A stretch of DNA of 64,000 nucleotides from Clytia hemisphaerica. Taxonomy: Eukaryota; Cnidaria; Hydrozoa; Leptothecata; Clytiidae. Position 1 is the first letter of the stretch, and the number at the start of each line of letters is the position of its first letter. Location: NCBI GenBank assembly GCA_902728285.1, contig CACVBU010000749.1, positions 210,352 through 274,351 on the forward strand, given 5' to 3'. The translations under genes and the position numbers were made by a program. Under the pieces are notes generated by a model. It had not been told where the DNA came from. It did not search any database and saw nothing but the letters and a program-made list of their open reading frames with translations. Positions 1 to 64,000 of this stretch are shown in pieces.

Positions 1-700
1 CCGCTGTCGCAAAATAGTCGCTTTGGAAAGCCATGGTTGTTGGAGAATCTGATAAATGACAAAATGAATGCTTCAGTTGAGTAGTCATCCATGGTTTTGA
101 TAGAAGTGGCTGATGTCGTGCAGCAGCAGAATACAGCTAGCCAAATCTTTACAGTCGTGCGTTTATGTAATGGTGAGTAGGCAAGGTAAGGATCTGAAAG
201 ATCAACTTGCGTGCCATAAAATGGTGGTGCAATGGTGATGCTGCATTGAGGGATTGGACCCATTGCTGCTTCAACGGTCTTTTTGGTGAGATAGCGACAT
301 CTTGTGCATTGCTTACTGATTTTCTTAGCAAGTTGACGTCCATTGATGATGTATGCGGATTTGAGAATTTAACGCAAAGTTGATTCAACACCAAAATGTT
401 TACAAACAGGATGGTTCCAGAGTACATCAAGTGCAAGGCTTTGAGCGACTGGGCTATCCTTGTCCAATACTGGTACGCAAAAGGTTGTTCCTGCCAGATC
501 TCGCATTGCTGATGTGAATCTTCCAGTAATGGTGACTTCGTCATCTGGCAAAATTCGACCAGTATAGATGAGAAGATCTCCTAAGCGTGATGTGAACTTC
601 TCATACCTTTTGGGTTCAATAAACTACACAATTTCTCGAGTTCCCATCCTGAAGTAGTATTGTCTTGATGCTTCAAGGTCTGCATCAGTCAGTGCCTTTG
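1..700 (-). pseudogene. BEL/Pao integrase, partial, multiply frame-shifted
   Basis: The HHCC zinc-binding region is recognisable near 370-440 (WNHPVCKHFGVESTLR). A CxxC-type stretch at 290-330 and the beginning of the RNase H-like integrase core run from about 230 to the left edge. These pieces lie in different frames: two overlapping ORFs cover 149-544 and 369-551. The integrase is therefore inactive here and continues beyond the window. Confidence 0.65.
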
Positions 701-705
701 ATATT

Positions 706-1407
706 TCAGCTTTCTTTAGAATGATGTTGCAGAATCGAACACAGTAAGCAAAGATTCTGATGGCTGAATGAATGACGCATGGGGTCGATGTGGTAACCAG
801 TGAAAGCGTATCTGTCTTTGACATCTGGTATTTGTTTGACAAAGTGGGCATCAAATTCTTTCTTGGCTTCAAATGAGTCTGCTTCATTAAGTTTGATTTC
901 TTCAGATGAAAGCATTGGAAAAGATGATTGAGGTAGTGTCATCCAAGGAAATCCGTTGATCCATGTTGAGTTTTGATTAACATCATTGATGGTGGCACCT
1001 TTCCTTGTACCGATGTTCGCTGCCATGTCTTCAGATTGAACATAGTACCATTCTTCCTTGGTTGTGAATCTAAGTGTTTCAATAACTCTATTTCTGGTCC
1101 AGAGCTTCAATGGTTTTTCGTTGTTTGATAACCAGTGAAGGCAGATTTGACTGTCAGTAAATTTGATGGAACTCTTCTGGTAGTTCTTGAATGATCTTCT
1201 GACTATTTCCCCAGTGTAAGCAGTTGTCAGAGCTGCATACAGTTCGGCTCTCGGCAGGCTCATATCTTTGGGAACAACACGTGTGCGAGCAAAGACAAGT
1301 TGACATGAGAATGAGCCGTCTCGTCTTTTGAATCTTGCGTAGACACAGGAACAGATCATTGATTTGCTGGCGTCCCCAAAGTTGAGTGTGTTGATGTCAA
1401 GGTTCAA
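706..1407 (-). pseudogene. BEL/Pao RNase H domain
   Basis: RNase H removes the RNA strand during reverse transcription. This 233-residue frame has FGDASKSMICSCVYARF with the first acidic residue, LPRAELYAAL with the conserved Glu, FTDSQICLHWLSN with the next Asp, and later SEDMAANIGTRKG. This matches the pattern of the same region in the second BEL copy (about 59.1-59.5 kb). The match to the retroelement frame fades in the last residues (from about 780 leftward), where another frame takes over. Confidence 0.8.
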
Positions 1408-1479
1408 TGCGTCCTCAGGAACTATTGCACGTTTGAATTTGATGGTGCCAATGCTTTTGATGAGTTAAAAGTTGGACTC

Positions 1480-2943
1480 TCATATTGGTCTAAGATCTTC
1501 AGGAATTGGATCATCCCAATCGAGCTTGCGTAGAACCAGTTGTTGAACGTCTAGTTTCAGAGATCCGATGATTGGAGCGACTTTGCCAGTCAAGTCGAAC
1601 ACTTCAGAAACCTTTGAAAAAAAAGGACGTCTGGTGAGCTGCTTTGGAATGATGTTGATTGTGTTTGACGGTTTCTTCCCACGTTGCTTCTTGGCGAAGT
1701 TGAGATCACCAATGTTGATTGATAATTTATCTTCTTTCACATGCCACCGCATTCCACCAACAAAAATGGTATCCCCATCGTCAGTAAGGTTATCTGGTGG
1801 ATCTTCCCCTGAGAATGTAACACCTTTTAGTCGGAAGCCTCCTCTGTTTAGGACTAGCTCCAACTCATCTGCTCGTTGGTGGGCGGCTTGTTGGTTGTCT
1901 TCCCCAGAAATGCAATCATCCACATAAATGTCGTCCTGGATAGTTTGATTGACATCAGGGTATTCTTCCTTTGACAATTGACCAACTTTTCGTAAACCGT
2001 AGACAGCTTGGTTACAGCTTGATCTGACACCATATATTAGGGTTTTTATGACCTTTTCTTCTGGTATGGATTCAGGATTGAGATCTTTGTTCCAAATATA
2101 GCGTTGGTATGACCATTGGGATTGATCTAGTTGAATGGTGTTGTACATTTTGCTTATGTCTGTGTGTAGTGCGATGCGATGCAATGACCAACGAATGAGG
2201 ATCTCCTGTAGCTTGTTGAGTTCGTTTCTTCCTTTGGCAAGCAAGTCATTGAGGCTGTGTCCAGATGGTGTTGCTTGTGAAGCATCAAAGACTACTCTGC
2301 ATGGGGTGCTGATGGAGTTACCTTTCCAGACAGCTCGCCAAGGACTGTGGTATTTGACGTGACACTTTTGAAGCATGTCTTGGGCGTCTTGTGGTAAGTC
2401 TTTGACGTATTCGACAAAACCCATTTGCTGTAGCTTTTGTTCTGATTGGATGACATCTAGTTTGTCTTGAGTATTGGCTGGTTGATTGAGTTTTCGAAGC
2501 TGCTGGCGATAAACTTTCATAGCCTGGTCTTTGTTTGGAGCAAGTTTGATTACTGGGTTCTCGATGAATGGAAGAGTGGCTGAAGTGGTTGAAGTTTCTA
2601 GGTAGACAGAAACTGATGACTTGATGAGGCTCTGTTTAATCTCTTCTTTGATACTGGTTGCATGATTTGTTTCGTGGTTTTTACATGAAGTACATATTCG
2701 ACATGTTGGACATCTGTAGCTAATCTCGCTTCCAGTAGATTCGACTTCCTCGAAGACTCTTTGTAGCTTGGATAGATGTGATTGAGATAAGTCATGATCT
2801 TCACATTGAATGATTGATGATCGATCTTCTCCTCCATATCCTAGAAGAGGAACGTTTGAGCTGGATTCTTGAAGTCGGTGGGTAAGGAAGATGGTAGGGA
2901 AGTTCTTGTGTGTTTCGGTAAAGACATTATGTGGTCCTCCCAA
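1480..2943 (-). pseudogene. BEL/Pao reverse transcriptase domain
   Basis: RNA-dependent DNA polymerase of the retroelement. The 487-residue ORF begins GGPHNVF, has a Cys-rich stretch (CRICTSCKNH) before the polymerase, then palm motifs including FDASQATPSGHSLND and the catalytic YVDD box at 1915-1926 (DDIYVDDCISGED). It ends DDPIPEDLRPI just before a stop at 1480. These features place it in the BEL/Pao RT clade. The domain itself is largely open but is out of frame with its neighbours on both sides. Confidence 0.88.
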
Positions 2944-3250
2944 CTACACCACGTTCTGCATTTGGACTGGCAAATGAAGATTCAAATAGTGTGAGTCCAG
3001 ATGGCAGTTGATGAATTGGTTTCGGTTGATACCTCATGTATTTCACTCCGATCATGAGATGGATCTCCCCTCCCACACAGGACGGAAGTTTTGGAAGGGT
3101 TTTGGTTCCACCAGATGACTTGTAGTGCTTGTGAATGTCTTCTTCAACTTGCTTCAACTGATAGATGGGAAACTCTGAGGTTATTTGCTTGAGACAGATG
3201 CCAAAAAGTGTGGTGGTACGTCCATCGTGAAGTGGTAGATCAACGTAGTA
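2927..3250 (-). pseudogene. BEL/Pao protease C-terminal part
   Basis: This is the continuation of the protease in the same frame as the gag-protease ORF, just after its in-frame TAA. Recognisable stretches are LPSCVGGEIHLMIGVKYMRY and IHQLPSGLTLFES, which have close counterparts in the pol ORF of the second BEL element (57.36-57.47 kb). Near 2935 the frame changes again and the RT domain starts in another frame at 2943. Fragment of a dead polyprotein. Confidence 0.7.
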
Positions 3251-4874
3251 TTATCCAAGTGATTTCATAGACATGTTACCAACGCCACCGAGTGGAGTTC
3301 GTCTATTGTCCCTCAGCTTGGCGTGAGGTCCGAGGAGTGCTACTGCCTTTTCAGACAATATAAAGTCGCTGCATCCGGAGTCGAAGAAGATATTGAGTTG
3401 GTTTCCATTGGCTTGAATTGATTGTAAAAGATAGATACCTCTGTTCTGGATGGAGTCTCGTGGAGAAGTTGTTGCCACGTGGGATGATTGAACATGGAAG
3501 GAGAGCTGGATTTCTCTGGAGAATGTTGGTAGGTTGGATGACTTCATACATCTCTCCTTGAAGTTGTCAAGAACTTCTTCTCTTTCAAGGAATTTGAGCA
3601 GACGTTCCCAAGTTCCCTTTTCATCTGGTTGATCGTCGTTGATACTTGACAGGAAACGTGTGAGGCGTGCATCTCCAAGGTGAGCATAGATTGTTGTAAG
3701 TGTCTCACTGTAGTAGAGGTTGGGTTCGATCTTGTGACGTCTCGCCATTGACATAACTTCTCGTAGCATGTTGGTGAAGGAGTTGATTGCGACAACTAAC
3801 TTCTCAGGATCCCTGATCTTTGATAGGTCGGACTTCGTCAACACTTGAACCTTCTTCATTAGCATGATCTTGGTGTCGCCATATGCAACTTTCGATCTCC
3901 TCCAGATCTCATCGATGTCGGTGAAGGTTCTCACTAACGTTAGGGCTGGCTCTGCTAAGAAGTTGTTCTTCAGAAGATCAGGCAGAAACTTGGCTGGCGT
4001 AGATTGTAAATAGAGTTTTTCAAAATTATCCTTGACTGTATAGAAGTCAACTGAAGAATCATACCCATGGAATTGGTCGAGTTTGATGTTCAGGTGTTCT
4101 TTGTTGTAGTGCAAATCTTTGTCGAGCTTTCTATACGATATCTCCTTGTTGACGTTTGTGATGAAGTTGTGTTTGAGAGAATCTAATTTTACAAATCTCT
4201 CACCAATGTTCTTCACTAATAACAATGTCTCTGCTTTTGTGATTGGGGATTGCAGGACTTCTTCGTACTTTTGGGATAACTTTTCGAACCTCTTGACGAT
4301 GGAGCTGTTTTCGTTCTTAAGTTGGACAAGTTCAACATCACTTACATCGTCAAGTTTCAGGTCAAACTGTGTCTTGAGCTGAAACATGGTGCGGTCCAGT
4401 GTTTCGAGAGCAAAAAAAGTAGTAGATTCTTTAGCTGTTGATTCACTTGATTGTTTCACATGGGTTGAGTTTCGCTTTGTAGTCGATAGCTTCCTTGATG
4501 GCATTTGAGATGGAGTCGTAACATTTGCTGATGGATAAGCGTAGGACATCATCAGCGTTGACGTCTTTGAGTTTTTGGCGGATAGATGTGCGATGACTCT
4601 TGTGTTCTTTGATGAGGTCATTAACTTCTTGTGATGTGACACATGCACTAAGTGGACTTTCATTGATCAGGTCATTTGGCTCATCTATCAGGTCTGTTAT
4701 ATCAGAGTTGGTTGTGTCAGACTCTGACATGGTTGGTGAAGGTACGTTTGAAATGTCTGATTGGTCAGTAGGCGCAACTTCAGATTGAGGGTCTGGTTTG
4801 TATACGACTTGTCCAGTTGAACCAAGTATATCGTACTTAATTGGTCTGATATTACGTTTAGGTCTTGATGACAT
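3251..4874 (-). pseudogene. BEL/Pao gag plus start of aspartic protease (frame-shifted, zinc-knuckle region missing)
   Basis: Gag is the structural protein that packages the element RNA; the protease would process the polyprotein. The N-terminus starts at 4874 (MSSRPKRN...) in one frame; from about 4660 leftward the coding continues in another, so there is a frameshift between 4443 and 4663. The central part carries the gag domain typical of BEL elements (DUF1759-like; FHGYDSSVDFY, then FLPDLLKNNFL). The C-terminal part reaches the protease motif FFDSGCSDF near 3380. In the related copy at 55-57 kb a Cys/His-rich segment lies between gag and protease. Here the gag helices run almost directly into the protease, so that segment is gone. 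The ORF ends at an in-frame TAA at 3251-3253. Confidence 0.8.
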
Positions 4875-4879
4875 AAAGG

Positions 4880-5640
4880 TTGAATGAAGATAGATTTATG
4901 TACCTTGTTGAAGTGATTTGAAGTGGGCGTGTCACGATGATGATCAGCGTGATACAGTAGGTTGATTCTATCGGTTTAGTTGATTGGTCGATAGATACAT
5001 TTGGTTGAGTGATTGATTAATTCGGTTGAGTGATCGATTAATTTAGTTGAGTTGGATTTGATTGGATTGGTTGGATGATCTGAGTCTGTTTGAATGTTGT
5101 CTATCGGGTGCTTCACAGACTATCACAAATTGGTTATGTGCTTAGAACCATTTATTGAGAGAGGTTCAAACTGAAATAGATACAAATGAGTTTTATAAAT
5201 AACCGGAAAATAAATAAAATTGGATGGGTATGAACGAAATCTAAGTCTATGTATAAGTTGAGTCTAAATTGAGTTGAAAAATTCATGAATTCATGAATTC
5301 ATGAAAAATATCTTAGTCCAAAAGTTTGAAAAAAAGTCCAAATATCTGAAAACATGTCCCTAACCTAGGCTAACCTAAAGTTCATTCAAGGCGAGGCACA
5401 ATGCAAACAAAGAAATAAAAAGAGAAAAAACATGAAAAACAACGTACCAGAGTGGCCAGAAGTGACAGCTGGAAGCTGACCAAGATGGCTGAAAGCCAAA
5501 TGACTATGTCCAAACGTAGACAAAGTCTGAATGTGCAAAATTGAATTGACAATTGAAAATTGAATTTGAAGTTTTGATCCAACATCATGTCTTGACTCTT
5601 CAAGGACTTATGAGTGAATGAACTGAGTGAGAAGTGATCC
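4880..5640. other. Non-coding, probable leader and 5' LTR of the left BEL element
   Basis: No ORF with coding character. It contains short simple repeats (TTGATTGGTTGATTGA-like at 4970-5070, and three tandem GAATTCAT units around 5280-5304). The position just upstream of gag on the minus strand suggests LTR and leader, but no second LTR is present to confirm it. Confidence 0.4.
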
Positions 5641-5927
5641 TATATTCATATAAAATATTGATAATGTCATCGTAAATGTACTTGAAATGGTTTGGAAATA
5701 ATATATGTACAAGAAATGGTTTGGATCTAGCAAAATGGTAGCAAAAATGTAAACAAAAATTAGTCTGTAAAAATGCTAAATGAAAATGGTAGATAAAGTA
5801 ACAAGAAATTTAAAAGTAAAATTATTCATTATTTTTGGTGCTTTTTAGCTCAAGTTTTATAAATTTTTATCTGGTTATTCAACAGGAGTATTAAAAAAGG
5901 ACTCCTAAATTAAATAGAATAATTGGT

Positions 5928-6883
5928 TTGTTCACTGAATGTATACCCATTGAGGTTTTGACGGCACTAAATTGGTTTTTATTATGTTTTAGTTTAACAG
6001 TAGTTAACGTCAGGGGGAAGCGGGGAAGACAGGTTCCTGTACTGGTCAACCTGGCCGAGGAGAATGCAATTGCCACACTTATCAAATACAGATCAACAAT
6101 TGGAATTCCCGAATCGAACCCATTCGTTTTTGCTTGCCCCACACGAGACTCGCAGAATGCTTTGCGGGGAAACCCCGAGATGATAAAAGTACTGAAGAAT
6201 GTCGAGAATCTAAAGTTCGCAGAGGGAATCCGCTCAACTGAGCTACGTAAGTATTGTGCTACTGTTACTCAGATAGCTGATTTGAATTAAGGAGATCTCA
6301 AATGGCTGATCATATGGGTCATAATATTGATGTGCACCGCGAATTCTACCGGCTGAGAGAGTCCACTATAGAGCTCGCCAAGGTGTTGAGAATCTTGTTG
6401 GCAATCGACGAACTACTAGAAAGAAAAAGTCTGAAATCGACGTTGAAGGTAGGTTCTCAATTAAAATTTTTTGGATCCTTACTTTGTAACAAAGTCTGTC
6501 TAAAAGAGAGGGATGTTTACATGCTTGATCACGATTCGAGTATTTTCCAAAAACGCACTGTGGCGGAGTACTATTAAAATTGTCATTAGAAAGTCTGAGG
6601 CTGTAAAAGCATTTTGATATTTATGAGAGATATTTTTTGTTCGATTTCTAGAAACAAGAGCATAAAAACTTTTTATATAAATGTTTTACTAACGGTTTTT
6701 TGTCATATTTGTTTTAAATCGATCATTTTGAATTTACTTCAGATTTGCCACCCATCTTACCCGCCGGATAATTCGAGTGACGACGATGACGAGGAAATCG
6801 AAGGGTCGGATGAAGAGGCAGGAAAACAGATGGATGAAGGAGAACTTTTACTTGGCGTGGCCCCTATGCAAGAGGAGATATGA
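5928..6883 (+). pseudogene. Tyrosine recombinase/integrase-like C-terminal remnant (Crypton-like)
   Basis: Tyrosine recombinases cut and rejoin DNA through a covalent Tyr intermediate. The segment shows a basic stretch (VRGKRGRQVPVLV), NPFVFACPTRDSQN, then STELRKYCAT where the family has an RKxxxT box, and MADHMGHNIDVHREFYRL, which holds the GH...Y signature of the active-site end. The order resembles the recombinase-like domain common in uncharacterised coral, mollusc and fish proteins. A TAA at about 6288 and a one-base frame change just after it (the GH...Y part is in the frame starting at 6302) separate the halves. After an intron-like gap, a region from about 6743, preceded by CTTCAG, encodes a very acidic tail (SSDDDDEEIEGSDEE) ending at 6883. 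I read it as a decayed gene fragment, family assignment moderate. Confidence 0.5.
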
Positions 6884-6899
6884 TTCAATTTTTCGGAGA

Positions 6900-8009
6900 C
6901 TTCATCAAAAATTATGTTCTTACTCACTCCTATAAATCGCCCAGGCAAAATACCTAAAACCCCCATCTTTGACCGTACTTTGTGAACCATGGTTTTAAGC
7001 TTCCTATGGACCTATAGATTAATCTTTAGAATAGTTCACAGGCTGAATTTAAAAATTCGGTGGGTTTAGTCCATCATCATTTTTCGATCTGTTGAATGTT
7101 TACTGACTTTGAAAAATCCACTTGTAAAGGGGGTTTGTCAGTAATAAACCCAAAAATATGTTTGTAAGCTCATGACAGAATAAACTGCGTTCGCACCCCT
7201 CCCTGATATTTGATGGGGACTTTAAAATTTGAAATTTGCCATAAACAGGTTAGAAACTGTCTCGTTGTTTTCAAATAAGGGGAGACCTTATGTTTAGGGG
7301 AGCCCCATGTTTAGAAGAGCTGAAGTTTGACACCGAAGTTCAGGGACCTAAACTGGGTCTGGAACTATCTGGAATCGTACCGTTTTTCTTGTTTTCTAAA
7401 AGATTTTGATATTAAGGTTACATTTAAAGATTTTTGCCTGCGGTGCCCCTAGCAGACACTTGTCGTTAATATTTGTTCTACAACTACATAAAATTACTTA
7501 CCTGGTAATATTGAATTGATCTTGCGCGAGATCTTTTATACAAAGGCAATATTTCTCTAGACCCATAGTGTCCTAGTTGGTTGGTTGACCCTCTTTCATT
7601 CCCCACTCTAGAGTTTGATAAACTTCTTTGCCCCTCCCCCCTTCAAATTATTAACAAAGCCCTGGAGTCGTTTTTAACCAAAAGTTGACATTATTACATG
7701 TAAATCAATGTTTTCCTAGAAAGGCAAGGGCCAGCAAAGGCAAACCCAGTTTATTCTAGCGATTTGAAACCTGAAATCTGTTCCCTGACCAATGATTTTC
7801 AGTAACCTTATGATTTAGTGTTTTTTATTCATACGTCTTATGATATTTCAAAACTGTTAGAATTGCGACCATGACCAGCTAGTTAGCATTGCCCAAAGCA
7901 CACTTTCTTAAAAAAAACTTAAATCCATTAGTTTGAATATATATGACATAGTAGTAAGTTTTGGCTGAGGCTCGGCCGTTCCTAATTTTTTGATTTTTAG
8001 GCATGGATA
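6900..8009. other. No gene seen
   Basis: AT-rich sequence without a convincing ORF or exon. It has scattered C-rich/G-rich short stretches, for example around 7620, and nothing I can name. Confidence 0.5.
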
Positions 8010-9984
8010 TTTGTGGAACGTGCCTCAAACGTGCGTTCCGCATCCTTTGGCAAGATCTGCGTACGCGGGACGTAAATTTGTATTAGTTCGAGAAATGCTA
8101 CCGATTTGACTCACGAAAAAACCCCGAGCAAAGTAGACTTTTCTTTTTTTATAAAATAAAAGTGTTTTTAAAATTATATCGAGTTTGACTATCCAATCAA
8201 GTGCGAGATGTTTGTTTTTGTGTCGTTGCTGCTACTTTCACTTTTGCACACTTGCGAAACAAAGATGGCGATTTTTGTCAAGACAGGATCCTGCTGATTT
8301 TTTAGTTTTAAACTGGAGGGCATCTTTTGCTTGTAAAATAACGTTGATGCTGTTCACACTTATTGTAAATTTTACTCGAGTATCATTCTTGGGGTTTTTT
8401 ACCACTACCTCTGGGAGAAGAGAGCTGTCCTACCATCCACTCGCTAATGTGACAATGTGTGTGGCTGTTGGCTGTTTTTTTGTTGTTGTCAGCTGAAATG
8501 TTCGATAAATGGTTTGACAGATGGTTGCTTACCTTGTGGCATCCATACTACATGGCACATTTTTGTGACAAGTGATTGGAGTAACCATTCCTACTACATC
8601 AATTGATCTCATTGAAAACTATTTTTATGGCTTGAGATCAAACCAAATATCTGCAATAGTCAAGTCAGATTTAAAGCAACATTTGGATTTCGAAATAATT
8701 TAACATTTAGACTTTATAATTTCATTGGAAGTGTCATGTCATGGTTAAACTTTACATTCAGCCGAACAATGATTATTTTGTTATGTTGTCAATACACGGT
8801 TAAACGTATTTAAGTAAACGCTTTTATGAAAAGGATGATACATACGCCATCGAATATTGGGTGATTGTGGTCAGTAACATTTGTTGAGGAGGTATGCTAC
8901 GAAGAACAGACACGTTATTTTTTAATTGACCTTGTTATCAGAGTTTTTGACTTTTCTAAAAAAGCGATGCCTTGTGGGATTGTTTCGAGTGTATTACAAA
9001 TAATATCTCTTTTAGGAACTCCTCGAGGGAATTCTATTGTAATACACATCGCTTTTTTAGAAAAATGAAAAACTCCAATAAGGTCTATTATTCGACACGA
9101 CATTCAGAAAGACTTTGTTGTAGTTTGAGATCAAGCAAACGCAAACATTACCAGATTCCCATCAAGATTCAATATTAATATTATGTAGCTACGTATAATA
9201 TAATGCAACACAAGAAGGAGGACAAATTGTGAATGTTTTGGTACATCCTGTAGATGACTGATGTTGTTTTTTCTGAAAGCTAGATCTTCTAGTGTGACTA
9301 ACTGTTTGTGTGTGACATGTGATGCTTTTAATGACATTAACTTTTACATGTTAAGGCAGCAATCAGAAAATTTCAAATTCACTGCTGCTGGTGGTCATTA
9401 TTCAGTTCAAACACTTTAAATAATTTCCAAATTCCAAAAGCTCTTTCACAGTATTTTTCTCAAAATTCTTGAACATGTTACTGGCAAAATGAAATGCATG
9501 GCGAGGTTCGCGATCGCTGCCTTATAATATTGGAATGTTTCAAGGGGTTTGAAGTCATTGCATGATTTGCTTTTTTGATTGCATGAATGTATGAAAACTA
9601 GTAGTTAATTATAAATTAGTGATATTTTTGTAAAAATGGATTCTATTTGTTACCACTTTTAGTATGACATCCTAAACTATCAAAGTATCTATTACAATGT
9701 CACATTTACTGTAATATTTTAAAACTACAGAATCAAAACAATGACGAGAAAGACTACATTATTACTATAAACTACACATTGTGTTATTCTATTTATGACT
9801 TCATTACTTTTTCCAACATCCTCTTCTTTGACATTATTGTTATGACACACTGGCAATAAATTCTTGGTGAAATGAAAGGTCTTATTAGTTTGTTTTTTAA
9901 ATTCTCTATTAATAATGGAGTCGTTGATTTCTTATACATTTTGAAATTTCTTCGCTTTGCGAAAACAGAACGCTCGTTCCGTAA
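8010..9984. mobile_element. Non-autonomous DNA element, copy 1 of 2
   Basis: Matches 16636-18725 almost end to end with scattered substitutions and small indels, in the same orientation. Shared landmarks are CATCCTTTGGCAAGATCTGC near the left end, the segment ATTAATATTATGTAGCTACG in the middle and GCTCGTTCC at the right end. The ends are short inverted repeats: TTGTGGAACG on the left and, on the complement, TTACGGAACGAGCG on the right. No transposase is encoded. The ORFs inside (for example 8185-8496) are not conserved in length between copies and look spurious. Target-site duplication not resolved. Confidence 0.6.
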
Positions 9985-10494
9985 GCCCTTATTATATGTT
10001 GATTTTATAACTGAATAAAACGGTTTTTACTTTTTTCTCTTTGAGTATCCTGATGTAATGTTTTTTATGTGGCTTTTAAAACAGACAACAACACCTGAAA
10101 TTTTGATTTTGGTTAGTTGGGACTGGTTTATATTTGTTAAGATGGTTTCATTTCGTCATTTCCGTTTTGAAGTTTTTGTATTTTTTCGAAAGATTTTTTC
10201 TTGATATTTTGGTCAAAATTTCATTTTCTTAAATTTTGTTCCCGATGTTTTTGTTTCGTTTTCAAGATGGTGGACGAGTTACTGTCTCTTTTACAAGCCT
10301 TGCTTTTTGAAACTTATCATAGGTAATTCTCTTCCTTCTTACAGATTCACTAAAGTTTTATCGAGTGTTTACTTTATACTAGCCATAACTTTTCATTAAG
10401 ATGCCGCCGCAGCAAAACGAACGCATAGAGTTGAATTTGCGTTCAAAAGGAATGATCTTTTTTTTTATTTATTTTTTTTATGAAGATTTACAGT

Positions 10495-11340
10495 CCAGGC
10501 ACACAAGGGCCGATCTATCGTCTACAATTACAAAGATCTTGATTCGTAGCGCAATGGATGTTCCATCCATGCCTTGGTTAGTTCTTCTTTGAACGCTTTG
10601 ATGCTAGTAGCGTTAACAGTCTCTTTTGGTAGCTGGTTCCATGCTGTCACACATCGATAGTAAAACGACTTGGTCTGGACACCTCTAAATCCATCGTCTG
10701 CAAAGTTTCGTATCAGTTCGTAATCGTGAGTTCGAGATGGACGCACCCTGCGAATAAGCTTTCCAACTGTGGTGTCCTTATCGTAGAAGTGCAAGTGTTT
10801 GTAGATCTGAACCATGTCTCCGAAGTGTCTTTGAATTTGAGAGAAGGCAAGTCAAGTTTTCGTTGGCGCTGCTCGTATGGTAGATTACTTAACCTTCTGA
10901 CCATCCTAGTGGCACGTCGTTGAACGCCCTCAATTAAGTTGATGTCCTTACGTAGTTTTGGTGACCATACAGATTGGGCATACTCGAGATGAGGCCGGAC
11001 AAAAGTTGTGTACAGAGTGAAGAAAGTTTTAAGGCTAAGGTCTTCGAAACCTCTTCTGATGACTCCTAGAATGGAATTTGCTTTTTTCTCTTGTTTTGAT
11101 ATGTGTTCTTCAAAGGATAAGTCAGAGTTTATCAGAACACCGAGATCTTTTTCAACGAAAACATGTTCAAGTTTTTCACCTCTAAGTGAATAAGGGTGCG
11201 CGTGGACAATATTCCAATATTTACCGAGAGTGAGAACGTGGCACTTATCTGGGTGAAATCTTAATAGCCAATCATTTGACTACTTTTCAAGTTTGTGTAT
11301 GTCTTATTGGATAGCCAATGAGTCCTCAATCGAGTTGACT
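10495..11340 (-). pseudogene. CR1/L2/Jockey-like non-LTR retrotransposon reverse transcriptase, C-terminal fragment
   Basis: On the minus strand the segment encodes the C-terminal part of a non-LTR RT protein: FHPDKCHVLTLG, then EKDLGVLINSDLSFEEHIS, FVRPHLEYAQSVWSPK, INLIEGVQRRATR, LPSLKF and finally VTAWNQLPKETVNATSIKAF. The motif order VRPxLEYA, QRRATR, WNxLP is diagnostic of this class. The frame changes at about 10815. The fragment lacks the catalytic palm and the endonuclease, so it is a 5'-truncated, dead copy, as usual for non-LTR elements. A second fragment of the same family lies at 41220-42416. Confidence 0.8.
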
Positions 11341-11344
11341 TATC

Positions 11345-12900
11345 TTAGCCCTACAGTAATTTTTGCTAAGAGTGGCCTCTCATTTGAGACAAAATTCTTT
11401 CAAATCCTAACAAATGTGTCAAGGGAGTGATTTACAGTCCTACTTAGAGTGACATCCGTGCCTTGTCTTACACGTTTTTTATAAGAACAATTTCATGAGA
11501 ATACGAGGCTGAAATTTGGCCAAAACCTAAGAACAAATTAAGAAGAATCTGAACCTCAGATTCCAGAAATTACTGAGAAGTACATGTTTCCATTTTAATT
11601 AATATTGACATTTAAGGCTGAAAAACTCATAAATTTAAGAGCAGCCCAGCCAGAATCATATGACTTACTGGCTTTTCCTATAAAAAGCGTATATATCTGA
11701 AGATACTGCTCTTCATATGTTATTTTACTAATGTGCACGTTTAGCAACATAACTGTTCGAATACTTTGAGTAGAGTAATATTTTTAACCTATGAAGAGTT
11801 AGATTCATTTAACTCTCCAGGGATAAGAAAAAGACAAATTGACATTTCAAAATGAGTAATCAGATCAAAATAACTCCGGAAAAGTCTTTTTGATGACAAT
11901 AAAACAATAGAGAGACCGTAAGATAAGAATGCTATCGTTAAGCAAAACTAAAATACTGAAAAACGCGCAAAATTATGAGATATTTACCCAACTTCCTTAA
12001 GCTTTAGGCTTCCTCCAGTGGCAATAAACCCAGGGCGGCCACGCTTATTTTAGAGTAAAAATCCAGCTTTTTTGGTCAAAAGCACCCTTTTTCCAGGTAT
12101 TTTCAGCTGGAAAATATACCTTTTTCCAGCTATAAGCGAGTGCAAATGTTTTTTCTCTATATTTTCAAGATATTTCGTCCCAATTGATCATACAGATCTA
12201 AAGATAAAAAATGACAAAAGAACCTCTAATGCTCTAAACTGTAACAAAATATATTGTATGTTCTATAAGCTCTACAATCAAATATCGTACCAAAATAGTG
12301 AAGGCGTTATTATATTTAAGAAGAATACAAACAAGAGCAACAATAAAACGAATTTTAGATAATTACCATTATTACCATTAATGGTAAAAATCCATAATAG
12401 AACCCCTCATAAACAATTTTCTTTCAAATTAAAACGGAAAGAACAAAAGGAAACGCGTTATATTATGATATGAAAAATTCTAAAATAAAGTTGGATGCAA
12501 GCTATTCCATGAAAGTTACTGAATAAGCTTTCTTCTTTTCTCTTTCAGCACTTTAAGCTCGTTGTTTAGAATGTCTAATTCATATTGTGTGTCCTCGCTC
12601 TTTCTTTTCAAAGCATTCCCTTTCTTTACTAGGCCAATGTCATCTTTTTCTTCTGCTTTTTTCATGCATTTTGTCAAGCATGTCAATCGTTCGTTCCAAT
12701 AATTTGCATTTGCTTGAAAGTTTTTCAATGTCTGTAGACATTTGATTTGCTCGAATTTCTTTTTCTCTAGTAACCGTACACTAATTAGTAATTAGTACAC
12801 TTTTGATATAACAAATTTTCTTTGTTTTTGTGCCTTGTTTTTCACTCTAAATTTAATTAAGCTACTTTGATATTTTTGATTTTCTTTATTTTTTATTCTT
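11345..12900. other. No firm gene; AT-rich with one coiled-coil-like ORF
   Basis: Mostly unremarkable AT-rich DNA. At about 11467 there is a solo copy of a MITE end (TACACGTTTTTTATAAGAA). A 70-residue minus-strand ORF at 12516-12728 has a Lys/Glu-rich helical, coiled-coil-like character (LNNELKVLKEKRRKLIQ) and could be the end of a transposon accessory protein. I cannot support it as a gene. Confidence 0.3.
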
Positions 12901-12907
12901 TATTCAG

Positions 12908-15720
12908 GTGAACACCACAATTTCAATTCAACGGTTATTGTAATAGATGAGGTAATTAAGAAAATAGATATTAACTGTTTTTGTGGGCGAATGTAGTGTC
13001 CTCCCCCACTTTCTGCAGGTTTTTGAAAATTTCAAAAAGGGGAGGGGGATTCTGTGTTTCTGAATTTAATTATCTTTGCTTTTTTTTCTGATATTTCTGA
13101 TTATTTCATTTGAAAACTTTATCGAGTCATAACATAAATTTTTACGCTCGTTTCATTAACTTTAATTGAGAGGATTGACCAAAAAGCGATTTTTAGTGAG
13201 ATTTTCAGTGGGGGCTAGGCTGAAAGGGGTCATTTCAACTAACTATTTCTCTCAGGAAACCGATAATTATGTACAATTCTTGTTATTGAATCTACTAGAC
13301 CCACAAATATCAAGTGTAACAAGTGTCATCGGCTCTTGGGTTTATCGTGGGATAGTGGGTGATAGTGAGTCTATATTTATACGTAAGGTCGTTGGTTGAA
13401 AAACCCTTCAAAATTATTTCACCCACGAACCCACGTAAAATATTAACCCACGATTTATTTAAAATAGAAAATAGATATTAAATATTGTTTTAAATTGACA
13501 CACTTTTTTCAAGATGAGCTCATCAGTTTTTTTCTGAATTTTGGTATAAATATGAAAAATGGTAAACCCTGGAATCTGACGGAGCCCGATTTTTTAGGGC
13601 TAATTTTGGCCCAAATTCCATTATAAGTATCATAATAAATTTAAGGGTTAAATTTTCTTTTTCAATGTCCAGTGTGTTATTTTGAATATCCATTATTCCT
13701 TGTTCATTAAAATAACCAGGTTGTTTAATATGTGCTTTTACTTTTTCTAGACTTTAGTGAAAATTGATGATGCCAACCAAATTGACCAAAATGGTTCAAG
13801 ATTTGATCGGTACTGTGGAAGAGATTTTAAATCAGAAGGTATTCATGATTTTTTTCTAATCTTCAAATGTTCAAATCCTATATGTCCTTTGAAAATTGTG
13901 CATCCTCTTTGAAAACGAGACCTTCTTCAGCTTATTTTTGATTCGCAGTAGAAACCGAAAAGTTGACGAGTTAAAGAAAGCCAGGGGACAACTAACCTGG
14001 ACGACTGATGGGGACGTGCCCTTGTGGTGATCGAAAATCAACCATGTGAGATCAACATTTTTGAGAAATCTTCGAAAAGCTTGATATTTGGATCCTGCGA
14101 GCCGAAGCCGAAAACTTTTTCAAATATCGAACTTTTCAGAGATAAAGATGACAAAAAACCAACCAACCATGTCAGAGCAATTTTTTAACCTTTTGAAATT
14201 TTGGAGTCTTGTCAGAACTCTTGTCGAATTTCAGTCAATATTAAAAAACAATGGAATATGACATGAAAACATGAAAAAAATAGATCATGAAAAATAATTT
14301 CTTAATTTTCTGCATTTTTGCGTTCTTTTCCCCGGGACTTTCCGCTGGTCATGGTCCCTTTTTAGCCTCTAAAGATACCTGACAGGGTCGCAAAAACTAG
14401 GGTGAAAATTAGAAAGTTTCTTAATTTTTAGTCTACTTTCAGACATTTTTGCCTCTTTTTGAGGTGAAAATTGGAAAAATTTTAAATTCCACTATCAGAC
14501 AGGCTCTATTTTCGTCTTTCAGGGTCCAAGTTTTACCTTACCTTTAAATTTTAATTTATATCTGACAAAGTCCACTTTTTCAAACCCCAGTGATACGTCC
14601 CGGTCAGTCGTCAAGGTTAGTGCTCCCGGGTCTTTTACGAAGGAAATAACAATGTCACTCATTTGCATTAAGTAGCATGAATTTCTGTTTTCAGACATTT
14701 TTCTTTTCACAAATGGAATGGAAAAAAGCTCCGTAACGTTTGGCTTAGATTGATAAATATTGTACCTTCCATTTTAGGGAGATCAAATATTCAGAATGGT
14801 GCCCCTATGGCTTTTTGTTGAAATTTCCGAGACCCCTGGACTTTTTGGCTAGTTTACACAACCCTTAGGATTTTTACTATTTTTCAAATTATAACCCCTG
14901 AACTTTATACTTTTATGATTAGAATTACGATACTTTAATCGGAGAAATTTTAGGGAGAGAAATTTTAGTGCTAATTGGCGAATCAGAAAAGTATATAAAA
15001 TACAACTTGTTCTAAATTTTCTATTGAAATCTAAGCCTCAGGATTCGGTTAATATAGTCGTACAACTTTGAAACACTATTCGTAAACTATTCGTAAACCA
15101 TAGCAGAAGAGAATTTGTGACAGAGAGAATTTTTTTAAACATTTTAATTTTAATTATGCTTTTAATTTTTGTAGGTGTCATGTTATCGAATGTCTCTATT
15201 CAAAGAAGGCAAACAAGGTTTGTAAATCTATTCATTCATTCATTCTTTCTTTCATTTCATACAATATAACTAAACAGATGCTTTGGTAAAGATCTTGTTT
15301 AGATACAGTCTCATGTGGACTTCCTCGAACTTGCCAGATGTAATTTTGATTCCTATGAACTTTTTTCCCTTTGTCCGCTTCATCTTTCCAGAGCTTTATT
15401 AGGTGGTCTTTCTGATCAGTACAGATCATCTGATTTTGAAACGCTATATATTTTTTGGGAATTAAAAAGAATGTTATTGCACAATGAAAAATCATGCCTT
15501 ATATTTTTCTACTAAATGCCGATCTGAAGTTTTATTGATGATGTCATGAGTCTTTCCAAGTGAAACCAAGTAAACTTTTAATTTCAGAACCAGTTGTGGA
15601 AAAAGGTCTGGAGTAGTTATACAAATTGACAATTTTTGCATCTTAGATCAAATAGATCCTATTAACAGCTTTGAGCAGACCAGTGGCAATAGGTACAATA
15701 CTGTCAAATTTTCCGTTTGA
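12908..15720 (+). CDS. Possible multi-exon gene, 3' part, CUB-like stretch (unrecognised)
   Basis: Five candidate exons, each flanked by AG and GT and mutually consistent in phase: 12908-12951, 13752-13839, 15175-15217, 15588-15605 (18 bases) and 15669-15720, ending in TGA. They read EHHNFNSTVIVIDE, then TLVKIDDANQIDQNGSRFDR, then YCGRDFKSEG, then VMLSNVSIQRRQT, then TSCGKSFEQTSGNRYNTVKF and a final SV. The RYCG...S/N-rich pattern recalls the second half of an extracellular CUB domain. Upstream exons would have to lie left of 12908 and were not found. Short exons can agree in phase by chance, so this is a low-confidence model. It could be a fragment of a secreted or membrane protein gene, or nothing. 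Confidence 0.3.
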
Positions 15721-15724
15721 TTGA

Positions 15725-16635
15725 GAATATGGATATCAATTTCGATTCCAAAAAGGTATACTATTTTTTTAGTAATTAAGCAATCACAAGATATACACAA
15801 ATCACCAATCACTTTCGATTTTGTTTTCTGAAAGGATTAGTCTGAGTTTTCGCCCCGACTTCCGGGGGTTATGAGCTGGGGCTAGACAAAAACATCCAAA
15901 ATTGAGAAGGTTTTTTGAGGAATTTATTTTGGACTAGACAAGCACCTCATTTAACCTTACGTGTCTAACTAAAAAGAAAATTAACTATCAAAAGTATCTT
16001 CGGCAAAATCATAGACATGCCGAGTCAAGGATGGGTGTTGTGTTTGTACCAACCTTAAAAGTTAAATTCTTTAGCCGTCTATCTAAGGGTGAAAAAATGG
16101 CAAAAATTTCAAAAAGCCAGAAAAAGTCTTTATAAAGGATTTATGTCTTAGAAGGTTCTCGAAAATCGAAGGTTGCCGAAAATCCCATCAATGATCACGG
16201 ATTGCATTTTCGGTCTCAGGGTTTACGCTCAGGGTTCATCTCAGGGCTTGCGTAACCCTTTTAACTTTAAAATAATTTTCGCACCCTACCTTATTTTGTT
16301 TTTTTGTTTTTTGTTTTCCGATTTATTTAGAGTTGGTCCTTAGTAATTAAATCTAAAAAACCTAATTCTAATTCATACCAACTGTATAGAAGAATTTTAA
16401 CTAAAGAATATATAAAATTTTTGTACATACATATTTTTAGAAAAATAAATGCATTAGTTTGGTACTTCTCCCAGAGGTTGCTTGCAAAATTCGTATATTT
16501 CAAATTATTCTCACAAAACGATTAACAATTATGATGACGAAAGATTCTTGAGCTTTAAGACAACTCCACGAAGAACCACTCGAGGAAACTAGAAAGAACA
16601 GTAAGATTGCAATAGTTATTTAAGATCATGAATTT
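15725..16635. other. No gene seen
   Basis: AT-rich intergenic DNA. Nothing coding or structured recognised. Confidence 0.5.
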
Positions 16636-18725
16636 TTGCGGAACGTGCGTTTGAGCGCGCACAGCGCGGTTACACGCGCAATCTGCATCCTTTGGCAAGA
16701 TCTGCGTACGCGGGACGTAAATTTGTATATGTTCGAGAAATGGTACCGATTTGGCTCACGAAAAAACACCGAGCAAAGTAGACTTTTCTTTATTTTATAA
16801 AATAAAAGTGTCTTTAAAATTATATCAAGTTTGACTATCCAATCAAGTGCGAGATGTTTGTTTCTGTGTCGTTGCTGTTACTTTCACTTTTGCACACTTG
16901 CGAAACGAAGATGGCGATTTTTGTCAAGGCAGGATCCTACTGATTTTTTAAGCTGGAAGGCATCTTTTGCTTGTAAAATGACGTTGCTGCTGTTCACATT
17001 TATTAGAAATTTTACTCGAGTATCATTCTTGAGGTTTTTTACCGCTTCCTCTGGGAGAGGAGAGCTGTCCTACCATCCACTTGCTAATGTGACAATTGTC
17101 TGACAGATGGTTGTTTACCTTGTGGCATCCATACTGCATGGCACATTTTGTGACAATTGATTGGAGTTACCATTCCCATTACATCAATTGATCTCATCGA
17201 AAACTATTTTAATGGCTTGAGATCAAACCGAATATCTGCAACAGTCAAGTCAGATTTAAAACAACATTTGGATTTCGAAATATTTTAACATTTAGACTTT
17301 ATAATTTTACTGAAAATGTTATGTCATGGTTAAACTTTACATTCAGCCGAACAATGCTTTTTGTTGTCAATACACGGTTCAACGTATTTGAGTAAACGCT
17401 TTTACGAAAAAGACCATACGCCTTCGAATATTGGGTGGTTGTGGTCAGTAACATTTGTTGAGGAGGTATGCTGCGAAGAACAGACACATTTTTTTATATC
17501 GGAATTTTTTGATTTTTCTAAAAAAGTGATGCATTGTGGGATTGTTTCGAGTGCATTACAAATAATATCTATTAGAAACTCTTCGAGGGAATTCTATTGT
17601 AATACATATTGCTTTTTTAGAAAACTCTGATAAGGTCTATTATTCAACACGACATAAAAAAGACTTTGTTGTAGTTTGAGATCAAGCAAACGCAAACATT
17701 ACCAGATTCCCATCAAGATTCAATATTAATATTATGTAGCTACGTATAATATAATGCAACACAAGAAGGGGGACAAATTGTGAATGTTTTGGAGGTACAT
17801 GGAATGTTTTGTGTGTGACATGTGATGCTTAATGACATTAACTTTTACATGTTAAGACAGTAATCAGAAAATACACTTCCATTTTATTTTTAATCTTATT
17901 AAGTCAGTAGTAGAAAATTTCAAATTCATTGCTGCTGGTGGTCATTACTTGTTACTATTCAGTTCAAATACTTTAAATAATTTCCAAATTAAATAAGCTC
18001 TTTCACAGTATTTTCCTCAAAATTCTTAAACATGTTACTGGCAAAATGAAATGCATGGAGAGTTTCGTGATCGCTGCCTTATATAATATTGGAATGTTTT
18101 AAGGGGTCTGAAGTCAGTGCATGATTTGCTTTTTTGATTGCATGAATGTATGAAAACTAGTAGTGAATTATAAATTAGTGATATTTTTGTAAAAATGGAT
18201 TTTATTCCTTATCCTAAACTATCAAAAAGTCCTGACGGGTCTTTTTCACAGGATACGTTTGTTGAAAAATTCTAGAAGGATCTTTTAAAACTCATCAAAT
18301 TATTTTAAGTTTAAAAGCCCTGTATGAAATAATATGTGTTACCCTTTTAAAGACCACTGTTGTAATACCCATATGTTATTAAGTCCGTATGTCACTCTTT
18401 ACAGTTTCAGTTTTTTATTTTTTTTATTTTAGCTTGTGAAAAGTTGTATTGAGCAGATGTCTTTATACTTTTTCCAGGAAGATTTTTTGAAACTACTACA
18501 AAAGTATTACAAAATCGAGTACAAATTACTTTTTTATCCGTCTTTAATTTTTCCAACATCCTCTTCTTTGACATTATTGTTATGACTCACTGGTAATAAA
18601 TTCTTGGTGAAATGTAAAGGTCTTATTAGTTTGTTTTTGAAATTCTGTATTAATAACGGAGTCGTCGATTTCTTATACATTTTGAAATTTCTTCGCTTTG
18701 CAAAAACAGATCGCTCGTTCCGCAA
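16636..18725. mobile_element. Non-autonomous DNA element, copy 2 of 2
   Basis: Direct copy of 8010-9984. The ends are better preserved: TTGCGGAACGTGCG at 16636 and, on the complement of the right end, TTGCGGAACGAGCG. This gives an imperfect inverted repeat of about 14 bases. Internal differences include a GC-rich insertion (GCGCGCACAGCGCGG) near the left end and a block at 17860-17910 absent from copy 1. No coding capacity. Confidence 0.65.
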
Positions 18726-19530
18726 GCCTTTTTATGTTGATTTTCCTAGGAATCAGAAGAAGAAGAAGTAGGTGCTGAAGAAAATGACTTTTTTAACTTC
18801 TCAAACTCGGTATTAAATTTAATCGGGCGTGTCCCCCTGCTTATTTTTTTTGGTAAACGATTTAGTTTAGACTTGAGTTTCGTTATTTTCTTAAGGAAAG
18901 GTTAAGGGAGGTTAAGTATCGAAGATAAACCAACGCCACGAACAGGACTTTTCTCCAGGGGCGGATACAGGCTATGTGAAAGTTGTGAATTCACAAGGTC
19001 AAACTGACAGCAAAAATAAAAATATCATATCATGTAATTCTATCTGTCACAGACATGTTTTTATCAGTGTTTCTTTTTTTCTAAGAAAACTCCTCTTTTC
19101 TTCTCTCTTCTCTCAGCGGTTTCGTTTCTTCTATTTACATTTTGATCTACGTCACAGTAAACAAAAAATCCCCTTCGCTTCAGTAGAAAAAAACACTCCG
19201 TCTTACAGACAACAATTTGCAGATGTTTGAAGAGAAGAGAAAAATATAAATTAATGAGAAGGAGAGTTACTTTATGTGTATTAACATCATTTTTCATACT
19301 TTTGCACGAAGTTTCAGTTCATTTCAGCTTGTGAACAAGATTTTCACAAAGCAACAAATATTTTCGTGATTTCATGTGATGTGTTCTCGCTTGTTCAAAC
19401 AAAGAAGCTTTATCTTTAATAACACCAAACAAAACTAAGCAAGCAAAATGTGCGCGACAATTCTTTAAAGTTATTATGAAAGTTTTTACATAGTGAAAGA
19501 TTGTTGTGAAAATGGTGTTATAGCGTGAGT

Positions 19531-19805
19531 ATGGATGCGAAGAAAAAGCAACAACGAGTGATACCAAACGATGTCAACTTAAAATCTGATCTTCATCGAT
19601 TGTGAGTTATTCTCCAAAGTGAAAATGTTTCAAACTCCGCTACAAAAAGGCTTAAAGATCGTTACGAATTAATATTAAAGAAGGCGATACAACAGAAGAA
19701 ACAAAGTGGTACTTTATTACTTGATGAAAATGCGTCCAATGTTATCAGACACGAAAAATTGGAAGATTATTGCAAGAACTCTTCTGGAATATGCAAACCA
19801 GTAAA
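19531..19805 (+). pseudogene. Candidate first exon of the hAT transposon gene, with in-frame TGA
   Basis: An ATG at 19531 opens a frame (MDAKKKQQRVIPNDVNLKSD) that hits TGA at 19603-19605. It then continues in the same frame with coding-like residues (RYELILKKAIQQKKQSG) to a GTAAGT donor at 19806. The exon ends with two bases of a codon. The candidate acceptor TTTTTTAG before 20754 supplies the missing base, so the phase joins into the OTU frame. Either the stop is a decay mutation, or translation starts downstream of it. Confidence 0.4.
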
Positions 19806-19903
19806 GTAAGTAGCCTCTTGTTGTTGTTTGAAGGTTTTCAAAAAGAAAACCTCTTATTAGGAACCCGGACCAACCTTAAATTTGTGCCCGATTTGCGCAA
19901 TCG

Positions 19904-20262
19904 CCCGGGGGGGGGGGGTACTAGGGTTGGTGAATGAGGGGTATGTGCGGACGGGACCTCCGAAAACCGACCCTTAGTGAGACCAAATTTTAGTGAAAAA
20001 GTGACCCTTAGAGAGACTTTTTCGAAAAATTTTGTCTGATTCTCAAAAATTTCCTACCCTTAGTGAGACTTTTTTGTAATTTTTTCTCTCAAAATCAATT
20101 TTTTTTTCTAAAAATCGTGATTTTTCCCACCCTTAGAGAGACTACTTTGAAATTTCCTGATTTTTGTAACCCTTAGAGAGACTTTAAAAGGTGAAAAACC
20201 CGACCCTTACCGTCCGCACATACCCAGCACCTATTTTTGCCTAAGTACTCCCCCCCCCCGGG
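19904..20262. mobile_element. MITE with G-run terminal inverted repeats, nested in the hAT element
   Basis: 359 bp bounded by CCCGGGGGGGGGG on the left and its complement on the right. It is flanked by the 8-bp direct duplication CGCAATCG at 19896-19903 and 20263-20270. The inside carries repeated 'CCCTTAGWGAGAC' units. The 8-bp duplication is the hAT signature, so it is probably a hAT-mobilised non-autonomous element. It lies in the candidate intron of the host transposon. A related, incomplete end is at about 41058. Confidence 0.75.
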
Positions 20263-20571
20263 CGCAATCGCTAATCATTGCTCCGGTCATCGCTGTTAAG
20301 GTTGCAATTTTTAATGAAATGGCTGATTACAATTAGCCTAGAGATTTATCACACCCTTATAGGGGCCTTATATCATGAAATATCGAAGAGGTGCTTACAA
20401 TCTAAACTGCAACCATACCCCTGTCTCAGTGAACCGGAGACTGAGAGAATCTTTCAGCCAGTGAGGATAACATGAAGTAAGAAAATGTCAATATGGGGAT
20501 GAAAAGTCTAATGCTCCTAATGGATAGGATTTCGAATTTTATTATTTAAAGCTAAAGAAATCCATTAAGCT

Positions 20572-21123
20572 ATGGGTGGCAGGGATGGCCGAAATTTCAG
20601 TCTCCTTTCGAGTGATGGAGTTTATCTCTCACCAGGGACAACAGTTTTTTCAGTGATACAGGGGTGTTTTTTGCCTGAACTCTACACAGAGATTGATTAT
20701 GGACGCAATAACGAGTTAGAATTATTTCAAACAAAATATTTCTCATTTTTTAGGACTACCGCTGATGGAAATTGCCTTTTCAATGCTGTTTCCAAGAAAC
20801 TGTGTGGCGATGAAAAACTTCACCTTGTCCTACGTTTGCTCACAAGCATTGAGCTGTATATGAATTGGCGAAAGTATTTCAAAGAAACTCGTTCGTTAGC
20901 GTTGACATACAAATCATCTTTCAAACATGAATTCGACCTCATACAGTTATTTTTCAACTTCACATCTTCCGACAAATGTACAAATATCGCCGAGATGACA
21001 AAGATATTTCGAAACGAAGCGACCCATATTTCCAAGCCATGTACGTTTTCGTCAATGTCTGCCGTATACTCCAAGAAACAGCCGTGTTTTCCCAGTGTTT
21101 ACCAGGGTCGTCAAACTTCCTGA
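20572..21123 (+). pseudogene. OTU-like cysteine protease domain, N-terminal part
   Basis: OTU domains are papain-fold deubiquitinases. The frame contains the signature FRTTADGNCLFNAVS with the catalytic Cys at 20773-20775 and the preceding Asp at 20764-20766. A helix-rich stretch follows to SMSAVYSKKQPCFPSVYQ. The expected catalytic His (PNHFVL) is not in this frame but in the next ORF, at 21197-21199, in the +1 frame. The domain therefore spans a frame change between about 21095 and 21110. The part before 20754 may be intron rather than coding, because an acceptor (TTTTTTAG) sits there. The shift could be decay, a sequencing indel, or real recoding. Confidence 0.65.
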
Positions 21124-23986
21124 CATAACTTCAAAAGAGATCATTCATGTACTTTGGTCTTCAACCTCAAAACCAGGTGAATACACCTCCCCAAATCATT
21201 TCGTGTTATGTGTGGATGCCAGCTCAAAATCTGTTTCATTCTTAACACCTATTTCAGCTCTTTGTAAATCCATCGAAATACCAGAAACAAAGAAACGAAA
21301 ACAATCAACCATAACTTTTGCGAAAGCGGTAAAGATAGCAAAAACAACAAGCCAACCACTAGGCGTAGCTAAACCTCAGAACTCCGATCAAACACCAATG
21401 CAAATCGATTCCGACCAAAGCACTCCCTCTATCCAAACCGTGTCAAAACCTTCCGTCGATCAAGCACCAATCCAAATCGATTCCAACCAAAGCACTTCCT
21501 CTATCAAATCGAAACCTCAGACCACCGATCATACATCAATCCATACATCAATCCAAATCGATTCCGACCAAAGCACTACTTCCTCTATCGAAGCCGTGTC
21601 GAATCCTCAAATATCCGATCAAACACCAATACAAATCGATCCAGATCAAAGCACCCTTCCTACCGAATCAAAATCTCAAACTAAAGGTCCTACTCGTGGG
21701 AAAGAAAAAATTGACTGCCATCCTAATGACATTGGCTTAGTTCTTGACAGGATTCCCTTGATGACAGATTCTGAAAAGCTCGACTTCATTGAAAATGTTT
21801 GGAAACCATGTACAGATTACAAGTATCCACAACATGAAGAAAATAAACGTAAGTGGCGCTTTAGTAATGACTATATCACTCCAGGCAAATCGAAATATTA
21901 TCATTGGCTAGCATATTCAGCTCATCATGATGGGGTGTTTTGCATTGCTTGTGCCTTATTTGGGAAAACCGTCTCAACACAGTCTAAACTTCAAAAACTT
22001 TTTACTGAACCTTTCATGAGATGGAATGGAATGAATACACGTTTTAAAAATCATCAAGAGAAGAGTGAACTGCATAGGGCTTGTACGGAAATTATGCAAG
22101 CGCTTCAAAGCCAACAAAAAGGAGAAACCCAAAAAATATCAACTGTTATTGACAAGAACAAAGCAAAAAGGATCGAAAAGAATCGTAGTAAGATTATGCC
22201 AATAATCAAAACTGTTGTCCTATGTGCACGACAAAACATTCCCATGAGAGGACATAGAGATGACAGCAAGCACATAGACGATGCGAGTAACAACCCGGGA
22301 AACTTTCAGGAACTTTTAAAATTTAGAGTTGACAGCGGCGACGTAGTTTTGAAAGATCATTTGGAGAACTGTCCAAAAAACGCATCTTACAGATCTAAAA
22401 CGATTCAAAATGAAATCCTGAGTTGCATTGGTAACTTAATTACACGGGGATTGGCTGAGGAAATCAGGAAAGCTCGTTTCTTCTCTGTCATAGCAGATGA
22501 ATCTACAGATTCTAATACAAAAGAGCAAATGTCTTTGGTTATTCGCTTTATTGACGAGAACAGTCAGGTACGTGAAGAATTTATTCGTTTTATTGAATGT
22601 GAATCGACAGCTGCTGAAGCTTTAGTAACTAACATTACCGAGGTAGTAGCATCCCTCTTTCTAAACATGAAAGATTTACGAGGTCAAGCTTACGATGGGG
22701 CTGGAAATATGGCTGGGGCTAAATCAGGAGTAAGCACGAGAATTCGCGAACTGTATCCCAAAGCTCTCTATTTCCACTGTGCTTCTCATAGATTAAATCT
22801 TGCGGTTGCCTCGTCAACCAACATTAGAGGTGTGAGAAACATGATGGACTCCGTTAGAAAGTGCAGCGAGGTGTTCCGTTTTTCTGCAAAAAAGACGGAT
22901 TTACTTAGAGTAAATGTGATTCTACTAATGCCCACAGAAAGGAGGGAAACACTTCTTGATGTTTGTAAGACACGTTGGTTGCAGAGGATAGATGGTTTGG
23001 AAAGAGTAGAAGAACTTATGTCTGCGATTTTAGAAACACTCGATATGATTGCTAACAACCACGATGGTTCATACAATAACAAGGATGGAAGAGCTGATGC
23101 GCGCGGACTATACTGGACATTTCGTTCCTTTACTTTCATCGTCCACCTCATCATTGTCCGTAATGTGATGTCTTACACCCTTCCACTAACCTATGAATTG
23201 CAGAATAAACAACTGGACATTATCAAGGCATACGAAGCTATTGATACCGTCATTACATCACTCGAAGAATGTCGCGAAAACATAAACACAGTTCATAAGG
23301 AATGGTATGATCAGGACGTTGAATTCGCATCTAAGCTTGGGACCCAACCATCAGTCAAACGGATTGCAGGGCAGCAAACTCTCCGTGAGAACTATGACAC
23401 CGATTCTCCCAGCGAATACTACAAGCTATCGCTCACCATCCCATTACTTGATCGGGTCTTCAATGAAATGAAAGAACGATTCTCGCCGAAACGGCGAATT
23501 CATTTAAACGGAAACTATATTCGCCCAAACATAGTTATCTCAACGGAGGATTGGAAAGACAAGGTCCGGCAGTTTGCGAATGAATATGTGGACGATCTAC
23601 CTGAAAAGACAAATTTGGAAACTGAGCTACGTCAATGGCAGATATATTGGACAAATCAGGCAAAACAAGGCCACTTACCAGATACGATCATCGATACGCT
23701 GACCGCAATTAATCCGATCAAACATTGGTTCACGAATATTTATGTCATGCTATGCTTAGTTGCGGTGGTACCAGCAACATCCAACTCCTGCGAACGATCA
23801 ATGTCCAAGTTAAGAATTTTGAAAACTTATCTCAGAGCTACAATGAGCCAAGATCGTTTATCATCGTTAGCTCTGGCAAACATTCATCGTGAATTTGATC
23901 TCAATCCGGAAAAGATTTTGGACATTTTCTCTCAAGAATATCACCATAGACTCGAGCTTTGTGATTTTGATTTACTAAATTTCTAA
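21095..23986 (+). CDS. hAT-family transposase with OTU C-terminal part
   Basis: 963-residue ORF. Residues 1-45 complete the OTU domain (SPNHFVLCVD, catalytic His). Residues about 95-195 are a low-complexity linker with four copies of a DQTPIQIDSDQST-like unit. Then come a TTF/BED-type zinc finger (FCIACALF with a later H...H) and the DUF4371-type start of the RNase H fold. The first catalytic Asp is in VIADESTDS (residue 468); RGQAYDGAGNMAG follows. The C-terminal hAT dimerisation region has NSCERSMSKLRILKTYLR with the catalytic Glu at residue 900, then LALANIHRE. Cut-and-paste transposase of the surrounding element. The ORF is open throughout, with all three functional blocks present. The first codons are only an in-frame reading, not a true start. 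Confidence 0.88.
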   Translation: MFTRVVKLPDITSKEIIHVLWSSTSKPGEYTSPNHFVLCVDASSKSVSFLTPISALCKSIEIPETKKRKQSTITFAKAVKIAKTTSQPLGVAKPQNSDQTPMQIDSDQSTPSIQTVSKPSVDQAPIQIDSNQSTSSIKSKPQTTDHTSIHTSIQIDSDQSTTSSIEAVSNPQISDQTPIQIDPDQSTLPTESKSQTKGPTRGKEKIDCHPNDIGLVLDRIPLMTDSEKLDFIENVWKPCTDYKYPQHEENKRKWRFSNDYITPGKSKYYHWLAYSAHHDGVFCIACALFGKTVSTQSKLQKLFTEPFMRWNGMNTRFKNHQEKSELHRACTEIMQALQSQQKGETQKISTVIDKNKAKRIEKNRSKIMPIIKTVVLCARQNIPMRGHRDDSKHIDDASNNPGNFQELLKFRVDSGDVVLKDHLENCPKNASYRSKTIQNEILSCIGNLITRGLAEEIRKARFFSVIADESTDSNTKEQMSLVIRFIDENSQVREEFIRFIECESTAAEALVTNITEVVASLFLNMKDLRGQAYDGAGNMAGAKSGVSTRIRELYPKALYFHCASHRLNLAVASSTNIRGVRNMMDSVRKCSEVFRFSAKKTDLLRVNVILLMPTERRETLLDVCKTRWLQRIDGLERVEELMSAILETLDMIANNHDGSYNNKDGRADARGLYWTFRSFTFIVHLIIVRNVMSYTLPLTYELQNKQLDIIKAYEAIDTVITSLEECRENINTVHKEWYDQDVEFASKLGTQPSVKRIAGQQTLRENYDTDSPSEYYKLSLTIPLLDRVFNEMKERFSPKRRIHLNGNYIRPNIVISTEDWKDKVRQFANEYVDDLPEKTNLETELRQWQIYWTNQAKQGHLPDTIIDTLTAINPIKHWFTNIYVMLCLVAVVPATSNSCERSMSKLRILKTYLRATMSQDRLSSLALANIHREFDLNPEKILDIFSQEYHHRLELCDFDLLNF

Positions 23987-24606
23987 ATTTTTACGTTATT
24001 TTTTCTAAGTCTACGTCTAGATTGATCTTTTAATCGATGCGTCCAAGTATTTTCTTTTTTGATTTTGATATTGGAAAAGCCGAAAATCCAACATTATAGA
24101 ACTAAAATAATCGGTAAATATAAAAGGTTGCCAATAACAGAGTGAAACGAGTCTCAATTTGAATTATTTTAATCTTATCTGTTAGAAAAAAATGAAATTT
24201 TAGAATTGTAGAAAACTAAGCGATGATCTCACATTCAATATTTTCGTTAGTTTCATTATGTACATTTTATTTCTATTATATATCTGTATGTACACTAGTA
24301 CTCAGTATAACGGATTTATGGCGTGCCGGGACTGCCTCCGTGCTAACAAATCTAGTTTATTATCTTCGACGTTATGTTACTAGCTTTCCTTCCGTAGGTT
24401 TGGATTCGAGTTATACACTATCTATAACTCAGAGAAACATCGTAATTAAGCGTAATTATTTGTCAATAAGAGTCGACTAATCAAATAATAGGAATAAAGT
24501 TTCATGAGAATCGGGAAAAAAATCGGTGAAAAATCGGGATTATTAGAAAAAATCGGGAAATCGGATTTCTTTCACATAGTGACCTAAAAACCTGTATCCG
24601 CCCCTG

Positions 24607-25960
24607 TTCTCTACAAGATGGTAAGGGTGGCAAAGTAGATGGTATGTCTACTTTGTTCAGAAAATGCAGGTCCACATGTTTAAAGCAGATTTCGGGTCAA
24701 AGCTCGTTCGTCGAGTTGACTTTTATACTTCGCTAGTGACGTGAGAGGCATTTCACTACTCACTATGTACATGTAGGGCCCTCGATCAGGAACATGGATC
24801 AGGATCAGAATCAGGAACCCACTAACCACTGGACCATGCATGTCCACCGGTCTTCGCACTGCCCCCTGCTATCACACCACTACTGACGAGAAACTATTTA
24901 ACCTCTAAACAATTGTTTTAAATTTATTTAGAATGATGTAGATGATAGTGGTCTAGAAGCCTCCCAAAATACAAATGTAATTTTTTAAAAGAGCAACTTT
25001 TGTCTTGAAAATAAAAACATGTCTTTTTTGGTAGGCTAAATTTCTAACTTTCATTCTTTCTGGATTATCCCTATTAAACGCTTTTTTGGCTGGTGTAGAA
25101 CCAGGGAGGTATTTTCCACAACACTTCGATATTTTTTGATTCAGAGGTGCTATGATCATGAAACCTGACAGTATCAACTATCGCGATAGCAATATTGTGG
25201 AAAAGAATTTATTGATGACGTCATCTGAAAATTGCTAACGTCATCATAATTTTCTCACCTTTTCGCATTTTCGATTAATTCACTTGGGTGACATCAAATT
25301 TGTCCGACTCTTGATAGAAAATTGCCTCCATAAAATGCTTTTTTCCCACACCCTGAAACACATAAAATTTTAAGAGTTTAAATCTATAATCTATAATAGA
25401 AAAAAATTCACTTGTAATGAACAATAAACAATGAAACACTTATCAACCATAATCGAAAAAGAGGGTTTGAGATTACTAGAGTTGAATGGTGTCAACTATT
25501 TGTATATGTGAGCGTGCCCAGTGTAATGACTTCAGATTTTTGACGCCAATGGAACCTGGTACACTAGAGCCCAATACTCTTTTACACAGCTTTTGGTGCA
25601 AGTATTTATGGGTGCATACCAACAAAATATCAGTTTGGGTCAGGTTGTGATTGATGGGAAAAAATAATACCAGAAAGATTCTTTACCTGGTTTTGATCAA
25701 ACCAAAATTAGTTAACGAATACTTGCGTGTCTTGAAACTTTTACATCTCAATTTGTAATTTTATTTTATATTTGAATTCCTTTTTCACTATAACGAAAAT
25801 ACATAGTCAGGTAGAATTAGATTCATACATAGACAAGATTCCTAACGAGCTCAAACTTGAAAGGTAGATTTATAACTACTATTAATTTATAACTTTTTGC
25901 AAGAACTATTACAAATTTTAATGTTTGGAGGTGACGAATAAGAGGGATAAGACTGTTTTA
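24607..25960. other. No gene seen
   Basis: Non-coding stretch right of the hAT element. A minus-strand ORF at 24953-25177 is short and unlike anything known. Around 25170-25260 there are a short palindrome (TATCGCGATA) and two near-identical GACGTCAT/ACGTCATC motifs, without further context. Confidence 0.4.
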
Positions 25961-25964
25961 GAAG

Positions 25965-26774
25965 CTATGTCATCAAAGTAGCGATGACACTGGCATATCG
26001 ATTTCCCTTTGTTCTTCGTCGGGCAGGGAGGGTTCGCTGTTGTGGTTCGTCTCTGCATAAATGTTCAATGTCGTCGATCTCATTGGTTTCTTCGTTATTG
26101 TCTTCATCAATGTCGGTGTGTTGGAATTCTTTCAAAAGACATATTTCGAATTCTGTCGCAAGCAAAGAAATTTCGTCGAAGATAGCTCTCGTCAATTGGT
26201 ACCGATAGCAGCCTTCCTCCACAACCACTTGCATGTCGATGGTGACAACGTTTCCATTAGCATCACATATGGCGTCCCAATATGGCTGACAATATCAACT
26301 TCCTCAGTTTCGGCTTGTACAAGGAAGCTGCCAACAATTTTAGTGGTAGGATTCAATTGTTCTAATTGATAAGACCGTGAAAGTTGGATGACATTAAATG
26401 GATAGCCATAAGTACCACGAAAAGCAACGATTTCTCCGGTAGTGAACGGGAACGGGTTTGTTTCATCGGAATCCATCGTTTGACAAGGAAGCTCTTCAAC
26501 TCTCGAAACTGTATTTGGTAGGTTCCCGATAACGCGGCGTGAAGCATGGGTACCTAAAATTGTCGGTGGTGTTCCAAACCTTCGCTTACTGAAACCTCTT
26601 AACTTTCGCATTGGTCTGGATTTTCAAAGCGGTTTTCACTTCTTTAAAGTGAGAAAGATCGTCATCGTTCACATCAAGGTTGATTCGCTCCATGTAATCG
26701 AAGCACTGGCTGACATTGCCAAAAGAGAGGTTTTCTTTCAACAACGACTGATCTTCAATTGCCTTCTTTTTCAA
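25965..26774 (-). pseudogene. Unrecognised coding remnant, three frames
   Basis: Three overlapping minus-strand frames read like pieces of one protein. 26586-26774 holds NVSQCFDYMERINLDVND. 26192-26611 holds FPFTTGEIVAFRGTYGYPFN and TKIVGSFLVQAETEEVDIV. 25965-26234 holds MQVVVEEGCYRYQLTRAIFD and an acidic tail (DIDEDNNEETNEIDD). Joining them needs a frame change at about 26600 and another near 26290, where a TGTCAG acceptor-like site may instead mark an intron. The middle part looks like a small barrel domain. I do not recognise the family. It may be the end of another transposon gene, or downstream exons of the 27933-31997 gene, from which a minisatellite separates it. Confidence 0.4.
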
Positions 26775-26930
26775 CTCGCCTTTCTGTGAAATCGAGAACA
26801 GATCATTTTGTTGTTTTTCTCTGAATTGCCAAATTAAAGATACGTTTTCGATCAGGGGGGGAGGTCAGTGTACCAGAAAACGGCATGTATCCTAGGGTGG
26901 GTGGGTGTTTGAGAAAAAAATTTGTCATGT

Positions 26931-27150
26931 ACTACCTGTGTACTTTAATTGGCGTGTTGGGTCCAAAATCGATTTTGATTTTTACTACCTGTGTACTATA
27001 ATTGGGGTGTTGGGTCCAAAATCGATTTTGACTTTTACTACCTGTGTACCAAAATAGGGATGTTGGGTCCAAATTCGATTCAGATTTTTACTACCTGTGT
27101 ACCAAAATAGGGGTGTTGGGTCCAAAATCGATTCTGATTTTTACTACCTA
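26931..27150. repeat. Minisatellite, 53-bp unit, about 4 copies
   Basis: Each unit starts with TACTACCTGTGTAC, continues with a GGGGTGTTGGGTCCAAAATC-like stretch and ends in a T-run. Starts fall at 26931, 26984, 27037, 27090 and 27143, exactly 53 bases apart. The unit resembles the 50-52 bp unit at 32600-32840. Confidence 0.9.
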
Positions 27151-27932
27151 TGAAATCAGGTGAAAGAATAAGAGTACAAATAATTTCTTCCCCCTCAAAT
27201 TTGGTCAATTTTTAAGAATATTTTCCCTATCAGCCAAAAAAACAGTTATTCCAGGTTATTCTTAGATACAAAAATAAGTGTCAATTGGAACTTTGGAATA
27301 CGAAATAAATTTTGTTGAAAAAAGTGTTCATTGAATCCATAATGGTTCTTTACTTTGTTGTAATATATATAGGTGAATAAATTTAACAAAAGATGTCTAT
27401 GAAAAATAAAGCAGCCTAGATATTTTAAAAGCTAAAAACCTAAGCAAACACTTGATTTTCTTTGATACCCTGAAGAAAAGGTGTCTAGATTTAATATGTT
27501 ATCAACTCTCACAGACTCTTTATCAAGTTGTGGCTTACAAATAAAACCTTCCTGTTTTGCCATAGGGATTTCTTCTCAATGACAAAAACCTGAGAAAACT
27601 TATAATGAAGTATACATGTATTGTAACTGATTGGAAAAATAATAATCAAAAACCGCATAATAAATTACAAAATGATCAACTTGATTTAGTGCATGCAAAA
27701 CTTTGCCCTCACAGACTAAAATTAGAGGAATTTAGGGAACTTTCAAATAGGCTTAAGAAGAAGAAACTTGTCTCGTTTTTCTAGGTTTCTTCAATCAAAT
27801 CATAAAAAATATAAACAAATTCAATCAAACTCAATGTACTGCAAGTTTAGAAGTAATTTTTAAAACAGTGAATTTAGATAAAAATAGAAATAAAAACAAA
27901 TCTCAACTTATCTCAAAGTTTCTTAGAACAAT
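27151..27932. other. No gene seen
   Basis: AT-rich non-coding sequence between the minisatellite and the stop codon of the minus-strand gene; its right part is likely 3' UTR. Confidence 0.5.
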
Positions 27933-28485
27933 TTAACACTTGCGCTTTTTCAAAATATCTTTCTCTTTATCTGAGATAACTTCAATCTGATCCTCATTAG
28001 GGTGGTTTTCTGTCATGTGGAGTTTTAAGTTGTACGACCAAGTGTACATGTTGCACGAGGGGCAAGTGATGATACGATTTGTACATGGAGTTGTTTTGGT
28101 AGACTTATTGCCAACTCTTTTATACTTGTAAAAGTAAAGACAATTAGATTGAGGACTGTGATATACATTGTTACCACTCTTTGAAGATGATACCAAGTGA
28201 GGCTTGGACCCTTCTTTCCCACAAAACCCACATAATGATTGTGTTATTATTATTTCCTTATGAATGATATGTTTTCCGATATGAATTCTCATTTCTTTAT
28301 GCTCTACGATTTTTGTGCAAATCTTGCACTTAACTTTCTTTGATGTGGCGTCGACTTCAGCAGAAGCAGAAGATGATGGAGCGTTTTCTGGTTGGTTTGG
28401 GCTTAAAGTCAAATGGACACTAATGTCTTGGATTAGTTGTTTATCAAAATTGTAAATGGAGCAGCCTTTGGGGGGGATTCAATAA
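27933..28485 (-). other. C-terminal zinc-binding block of the fungal-like DDE gene
   Basis: The last exon encodes KCKICTKIVEHKEMRIHIGK (C2H2-like), then LCGFCGKEG, a spaced TTPCTNRIITCPSC pair and WSYNLKLHMTENH. It has about ten Cys/His ligands and ends in KKRKC and a stop at 27933. The block is a fused zinc-finger array rather than classical tandem C2H2 fingers and would serve nucleic-acid or end recognition. The exon probably begins near 28485, after a run of C. Confidence 0.65.
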
Positions 28486-31400
28486 GATCTATGGTTTGAT
28501 GGTCATGCAATTTTTCCTTTAACCAATAATGGATCTGAAACACACTTTCCGGTAGAATAAAGTCTTCCATCAACCTCTGTAATCTCTAATTCTCTAACCT
28601 GTACTTGAACAGAAATGTTATCCAGGTCCTTACACGAAATCAAAGTTTTAGCATGATCTCCATCTTTGATACCAACAACAACAGAAATTTTCATTTGCTT
28701 TTTTCCACCTCGGCAATGATAGGATCCCCTACAGATATTGTGTCATTCAGACTAACCTTTTCCTGAGAATCACTGGTAAACTTGCTCAATCCTCTCACCT
28801 TTCTCAATCGATCTGCAGATAGGGGCTTTTCTTTTGAAATTTGTTTAAGGACTGTTGCTTTATAGACATTCTTTCCACCAACTTCAAAATATGACAATAC
28901 ATTTCTGTCACTGTCAATGACATCAAAAAGCTCTACTCCGTCTACTTCCTCATTCTCTTGAACTAACTCGCAATCTGATGTTGATACTTCTTCTTCCATC
29001 ACTGACCAGTCTTCCTCCCTTTCACTGACACCAATAACTCTAAAGAAAGGGCGCTTTAGAGTGACACCTTCAAGACTAAGATCAACAGGATTGAATTCAA
29101 ATTCAGCTTTGACTGCTAAAGCTTGACCTTGTAGAAGTCCAAACTTCTATGATGTTGTCAGATTGACACTAGAAACGACAAGATTGCCAGACCAGTCTTT
29201 GCAACTTGAGTGGTCCAATACAAGCCGGCGAGACAATCGACCTTTATGAACCCATTTGGGATGATTTGATAAAATCTCGTCGCATAATGATATTGAAGAA
29301 GTTAAGTTTATGAGCTCGAATGCATCCAAGTTTTTGTGGCCGAATGACATTCGACAGTTACCGAAAAATCTCTCCGCAGGATCTGTTCCATTTAATACTG
29401 TGTAGAAAGATTGCGTCGGTGCATGAATTTGTAGTTTAGCAATACAAAAAATAGTATCTATAAATGTGCTTTGAAGATCGTGGTAGAGTTGGTTTGGGAT
29501 CTTAAATGCATCTTCCCTATTCAGAGCGAGAAGGGAGGAAGCTCCTGTTGCAATGAATTGGACCTGAAGTAAAACAAAGCAAAACAAGAAGATATTAATT
29601 TCCTTAGTAAGTGTTGGGATGTTAGAAAATTTGTTACAAGAGCAGATTATATTAATAATGCCAAAGTGACTATCTTTTGTTAATGGATAATTAATTTTTA
29701 CTAAAAATCATCTGCTCTCATACCTGCTCATACACAAATTTTGGACGTCCCTACCCTGCCTTCCTGAAAGAAACAACTATATGAAAATCATTAATGAGGT
29801 CCGCCTTTCAAAATGAAAAATGCAAATATCAAAATCAAACAAGGAAAGAATAAACATGCTTTTGAAAATTTGCTACCCCCTACTGAGAAAATGGATGATA
29901 CGACTACCAAACCTGATTTGTGAGTGAATGCTCTGCATATGAATATGAATACAAACAAATGATAGCTTCATAAACTGCGGCAACCAAGACAAGAACATTT
30001 TTTATCAAAGTCAATTTGAAAGGTATCTGCTCCCTTTTTGGCGTCTTTGATTACTTCAATGAAGCTAAAGGCACATTCTGTTTATCCCCTTGGATAAACA
30101 AGTGATTCCACTTCATGTGTACGAATATCTGCAAGCTTCATTATGTCTCCCACGTCCTGTTTAGTTACTTGAATATTAGCAACCTCTAGCTTGCCACTTA
30201 TTAATGAAGTCCAGCATCTTTTGGACAAATGCTTGGCATCGTATTTAACTGTTTCGAGGTTGTTACCAATATTTGTTTCAATCAATGGAAGGGCAGGATT
30301 TTCTTCCCAAGATCTGAGTTAGAATCCAGTTCATTTTGAGTGATAGCGTGCATGGCCTGTCTTCGAGTTGAATCACCGTCAGTGTTAAAATTCAAAGGGT
30401 TTGCATCTATTTTGTTTTTGATGCTCTGGCTGATGTTGTTGACTGTTCCAATTCGTCTATGTCATCAGAAAATTAAGTCAGTTATGTATTGTTGGATCAG
30501 CCTCAAAATTGCAGGGAATGAAGCAGTGACTGACAGTGGAAATGACCTAAATATCATATAGCTACAAACTTCACTTACCAGTAACCAGACATTCTTTGGG
30601 AATATGGATCCCCCCTGCTGAAAGTTTTTCTTGTAGGATTTCAGCATCTTCCATTGTGTTAAAATCTAGGCTTACATTGCCATGGTGTTCGTAGCAGGTA
30701 CCAACAATCTTATTGGCTTTTGAATCGTATCGAAACCGAGGATTGATAAATGTCTCATCTGATTTGATAGACAAACCAAATTTTGAACTTTCATCTCCTT
30801 CAAACTTCATGTTGAAATTTTCATTGAAAGAATCTTTGTATGACATATCCCGGAATAATTTCAAATGTGCTCCTTAAAATAAAAAAAGGTATAAAAAAAC
30901 AACAAACTGTTATCGAGAGTAGATACAGGTAGATGGTAGATGTTTATAATAAAAAACAATACAGTAATAAAAGAGCATTGTTCAACTGAGTTCAATACAA
31001 TATAACGCATTTAAAAGTATTTCTTGTGTTTGTTTTGAAATAATGATAAATGAAATACCTTTTTTACTCATTCTGTTAGCAAGGGATGTACTTGGGAGGA
31101 CATTTGCCCTGTACAAAATATCCAGTAGTAATGGGCCTCCAAACTTTAAAACCAAAAACGCCAGGTCTTTATCATCCTGGCTTTATAAACACCTGCCACA
31201 GCATCTGTGCACTTGCCAAGAATATATTGGATACTCTGATTGTTATTTAGGGCAACATTGACAAGAAAGTGCAGTCGTGGAACTTTATTTTCAGCAATAT
31301 AGATAACAAAGCGTTTGTAAAAAGAAAGCGTTTTACCAAGTTGCTCCACCTTGTTGTTAAGTTTGTAATTCTCAATAGAAAGGAGAGAGTCTTACTTCTG

Positions 31401-31735
31401 ATTTTTCTCGAACTTGTTTTTCAATTGATTGAATGTCAAACATTCATTTGGAATATGGGTTGAAGGATCATCGTTTTGAGAACGTGCTAGGATTCTTTTT
31501 AGAGATGAGTCTTTTCCTAACAGAGAACAGTCTTTGTTTATTTCTCCATCAACATTGATGTCCATCACAAAGTCTTTCAGACTACATTGTTTGGTATGAA
31601 ATTTCTGTTTTGAAATCACAAAAGGCTGACTGTCCAGTATTTGGTAGGGAAAGTCTTGAAGTATGTTAATCGGGGGATTTGGGGAAAATCCAGAACAGTA
31701 TTTCAGTTCAACACCAATTCTCATGTTTTTCGAAC

Positions 31736-31997
31736 CTGTACTTCTTCTACAATTTCTACATCATTGTCAAGCCTGTTCCTGTCTGAATTGTTTTCTTCTC
31801 TTACTGATAGTGATTCTGTTAAGTTTGATTCAGAGGAGGAGGTCTGAGAAGTATTTGTTTTTTTCTGATAGTATGCTGTTATCGTCGATGTAGATTTCCT
31901 CTTGCCATTCTTCTTTCTACAAGCTTCAATATGCTTCTCCTTATTGTGTTTGTTAAGCTCTGAAAGGTCTTTGCTACAAAAGGAACACTGATCTTTT
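31736..31997 (-). other. N-terminal C2HC zinc finger and PIP-like motif of the fungal-like DDE gene
   Basis: The first readable block encodes QCSFCSKDLSELNKHNKEKH followed by IEAC. This is a CxxC...HxxxC finger like UBZ4/SNM1-type fingers. It is followed by KSTSTITAYYQKK, which resembles a PCNA-interacting box (I at position 4, YY at 7-8) but has Thr where Gln is usual. A Ser/Glu-rich tail follows. The true start codon was not found; a TAA precedes the finger in this frame, so an upstream exon or acceptor is needed. Confidence 0.5.
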
Positions 31998-32578
31998 TAA
32001 TTCATATTTTTTTCACTGAAAGAAACAAGGAAACTTTTCAAACCTTTGATATCTAAAACAGATATAAAGCTAATCAGACTGAAACAGCTGAAAAATAAAG
32101 ATCTATTGTGACTATTTAGCATTAATTCAGTAATATAACAGTATGGAAACAAATAGGCTCAGAAATTATCTGCTAAAATAGAAATGTAAAGTTATTCTAT
32201 TATAAATTGATCAAGCCAAGTTTGCCCAAGATCATTCTTCCAAACTTCTTGGAATGTATTGAAATCCTACCAGATCCCACTAAAGTAAAATGAAGGTTTA
32301 CCGAGTCAATGTAAACATTCAAACATTCAAATTCGAACATTCGAACATTCGAATTCGAGCATTTGATAATCAAACTCAAACATTTAAAATCATTGTTTAC
32401 ATTTAATTGTTCAATTGTATTGATAATTTATAGTTCACATTTACATTCTTTAAAAATATAAATGGTTTGCATAATCATCTAGGTTAGCTTACAAAGTAAA
32501 GGACCAATATATTGTGTACAATTTGTTACACTCTGAGTTACATAAATAGCTATAATCTTAGTATAACAAGGTGTGGAG
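31998..32578. other. No gene seen; short AAACATTCAA-type repeats
   Basis: Presumed 5' flank of the minus-strand DDE gene. A low-complexity patch at 32315-32395 repeats variants of AACATTCAAATTCGAACATT. No promoter element can be named. Confidence 0.4.
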
Positions 32579-32589
32579 GTACTATGCAG

Positions 32590-32840
32590 GGGTATGAGGT
32601 GGTTTCGGCGTCTTTCCAGGTAGTGGGGTGGTTAGGGGCTTTTTTCCAGGTAGTACCCAGTAGTAAATGGGGGGTATGGGGTAGTTTTTTTTTTTCCAGG
32701 TACTACCCGGTAGTAAATGGGGGGTATGGGGTGGTTTTGTTTTTTTCCAGGGTACTACCCGGTAGTAAATGGGGGTATGGGGTGGTTTTGGTTTTTTTCC
32801 AGGTACTACCCGGTAGTAAATAGGGGGTATGGGGTGGTTT
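32590..32840. repeat. G-rich minisatellite, 50-52 bp unit, running into the assembly gap
   Basis: Units read TACTACCCGGTAGTAAAT, then GGGGGTATGGGGTGG, then a T-run ending in CCAGG. Unit starts are at about 32651, 32701, 32753 and 32804. The unit contains the palindrome TACTACCCGGTAGTA. The array is cut by Ns at 32841, so its true length is unknown. Long ORFs across the Ns are artefacts. Confidence 0.9.
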
Positions 32841-33463
32841 NNNNNNNNNNNNNNNNNNNNNNNNNNNNNNNNNNNNNNNNNNNNNNNNNNNNNNNNNNNN
32901 NNNNNNNNNNNNNNNNNNNNNNNNNNNNNNNNNNNNNNNNNNNNNNNNNNNNNNNNNNNNNNNNNNNNNNNNNNNNNNNNNNNNNNNNNNNNNNNNNNNN
33001 NNNNNNNNNNNNNNNNNNNNNNNNNNNNNNNNNNNNNNNNNNNNNNNNNNNNNNNNNNNNNNNNNNNNNNNNNNNNNNNNNNNNNNNNNNNNNNNNNNNN
33101 NNNNNNNNNNNNNNNNNNNNNNNNNNNNNNNNNNNNNNNNNNNNNNNNNNNNNNNNNNNNNNNNNNNNNNNNNNNNNNNNNNNNNNNNNNNNNNNNNNNN
33201 NNNNNNNNNNNNNNNNNNNNNNNNNNNNNNNNNNNNNNNNNNNNNNNNNNNNNNNNNNNNNNNNNNNNNNNNNNNNNNNNNNNNNNNNNNNNNNNNNNNN
33301 NNNNNNNNNNNNNNNNNNNNNNNNNNNNNNNNNNNNNNNNNNNNNNNNNNNNNNNNNNNNNNNNNNNNNNNNNNNNNNNNNNNNNNNNNNNNNNNNNNNN
33401 NNNNNNNNNNNNNNNNNNNNNNNNNNNNNNNNNNNNNNNNNNNNNNNNNNNNNNNNNNNNNNN
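32841..33463. other. Assembly gap (623 N)
   Basis: Run of N directly after a minisatellite; a repeat collapse or scaffold gap. Confidence 0.99.
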
Positions 33464-33895
33464 TGATGATAATAAACGTGCGCATTTCATTTTGCTGGAT
33501 AGTCCGTGTCTTTACTTACTTTAATTAAGAATCGATTTCGTTCAAGTACTACGAAAAGTGTACGTGACCACGGCATCAGCGAACGAATGGCGCCAAAAAT
33601 CAAAATACTAATTTTTACAAATTAAAGACTCAAATAAAATTACTTCTTATTATTTAAAATTTACAATTCTTAAAATTTTTCAATCTAATCCCACAAAAAT
33701 ACATCTTTAATGATGTTATTTTGTACTAATGAGCTTAAATAAAGATAAACACTATGATTTAAAACACTTGAAGCTATACGACAGAGGTCCGCATTTTACA
33801 CGTATGGATAACTACCGTGTAAACAGAACGCACGAGGTCTCGATACAACGAAAAAAAATTTTTAAAGAAGAGCTGAAGAGAGCAGACAGACCAGA

Positions 33896-36800
33896 ATGAA
33901 CGAATTCAAAGATTTGACAACAGAAGAAGTAAGCAGTGTGCTGGAGGACTTGACAATGCAGCATTTATCTGAAAAGTTCACTGGTAAGATTTTGTTTTGA
34001 ATATAGATTATTGTTAATATGGTGTATGTTACCCAATCCTATTATTTATTATTGGGCGGGCTCTTCCAGAAAAAATTTGATAATAGACGACAGGAATCTT
34101 TAGATGAAAAAAGCACTCAGAAATCCAGTCAATTTTTCAAAGTGTAACCAGAAATTACACATAAAGTTTGTCAAAATTTTGAAAAGGTATCGGAAAATTC
34201 CAGATTTTTACACCAAAAAATTGATTTTGTATTGGTAATCTAGGAGTTTTAATTGGGCGGGCATCACAAATAACTTGTGTTCGCGTCGTTTTTAGGTATA
34301 AAAAACAAGTTGGTCGGTCGGCAAAAAAAACGTCGGAAAAATTGATTTTCAAACCATGAGTCGGGCGAAAATCAAATCTATAGGAAATTTGAAAAGCTAC
34401 AGTACGCTAGAGTCACACCGAAAAACAAATAACTTTTATAAACTTACCTTCCCAAAACATTGAAGAAGCCTATACTAATCAAAGTAAATGAGAGAAGAGA
34501 GGAAAAAACCTTAAAATCAACCACAATTTACAACATTTTTTCCAAAGCAAAAAGACGTACTTTTCTTGCCGCCATCTTGAATTTAAAATGAGAGTTATAT
34601 TCAGCCCCAGTTCACACAATAATTTTTTCATCCAATTAGATTGTGCGATCGATTGGGACTATTTTATACTTATAAAAATCCGACTTTCCGACTCAAAAAA
34701 GTCGGAAAATTAGGAAAAATCATCAGCCGGTCGGACGACGCGAACACAAGTTATTTGTGATGCCCGCCTTGCTTTTGTATTGGAAATCAAGGAATTTCGG
34801 AAAAACTTTTTGCCTCGGAATTCTGGTCGTCGTCAAAATATTGAGTCACTGTAACTTCTTGTTGTAACCTGACTCCCACTCTAGATAATGAATAATGGGT
34901 CCTAGAGGACCTTTTAATACTTAAAATATAGATAGATAGATAGATAGACTCAATGCAATTGAACTTTTTCCATCAATGGCTAGGTAATTGATGACCAATG
35001 GATTAATAATTTATTTTGATAATTTAGTTATATCAAAAAAGGACTTCGCTGTTGACAATGGTCTGACCCACAGTATCTAATCTCATATGCTTTTCGAACT
35101 TTCTTATTATTCAAAATATATATTCTTTTTTTTTTCAGAATATGAACTAAATGGCAAACATTTAGAAACCATCATCAAGTCAACAGATCAGTTTGCTATG
35201 TTTGATAAAATGGGCATCCCAATCAAAGAGATAATTGAATTCCAAACACTCTTTCCAAGGAATCTAATGGTTAATCAAGACAATTTGGGTACAAGCACAG
35301 TCGCAGGAACTCCAGGATCAAAAAAGATCTACAAAATGGAAAGTAATGTTAAGTAAGTTGTAGTTTTTACTTTGTTTGATGTCCCTTGTTCATTGCTCTG
35401 GTGGCTTCAACTTCAAAGAATGATTTATTTCACTTTCATATAACCTTTATTATTAATTAATTATTATTTTTAAATGCTTTTATCTGCAGTGATAATGAAC
35501 ATTCATGTTGAATGCTACTTAAACAAATATCATATAGAAGCATCTGATGAGTTGGAACAGCTTCAAGTTCAGAAAAATCTTCTATTTTGCCGATTGCAAC
35601 TTATGAAGCATTGACTTCAATGATCATGTTATTCATATTCTTCTATTTTCAGGCAAAGCACCATAAGAACAAAAACAATAAAACGTTGGCCTGGAAATGA
35701 AATACCAACATTTGAAAATGGAAAAAACATGAAAGAAATGGTTGAATTTGTGGATAGCTTGATGAAAATAAACCACCTTAAATCGATTGATAAAAAAGTT
35801 CTGACCAAGCGAGTGATGGGGGTGTTGAGAGAAAGGCGACGTCAGATTAGAAATGGTGTTGACTATGAGGTATTTTAAATCTTAATACATCAAACATAAA
35901 AACAAAAATTTGAAACAGTTTCTTTACAATATCTCAACCACTTTGTATTTGTTCAGTTATTCTCTAATGAGGATTATTTTATGCTTGTTAATGTGGTGGG
36001 GTACACCATCAAACATTGAAATTCTATTACCAAGGCCCTTGTACCCTTTTAAGTGCTTGCCTGGTGATAAATTACCATCACCACTGTAATTTTAGAACCT
36101 CTTCGTATTTTAGTTCACTCTTGGTTTACACGTTTTTTTTTATTAGAACACCTAAAATTTGGCTGAGCCTGGATGTGCTTATTTTTTTAGCAATTTTCAG
36201 CCTAAAATGTTCTTAAATGCGTTCTTAATTTTTCGGACTACTTTAAATCGACAACATCATGCAAAATAAAGAAAACTTAAAGTTGGTAAAATTTGCATAA
36301 TATTTGACTCTCGATTTTAGAAAATCCATCAATAAGTTTGGTTAAAACTGCTTGAAAAGAGGAAAAAAATTGTAGTTTTTTGTCATTTTTTTTCCAAACT
36401 GAGGCTGGGCATGTTCTTACGATGTTCTTAATTTTTCGACGAATTTCAGCCTAAATGTTCTTATAAACTGTGTTCTAATAAAGAAAAAAACGTGTACTAG
36501 TAAATTATCCTTGGTGAATGTTTTGATAAATTTATAATGGTAATTAACAAAAAAATTTTTCATTGGACTTGTTATTGCAAAAATTGTACTATTCTTTTAA
36601 ATCATTTAAAAAAAATTACCTAAAGGCTGAAGACAATGAAGGAAGGAAGGAAACAAAGGCCAAAAAGAAGCTTGAATTGAAGGTATCATAATTTAATAGT
36701 TAAAAAGTACATTCTCGATACTATTTACAGTCTGACTGACAGCGGTTTGATTAAGGTTGACAAATAGATTAAGTCTGACTCTTTTTAAAGAGTAAAGCTC

Positions 36801-39800
36801 AATTTTTTTGATCTTGAAAAATTTTTATTTTATCCTCATGAATCGCTAAATTAAATTCCAGCAAATACAAAATTTTAAGTATCTCAAATTACGTGTATCA
36901 TTGTTGCTTTTCAATATCGTATGCCTTTGTGACTGTTGTATTGTACTTTTGTAGGATAAACAGATGAATTTTTCATTGGTATCATCGTCTCAAACACTGC
37001 CAACAAAAGAACAAAGTCAGAACAAGGTTTCAATATAATTTTCATTATTAATTAATTATTTTGGATGTCCACAAGGATACTTCATTAATTGATTAGAGTT
37101 TTTTTTTCAATTTTGCTAATCAATGAAAATTTAAAAGAATTTTGTGGTTGGTGTAATTTAAGATGCACGATCTAACGATTTACGATTCACAATGCACGAT
37201 CCATGCATAAAGTATGCTGATTATTCCTAATAATTATCATAAAACTTAAATTATATTACATAATTTTAAAACAATGGCATAATCTGTTTTCGCTTTTGTT
37301 TACCACGGTAAATTTATGCAACAAAAACGAAATAAGTAAGCAATGGAACTACGAATAATTACGACCGTAAAATTATGAAAAAACTTACATAATGTTTTTT
37401 GAGAGTGAAAATAAACAATGCACAAGAAATATTTTTGCTCTCATTTTAAATAATATGTTTTGCGGACCGTAATGTACGAAGCAAAAAAACGGGTGCTCTA
37501 TTATGAAAAAGAATTCCCCTATATCTGATTCAAGTTATGAAAAAGAGAGAGAGGACGACGTTTTCACTTTCTTTTAATCTATAACTGAATTTAAATTGAA
37601 AAGAGAAAGGGATCATGCTAGGATCAGGAAAACGCACTGAAAGCTTCTTTAAATATGATTTGTATAATCTTACATAAATGATGTTTTTAAAAATAATTGA
37701 GTTTCGAATGCGAATGAAAGTTTGTAAATTGCCTAAATATTTCATCATGTTTAGCATAATTGTGCATGAATTAACATATTTTATGCACGGATCGCGAATC
37801 ATACATCGTAAATCGTTAGGTCGTGCATCTTAAACCACACAAACCCAGAATTTTGGGTGGAAAAGTTCTTTAAATCCTATCTGTGGACTAAATTGGACAA
37901 AAAAAATTATCCACCTGTGGCATGTTATTAGGCAATGAAGGTTATTTTCATTTTGTTGAACCAGACTTTCTATTTTTTGTAGGCAAAATCGAAACGTTCA
38001 ATAGCAATGTCATCAACGTTACAACATGCTATATCTTCACTACAACAAAGTGCATCCCATGGAAAGAAGCAAAACAGTACTTCAGTGTTCCAAGTATTCA
38101 TATTCTTCCTCATATCAATTTTTAAGCCTGAAAATTCTCACTTTTCATTCATTTTGTTTTTCACTTGACTGGTTAGGGGTTAAATGATGCTGTATAACCT
38201 GATGCAAGAAATTCACAAATTACAAGTTTTTGGTTTTCTTTTACATATTTTTCTTGTTTTCTTCTTGGGCCAGACTTTGTTTGAATCTTTTCTATTTTCT
38301 ATTTCAAACAGAAAAATGATTCAATAGCCGTGAAATCTTCATCACAACAGACCGCATCTCAGGAAAAGGATTCAGCATTACAGGTACTTATGAATGTCTC
38401 TTTTCTAATTTATTGCATTTTCTAACCTTTGGTGTCAATGAGCCAGGCCCAACCCCCAGACCAATGGACTTGTTTAATTTTTTCAACCAACCAATGACCT
38501 TACAAAAAACGTTAAAAAGTTTTCGCTCATTTTGCGGGAAAGTGGAGACCGGCCTTAAGTCAAGGTTGTTATTCAATTTGTGCTCTTAGGCTCCAAATAA
38601 ACGGAATAAATTTTGTGCCCAAGTACCAAAGCGTTTTGAACCTAGTAGGTTGCAGTAGATTAACTTAATTGTCTTCATTTGTTTGTCTGTTTCTCTTTAG
38701 ATTGTCACAACACTTTTTAATTTATTTGATTTTTTTTGTTAGAGAACATCAACCAACAAAACACCAAAAAGGAAAGGTCCACTTGATGTCTCAAATCAAG
38801 GTGTCTTCTCTAAGAAGAAAAAGGCTGTAAGTTAAAATCTATTTGAAAGTATTATAAGTTAAGCTAAAATGAGTGTGTCATATTTGACTCAGAAAAGGAT
38901 TGATTTCAATTTTACTGCGTAGCTAATTGGTAACTACTCAAATTTAAAATGAGTGGGAAAATATGAAAAGATGGAAGTTATTGTTGTATCAATAGAAATT
39001 TCATTCTCAAGATGATTAAGTCTTTCGAGAAAATGAATCATTAAATTGTAAAAAATCAACCTGAATCAGCCTAAATTATGAGACTTTTCTTTCTATGAAA
39101 CTTTTGCTGGCTGAATCAGTGCAGTGTCAAAATTCGAAATGACATTGCCCTGGTGATATCTGATTTTCATCATAGGGCATCCAAAAGGAAATCCAGAATA
39201 AAGACCAGAAAGAATGTCCAAATAGAAGAACATCGACTCAAGTTGGCGATGATGAGGTAGCTATAACAAAAGTTAACTTTTGAGCGGGCAAGGAACTGTA
39301 CAAAACAGACAAACTTTGAAAGTCCAAAATTTAACCAGTAAACCTGCTTATAAACACAGTTAAACCTAAAAAATTTGATCAAATTATTAGAATCAGGAGA
39401 TAAACTTTGGCCATTATGTGGAAAATTTTCCTTGGTAACTGTTTTCTTGGGGTAAGCGCAGGTATTTGGCGAAAGAGGGGAGCAGTCACAAAGGGAAGGG
39501 TAGAAACCCATCTGTTAAATATGTATTGATTGGATGGTTGAGTTCTATTTTACTTTGAACCTTTTAGATCATTAGAGAAAATCCGTTCTCAATGGACCTG
39601 GTAAGTTATTTCCTTTGTTTCACAATACAAAAGGGTAAATACAACATTGTGATTTATTGATTTTTTCCTGTGAATACAACAAATATCGTCGACTAAATGT
39701 TTGCGGGCCGTATTGTACAAAGTAAAAAGTTGTTTTTTTTCTGTAACTATTCAAAAAAGAAATGTTTCGTAATAAAATATTCTTTGTCTGCTTCGTCATT

Positions 39801-42800
39801 GTACAGTATTATCGTACATTATCCATTAATTAATGCTGTATAGTATATACCATTAACACAACTAGCTATTTCTATGAATGATTACACATAGCTTTGTTCT
39901 TTATCATATATCTTTTTTGCCTTAGTAAAGTTAAAGTCTTCTTTGATTGTTAGTTTGATAAGCCCATTCAAGATGATGATGACGAAACTCAATCGCTCCC
40001 ATTATCTCAGCCATCTCCACAAGCTCCCGAAACTCCACGAAAGCATTCCACGGACGCATCAGGTAAGTGTCCATTAAAATATTTGGAAAATATTTTTGCA
40101 TTAACTATTTTGGCCTTTATTGGCATGGATAGAGGCAGAAGGAAATCTATATTAGTAAAATCATATTGGTCAGATTGGTTTCTCATATTCTGTTTTTTTT
40201 CTTCTTTTGAATCTAAATATTTTAAATACAGATGGAAAAGTTATTATGTATGGGTAGTTTCGGCATACCGGATAAGTGGGATGGGGGAACCTGGGAACCT
40301 AAAGTGGGAACCTAAATGAACACCTGATGGGGGAACCTTGGGATGGGTTTGGGATGGGGGAACCTAACCTAAGAACACCGGAAAAGTGGGATGGGGGAAC
40401 CTAAGTGGGAACCTAAGTTGTTTAATTATTAATAGAATTGGAATATTTTTCTTTAAAAACAAATACATAAAGATAAGAAGATATTATATGCAAGGGAAAA
40501 AAAACCTTTTATCATAATAAGAACACCAGTTATTTACTTTTTACATTACGGTTCGCAAACAATAATGTTGAAAATAAAACAAAGGGAATTTATTTATTCA
40601 ATTAGCTCAAAAAAGCATGTTTATTTATCAGCAGTTTCATAGTGCATCTTTTTGAAAGGTTCTTTTTAGTAAATTGACTTAATTGACTTTAAACTTTAAA
40701 CTTTAAACCGTCATATCTTCAAATCTAGAAGGAATTAGAATTTCGTTCATAGCTCGATGGATAACTTAGAGCCTCTTCTTTCTTTTGCACGGATCTAATT
40801 TGCTTGAATACAGAATCTAGTAAAACATTATTTACGATCTAGTTTTTGATGCAATACACATTGTTTTTTATTAGCAGCTCCAATTTTCGGGTCAGGGCTG
40901 GGGTCGCTTAGCATTTAACGGATTCTAGCTCGTTTTTCTTTCTGTACCAACCAAACAGTACAGCGTGTGAATACACTTCATTAATTAAAAAAGTTTGATA
41001 GTAAAATAGAACATATTGCACGGCTTGCCACGTTTCAATACACATAAGCATAGATCCCGGGGGGGGGGGCACTCAAGGTAAACGACCTACCGTACGTGCG
41101 GCCCTTTTTTCCAAGCTTCCCAAAGTACACTGTAAGGGTGGAAATGAGCAAAAATGAGAATAAGTGCACTCTAAGGGTTTAAAATTTGGTCAAAGCCAGT
41201 CCGGCTTTTAGAATTTCATCTGAACAAGTGTCATGTTTTTTAACACTGGGTAAATTTTGGAACATCAAATATGTCCATCCCTATCAGGATCTGTTCTAGA
41301 ACATGTTGACCAAGAAAAAGATCTAGGAGTGATAATCGATAGTGACCTGACCTTTGAAGCCCATATATTCAGTCAAATCAAGAAAGCTAACTCTATCGTT
41401 GGCTTGATTAGCAGGAGCTTCGAATTTCTCTCACCAGATATGTTTCGAACGCTTTTCATTGCATTTGTCAGACCCCATTTGGAATATGCACATGTAGTAT
41501 GGTCTCCAAGGCTAATCAAACATATCAATGTAATCGAGGGCGTCCAACGAAGAGCTACAAGGCTAGTTAGTTGCTATAGAAACTACTCATACGAAGATCG
41601 GCTACGACTCATCAATCTACCTAGCCTAAAGACCAGGCGGCAAGTTGGTGATATGGTGGAATGGTGGAAGTTGTCAAGAACCTCCACATTTATGACGAGT
41701 CTATAAGATCAGAGAAATTTACTCCTCGAACACGACCACGACGTCAGCATGATTACGAGCTTGAAAGGAACTTTGCTAATGACGGTATGAGAGGCTACCA
41801 AAGCAACTCTCTTTTTTACAGAAGTGTGAAACCTTGGAATGATCTACTTTAATGGGATAAATTTTCGCGGGGATTAATTTTCGCGGATTTCGCGGATTTG
41901 GGTGTCATCCGCGAAAATAAGTCCCATTGGAAATTTGAAAAAGGCCCATCCGCGAAAATTAGTTTCCGCGAAAAATTTGAATTTTTTTTGCAATCCGCGA
42001 AATTTCTATTTTTATTGTTTTTTATTTATTTTTTTTTCTACATGAGGGCACGCAACCCTCGAAAAAGGTCAAATCCTCGATATGCTTGTTAGCAAAAAAT
42101 CGTTTTCCTCAAAATATTCTTCACAAATTTACAAACTTGGAAGAGGTATTGGAAAAATTTTATTTCAATGTTTTGACCCTTTTCAAAAATTTTAATTTGT
42201 ACCCCAATCCGCGAAAAATCAGGAAATCGCTCATCCGCGAAAATTAATCCCCGCGAAATCTTAAAATTTCGCGGATGAGCTCAACCGCGAAATTTAATCC
42301 CCGCGAAAATTTATCCCATTAAAGTAGAAGAAGAAATTGTTGAAGCACCATCCTTAAAAAAAGTCTTCAAAGAGCGTTTGATAAAAGAAAGGGAGAAAAA
42401 ACTTTATAAAATGTAAAATCAAAAGTTCTGTTTCATAGGAGGTCAATAGACGTGCGAAATATATTGCTATAAAAAAAAAAAGAAAAAAAAATAAAAAAAA
42501 GAAAAAATTAGGTTCCCACTTAGGTTCCCCCATCCCACTTTTCCGGTGTTCATTTAGGTTCCCACTTACGTTCCCCCATCCCACTTTTCCGGTGTTCATT
42601 TAGGTTCCCACTTAGGTTCCCCCATCCCACTTTTCCGGTGTTCATTTAGGTTCCCCCATCCCACTTTTTAGGTGTTCATTTAGGTTCCCACTTTAGGTTC
42701 CCACTTTAGGTTCCCAGGTTCCCCCATCCCACTTATCCGGTATGCCGGTAGTTTCAGCTCCAAATCGTATTTTTTTACACAGAACGAGAAATAGAATTAA

Positions 42801-43463
42801 TACATCTCCACCATATTCGCCTTCGTCGCCTTCCAATTCAGAAGATAACGGTGAAGAAGAAAGTGAACGTCCAAAAGGTAATAAATTTTTTTCTTGTTGT
42901 AAATTAACGGAACAAGAAATCCGTGAAATGACGTGGTAGTGGAAATTCGAAAAGGCTTTACTCGTGGAAAAAATTTTGAACAAAACTCTTAGAATGTTAC
43001 AACCATGGAAAATATGATTAGTAAACTGTTAACTGTAAAAATTGCAATTTGGAAAGCATAAATTAAATTTAGATAGGTCATTTTGATGATCAAAGTTGAT
43101 CAAGCTGAACAAAACTTACAAACAAAATAATAGAACTTTCCTTTTTTGTTAAATATCATTTATTATGTTTCAGAATTGACATACATGGACGTGTTAAAAG
43201 TGGGTCGTATCTTTTGTACCGGGAAGGGCAACCAGGCCCCTTCAAAACCATTATTGTTTAGAGTTGCTGGTGAATTCGATTTCCATGCATCAATTCGAAA
43301 GACAATTGATGTTATTACTCATGAATTCGGTACGTGGCTAATGGAGAAAAATTATGTTGTCGCTGTTTCGCCACCAATTTCTGGGTATTTGGATCTCCTT
43401 TTCCCACGTGGAGAACCAACTTGGTGGGATACAAGCGACAACAGTCAAGTATTGCTGAAGTAA
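33896..43463 (+). CDS. SAM-domain protein, 14 exons, about 514 residues
   Basis: Exons: 33896-33983, 35139-35352, 35653-35869, 36626-36682, 36955-37026, 37983-38093, 38312-38383, 38743-38826, 39176-39256, 39568-39600, 39954-40062, 40232-40253, 42783-42877 and 43174-43463. All sit between AG and GT, and every phase agrees; total 1545 bases. Exons 1-2 encode a sterile alpha motif (LTTEEVSSVLEDLTMQHLSE, then FDKMGIPIKEIIEFQTLF), a helical protein- or RNA-binding module. Exon 3 is basic and helical (LTKRVMGVLRERRRQIRNG). Exons 4-13 are Ser/Gln/Lys-rich and look disordered, with basic patches (FSKKKKA) and an acidic one (SEDNGEEESERPK). Exon 14 is a compact conserved-looking domain (ELTYMDVLKVGRIFCTGKGN to WWDTSDNSQVLLK) that I do not recognise. 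Function unknown; perhaps a nuclear scaffold. Introns 1, 3, 5 and 12 hold mobile elements. Confidence 0.7.
34256..34768. mobile_element. MITE in intron 1 of the SAM gene
   Basis: About 513 bp with terminal inverted repeats of some 33 bases starting GGCGGGCATCACAAATAACT, closed by the complement ending ...GATGCCCGCC at 34768. No ORF of note. The flanks share an imperfect TTTTGTATTGG-AATC repeat, so the duplication is not cleanly resolved. Confidence 0.75.
34928..34950. repeat. GATA microsatellite
   Basis: About five tandem TAGA units in intron 1 of the SAM gene. Confidence 0.9.
36129..36494. mobile_element. TA-flanked MITE in intron 3 of the SAM gene
   Basis: 366 bp between TA dinucleotides at 36127-36128 and 36495-36496. 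Inverted ends CACGTTTTTTTTTATTAGAA and complement. It has internal copies of 'CTAAAATNTGGCTGAGNCTGG' in both orientations. TA duplication and MITE size suggest a Tc1/mariner-mobilised element. Confidence 0.75.
37151..37840. mobile_element. MITE-like long inverted repeat in intron 5 of the SAM gene
   Basis: The left end reads GTGTAATTTAAGATGCACGA and the complement of the right end reads GTGTGGTTTAAGATGCACGA. Both continue through CTAACGATTTACGAT and a GATCC.TGCATAAA block, giving imperfect inverted repeats of about 65 bases around a 560-bp centre. No coding capacity; target duplication not resolved. Confidence 0.7.
41058..41220. mobile_element. Incomplete G-run MITE end
   Basis: CCCGGGGGGGGGGG at about 41058 followed by 'GTAAGGGTGGAAATGAGCAA' and 'CTCTAAGGGTT' units recalls the nested MITE at 19904-20262. 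No matching right end is seen. Confidence 0.4.
41220..42416 (+). pseudogene. CR1/L2/Jockey-like RT C-terminal fragment, split by a MITE
   Basis: Same family as 10495-11340 on the other strand: EKDLGVIIDSDLTFEAHIF, FVRPHLEYAHVVWSPR, INVIEGVQRRATRLV, LPSLKTRRQVGDM, then after a frame change at about 41680 VVKNLHIYDES and KPWNDL. The MITE at 41847-42324 interrupts it. To the right of the MITE the frame resumes as EEIVEAPSLKKVFKERL and ends at a stop at 42414-42416. It is 5'-truncated and lacks the catalytic part. Confidence 0.75.
41847..42324. mobile_element. TA-flanked MITE with 31-bp perfect inverted ends
   Basis: 478 bp starting CTTTAATGGGATAAATTTTC and ending with the exact complement, flanked by TA at 41845-41846 and 42325-42326. 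Removing it with one TA rejoins the RT reading frame in phase, which confirms the insertion. The inside is full of CGCGAAA/TTTCGCGG motifs. Same superfamily as 52118-52541. Confidence 0.88.
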
Positions 43464-44130
43464 TTTTTAACTTTTTCAAATTTTAAGTAACCTTTTCGTG
43501 AACGTTACATAACGTATACAATGTTCAAAGTATCTGTACAGAATGATCATTTTACTGAGTCTTAATTACTTTTGATTAATTGATCATTGTTTCTTATGTT
43601 GCAATTTGTATAAAAAATTAAGTTTTTGTTTGCTGGTAGTAGGTTTTCAATCCCTATTACTTGAATATCCCTTTGCATTGCACTCCCATATGTATCTAGG
43701 TAGTTATTTATATATTTTTTATATCTTTTAGGTATTTTTTATATAACCTGTCAGTCAAACAAAGAAAAGACTGTATATTTTGTTTTATTTATCATCAGCA
43801 TTGAGATGTTAAACTATGTTAGGATTTTTATCGAGTTTTTTAAGTTTTTAGACATATCTTTATATATTTATATAAAAAAGAAAAATGTGTATATTTATTT
43901 CAAGAATAGCTTTGGGATATCAAATTATGTTTGTATTTTTATGCCCATCCTTTTGGCAAGGAAAAGATTTTTAAGTATATTTTTAGACAATTTTTAAGCT
44001 TTTGAACATTTATACACACAACTTTGTACTTACATGTTTATCTTTTTACTTTTACTTTTCATTACGTTTTACGAAAAACAGTTCATATTTTGCAAAACCT
44101 TCTTTTCTATTTTCTATTTTATTTGGGAAA
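43464..44130. other. No gene seen; 3' flank of the SAM gene
   Basis: Very AT-rich, with chance ORFs made of Phe, Ile and Tyr. Probably 3' UTR and intergenic. Confidence 0.5.
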
Positions 44131-44660
44131 TAGCAAAACACACGCGTATGCGTTTGATCAAAGTTCTTTTGGGATATTTGATTTCACATTTAGGAAATAG
44201 CAAAACACACGCATGTACGTTTGACCTAATCTTTTGAGATGTTTGATTTCACATTTGGGAAATAGAAAAACACACGCGTGTACGTTTGACCAAAATCTTT
44301 TGGGATATTTGATTTCACATTTGGGAAATAGCAAAACACACGCGTGTACGTTTGATCAAAATCTTTTGGGATATTTGATTTCACATTTGGGAAATAGCAA
44401 AACACACGCGTGTACGTTTGACCAAAATCTTTTGGGATATTTGATTTCACATTTGGGAAATAGCAAAACACACGCGTGTACGTTTGACCAGCATCTTTTG
44501 AGATACTTGACTTCACATTTGGGAAAAAGCAAAACACACGCGTGTTCGTCTGACCAAAATCTTTTGGGATACTCGATTTCACATTTGTGAAATAGCAAAA
44601 CACACGCGTGTGCGGTTAATCTAAATTTCTTTGGATACTTGATTTCACGAATGTGATATC
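44130..44660. repeat. Minisatellite, ~66-bp unit, about 8 copies
   Basis: Unit: 'TTTTGGGATATTTGATTTC', 'ACATTTGGGAAATAGCAAAA', 'CACACGCGTGTACGTTTGAC', 'CAAAATC'. Successive units start 64-67 bases apart. Each holds the partly palindromic core ACACGCGTGT. Because 66 is divisible by three, both strands stay open over the array; these ORFs are not genes. Degenerate CACACGCGTGTG motifs continue to about 44800. Confidence 0.92.
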
Positions 44661-47460
44661 CAATTTCACAGTTCAAAAAATACGTTTGAGTTTTTAGTAT
44701 TTCCCACTCGTGTGAAAGTTTGCAAATTCACACGCGTGTGATTCGCGTGGGAAATAGCAAGTTAACAATTTGTGATTATTGAATTTCACACGTGTGTGAT
44801 TTGATGTCCACTCTATCAAAAGTAAACCTGTACAATAAAATTGCAAAAACTTACCCTTAACACACACATACCGTGGAGCAGACTATATGAGTGTCCCCTG
44901 GAGTATTTCCAATGAATAAGTCAGTTCAAATTACCTTAGAAGATTTTCATATATTATAAAGGGACGACGTTTATTCAAAAATTTGAATATAATTTAGATT
45001 ACACACTTCTATAGAGAACAAAGGCAAGGAGAGGACTGAAAAATTGGAGTAATCAGGCATTCTCTTCAATAAACCTCAAAGAATCTACTCAAAGCAAACA
45101 TAAGGAATAAAGAAATACTCCATTAGAAAAAATACTTCCTGCTGTCTATCATATTTTTCTTTTCTCGTTAGATGAGGTCATTATTAGAGGGCGACGTTTA
45201 TGCCTTAATCAGACTTTTAGGTGCGACCTTTATTAAGTTTTAGATTTTACCCTCTTATCTGCTCAAAAAGGAACCCATTTTTTACTGATTTTGCGAAATT
45301 ACGATCCCTGAATTTCCGATGTCCGAATGGAGTGGGAATCAAAAAATAATTTGGTCTGTGCAAAACAATGGAGGGGCTATGATATGGCTCCTCGCCCCCC
45401 CCCCCTGGTGGCACGGGACCAGATCTATTACCGTGAAAAGTACATGCTGAAATTATATATCGACCCGTGCCGACTAAAGGAGATTCTATTCAGCGCGTAA
45501 TTAACGCAGAGAAAAGTAACCATAACGACAATCCAAGATCTTACATCAAGTTCAAAGTTGATATTTTCATTCGCGTAGTTGAAAACACAACTCAAAAATG
45601 TCATCCTATCATAACATAAAGGTCTGTCCATTATTTCAATTTCATTGAAGTAACATTACCATAATTAATAGTTTACTAACTACTGTTATACATTTGGGAA
45701 TCATGTAGAAGATTTCTTTTAAAAGAAACGGGTCAGTTGAAAACGTTGAGTATTCAATTACGCATCCGAATTTAGGATGTTATTTCTGGAGTTTTTATAA
45801 GATACTTCAGTAATTGGTCATTTGAAGTAATAAAAACGACGCATTCTTTAGAAAAAGCAATAAAATTGTTGTATTACTGGTTAACGACCAACCAAATCAA
45901 GAAAGAGCTTGTAAAACTCCAACTTGTCCCCCGAATTTGGCTACCTATTTCCCCCTATCTTCGTACGGGGAAAATGGCAAATCAGTGCTGAAAATATTGT
46001 AATTTTCACTTACAGAGGAACTTTAGATTGAGAAATCCAAAAAATATCAATAAAAATACTCTAGGTACCAAATTTGACTTGAAATAAAGGAGTTCTTAAA
46101 CGAAAATTTACCAGGGATTCCCCCTGTTCGCCCTGGGTTAACTCGGATCCATGATGCTTTTCGGCTTTGAAAAATGAAGAATCACTTACCTCTAATTACT
46201 GTGTATAGGAATATGATATCTGTGACCGGAATTAATAATTACAAACTTCAGCAAACTCAGGACTCAAAACTGAAAGAGTAAATGTGACTTAATTTAGGCT
46301 GAAAGTGTGATTTTGCACACATAGACAAGTGAGTGCAAATATTTCCATTTAAAAATAAACCGATTTTTCAAGGATTGCTCTACAACTCAGTTTACACGCC
46401 TTTTTTATAAGAATGGTGGGACTGAAACAACCTGACGCGTGATTATCCTGGTGATTATTCAGCAGTTTTCTTGCGCTGACCTAGCAAGTTCCTTCCCACA
46501 AACCAAATTTTCTTAAACCGCCCTTTTCGTCTAACAGGCTAGCGCTGACCTTGACTATTTATTTCCTTCTCTAACCGTTTAGCAGCTTCAAATCAGGCTG
46601 TGACAGCGATTTTTTGGCTTTCCATTCTTCCGGTCTGCAAAATTGTTTTAGGCACCCAAATAAGTACTCTTGGGTACGGAATAAGCGGGGGGGCTGGAAT
46701 AAAAATGTCTTGGGTGGAAAATTATTCAAAAGGAGGCTAATACAGCAAAATTAAGACAAAAGAGGGAACTTTCAAAAACATTTTCCCAAAAAATTAGTAA
46801 GCGGGGGGGACGGCAATTAGGTACCCGAGAGTAACCAAAATATGGGTACCCAACGTTTTCAACTGACCCAAAAGAAACTTCAATTACACTCGGAGGTTTC
46901 TGGTGAATTCGCCAATAGTACACATGCATATTGTTGTTAATACAGTCTGCTAGACATTAATATGGTAATACTTGCTCTTCATCTTTGATTTTTGCTACAG
47001 TGATTAAATTGACAAATGCGCCATAAAATTTCTCTACTTGGTCTTCCAGAGGTTGATATGTTCTTTGAAAACTCAAACTCTGATACTCAGGGTTTATTAG
47101 AGGAAATGGGTAGTATTTTATACCCGAAGGGCTGGATTTCGTGCTTTGGCTGAAAAGTGTGCCGAGATTAAATCCTACCTACATCACGTGACATTACAAT
47201 AGAATTTCAGCGATTGACCAGTAAGAAGCTTCGCGGGTTTTTCGAAAACAATTGCAATAATATTTTTTGCAATATTCACTTTTTTTTGCTTGGAAAAGCT
47301 TAAAGCAAGACATCTAGCCCTTTGGGCTTTATAAATCTGTGGTGTAACCCCCTCCGCCTTGGCTCTGTCACTTTCAAAAAAGCCCTGTTGTAATAGGGTT
47401 AATCGCATTAGAGGAAATTGGTAGTAAAAATATTTGTGTCGGTTAATTAAGTAAAAGTAA
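44661..47460. other. No gene seen; remnants of repeats
   Basis: No credible coding region in 2.8 kb. A C13 run lies at about 45399 and G-runs at 46688 and 46803. A solo MITE end lies at about 46392 (TTACACGCCTTTTTTATAAG). Confidence 0.45.
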
Positions 47461-47463
47461 GTA

Positions 47464-47715
47464 CATGCTTTTTTTTTTATAAGAATGGTGTAAATCCATT
47501 TCATCTTGGATATTCTTAACTTTTTTGGGAAAATCATCCTAAAATATTCTTACAGCATTCTTATTACTTGGGGGTAATTGGCAATTTATAATTTAAAATG
47601 CTCTAAAAATGACATTCTTTGCTCGAATAGCAAAATTCCATGATGGTGATATTCTTAGCATATTATTAATTTTTTGGCCATTTTCATCATGGACATTCTT
47701 ATAAAAAAAAGCGTG
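47464..47715. mobile_element. TA-flanked MITE
   Basis: 252 bp, ends CATGCTTTTTTTTTTATAAG and complement (CACGC...), between TA at 47462-47463 and 47716-47717. Same end type as 36129-36494. Confidence 0.7.
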
Positions 47716-48925
47716 TAGTAGTATATAAGTATAAAAAATTGAAAGAAATTGATATTCTCCAAAAAAGACCGGACCTTAGGCATTCAACCGGTTCTAGAGA
47801 GATACACATTTTATCCCTGAAACTGAGCATGGATTGATAATGCAACCTAAAATGATTGAAATGAGGCATTTTCGATGATATTTGGTATCAAAATGTGTAG
47901 TGCCTGAAGATTTTCTAATAAGGTATCCACTAAAACGTGCAGCCAAATTACTCAAAACAGACGTCAAGGATAGAAATCTAACGATTTAAGATTTGGGTCT
48001 CTTGGTTACGCAACACTTTTAATGAGAATGCTGAGAACTATTTTGTTAACTTCTTTAAAAAAGTTTTGTAGTCTGATTTGAGGAGAGAATACTTCGAACA
48101 ATTCATTAGAAGTAATCGGTTATTTCTAGAATTGTTAAAACAAAAAGTTACTTCTTTAAGTAAAGTGACCAGCTACGAAAAAAAGTTTTTCTTTGGATAA
48201 CAAACATAACTAAAAACAGATGAATATAAATGATAAAAATAAAAGTCGGATACTTCGACACTACATATGAACAAAAAGTGCACTTTTTAAAAGCGAGCAA
48301 ATTTAATATTTTATGGACGAGTTTTAATAAGAAGAATTTCTTTTATAAGAGCAGGCTCAAAATCGCTAAATTTTAAGAATCCTATTTACAGTGACCTTAG
48401 AAACTCAACGAATGCATAAGAACAAAAGTAAGAAAGAGATTAAAATATGTTTGTCTATTCAATAGCACTGAAAATACAATCTTCTGACAGTACATTTTGG
48501 AAAATTTTGAGTGAAAAAAAACTTTTTCAGCTAATCTTTTAATCTTAAGAAAAACTCAAGAAAATCTTGTTCAAAACCAAATTAGGAAACAGTTAAGAAT
48601 CGTATCGTAATTCGTATATAAAATAGAGTGTACAAGTTTTAAAAATTATAAAAATTCTCGATTGTCGATTTTTTATAATTATTGTCTGTGTTTTCGTGGA
48701 CAACTCAGTTTTACATTTTCACAGCGATTCGCATCGGGATTTTCTAGCCGCGGGAAAGAATGAAATTGCTGATTTCGGTCACGGCACTTTCTTTGCTGCG
48801 GAAAATAATAATGCTGCGTCAGCAAAACTTTCTGTCGTTGCACGGAAACAACATTCCAACAAGTTTTTAAAACTGTTTTGTTTTAATCAGTGGAGTCTTT
48901 TTGGTTGGTTATTTCTCATCAAGTC

Positions 48926-49819
48926 ATGGATTTCAAGCAAATATTTGTTCATTGTTGCAGAGAGTTTAAAGAGAATGTTTCTGGTAAGTTGAGGGAACAC
49001 AACAATTTTCGAACCAATCCCACTGAAGGTGTAGTGAAGAAAGTCCAGCACTATCCTATTCATCGGTCAATCTTTGATTCATGTTTTAAAGAGGGCAGCC
49101 TACTTACTTTAAGGTTGGTTTACAAAATTTTTGGTGGGCGTTCATGTGTAAGGTTCAACCAACATGGCGATATTTCTTTGATTGCACCTCTGTATTATGT
49201 GGTTTCTTCTGGCGGGCATGTGGATTTATGTAGAGGTGACATAGTTCTCCCTGTCTGCAAGCTACCATCATTTGATGAGGAGGAGATTTTTCAAGTATTT
49301 GTTCCTAGCAGCTCAGACTCTAACGTTACAGAGAATCCCATTTGTCTAAGTGACTTGTTGCCAATCGATGACCCGTCTGTACTTCCGGAAGAGTGCTTAT
49401 TAGGGCATACAATCACAGTCTCTGATAAAGACAATTATGCAAGTGTTAAAACTGGACACACTCTGAAAATTGGTGATTTTCTCGTTGTCCGTGGCAAAAA
49501 TTACAAAATAATCGATATTCATCCTGACGATTTCTCAACAAGGGTAGAATGGTCTCGAAATATGATTTACGTCAACAGAAAGTTTGAAACAAATGCTAAC
49601 AATCAGCCCCTTCGCTTCCGTAGGATGATAAGTCTAAATGGAAAACTAGTATCTGTGAAAAGTTCTCTTCTTCACTCTTATCGTAGTATTACAATTACGT
49701 TCAAAGAAAATAGAAACAAGAATCTTCACGGTAACATGGAAATAAATTTCAGCTGTGCACTATTTAATTCTTCTGGATATTATACAAGAAGCCTTGCAGT
49801 ACCAGAGGTAGATATGTAA
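48926..49819 (+). CDS. Unrecognised single-exon protein, 297 residues
   Basis: ORF from ATG at 48926 (MDFKQIFVHCCREFKENVSG) to a TAA at 49817-49819. The open frame extends upstream to about 48890 and is preceded by TTTTAATCAG, a possible splice acceptor, so an upstream exon is possible. Content is well mixed and coding-like: HYPIHRSIFDSCFKEGSLLT, FGGRSCVRFNQHGDISLIAP, a segment resembling a beta-barrel (GHTLKIGDFLVVRGKNYKII), then KNLHGNMEINFSCALFNSSG. No signal peptide, membrane segment or catalytic motif is obvious. It converges on the minus-strand DDE-like gene that ends at 52571; I cannot tell whether the two belong to one element. Confidence 0.6.
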   Translation: MDFKQIFVHCCREFKENVSGKLREHNNFRTNPTEGVVKKVQHYPIHRSIFDSCFKEGSLLTLRLVYKIFGGRSCVRFNQHGDISLIAPLYYVVSSGGHVDLCRGDIVLPVCKLPSFDEEEIFQVFVPSSSDSNVTENPICLSDLLPIDDPSVLPEECLLGHTITVSDKDNYASVKTGHTLKIGDFLVVRGKNYKIIDIHPDDFSTRVEWSRNMIYVNRKFETNANNQPLRFRRMISLNGKLVSVKSSLLHSYRSITITFKENRNKNLHGNMEINFSCALFNSSGYYTRSLAVPEVDM

Positions 49820-51113
49820 AGTTTTTGTTTCATTTTTAATACTTTAATCTTATAAATTTTAGTGAGACTAATTTTAGCGTTTTACAGCGAGTTTTCCCTA
49901 TTTTCACTATAATAAATCTTGCTAAAACACGCCAAATTGCCAGATAGCTAAAATTTATCCGCGCGATACATTTTTATCAATAGGAAGGGTTTCAGTGCAA
50001 AGAAATGCTAGAAAACAAAAGCGATCAATAATGTAATACGAGTATTCGCTAAAATAAATCCAAAAAAAATCAAGATTTTCCTGACTCACTAATATACGAT
50101 AAAATAAGTCTCGCTAAAATTTCTACAACCAAGTAGATTGATTTCACCAGTGTTCACTTCAGCTACTGTACACATGTTTGCAATGCTCTACTCTTTTCTT
50201 GCTTTAATGCCAGTTTTTTTTATCTCTTTGAGTTACTGTGGCTGATTTGGACAAGGGATTTTTTTATTTTCTGTTTTAAACGTTCAGCCGCATGTTTAAA
50301 ATGTTTCATACATTTGGCCGCTTGATTTTAAGATGTGCGGCCGGATGTTTGCGATTTCCTGTCTCTAAAATTTCATGTTAAATTTTTGTAAATCAGTGAC
50401 CAGTTTGTTCCAGTTTGTTTTGTTTATGTTTTCTGGCCCACTGCTAGACTGTAGGCTTACCTTTAGTGTTAGCTTTTGTCGTCAAATTTAAAAATTAGAA
50501 CAGATTTTACTCCTAAGTGATTTCTTTTAGCTGCTTTGATATTAAACAGTTTGAAAAATTGTGAAGCTTATACTTGAGTACTAAGTTGTCCTGAAAAGTT
50601 CCTTATCTAGTGTTTTTTTAGTTTTCCCTAGTTTTATTAGCAAATTTTTGTTATTTATATAGCTACACAGAGTTGTATTTTTGCTAGTGTTGTTTTGAAT
50701 TTTAGATTTTGATGAATTTTCAGTCTAAACGTATAATATATCAGTTTTATTTTGTTTGTTTTGTTTCTCTCTTGTTATCCAGTCCATCACTTGCCTACTA
50801 GCAACTATCCTTCTTTAGGCATAAAATGAAAGCAGTGAAATAAATTATAGAAATCGTTCCGTGAAATTAACTATTTTCTTTTGAAAAAAAAAATTTACAC
50901 TTATTACTTTTGAAAATTGAGGAATGTTCAGTTTCAAACCTGTGTTAGGTACTTGCTTAATGCATTAAATCAGGTAAGTTTGTAATTGGCACCTCTCACC
51001 TAACAGCCAGCAACTCCTCAATTTTTTAACGTAATAAGCTGTAATCTATTGAAAATGGAGTAAAACCCAACTTAAAAAAAACGCATATTTTAACGCAAAC
51101 AAAAAGACTGGAT
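49820..51113. other. No gene seen
   Basis: 3' flank of the 297-residue ORF; AT-rich, T-rich stretches, no ORF with coding character. Probably 3' UTR followed by intergenic DNA. Confidence 0.5.
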
Positions 51114-51673
51114 AACAGACAAAGCAAAACGGCTTTCAGAAAATTATTGCCGGATAAAAAATTAAATTCTACTTAGACCTCACAAAAATTTGGAAATGAA
51201 CGTAGAAAAATCCCACCGAAATATCATTGTAATTTTCTTTTTCTAGATAAATCAAAAAAAAATATTCCAAATAAAAAACTAAAAAAATACTGCATAATAA
51301 ATTAATGTGCTTTCTTTTCCAATCAGCTCAAGCAAAATTATGAAAATTTTACAGAGCTGAAAGAAAATAGAAAGTTGTCTTTGATTATTCTATAATTATT
51401 ATAACAGACAAAGCAAAACGGCTTTCAGAAAATTATTGCCGGATAAAAAATTAAATTCTACTTAGACCTCACAAAAATTTGGAAATGAACGTAGAAAAAT
51501 CCCACCGAAATATCATTGTAATTTTCTTTCAAAAAAAAATATTCCAAATAAAAAACTAAAAAAATACTGCATAATAAATTAATGTGCTTTCTTTTCCAAA
51601 CAGCTCAAGCAAAATTATGAAAATTTTACAGAGCTGAAAGAAAATAGAAAGTTGTCTTTGATTATTCTATAAT
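51114..51673. repeat. Tandem duplication, two copies of ~290/270 bp
   Basis: AACAGACAAAGCAAAACGGC starts at 51114 and again at 51404. The two copies are almost identical; the second lacks a short block around TTCTAGATAAATC. A recent local duplication of non-coding DNA. Confidence 0.92.
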
Positions 51674-52117
51674 TATATTCATAATTTACACATGAAAATA
51701 AAATATACCCCTATCAACCTTTAGCGATGTGGTCAGCATTTTTGGCTGGAATTTGCTTGGTTCATTACCAGTTCCTTCAAAAGCCTACCGCACTGTTAAG
51801 GGTTGATAGGTGTATGATAAAAAATACTAGGAACATTCTTAAAAATAAATTAGTTATATACACAATGATAAAAACTAGGAACGTTTTAAAAAACAATTTT
51901 TATATTATTATTATTATTATTTATAAATACATGCATTCACAGAAAAAAAAGTAAGAAAATGAAATTTAAGCATTAGAAAAATGTGAATTTGCAACTTCTA
52001 CCTGAACAAAAAATATAGGAAATATCTCAGAAAATTGTCACCAAAACTGCGATCAACATAATTCTTTGATCAAGAATTATACAGTGAAAAAAATACTACC
52101 TACTTTCAAAAATAGTA
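51674..52117. other. No gene seen
   Basis: AT-rich. An ORF at 51727-51954 ends in a low-complexity Ile/Tyr run and is not convincing. Confidence 0.5.
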
Positions 52118-52541
52118 CCTTAAGGGAAGAAATTTTCGCGGAAACTTAATTTCGCGGTTGGTTAAATTGTTTTATTAAATTTCACGGATCGCTGAAATAT
52201 TAGATTTTTTTTATTTGACTACACGTTGTTTTTTATAAGAAACACCTTTATAAGGAACCTGAGGGTGACATTTGACAGTGAATCTTATGAAAACTCACAA
52301 ACTATACACGTATTTCAAAGAAATGTTATTAAAAATTATGAAAAATTTCGCGGTTCGCCTTTTTTGAAAAATTTAGCAGTAATTTAATTTCGCGGTTCAT
52401 CGAATTTGTAAAATTTCGCAGGAATTTAATTTCGCGGATTGGCGATTTCAGAAAGTTTCGCGGGAACTTAATTTCGCGGTTTTAGGCAAAAACCGTGAAA
52501 ACCGCGAAATTTTCTTCCCGCGAAAATTTTTTCCCTTAAGG
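52118..52541. mobile_element. TA-flanked MITE, CGCG-rich
   Basis: 424 bp with inverted ends CCTTAAGGGAAGAAATTTTC and complement (one mismatch), between TA at 52116-52117 and 52542-52543. Many 'TTTCGCGG' motifs, as in 41847-42324. It carries a solo end of the T-run MITE family near 52225 (TACACGTTGTTTTTTATAAG). It lies just downstream of the stop of the minus-strand DDE-like gene. Confidence 0.8.
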
Positions 52542-54119
52542 TATAAACCCAGGATCATTGTCTTGTTAATTTAATCGTCAGGATCAGAATCTGAAAAGTG
52601 CATTATTGGCTGGTCAGGATGCATTGGGCAGCTCTTGTTTTTTTTGTTGTGACCTTTTTGTTGGCACCTTGAACAACGGACTTTGCAGCTAGGCTGATAT
52701 ATACTTTCCGGATAGTAAAATTGTTTCCAACGAAAAAGTCGTGTGATTGTAAAAAATCTGTCCTTGTCCAAGTTTGTGTTATTAAGCTCCATCGTTTTTA
52801 TTTGCTTGTTTAAATGCTCACCAGCGTTGCAGTTAAAGCATCCATAACCAAATCCGAGTACAGACCAGAATTTCATAAAGTCCGCAATGTGGTCGCGCAA
52901 TATGTGCAGATAGGGTTTCCTGCCTGTTGACCGTCCAAGAGAAAAGCGTTTGAATGTTTGAAAAAAGACTTCAACTCTTTCTTGGAAAGTGTCAATACGT
53001 TCCAAATCTACTGTTGTTGCTCTGATATCTCTTGCCAAATCTCTGAATAACTCATACAGCTTCATTACTTGCCTCATTTTAGAAAAGCTCTTATCATTTA
53101 ATGCCTCATTTTCTTTGATGAAAAAGCTAATAAACTTTCCAATATTGTCTTCGAAGTTTTTGCAGTCTCTCCCAATCATTTTCAAAGATGAGTTACCGTC
53201 ATAGTACTTCTTTTTACTGAAAATAGAAATTCAAAATCTGTGACAAGTCTATTTCCTAACTCTGTTGATCCTACAGGGAAATTACTTTGAAAGGCTCACT
53301 GCGTTTAATCTCCCTGAACTATAATAACATTAAAATAATTTAAAAGATAATGAGAAAGAACTTAACCTTTTGAAATATGATTCGATTTGAAGAGCCAAAA
53401 AGTGACAATTTATGCTGCGTAAAGCCTTGGGAAGTAAATCTTGTTGTTTTCTATCTTGAATGATATCAAACAAGAAGTTCCACAAATATCTGTGGTGTGC
53501 AAGAATCATGTGCAACCCACAGGGAACAAGAAGCATCATTTCAAAGCAATCCAATAGGAGCGGTGCCTATAATAAAAAATTGTAAATTTTAAAAATTAAA
53601 AAAAAATTCTTAATAAAAATGGTAATAAAAACCACTACCATTTGGGTTATTTCCATAAGAAAGGGACAACATTTGTCACCTGCACAGTATAGTATATTTT
53701 TCCATTTGTGTAAAATTTAAAGTTTTAAATAAAATGCTGTAATATTGAACTTGGTTGCATATTTTTAAAAGTACATCAATTAGATTCTCTTACTCATAAT
53801 ACTGTTAAGTTTACTTACATACTGCCCAAAATGACTCTGTTGAAACTTTGTAAATTCTGCTGTGTCATGCTTTGGATTCGCACCAAGTACCCTAACTGCT
53901 TCTTGACCATCCAGTGATATTTGCGACATTGTTTGTAGTTCTTCTGTCTGTGCATCATTTTTATCCCATTCTGCAATCGGTTTTTTACAATAAAAGCAGC
54001 CATATAGACTGGTGCAGGAACACTTGCCTAGAACCTCCTTTACAAAGCAAAGATCTGCACACATGATTGGCAAAATATTGAAATGTTCTTTGTTGTTTTC
54101 AAATTCAATCGTTAAGCCA

Positions 54120-54124
54120 CTAGC
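54120..54124. repeat. Target-site duplication, left copy (CTAGC)
   Basis: CTAGC directly precedes the TG that opens the 5' LTR and is repeated at 62020-62024 after the CA that ends the 3' LTR. Confidence 0.88.
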
Positions 54125-54843
54125 TGTAGGGTGAACTGCACCCTAATTTAATTTGATTTAATTACTTTTAACAAAACATTCAAAATACAAAAAGAACTTA
54201 ACGTAGGACAATTATATTTTTTATTGCATCGCAAATGACTTGTACTTATATTCCCTAGGCAATTATCGTAGGCAATTATCGCTAGATATTATATCAATTT
54301 TTTACAATTTCAATTCAACTCAATCATTCAATTCTAAAAACTCACACAAGAAGGATGTATGTGGAAGATGTTGAGATGCGTATTTAGATACAAGTTTTAG
54401 AGTTCAATATTTCAAAAGTTCATCTTTTATCAATCATTTTCATGTACCTGTATTCACTTGCCTTCAAATTTGGCATGTGGCTATCCGGTACGTTTGCCTC
54501 TTTGTTTGTCTTTGTGCCTTTCTTTGTTTGCCTTTGTGCCTTTCTTGTTTGCCTCTTGTGCCTTTTTTGTTTGCCTTTGTGTCTTTCTTGTTTGCTTTTT
54601 GTGCCTCCTTTTCATGCACATTTAGGTTGGGTCCGGTTTAGGTCTGGACATTAGGCTAGGTCATTTTTAGGCATGTTTTTTGTTAGTCAAATTTAAGCTC
54701 ATTTATTGCATTCAATTATTGTCAATAATCAATTTCTCTAGTTTATTTTCTAATTGTAATTTTTCAATCAATTTTTCAGTTTGAACATAATCAACCAGTT
54801 CCAAACGGAAGCTGACTCCAATCTTTGTTCAAATTCCCCAACA
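54125..54843 (+). repeat. 5' LTR of the BEL/Pao element
   Basis: Nearly identical to 61304-62019. Contains tandem T-rich 'TTTGTTTGCCTTTGTGCC' units at about 54497-54605 whose number differs slightly between the LTRs. TG...CA ends. Confidence 0.92.
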
Positions 54844-55060
54844 TTCAAACGGAGTCCTACGTCATTCAACGGGAACCCGCCCATTCAATTTCAAACACAC
54901 GGAATCGTTCATCAATCCAAGCGAACATCCGTCTTATCAATCGGTGATCCATTCAGTCAATTTGGTGATCCACTCAACAACGTCCACTCAATAGGAGACC
55001 TATCAATTTGGAATCCACTCAACAGGACACACCCAATAATTCACATAACGGGGATTCAAC

Positions 55061-56850
55061 ATGGCAATGAACCTAAGACCACTCGAACGTATAGACTACA
55101 CTGAACCAAAGAGAAACGAGACGTTCGACCAAAAAACCAGTATAACCACATCCATCCAAGAGATACACCCAAAGACACATCCAAGGTCACGCCCGAAGTC
55201 ACACCCAAAGATGACGACACAATCGAGGCCACGCCCAAGGATGACATGCCTGAGGAACTGAAAACGATACCTCAAGATACCACTCAACTCGAAATCGATA
55301 TCATGGTTGCAATCGAGGATATTGATGACTTGATTGATGAGAATGCATCCTTTGATGACGTCACTACCTCGAAACTCGAGCAACATCGAACCAATCTTCG
55401 ACGATTACGAAATATCCTCATGCGAAATCATCCACAGTCTGACCTGCTTTCCGAGATCAAAGTCACCTTGGATGTAAAAATCAAATCCTATATCAAATCA
55501 AACAAAGGCGTGAACAACAACACCAAAGTCTTGCAAGACAAAATGAAGCAAGACGAAATCCAACGAAAACAAAGATCAATCGAGTTCCTCGTCAACAACA
55601 TTAATCGAGATCTGAAGGAACTTACAGAACAATTTTCCAAAGATACAGAAACTGCAACTGACGAGGACATATCGAAATGGAAGAAGGAGATACCCCATCT
55701 TTCATCAAAGGTCGACAAGGTTGCAGACAACATCAAAACCCTCATGCAAACACGAAGCTCTGATGCATCTTACGAGACAACACTCAAGAACATCAGCGAA
55801 CAATTCGAAACGCTATTCGATCTCAAGAAGAGTTTCATCTTAGACATCAATGATGAGCTTGCAGCCAGAGACATCGAAAAGAGTCGCGACTTCAATCGTT
55901 CTCGACTAAACATCAAAATCGAAAAGTTCTCCGGATACGACAGTAAGATCGATTTCTTTACCTTCCGTACGAACTTTGAAAAGCTCCATCTGAAGACAAC
56001 ACCAAAGCAATTCTTACCTGAGCTGTTAAAGAACAACTTCCTCACAGACCACGCCCTTAACTTAGTTCGCAATCTTGATGACATCGACATCATATGGGAG
56101 AGATTAAAAGGTGTCTATGGTAACCCAAAGATGATGTTATCCAAGAGGCTTCTTCAACTTCAAACATTGGACGTCAGCAAATCAATGAAACCTGAAAAAG
56201 CTATCGACAGTCTTACCAAAATCATCAACGTGCTTCAAGATTTGATGAGATTAGCACAAGAACACAACATTGAAGAGTACCTATACTATGGTGAAGGACT
56301 CAACACCATCTACCAGCTGATCGGTGATGTACAAACAACGAAATTCCTAGACACCATCTGTACCGACGACCTCGAGCAACAAGAAATCTGGTCAAAACTC
56401 ATATCCTTCCTGGACCATCAGAAGAGGATTCATCAACAAAGACTTATGATCCAAGGACCAACATCAGATCCACCCAAGAGAGATCCTCCAAAGAAAGACT
56501 CACCACCATTCAGACGAGGTCCATCATCACACCACACTGATGGTCAACAGAATCGTCGTCCACCTGATCAACTCAACTGCTCCATATGTCAAGCCACAAA
56601 TCATGTTGCAACCAATGGACCACAAGGAAGCAAGATCGTCCAATACTTCGCATGTCCAGTATTCGTCAACATGACTCCTATCGAACGTTTCAATGCACTC
56701 AAATCCAAAGGACTCTGTTTCCAGTGCTTGTATCCTGGAGCCAAGTACGACCAAGGGAAACATAAGGAGGGACGTTGCCAAAAGATCTTCTGCTGCAAAG
56801 ATACTCTCCATGACAAGTTTACTCACAAGAAACACGTGCTGGTTTTGTGA
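55061..56850 (+). pseudogene. BEL/Pao gag
   Basis: The main ORF is 55246-56850. A more N-terminal ATG at 55061 (MAMNLRPLERIDYTE) lies in another frame, and TPKD repeats lead into the main frame from about 55130, so a small frame break is likely there. Domains: a coiled-coil-rich N-terminus, the BEL gag core (FSGYDSKIDFF, FLPELLKNNFL, EYLYYGEGLNTIYQLIGD), a Pro-rich stretch, then a Cys/His-rich nucleocapsid region (CSICQATNH, KGLCFQCLYPG, RCQKIFCC). Gag binds and packages RNA. The ORF stops at 56850; fragments of the gag-pol link follow in two other frames. Confidence 0.85.
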
Positions 56851-56931
56851 CGAACATAAATCAACCCAGGAGAACAAGATCTGTTTGACTTCTACAAATC
56901 AAGATGCATCAGCAAGATCCAACAGTTAGAA

Positions 56932-59900
56932 GCCTTCACCAAAGACATGCGTCTCACCTATCACTTCACCCCAGACGAATCCAGAGCCCAATGATCATCA
57001 AGCCATCTACGTGTTGCAAACGATTGAAGTTGACCAACAGCAATTCACTTTGTTCTACGACAATGGATGCAAGAATTCTGTCATCAAGTTTGATGCAACC
57101 AAACGACTGGGTAGCAATCGAGCCAAACAGATCATCTCAAGACCAATTCCAGTTGGTGGCGTTGGAGGTGTCACAACACAATCAACACATGGAATCTATA
57201 CCTTCTCGTTACCACTGGCAACCAACAATGGTGCAGAGATGACTGGAGTTTGTCTCGACACACTCACTGCGACCTTTCCCTTCTATCCATTGCAAGGAAA
57301 AGTGGAGAACGACATTCAGCACAGTTGGGAGAACTCTGGCCACGACATCAATCATCTTCCAAGACTGCCACCAATGGTTGGAGGAGACGTTGACGTGATG
57401 ATAGGTATACGTTATCTTCGTTTCTTTCCTAAATTCATCCACCAGCTACCTTCTGGCTTGACCATCTACCAATCACAATTCAAGAACATCGATGGATCTT
57501 ATGGGGTGATCGGTGGTCCCCATGAGGTATTCACAAGTATCGAAAATCATCATCACTCAACTTCGTCACAGTTTGTAGCAAGTCAACTGGAAGCAGCAAA
57601 GTTCGTATTCTACATTGATCCAGACATTCGATTACTTGGATCAGCTACCTTCAGTGAGGTTCGACATGACTTGTATTTCACTAACAACCCAACTTACCAA
57701 ATCAACAACGACGAATCTGAACCATCAACTTCATACATCACCAATCTTAATGAGAAGTTCGAATCAGTTGGTACAGACCTTAACTATCGCTGTGTCAATT
57801 GTCGAAAGTGTTTAACCTGTAAGAACCATTCTACAGAAGATTCCATTAGCATCCAAGAGGAGGTCGAGCAAGACTTGATTAATCGCTCCATCACTATCGA
57901 CCCATCCAATTGTTCATCGATTGCTAATCTTCCACTAATACACGACCCTCTGGTCAAACTGGCACCAAATCGAGACATTGCACTTCGCGTTTACATACAA
58001 CAGCTTAAACGTTTGGAAAAGCATCAAGACGATAAGGACGACATCCTCATCTCAGAGAAGAAACTGCAACACCTGGGATTCGTCGAATATGTCAAGAATT
58101 TGCCCACTGACATCCAAAAGCAACTATCAGAATCTCAGATCAAGAATTTCATACCATGGAGGGCTGTATGGAAAGGCTCTTCTATATCGACACCGTGCAG
58201 AATTGTCTTTGACGCTTCCATGCCGACATCGACTGGATTTTCACTCAATGACGTTCTAGCAAAAGGAAGGAACTCAATGAACAAGCTACTCGAAATTTTT
58301 CTGAGGTGGAGAGGACATCGCATCGCATTTCATACTGACGTACAAAAGATGTACAATTCCGTTAAGCTTAGAGAATCAGACTGGTGCCTTCAACGTTACC
58401 TATGGCAAGAACACCTTGATCCAAGTCAACCACCAGAGGAGAAGGTCATCATGACACTGATATATGGTGTCAAATCATCCGGAAATCAAGCCGAAACAGC
58501 ACTTCGAGAAACCGTCAAAATACATCGCAAAGACGAACCAGAGGTCGCTAGAGTCATCACTGAGGACGTTTACGTCGATGATTGCCTGTCTGGGGGTGAT
58601 CAAATCAGTACCATCAAACTTCTATGTCAATCAATCGATCAAATTCTATCGTATGGTGGATTCACATTGAAAGGATTCACAATATCTGGAGAAGAACCGA
58701 AAGACTCTCTAACAGCCGATGGCACCACAATCTCAGTCGCTGGAATGAAGTGGCATCCAAAGAATGACCTCATATCCTTCGACATCAACCTTGACTTCGC
58801 CAAGAAATATCGCGGTAAGAAACTTGGTGAATGCAAAGAAGTACCAAAACGACTCACCAGAAGAATCTGTTCATCAAAGGCTGCCGAGATTTTCGACATG
58901 ACAGGACTGCTTACTCCTATCACAGCGACGTTCAAGCTGGACATTCACGATCTCGTTCAACGCAAATTAGCATGGGATGACGAGTTACCAGCCAACCTTC
59001 GTGACATATGGATCAATCATTTCGACCTCATGGAGGAGATCAAGACGATCACATATCAACGAGCCATTGTTCCACAAGATGCAACATCACTGAAGATCGA
59101 CACCCTCGACTTTGCTGATGCCAGTCCATCAATGATCTGTTCAGCAATCTACGTTCGATTCCCAGTACCAGATGGCTATTCTTGTCAACTCATCTTTGCT
59201 CGATCAAAGTTACTAAACGATACAACACAACCAAGAGGAGAGCTGGCAGCTGCAGTTCTCAATGCCCACACAGGAGAGGTTGTTCGAAAAGCCTTCAAGC
59301 AAGATCACATTGCACACAAGTTCACTGACAATCAAATTACACTCCATTGGATTTGCAACGAAAGTCGACCACTCAAGGAATGGGTTCGGAATCGGGTTGT
59401 GGAAATCCTACGCTTCACCAACAAGGACAGCTGGAAGTACATCAAATCAACAGACATGATAGCTGACCTTGGTACAAGACGTAATTCATCACTAGATCTG
59501 ATCAAACCAGATTCACCTTGGTACAACGGATATGCATGGATGAGGAAACCATCATCAACGTTCCCCTCGCTGTCACCAGAAGACATCTCACTGGATCAAT
59601 CTGAACTCCAACAAGCATCCAAAGAAGTACGTGCTGCTCAAGTGCATCACATCTCATCCAATCAAGACCAGCTTCAGAGGAGGTACGTATTTTCCTCCTA
59701 TCTTATTGACCCAAACAAGCACAAATTCAGTACAGTCGTTCGTATTATGGCGCTAGTCTTCAAATTCATCGATATCATCTTCGATCCAAAAAGGAAACAA
59801 TCTATTTCTTCTCGTACACGATCAAAATGTACAAACACTTCACAAAAAGCTTTAGTTATTTCAGATTCATTGCTTCGACGAGCAGAGCAATATTTCTACA

Positions 59901-60670
59901 GGAAAGGAACATCAGAAGTCAAAGAGTTCGTATCATCATCAAAGTATTCAAATACCTCAATCGAAAAGGATAGAATTCTCACATACACAGGACGAATTCT
60001 ACCAACTGATTCTGTTACCATCATTGGGAAGGCTACACAACGAATGCTAGATCTTCAATCGACGTCATTCTGTGTCCCAATCTTGGAGAAGTCATCACCA
60101 ATCGCCTACAGCATCGTCAACGACATCCATTGGAACCACATCACTGCTTCACATTCTGGTGTGGAGACCACTTGGAGATATGTTCTTCAGAAAGTTTTCA
60201 TCATCGAAGGAAGGAGCCTGGTCAAGTCAATTCGATCAACTTGTGAAAGGTGTCGATACCTTCTCAAGAAAACCATCGACGTATCAATGGGACCAGTATC
60301 ACCTGACAACCTGATGATTGCTCCAATCTTCTACGTATCTCAAGTCGATTTGTGTGGTCCATTTGAATCATACTCGTATCACAACAAGAGAGGGCCACTG
60401 TCAAGATCTGGTACGCCGTCTTCTGCTGTGCTACTACCACCACCATCAGCATCAAATGCATGGAGGATTACTCGACAAACGCATTCCTACAAGCATTCAC
60501 TCGACTATCGTGCGAAGTTGGGTATCCACGTCGACTGCTCACTGATGAGGGCAGCCAACTCGTCAAGGCTTGCGAAACACTTCAAATTGATTTTCAAGAC
60601 ATCCAACGTCGTCTCTTCAAAGAATCCAATGTCGATTTCAACACTTGTCCAGTTGGAGGCCACAATATGA
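56932..60670 (+). pseudogene. BEL/Pao pol: protease, RT, RNase H, integrase zinc domain (frame break in integrase core)
   Basis: A single open frame from just after a TAG at about 56930 to 60670. Order: protease (LFYDNGCKNSVI, Asn where Ser or Thr is usual in the DSG/DTG box), a Cys-rich spacer (CVNCRKCLTCKNH), RT (FDASMPTSTGFSLND, YVDD at 58571-58582), RNase H (FADASPSMICSAIYVRF, RGELAAAV, FTDNQITLHW), and the integrase HHCC domain (HWNHITASHSG ... CERCRYLLKK). The integrase core begins at about 60340 (QVDLCGPFES), but the real frame leaves this ORF near 60390. The residues from there to 60670 are out-of-frame and not retroelement-like. Copies element RNA to DNA and integrates it. Confidence 0.9.
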
Positions 60671-61308
60671 ATGGTCTCGTAGAACGAAAAATTCGTGAAG
60701 TCAAGAAGTCCATCCAAAAATCAGTCTCCAATCAACGACTATCAATCATGCAATGGGAGACATTCGCATCTCGAGCAGCAAACAGCATCAATGATCTACC
60801 ATTAGGCATTCGTGACTACGATGGAGACTTGCAATCATTGGATATCATCACACCAAATAGACTGAGACTTGGACGAAACAACGACAGAAGCCCAACCGGT
60901 GAATTCAGATTGTCAGGAAATTCATCAAAGATCATTCTACAAAATCAAGCAATTTTCGATTCTTGGTTCGAGCTATGGTTAACCTCACACGTCCCAGGAC
61001 TTATCGCCAAGCCAAAGTGGTTCAAATCAGACACCAGCTTAAAGAAAGGTGACGTTGTTCTATTTACCAAGCAAGATTCACCGATACGTTCAAATTACCA
61101 GTTTGGAATGGTCGAATCCGTTGAAATCGATCGAGACGAGAAAGTTCGAAAAGTTAAGGTTCGTTATCAAAATGCTTCAGAGAATACTCATCGTTTTACA
61201 TTTCGTTCGGTTCGAAATCTTGTGGTGATTCATCGTGTGGATGAAACCTCTATGATGTTGTACCTTTATAATGCTAACCAATTTGCCACCTGTGGTGGGG
61301 CAGTGTAG
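60400..61308 (+). pseudogene. BEL/Pao integrase core, C-terminal part
   Basis: The integrase core resumes in another frame (ORF 60460-61308). It includes LLTDEGSQLVKA with the second catalytic Asp, GGHNMNGLVERKIREVKKSI with the catalytic Glu, and a C-terminal domain with KKGDVVLFTKQDSP. It ends a few bases inside the 3' LTR. The frame difference to the preceding ORF means the integrase is split, by decay or a single-base error near 60390. Confidence 0.85.
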
Positions 61309-62019
61309 GGTGAACTGCACCCTAATTTAATTTGATTTAATTACTTTTAACAAAACATTCAAAATACAAAAAGAACTTAACGTAGGACAATTATATTTTT
61401 TATTGCATCGCAAATGACTTGTACTTATATTCCCTAGGCAATTATCGTAGGCAATTATCGCTAGATATTATATCAATTTTTTACAATTTCAATTCAACTC
61501 AATCATTCAATTCTAAAACTCACACAAGAAGGATGTATGTGGAAGATGTTGAGATGCGTATTTAGATACAAGTTTTAGAGTTCAATATTTCAAAAGTTCA
61601 TCTTTTATCAATCATTTTCATGTACCTGTATTCACTTGCCTTCAAATTTGGCATGTGGCTATCCGGTACGTTTGCCTCTTTGTTTGTCTTTGTGCCTTTC
61701 TTTGTTTGTCTTTGTGCCTTTCTTGTTTGCCTTTTGCCTTTTTTGTTTGCCTTTGTGTCTTTCTTGTTTGCTTTTTGTGCCTCCTTTTCATGCACATTTA
61801 GGTTGGGTCCGGTTTAGGTCTGGACATTAGGCTAGGTCATTTTTAGGCATGTTTTTTGTTAGTCAAATTTAAGCTCATTTATTGCATTCAATTATTGTCA
61901 ATAATCAATTTCTCTAGTTTATTTTCTAATTGTAATTTTTCAATCAATTTTTCAGTTTGAACATAATCAACCAGTTCCAAACGGAAGCTGACTCCAATCT
62001 TTGTTCAAATTCCCCAACA
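61304..62019 (+). repeat. 3' LTR of the BEL/Pao element
   Basis: 716 bp, near-identical to 54125-54843; followed by CTAGC (62020-62024) and then by the right half of host exon B. Confidence 0.92.
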
Positions 62020-64000
62020 CTAGCAAGAAGTGATTTAATTTCAGAGTAATGTTCTGCTGTGTGAATTTCTACATTAATACGAGATTCCGAACCCCTCCAA
62101 AGTGATGAGATGTACTGTGCATAAGGTGAATGAATCATATCTTTGTTATTTAGCAGCGAATAATAGATCTGCTCTGTCGGATTTTTACCTGATGCTCGAA
62201 AATTGTCGCCTGTCAAACGGACAAACAATGTCTTTGATTTTGGATTTAAATGTCCGTAAAGTGATCTATTGATTTTGTTGAGCTGATCAAAAAAAATTTT
62301 CTGTTTTTCCTCACAAGGAAAATTGAATTTTTCTCGCCAGAATTTACTTGTCAAAACAAATTTTAAAGTGTCGGTGACATTTGTTCCGACTGAAAGGCAA
62401 TCATCACCAGGGCAATTACAAAAAGACCTTTTTACCTCACCAACATCTAGGTTTTGTAAATAATGTGTTACTTCATTGTACGAGGCTAGAATAACACCCT
62501 GCGATTTCAATATTCGTTTCAGATTTTTGTAGCCTCGTTGGGTAAGATCAGTTCGCATTAATACAATTGAAGCACTTTCATTCACTGATATTTCTTTTGA
62601 GGGAGGGTTTTTTAGAATGACTTTACTAATCTTCTTTTTGAAAGATTCATTCTCATCAATAGCATCTTCCACAATGCCTGGGTGTTTCTCCAAGAGATAA
62701 GACACATAGCCTATGGTGAAAGGAAGTTAAAGACAGTCAGCCAAAAAATTTAAATTTCACCGTAATCAATTTTGTCAAAGATTTTAGCTGTTTCTGGAAA
62801 AAGTTACAGTGTTTGCGCTACACTTTTTATCACCTGCTAATGTTTTGAATGCGTTTGAAGAGTCAATTTTGGTGAATTTTCCGACAAAATTCTTCACTTG
62901 GACTGTCCAGCTTATAATTTCAAAATAAAATAGATGCAAAATGAAGATATTTGAGATTGCCGCCTTACTTACTTTTGACATCATTGAAACTGGCATAATC
63001 GACAACGTCGTTAATCTTTTTGTTTCTCTTCTCCTTTGATTTTTTGGACATAAGGTTACTTGTCGGGCCTGCATTTCGTCCCCTAATGTTTATTATATCG
63101 TTGAGCAATAAATCGTCAACCTTTTCTACAACCTTTTCCAATTTTTTCAAAATGTCTGCCCTGTAAAAGCCAAAGAATTCAAAACCAGACCAGTGTTTTT
63201 TTGTTAGTGCCTTGATTTGTAGCAAGATTTGAGAGACCGCAATAGTAATGTTGTCAGATTGGACAGAAGAATCATTGGTCTCGCAAATAAATTGAGGTGT
63301 TGGCCCAGAAGCCATAACTTTACATGTGACCAATACGGTCTTTTCATCCTGGCATTTAACTGCGCGCGTTGAAGTAAAACCGTGTCTTAGGTAGAAAGTT
63401 GTATTTTGATATGTTTTCTCATATAATCTTGAAAACTCTCCCGTCACACGTTCTCCGTAACAGTAAACACCAAGCCATGTGACATTGTCTTCTAAATCTA
63501 CAACTTCCGAGAGCACACTATCACTCTTGAAAAAAACATTATTTGAATTACCAGCAGTGACATTATTTTTACCAGTTTCATTTGAACCAAGTAAGCTTTG
63601 CACATCTTTTCTATTCAAACCAAAGAACTTTACACCCGTCCATCTTTTATTGTATTTTACATTCAAAATTTTCAAAATCTCATTTGAAACGGTTGTTATG
63701 TACAACGAAGAAATTTGTCTATTCACATTATTAGCAGTATCGATATCTTCAACAACAGGGACAAGTTTTCCACCGATTTCAACTTTAACTTTAACTGCTG
63801 TAGCATTGTAGATAGGAAAACCAAGATTACTCTTGTTGATAGAGCATGTTACCTTGAACAAACTGTCTTCCCCTTTAACTAGCCTTGTAGCACGATAACC
63901 ATCAGTTAATATGCCACCACTCTTGAGCCCCCAACTTTCTTGATTTTGACCCCGAACCTTTGACCCCTTTGCAACACAAGCAAGCCAAAGAACTTTCAAT

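Follow-up and report, generated by a model that had tools for sequence, protein, structure and literature searches.

The closest described counterparts of the transposon family considered here, which occurs in the hydrozoan Clytia hemisphaerica, are the P element and THAP9. In the Drosophila P transposase (6p5a), the parts follow one another in the same order as in the family: a DNA-binding finger, then a probable coiled coil and an HTH-like segment, and finally an RNase H core, which is likewise split by an insertion after the DxxH motif. Residues D230, D339 and E531 of the P transposase (for residue roles, see PMC8230255) have aligned counterparts in the family, and both systems generate short target duplications, of 8 bp in the P element and 7 bp in the family. 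The family differs from the P element in being without THAP, in having a BED/C2HC-like finger, a C-terminal zinc block and CAGGGG ends, and in being missed by the Pfam P models.

Two other described elements share the length of the target duplication. Galileo, a Drosophila element of the P superfamily, makes 7- or 8-bp duplications (PMC4168063), and the likeness extends, in some copies, to tandem repeats inside the ends. In contrast to the family, Galileo has THAP, very long inverted repeats and the target consensus GTATTAC, and no comparable consensus is apparent by eye among the family's nine duplications. Dada makes duplications of 6–7 bp at specific sites in small RNA genes (PMC3706591), a range that accommodates the 7 bp of the family.

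A decayed copy and its family in Clytia hemisphaerica

The window, that is, the whole 64,000-nucleotide stretch of DNA that was analysed, carries a broken and decayed copy of a multi-exon DNA transposon (Table 1). Every motif named in a preliminary description of the locus is present in the ORF translations, on the minus strand of the window. The limits proposed there, 27933–31997, enclose the coding part; the element itself is larger, with its left end at 26853. The family's terminal 18-mer recurs at 26856–26873 with 3 mismatches, where shuffles give an expectation of 0.01. The coding sequence is interrupted by a premature stop at 29147–29149, in the GTDPAERFFGN exon, and by a stop that separates the frames 31392–31760 and 31146–31391. 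The linker region is a single open frame in another copy, C439. The subterminal arrays at the two sides of the element are putative transposase-binding sites.

Table 1. Features of the transposon copy in the window, from left to right.
Feature	Position	Strand	Basis or remark
Left terminus, CAGGGGGGG..GTCAGTGTACCAG, of the family's terminal inverted repeat type	26853..26890	+	Homology with C624 and C439 begins here
Left subterminal tandem array, 53-bp unit, 4.2 copies	26930..27149	+	TTACTACC at 26982, 27035, 27088, 27141
C-terminal zinc block, CxxC..H...H, CGFCG(K), TTPCTN, CP.C (CPSC), W.YN..H (WSYN)	27933..28478	-	Translation, copy alignment
Linker / C-terminal region	28503..29146	-	Overlapping frames 28503-28742 and 28691-29146
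Predicted third catalytic E, GTDPAERFFGN	E 29372-29374, ORF 29147-29707	-	End of insertion domain and helices after E; aligned with P transposase E531, segment insignificant alone
DxxH motif KYDAKH(LSKR) and predicted start of insertion domain	D 30238-30240, ORF 30082-30318	-	Significant PDB segment, 6p5a from D339
Predicted second catalytic D, TDGDSTRR	D 30378-30380, ORF 30282-30461	-	TDGD is aligned by hhalign to the CDGA of canonical P copies
RYDSKANKIVGTCYEHHGN motif	ORF 30571-30873	-	Translation
Predicted first catalytic D, SDETF	D 30757-30759, exon 30571-30873	-	Aligned with P transposase D230 (FDEM); strand RYDSKANKIVGTCYEH next
FGGPLLLDILY motif and FGGPLLLDILYRANVLPSTS	ORF 30982-31182	-	Upstream of catalytic domain; 6p5a 168-248 segment, 0.1 bits, insignificant alone
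N-terminal region, probably coiled coil	31146..31760	-	Translation
N-terminal BED/C2HC-like finger, CSFCSKDL..NKHNKEKHIEAC, not THAP	31721..31996	-	Translation, Pfam scans
Right subterminal tandem array, 51-bp unit, 3.9 copies	32640..32840	-	TTACTACC-type motif, opposite orientation, at 32666, 32716, 32768, 32819
Assembly gap (N)	32841..33463	.	Conceals this copy's right end and the target duplication beside it

The exons at 29147–29707 and 30571–30873 have 24 and 12 matches, respectively, in their own genome, and a 519-aa paralogue (P0003) has 41. Together, these matches mark at least 22 transposase-coding places. Because the exons and the paralogue match so many places, the named motifs are not a product of chance, and the motif blocks are conserved among aligned copies. 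Better preserved relatives encode a predicted transposase that is spread over several exons and measures about 1000 aa or more. A BED/C2HC-like finger is followed in it by a probable coiled coil, then an HTH-like segment, a putative RNase H-type core and a C-terminal zinc block. Within the core, the predicted succession is DET ... TDGD ... DxKH ... insertion domain ... ERfFGN.

The ends of the family are well defined. The terminal 18-mer has 54 exact copies in the genome, while the reversed control has 0. Nine two-ended copies start with CAGGGG, end with CCCCTG and have a 7-bp target duplication on either side. Across 18 fetched loci there are 23 CAGGGG/CCCCTG pairs, spaced 1.5–9.9 kb apart; the flanks match exactly over 7 bp in 6 of the 23, and in none over 4, 5, 6, 8, 9, 10 or 11 bp. 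Duplications of exactly 7 bp also flank two non-autonomous copies (GTCAAAC and GATAAAA), and one of the same length (GATTAAA) was recognised by eye at the C439 copy. No terminus/duplication pair was found within the fetched piece at 12 of the 18 loci. Inverted repeats run clearly past the CAGGGG in four of six full elements, the exceptions being L014 and L015. A subterminal motif, picked after inspection of the same six elements in which it was counted, occurs 8–15 times in their terminal 2 kb, against shuffle means of 1.0–1.5. The multicopy paralogues, termini and target-site duplications that the preliminary description had proposed to look for are therefore all present in the host genome, which excludes the possibility that the homologues are always single-copy host genes without termini.

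Likeness to the P transposase

The profile of the spliced core (A3) has a sole match in the PDB up to E 10, which is the Drosophila P transposase (6p5a/6pe2, E 6.5e-5). A second profile (A1) likewise retrieves 6p5a alone up to E 10 (E 1.5e-4). The alignment of A3 with 6p5a consists of three colinear segments, in which D230 faces the D of DET, D339 the D of DxKH and E531 the E of ERxFGN. Only the middle segment is significant, with the D230 segment reaching 0.1 bits and the E531 segment -2.2 bits. The part of the family sequence aligned with 6p5a 339–439 is probably the start of the insertion domain, and the stretch at 30982–31182 may be the counterpart of the HTH region. No P transposase was retrieved from the PDB by profile A2, which spans the N-terminal half including DET and TDGD; its best match is ribosomal L22 (E 0.094). 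The single protein P0003 had no match there.

Comparison by hhalign with P copies from the same genome points in the same direction. A3 scores 40.5 against a profile built from five canonical P copies, where 100 shuffles of the A3 columns reach at most 28.7, and the hhalign probability for family and P is only 14–32%. Against the five P copies taken singly, the scores are 28.2, 22.5, 22.2, 17.8 and 14.6, and against the controls they are 18.5 (the window's hAT) and 20.3 (the window's BEL pol protein). Three of the five single P copies exceed both controls; these are themselves single sequences, and the like-for-like comparison is a weak one. When six single family members were aligned with the P profile, one (30.6) rose above the shuffle maximum. 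In profile similarity, the family thus appears closer to P transposase than to other transposases.

The residues concerned are strongly conserved across the 18 loci examined, counting the copies with letters at the position. The predicted first catalytic D is kept in 11/11, as is the E of DET, the second D in 13/13, the D of DxxH in 10/11 and the third catalytic residue, E, in 13/15. A DDE triad with [C/D]xxH and an insertion domain before the E characterises the P superfamily, and the predicted arrangement of the family corresponds to it. Target-site duplications of 7 or 8 bp are a further criterion of this superfamily, and they measure 7 bp in the nine two-ended copies.

These alignments modify the triad of the preliminary description, which was placed at 30379, 30239 and 29373. 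The first and last of these remain, as the second D (TDGD) and the E (GTDPAE), but 30239 belongs to the D of D-x-K-H, which is aligned with the non-catalytic D339 of the P element. The predicted first catalytic D (SDETF, 30757–30759) was absent from that triad. Sequence homology supports the earlier view that the element is a DNA transposon and that its transposase is of the DDE/RNase H type. The further suggestion that it might belong to no known superfamily is not upheld, since the profile finds only the P-element transposase in the PDB.

Placement among transposon superfamilies

The locus is probably a copy, now inactivated, of an autonomous DNA transposon of the cut-and-paste type that belongs to the P-element clan, in a divergent lineage without THAP. 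The Pfam P-element models PF21787, PF21788, PF12017 and PF21789 match none of the family members scanned, whereas the control copies, all three long canonical P copies (L035–L037), match both PF21787 and PF21788. Pfam scans of family members found no THAP domain; the corresponding control was mixed, in that THAP narrowly passed the cut-off in L036, narrowly missed it in L035 and was absent in L037. The termini of these canonical copies were not found. No Pfam model reaches its cut-off in the family, and the weak matches are to zinc fingers: zf-Di19 for the C-terminal zinc block (E 3.1e-4, under cut-off) and zf-BED for the N-terminal finger (E 0.011–0.019, under cut-off). Six proteins each were searched against NCBIfam and PHROGs, without useful matches. 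Judged from the protein sequences, the BED/C2HC-like finger and the C-terminal zinc block appear to stand in for THAP.

It is possible, though on balance doubtful, that the family constitutes a DDE superfamily in its own right within the wider C/DxxH group, which includes hAT, P, Kolobok, MuDR and Dada, and that it is a sister of P and not inside it, with a signature of its own in the BED-like finger, the zinc-rich C-terminus and the CAGGGG/7-bp ends. This reading overlaps with membership of the P clan, and the probabilities of the two do not sum to one. It agrees with the silence of the Pfam P models, the missing THAP, the distinct C-terminal zinc block and the weak hhalign probability, as well as with the coexistence in the same genome of canonical P copies that are recognised. 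Against it stands the P transposase as the only PDB match, although the PDB also contains structures of hAT, RAG1 and mariner. Moreover, 7-bp duplications occur within the P superfamily, in Galileo (PMC4168063). An origin among hAT transposons with 7-bp duplications, similar to hAT7, is improbable. Pfam scans of family members reveal no hAT dimerisation domain or DUF4371-type core, and the same kind of scan recognises the window's hAT at 20999–23986. There is no hAT structure among the PDB matches up to E 10, and the hhalign score of 18.5 with the window's hAT falls inside the shuffle range. These results outweigh the CAGGGG ends and the BED-like finger (zf-BED under cut-off), although hAT transposons typically have such ends and a BED finger. 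The hAT7 families of rust fungi also share the 7-bp duplications (PMC12730594), but they encode a hAT transposase, and no hAT model matches the family.

Membership of the KDZ group is less probable still. Kyakuja of Laccaria resembles the family in its CA..TG ends and 7-bp duplications (PMC12730594), but has a KDZ transposase, and the Pfam KDZ model matches no member scanned. Among the 110 KDZ matches listed in the genome (150 of 171 candidates scored), none falls on the family's places. Domestication of such a transposon as a host gene would be in keeping with the conserved order of the exon-like blocks at the locus, but is very improbable in view of the premature stops and frame breaks relative to close relatives, the recognisable left terminus and the many other copies. 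Academ, a zinc-finger transposon common to fungi and animals, was the initial candidate. It was dropped because duplications of 7 bp differ from the 3–4 bp of AcademX and the 9–10 bp of AcademH (PMC10045372).

Fungal relatives, mechanism and meaning

An Agaricomycete family may contain motif blocks resembling those described here. The RepeatMasker class P-Fungi is by name a fungal branch of P, yet it is listed both for an agaric, Pleurotus ostreatus (PMC12387193), and for an animal, Daphnia magna (PMC8594854). This class may be an existing label of the family, which its name and its listing for both an agaric and an animal would fit. No paper describing the family appeared among the titles and abstract openings searched, and no relatives were found in scans of viral and prokaryotic contigs, each made with one to six short peptide patterns. 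One tentative reading is that animals and mushroom-forming fungi share, in this family, an ancient superfamily that is sister to P elements, lacks THAP and recognises its ends through a BED-type finger together with a zinc-rich tail. If so, the P-type core with its insertion domain would predate the union with THAP, and would either be older than animals or have crossed kingdoms.

Similarity to the P transposase places its catalytic residues on the conserved D, D and E of the family. During transposition, the N-terminal finger and HTH would bind the family-specific TTACTACC-type motifs, which are repeated near the two ends in opposite orientations. Together with metal ions, the D-D-E triad would then cut the ends and join the 3' ends to the target with a 7-bp stagger, and host gap repair would yield the 7-bp duplications.

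As a likely member of the P clan, the family would extend the P superfamily past THAP-bearing elements, and would represent a P-type transposase lineage that the protein-family models used here overlook. Its well preserved copies with defined ends offer a means to investigate at what point THAP became attached to the P core, and whether the insertion domain, which uses GTP, predates THAP. If the fungal link is true, the P core would be older than the split between animals and fungi, or would have been transferred horizontally.

Copies, termini and subterminal repeats

The genome to which the window belongs (417 Mb, 951 contigs) was searched for copies of the element with two exons, 29147-29707 (24 matches) and 30571-30873 (12 matches), and with P0003, a 519-aa paralogue of the window transposase (41 matches). 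Combined, these matches fall at 22 places, the window being the 22nd, and 18 loci were examined, with C851, C163 and C230 left out. The closest copies, on contigs C439 and C624, are each ~95% identical to the window element. Three-way comparison with them sets its left end at 26853 (CAGGGGGGG..GTCAGTGTACCAG), while its right end, visible in both relatives, is hidden in an assembly gap (32841-33463). Three pieces of the window between 33469 and 44126 also match C624, at 96.7-98.3%, but left of 26847 the window shares no blastn match longer than 150 bp with the left flank of C624, within ~21 kb. Either the gap may be a false join in the window scaffold or the two copies may differ structurally.

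Across the 18 loci, 23 pairs of CAGGGG and CCCCTG lying 1.5-9.9 kb apart were tested. Identical flanks border six pairs, each exactly 7 bp long (L010, L012, L014, L015, L016 and L017), and flanks of 4, 5, 6, 8, 9, 10 or 11 bp border none of the 23. By eye, the C439 copy has GATTAAA at both sides in its longer piece, the shorter piece being without the left end; shifting the boundary makes an eighth base match too. The remaining 11 loci have no identical-flank pair within the piece examined. Inverted repeats continue clearly past the CAGGGG run in L010, L012, L016 and L017, with no clear ones in L014 and L015. The 18-mer CAGGGGGGGTCAGTGTAC occurs exactly 54 times in the genome (reversed control, 0), and two opposed pairs of it delimit short non-autonomous copies (956 bp and 1632 bp), both with target duplications of exactly 7 bp. 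The multicopy paralogues with termini and target duplications that the preliminary description proposed to look for are present: the family lies at 22 places, and nine copies have CAGGGG/CCCCTG ends and 7-bp duplications. Two copies at separate places, L016 and L017, share 97.6% identity across 6.0 kb, which suggests recent movement. The C439 copy is interrupted by a 7.5-kb nested insertion (L028/L009, C439 58253-65796) whose frame is at least 1355 aa long.

Each end of the window copy has a tandem array nearby, and TTACTACC is repeated in both, in opposite orientations. Other families of the element have repeated variants of this motif in the terminal kilobases: AGTTACTAC in L012, AGTTAGTAC in L014, and AGTTACTCC in L016 and L017. 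Six full elements each have 8-15 matches to the motif TTA[CG]T[AC]C in their terminal 2 kb, where shuffles average 1.0-1.5 and reach maxima of 4-7, and 0-2 matches in their interiors; the two short copies have 3 and 5 (shuffle maxima 3 and 4). Since the motif was picked after inspecting the same elements, these counts are a description and not a test. The subterminal motifs may be transposase-binding sites, as the comparison with P elements and Galileo suggests.

Catalytic residues and subterminal repeats of the window copy
Feature	Position	Strand	Detail
Catalytic D1	30757-30759	minus	D of SDETF, from alignments
Catalytic D2	30378-30380	minus	D of TDGD, from alignments
DxxH D	30238-30240	minus	from alignments
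Catalytic E	29372-29374	minus	E of GTDPAERFFGN, from alignments
Left tandem array	near left end		53-bp unit
Right tandem array	near right end		51-bp unit
TTACTACC	26982, 27035, 27088, 27141	plus	left array
TTACTACC	32666, 32716, 32768, 32819	minus	right array
TTACTACC	31131	minus	one extra match, element interior

Other features of the window include an unbroken 995-aa hAT transposase frame (20999-23986) with DUF4371 and hAT dimerisation domains, and BEL/Pao retrotransposon pol remnants with Peptidase_A17 at 1480-2943 and 56930-60670, the latter a 1246-aa open frame. A tandem repeat at 44225-44727, with units of about ISHLGNSKTHACTFDQNLLGYL, has open frames on both strands. A perfect 34-nt inverted repeat (34256-34289 and 34735-34768, 445 nt between) may represent the termini of a small DNA transposon unrelated to this one.

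The transposase and its catalytic residues

All motifs named in the preliminary description were located on the minus strand at 27933-31996, from the sequence and its open frames, in blocks spread over several frames with intron-like stretches between. GT-AG exon joins are visible by eye, for example in L012 between SDNK and IYGICYDHG. Three lesions show that the window copy is dead: a stop at 29147-29149, a position that is open in the C439 copy; a second stop separating frames 31392-31760 and 31146-31391; and a change of frame from 31146-31391 to 30982-31182, a stretch that forms a single 351-aa open frame in the related C624 copy.

A3 is an alignment of the spliced catalytic core of six copies. 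Acids that never vary in it include D and E in DET, the two D in TDGD, D in D-x-K-H and E in ERxFGN. Across the 18 loci, counting only copies that have sequence at the site, the first D is conserved in 11/11, the second in 13/13, the DxxH D in 10/11 and the E in 13/15. The triad originally proposed (30379, 30239 and 29373) holds for the TDGD aspartate and the glutamate; 30239 belongs to the DxxH aspartate, and the first catalytic acid, absent from those three, is the D of SDETF. Judged from sequence, the three acids would cluster in space. The N-terminus resembles a BED/C2HC finger (zf-BED E 0.011-0.019, under the cut-off, in three of the four N-terminal pieces scanned), and the C-terminus has a zinc block of CxxC...H...H, CGFCG, further cysteines and W.Y...H.

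Probable relationship to P transposases

No family reached the cut-off in Pfam scans, the best being weak zinc-finger matches (zf-Di19, E 3.1e-4; zf_C2HC_14, E 0.0025). When the family profiles A1 and A3 were searched against all PDB chains with hmmsearch, the sole match to E 10 was Drosophila P transposase (6p5a/6pe2), at 1.5e-4 and 6.5e-5, respectively. The A3 alignment consists of three colinear segments, its score carried by the middle one, which begins at the D of DxxH (P residue 339) and extends into the insertion domain. The outer segments, insignificant alone (0.1 and -2.2 bits), pair the D of DET with D230 and the E of ERxFGN with E531, which the sources consulted describe as catalytic residues of P transposase, D339 being the D of its D(2)H motif (PMC8230255, PMC7776569). 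Neither A2, a profile of the N-terminal half with DET and TDGD, nor P0003 as a single protein found P transposase in the PDB, P0003 having no match there at all.

When A3 is aligned by hhalign with A4, a profile built from five of the genome's canonical P copies, it pairs DET with DEM, TDGD with CDGA and D-x-K-H with DPPH. The score was 35.8 and 40.5 in two runs; for the latter, column shuffling of A3 (100 times) gave a maximum of 28.7. Single P copies scored 28.2, 22.5, 22.2, 17.8 and 14.6 against A3, compared with 18.5 and 20.3 for single-sequence controls (window hAT and BEL/Pao pol), and one of six single members exceeded the shuffle maximum against the P profile (30.6). Because single-sequence scores are weak and profile-pair probabilities are 14-32%, the relationship is a remote one that depends on profiles.

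Canonical P matches (PF21787) number at least 150 in the genome, with 150 of 247 candidates scored, and KDZ matches at least 110, with 150 of 171 scored; none of those listed lies at the element family's places. As a positive control, canonical copies L035-L037 all match PF21787 and PF21788; THAP is slightly above the cut-off in L036, slightly below in L035 and absent from L037. Six canonical P-type matches spaced ~2.75-2.79 kb at C870:32974-47261 are apparently a tandem array.

Agaricomycete proteins may resemble the element's transposase, as the preliminary description proposed; viral and prokaryotic contigs, scanned with a few short peptide patterns, yielded no relative. The host genome has 39 Wnt matches and so is judged to be animal, Wnt not being known outside animals. 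The P-Fungi class of RepeatMasker-type tables is entered with 10 copies for Pleurotus ostreatus PC80 (PMC12387193) and at 0.04% of the assembly for Daphnia magna (PMC8594854), and may be this family.

Classification and proposed mechanism

Defined ends, 7-bp duplications, non-autonomous derivatives and a conserved D-D-E mark a mobile element. Together with the similarity to P transposase seen in profile comparisons, the ends, duplications and D-D-E bear out its initial reading as a DNA transposon. A cut-and-paste transposon of the P clan is a well-favoured assignment; that the family merits its own superfamily, a view that overlaps with P-clan membership, is a tentative proposal on the weaker side of even. 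As a P-clan element, it would be recognised at its ends by the finger and HTH, which would bind the subterminal motifs. Cutting and strand transfer would depend on metal ions and have a 7-bp stagger, repair of the gaps would give the 7-bp duplications, and the insertion domain may use GTP, as that of P transposase does. In this animal genome the copies make up a genuine DNA transposon family, one that shows signs of having moved recently; its most probable place is in the P clan, as a divergent lineage lacking THAP.
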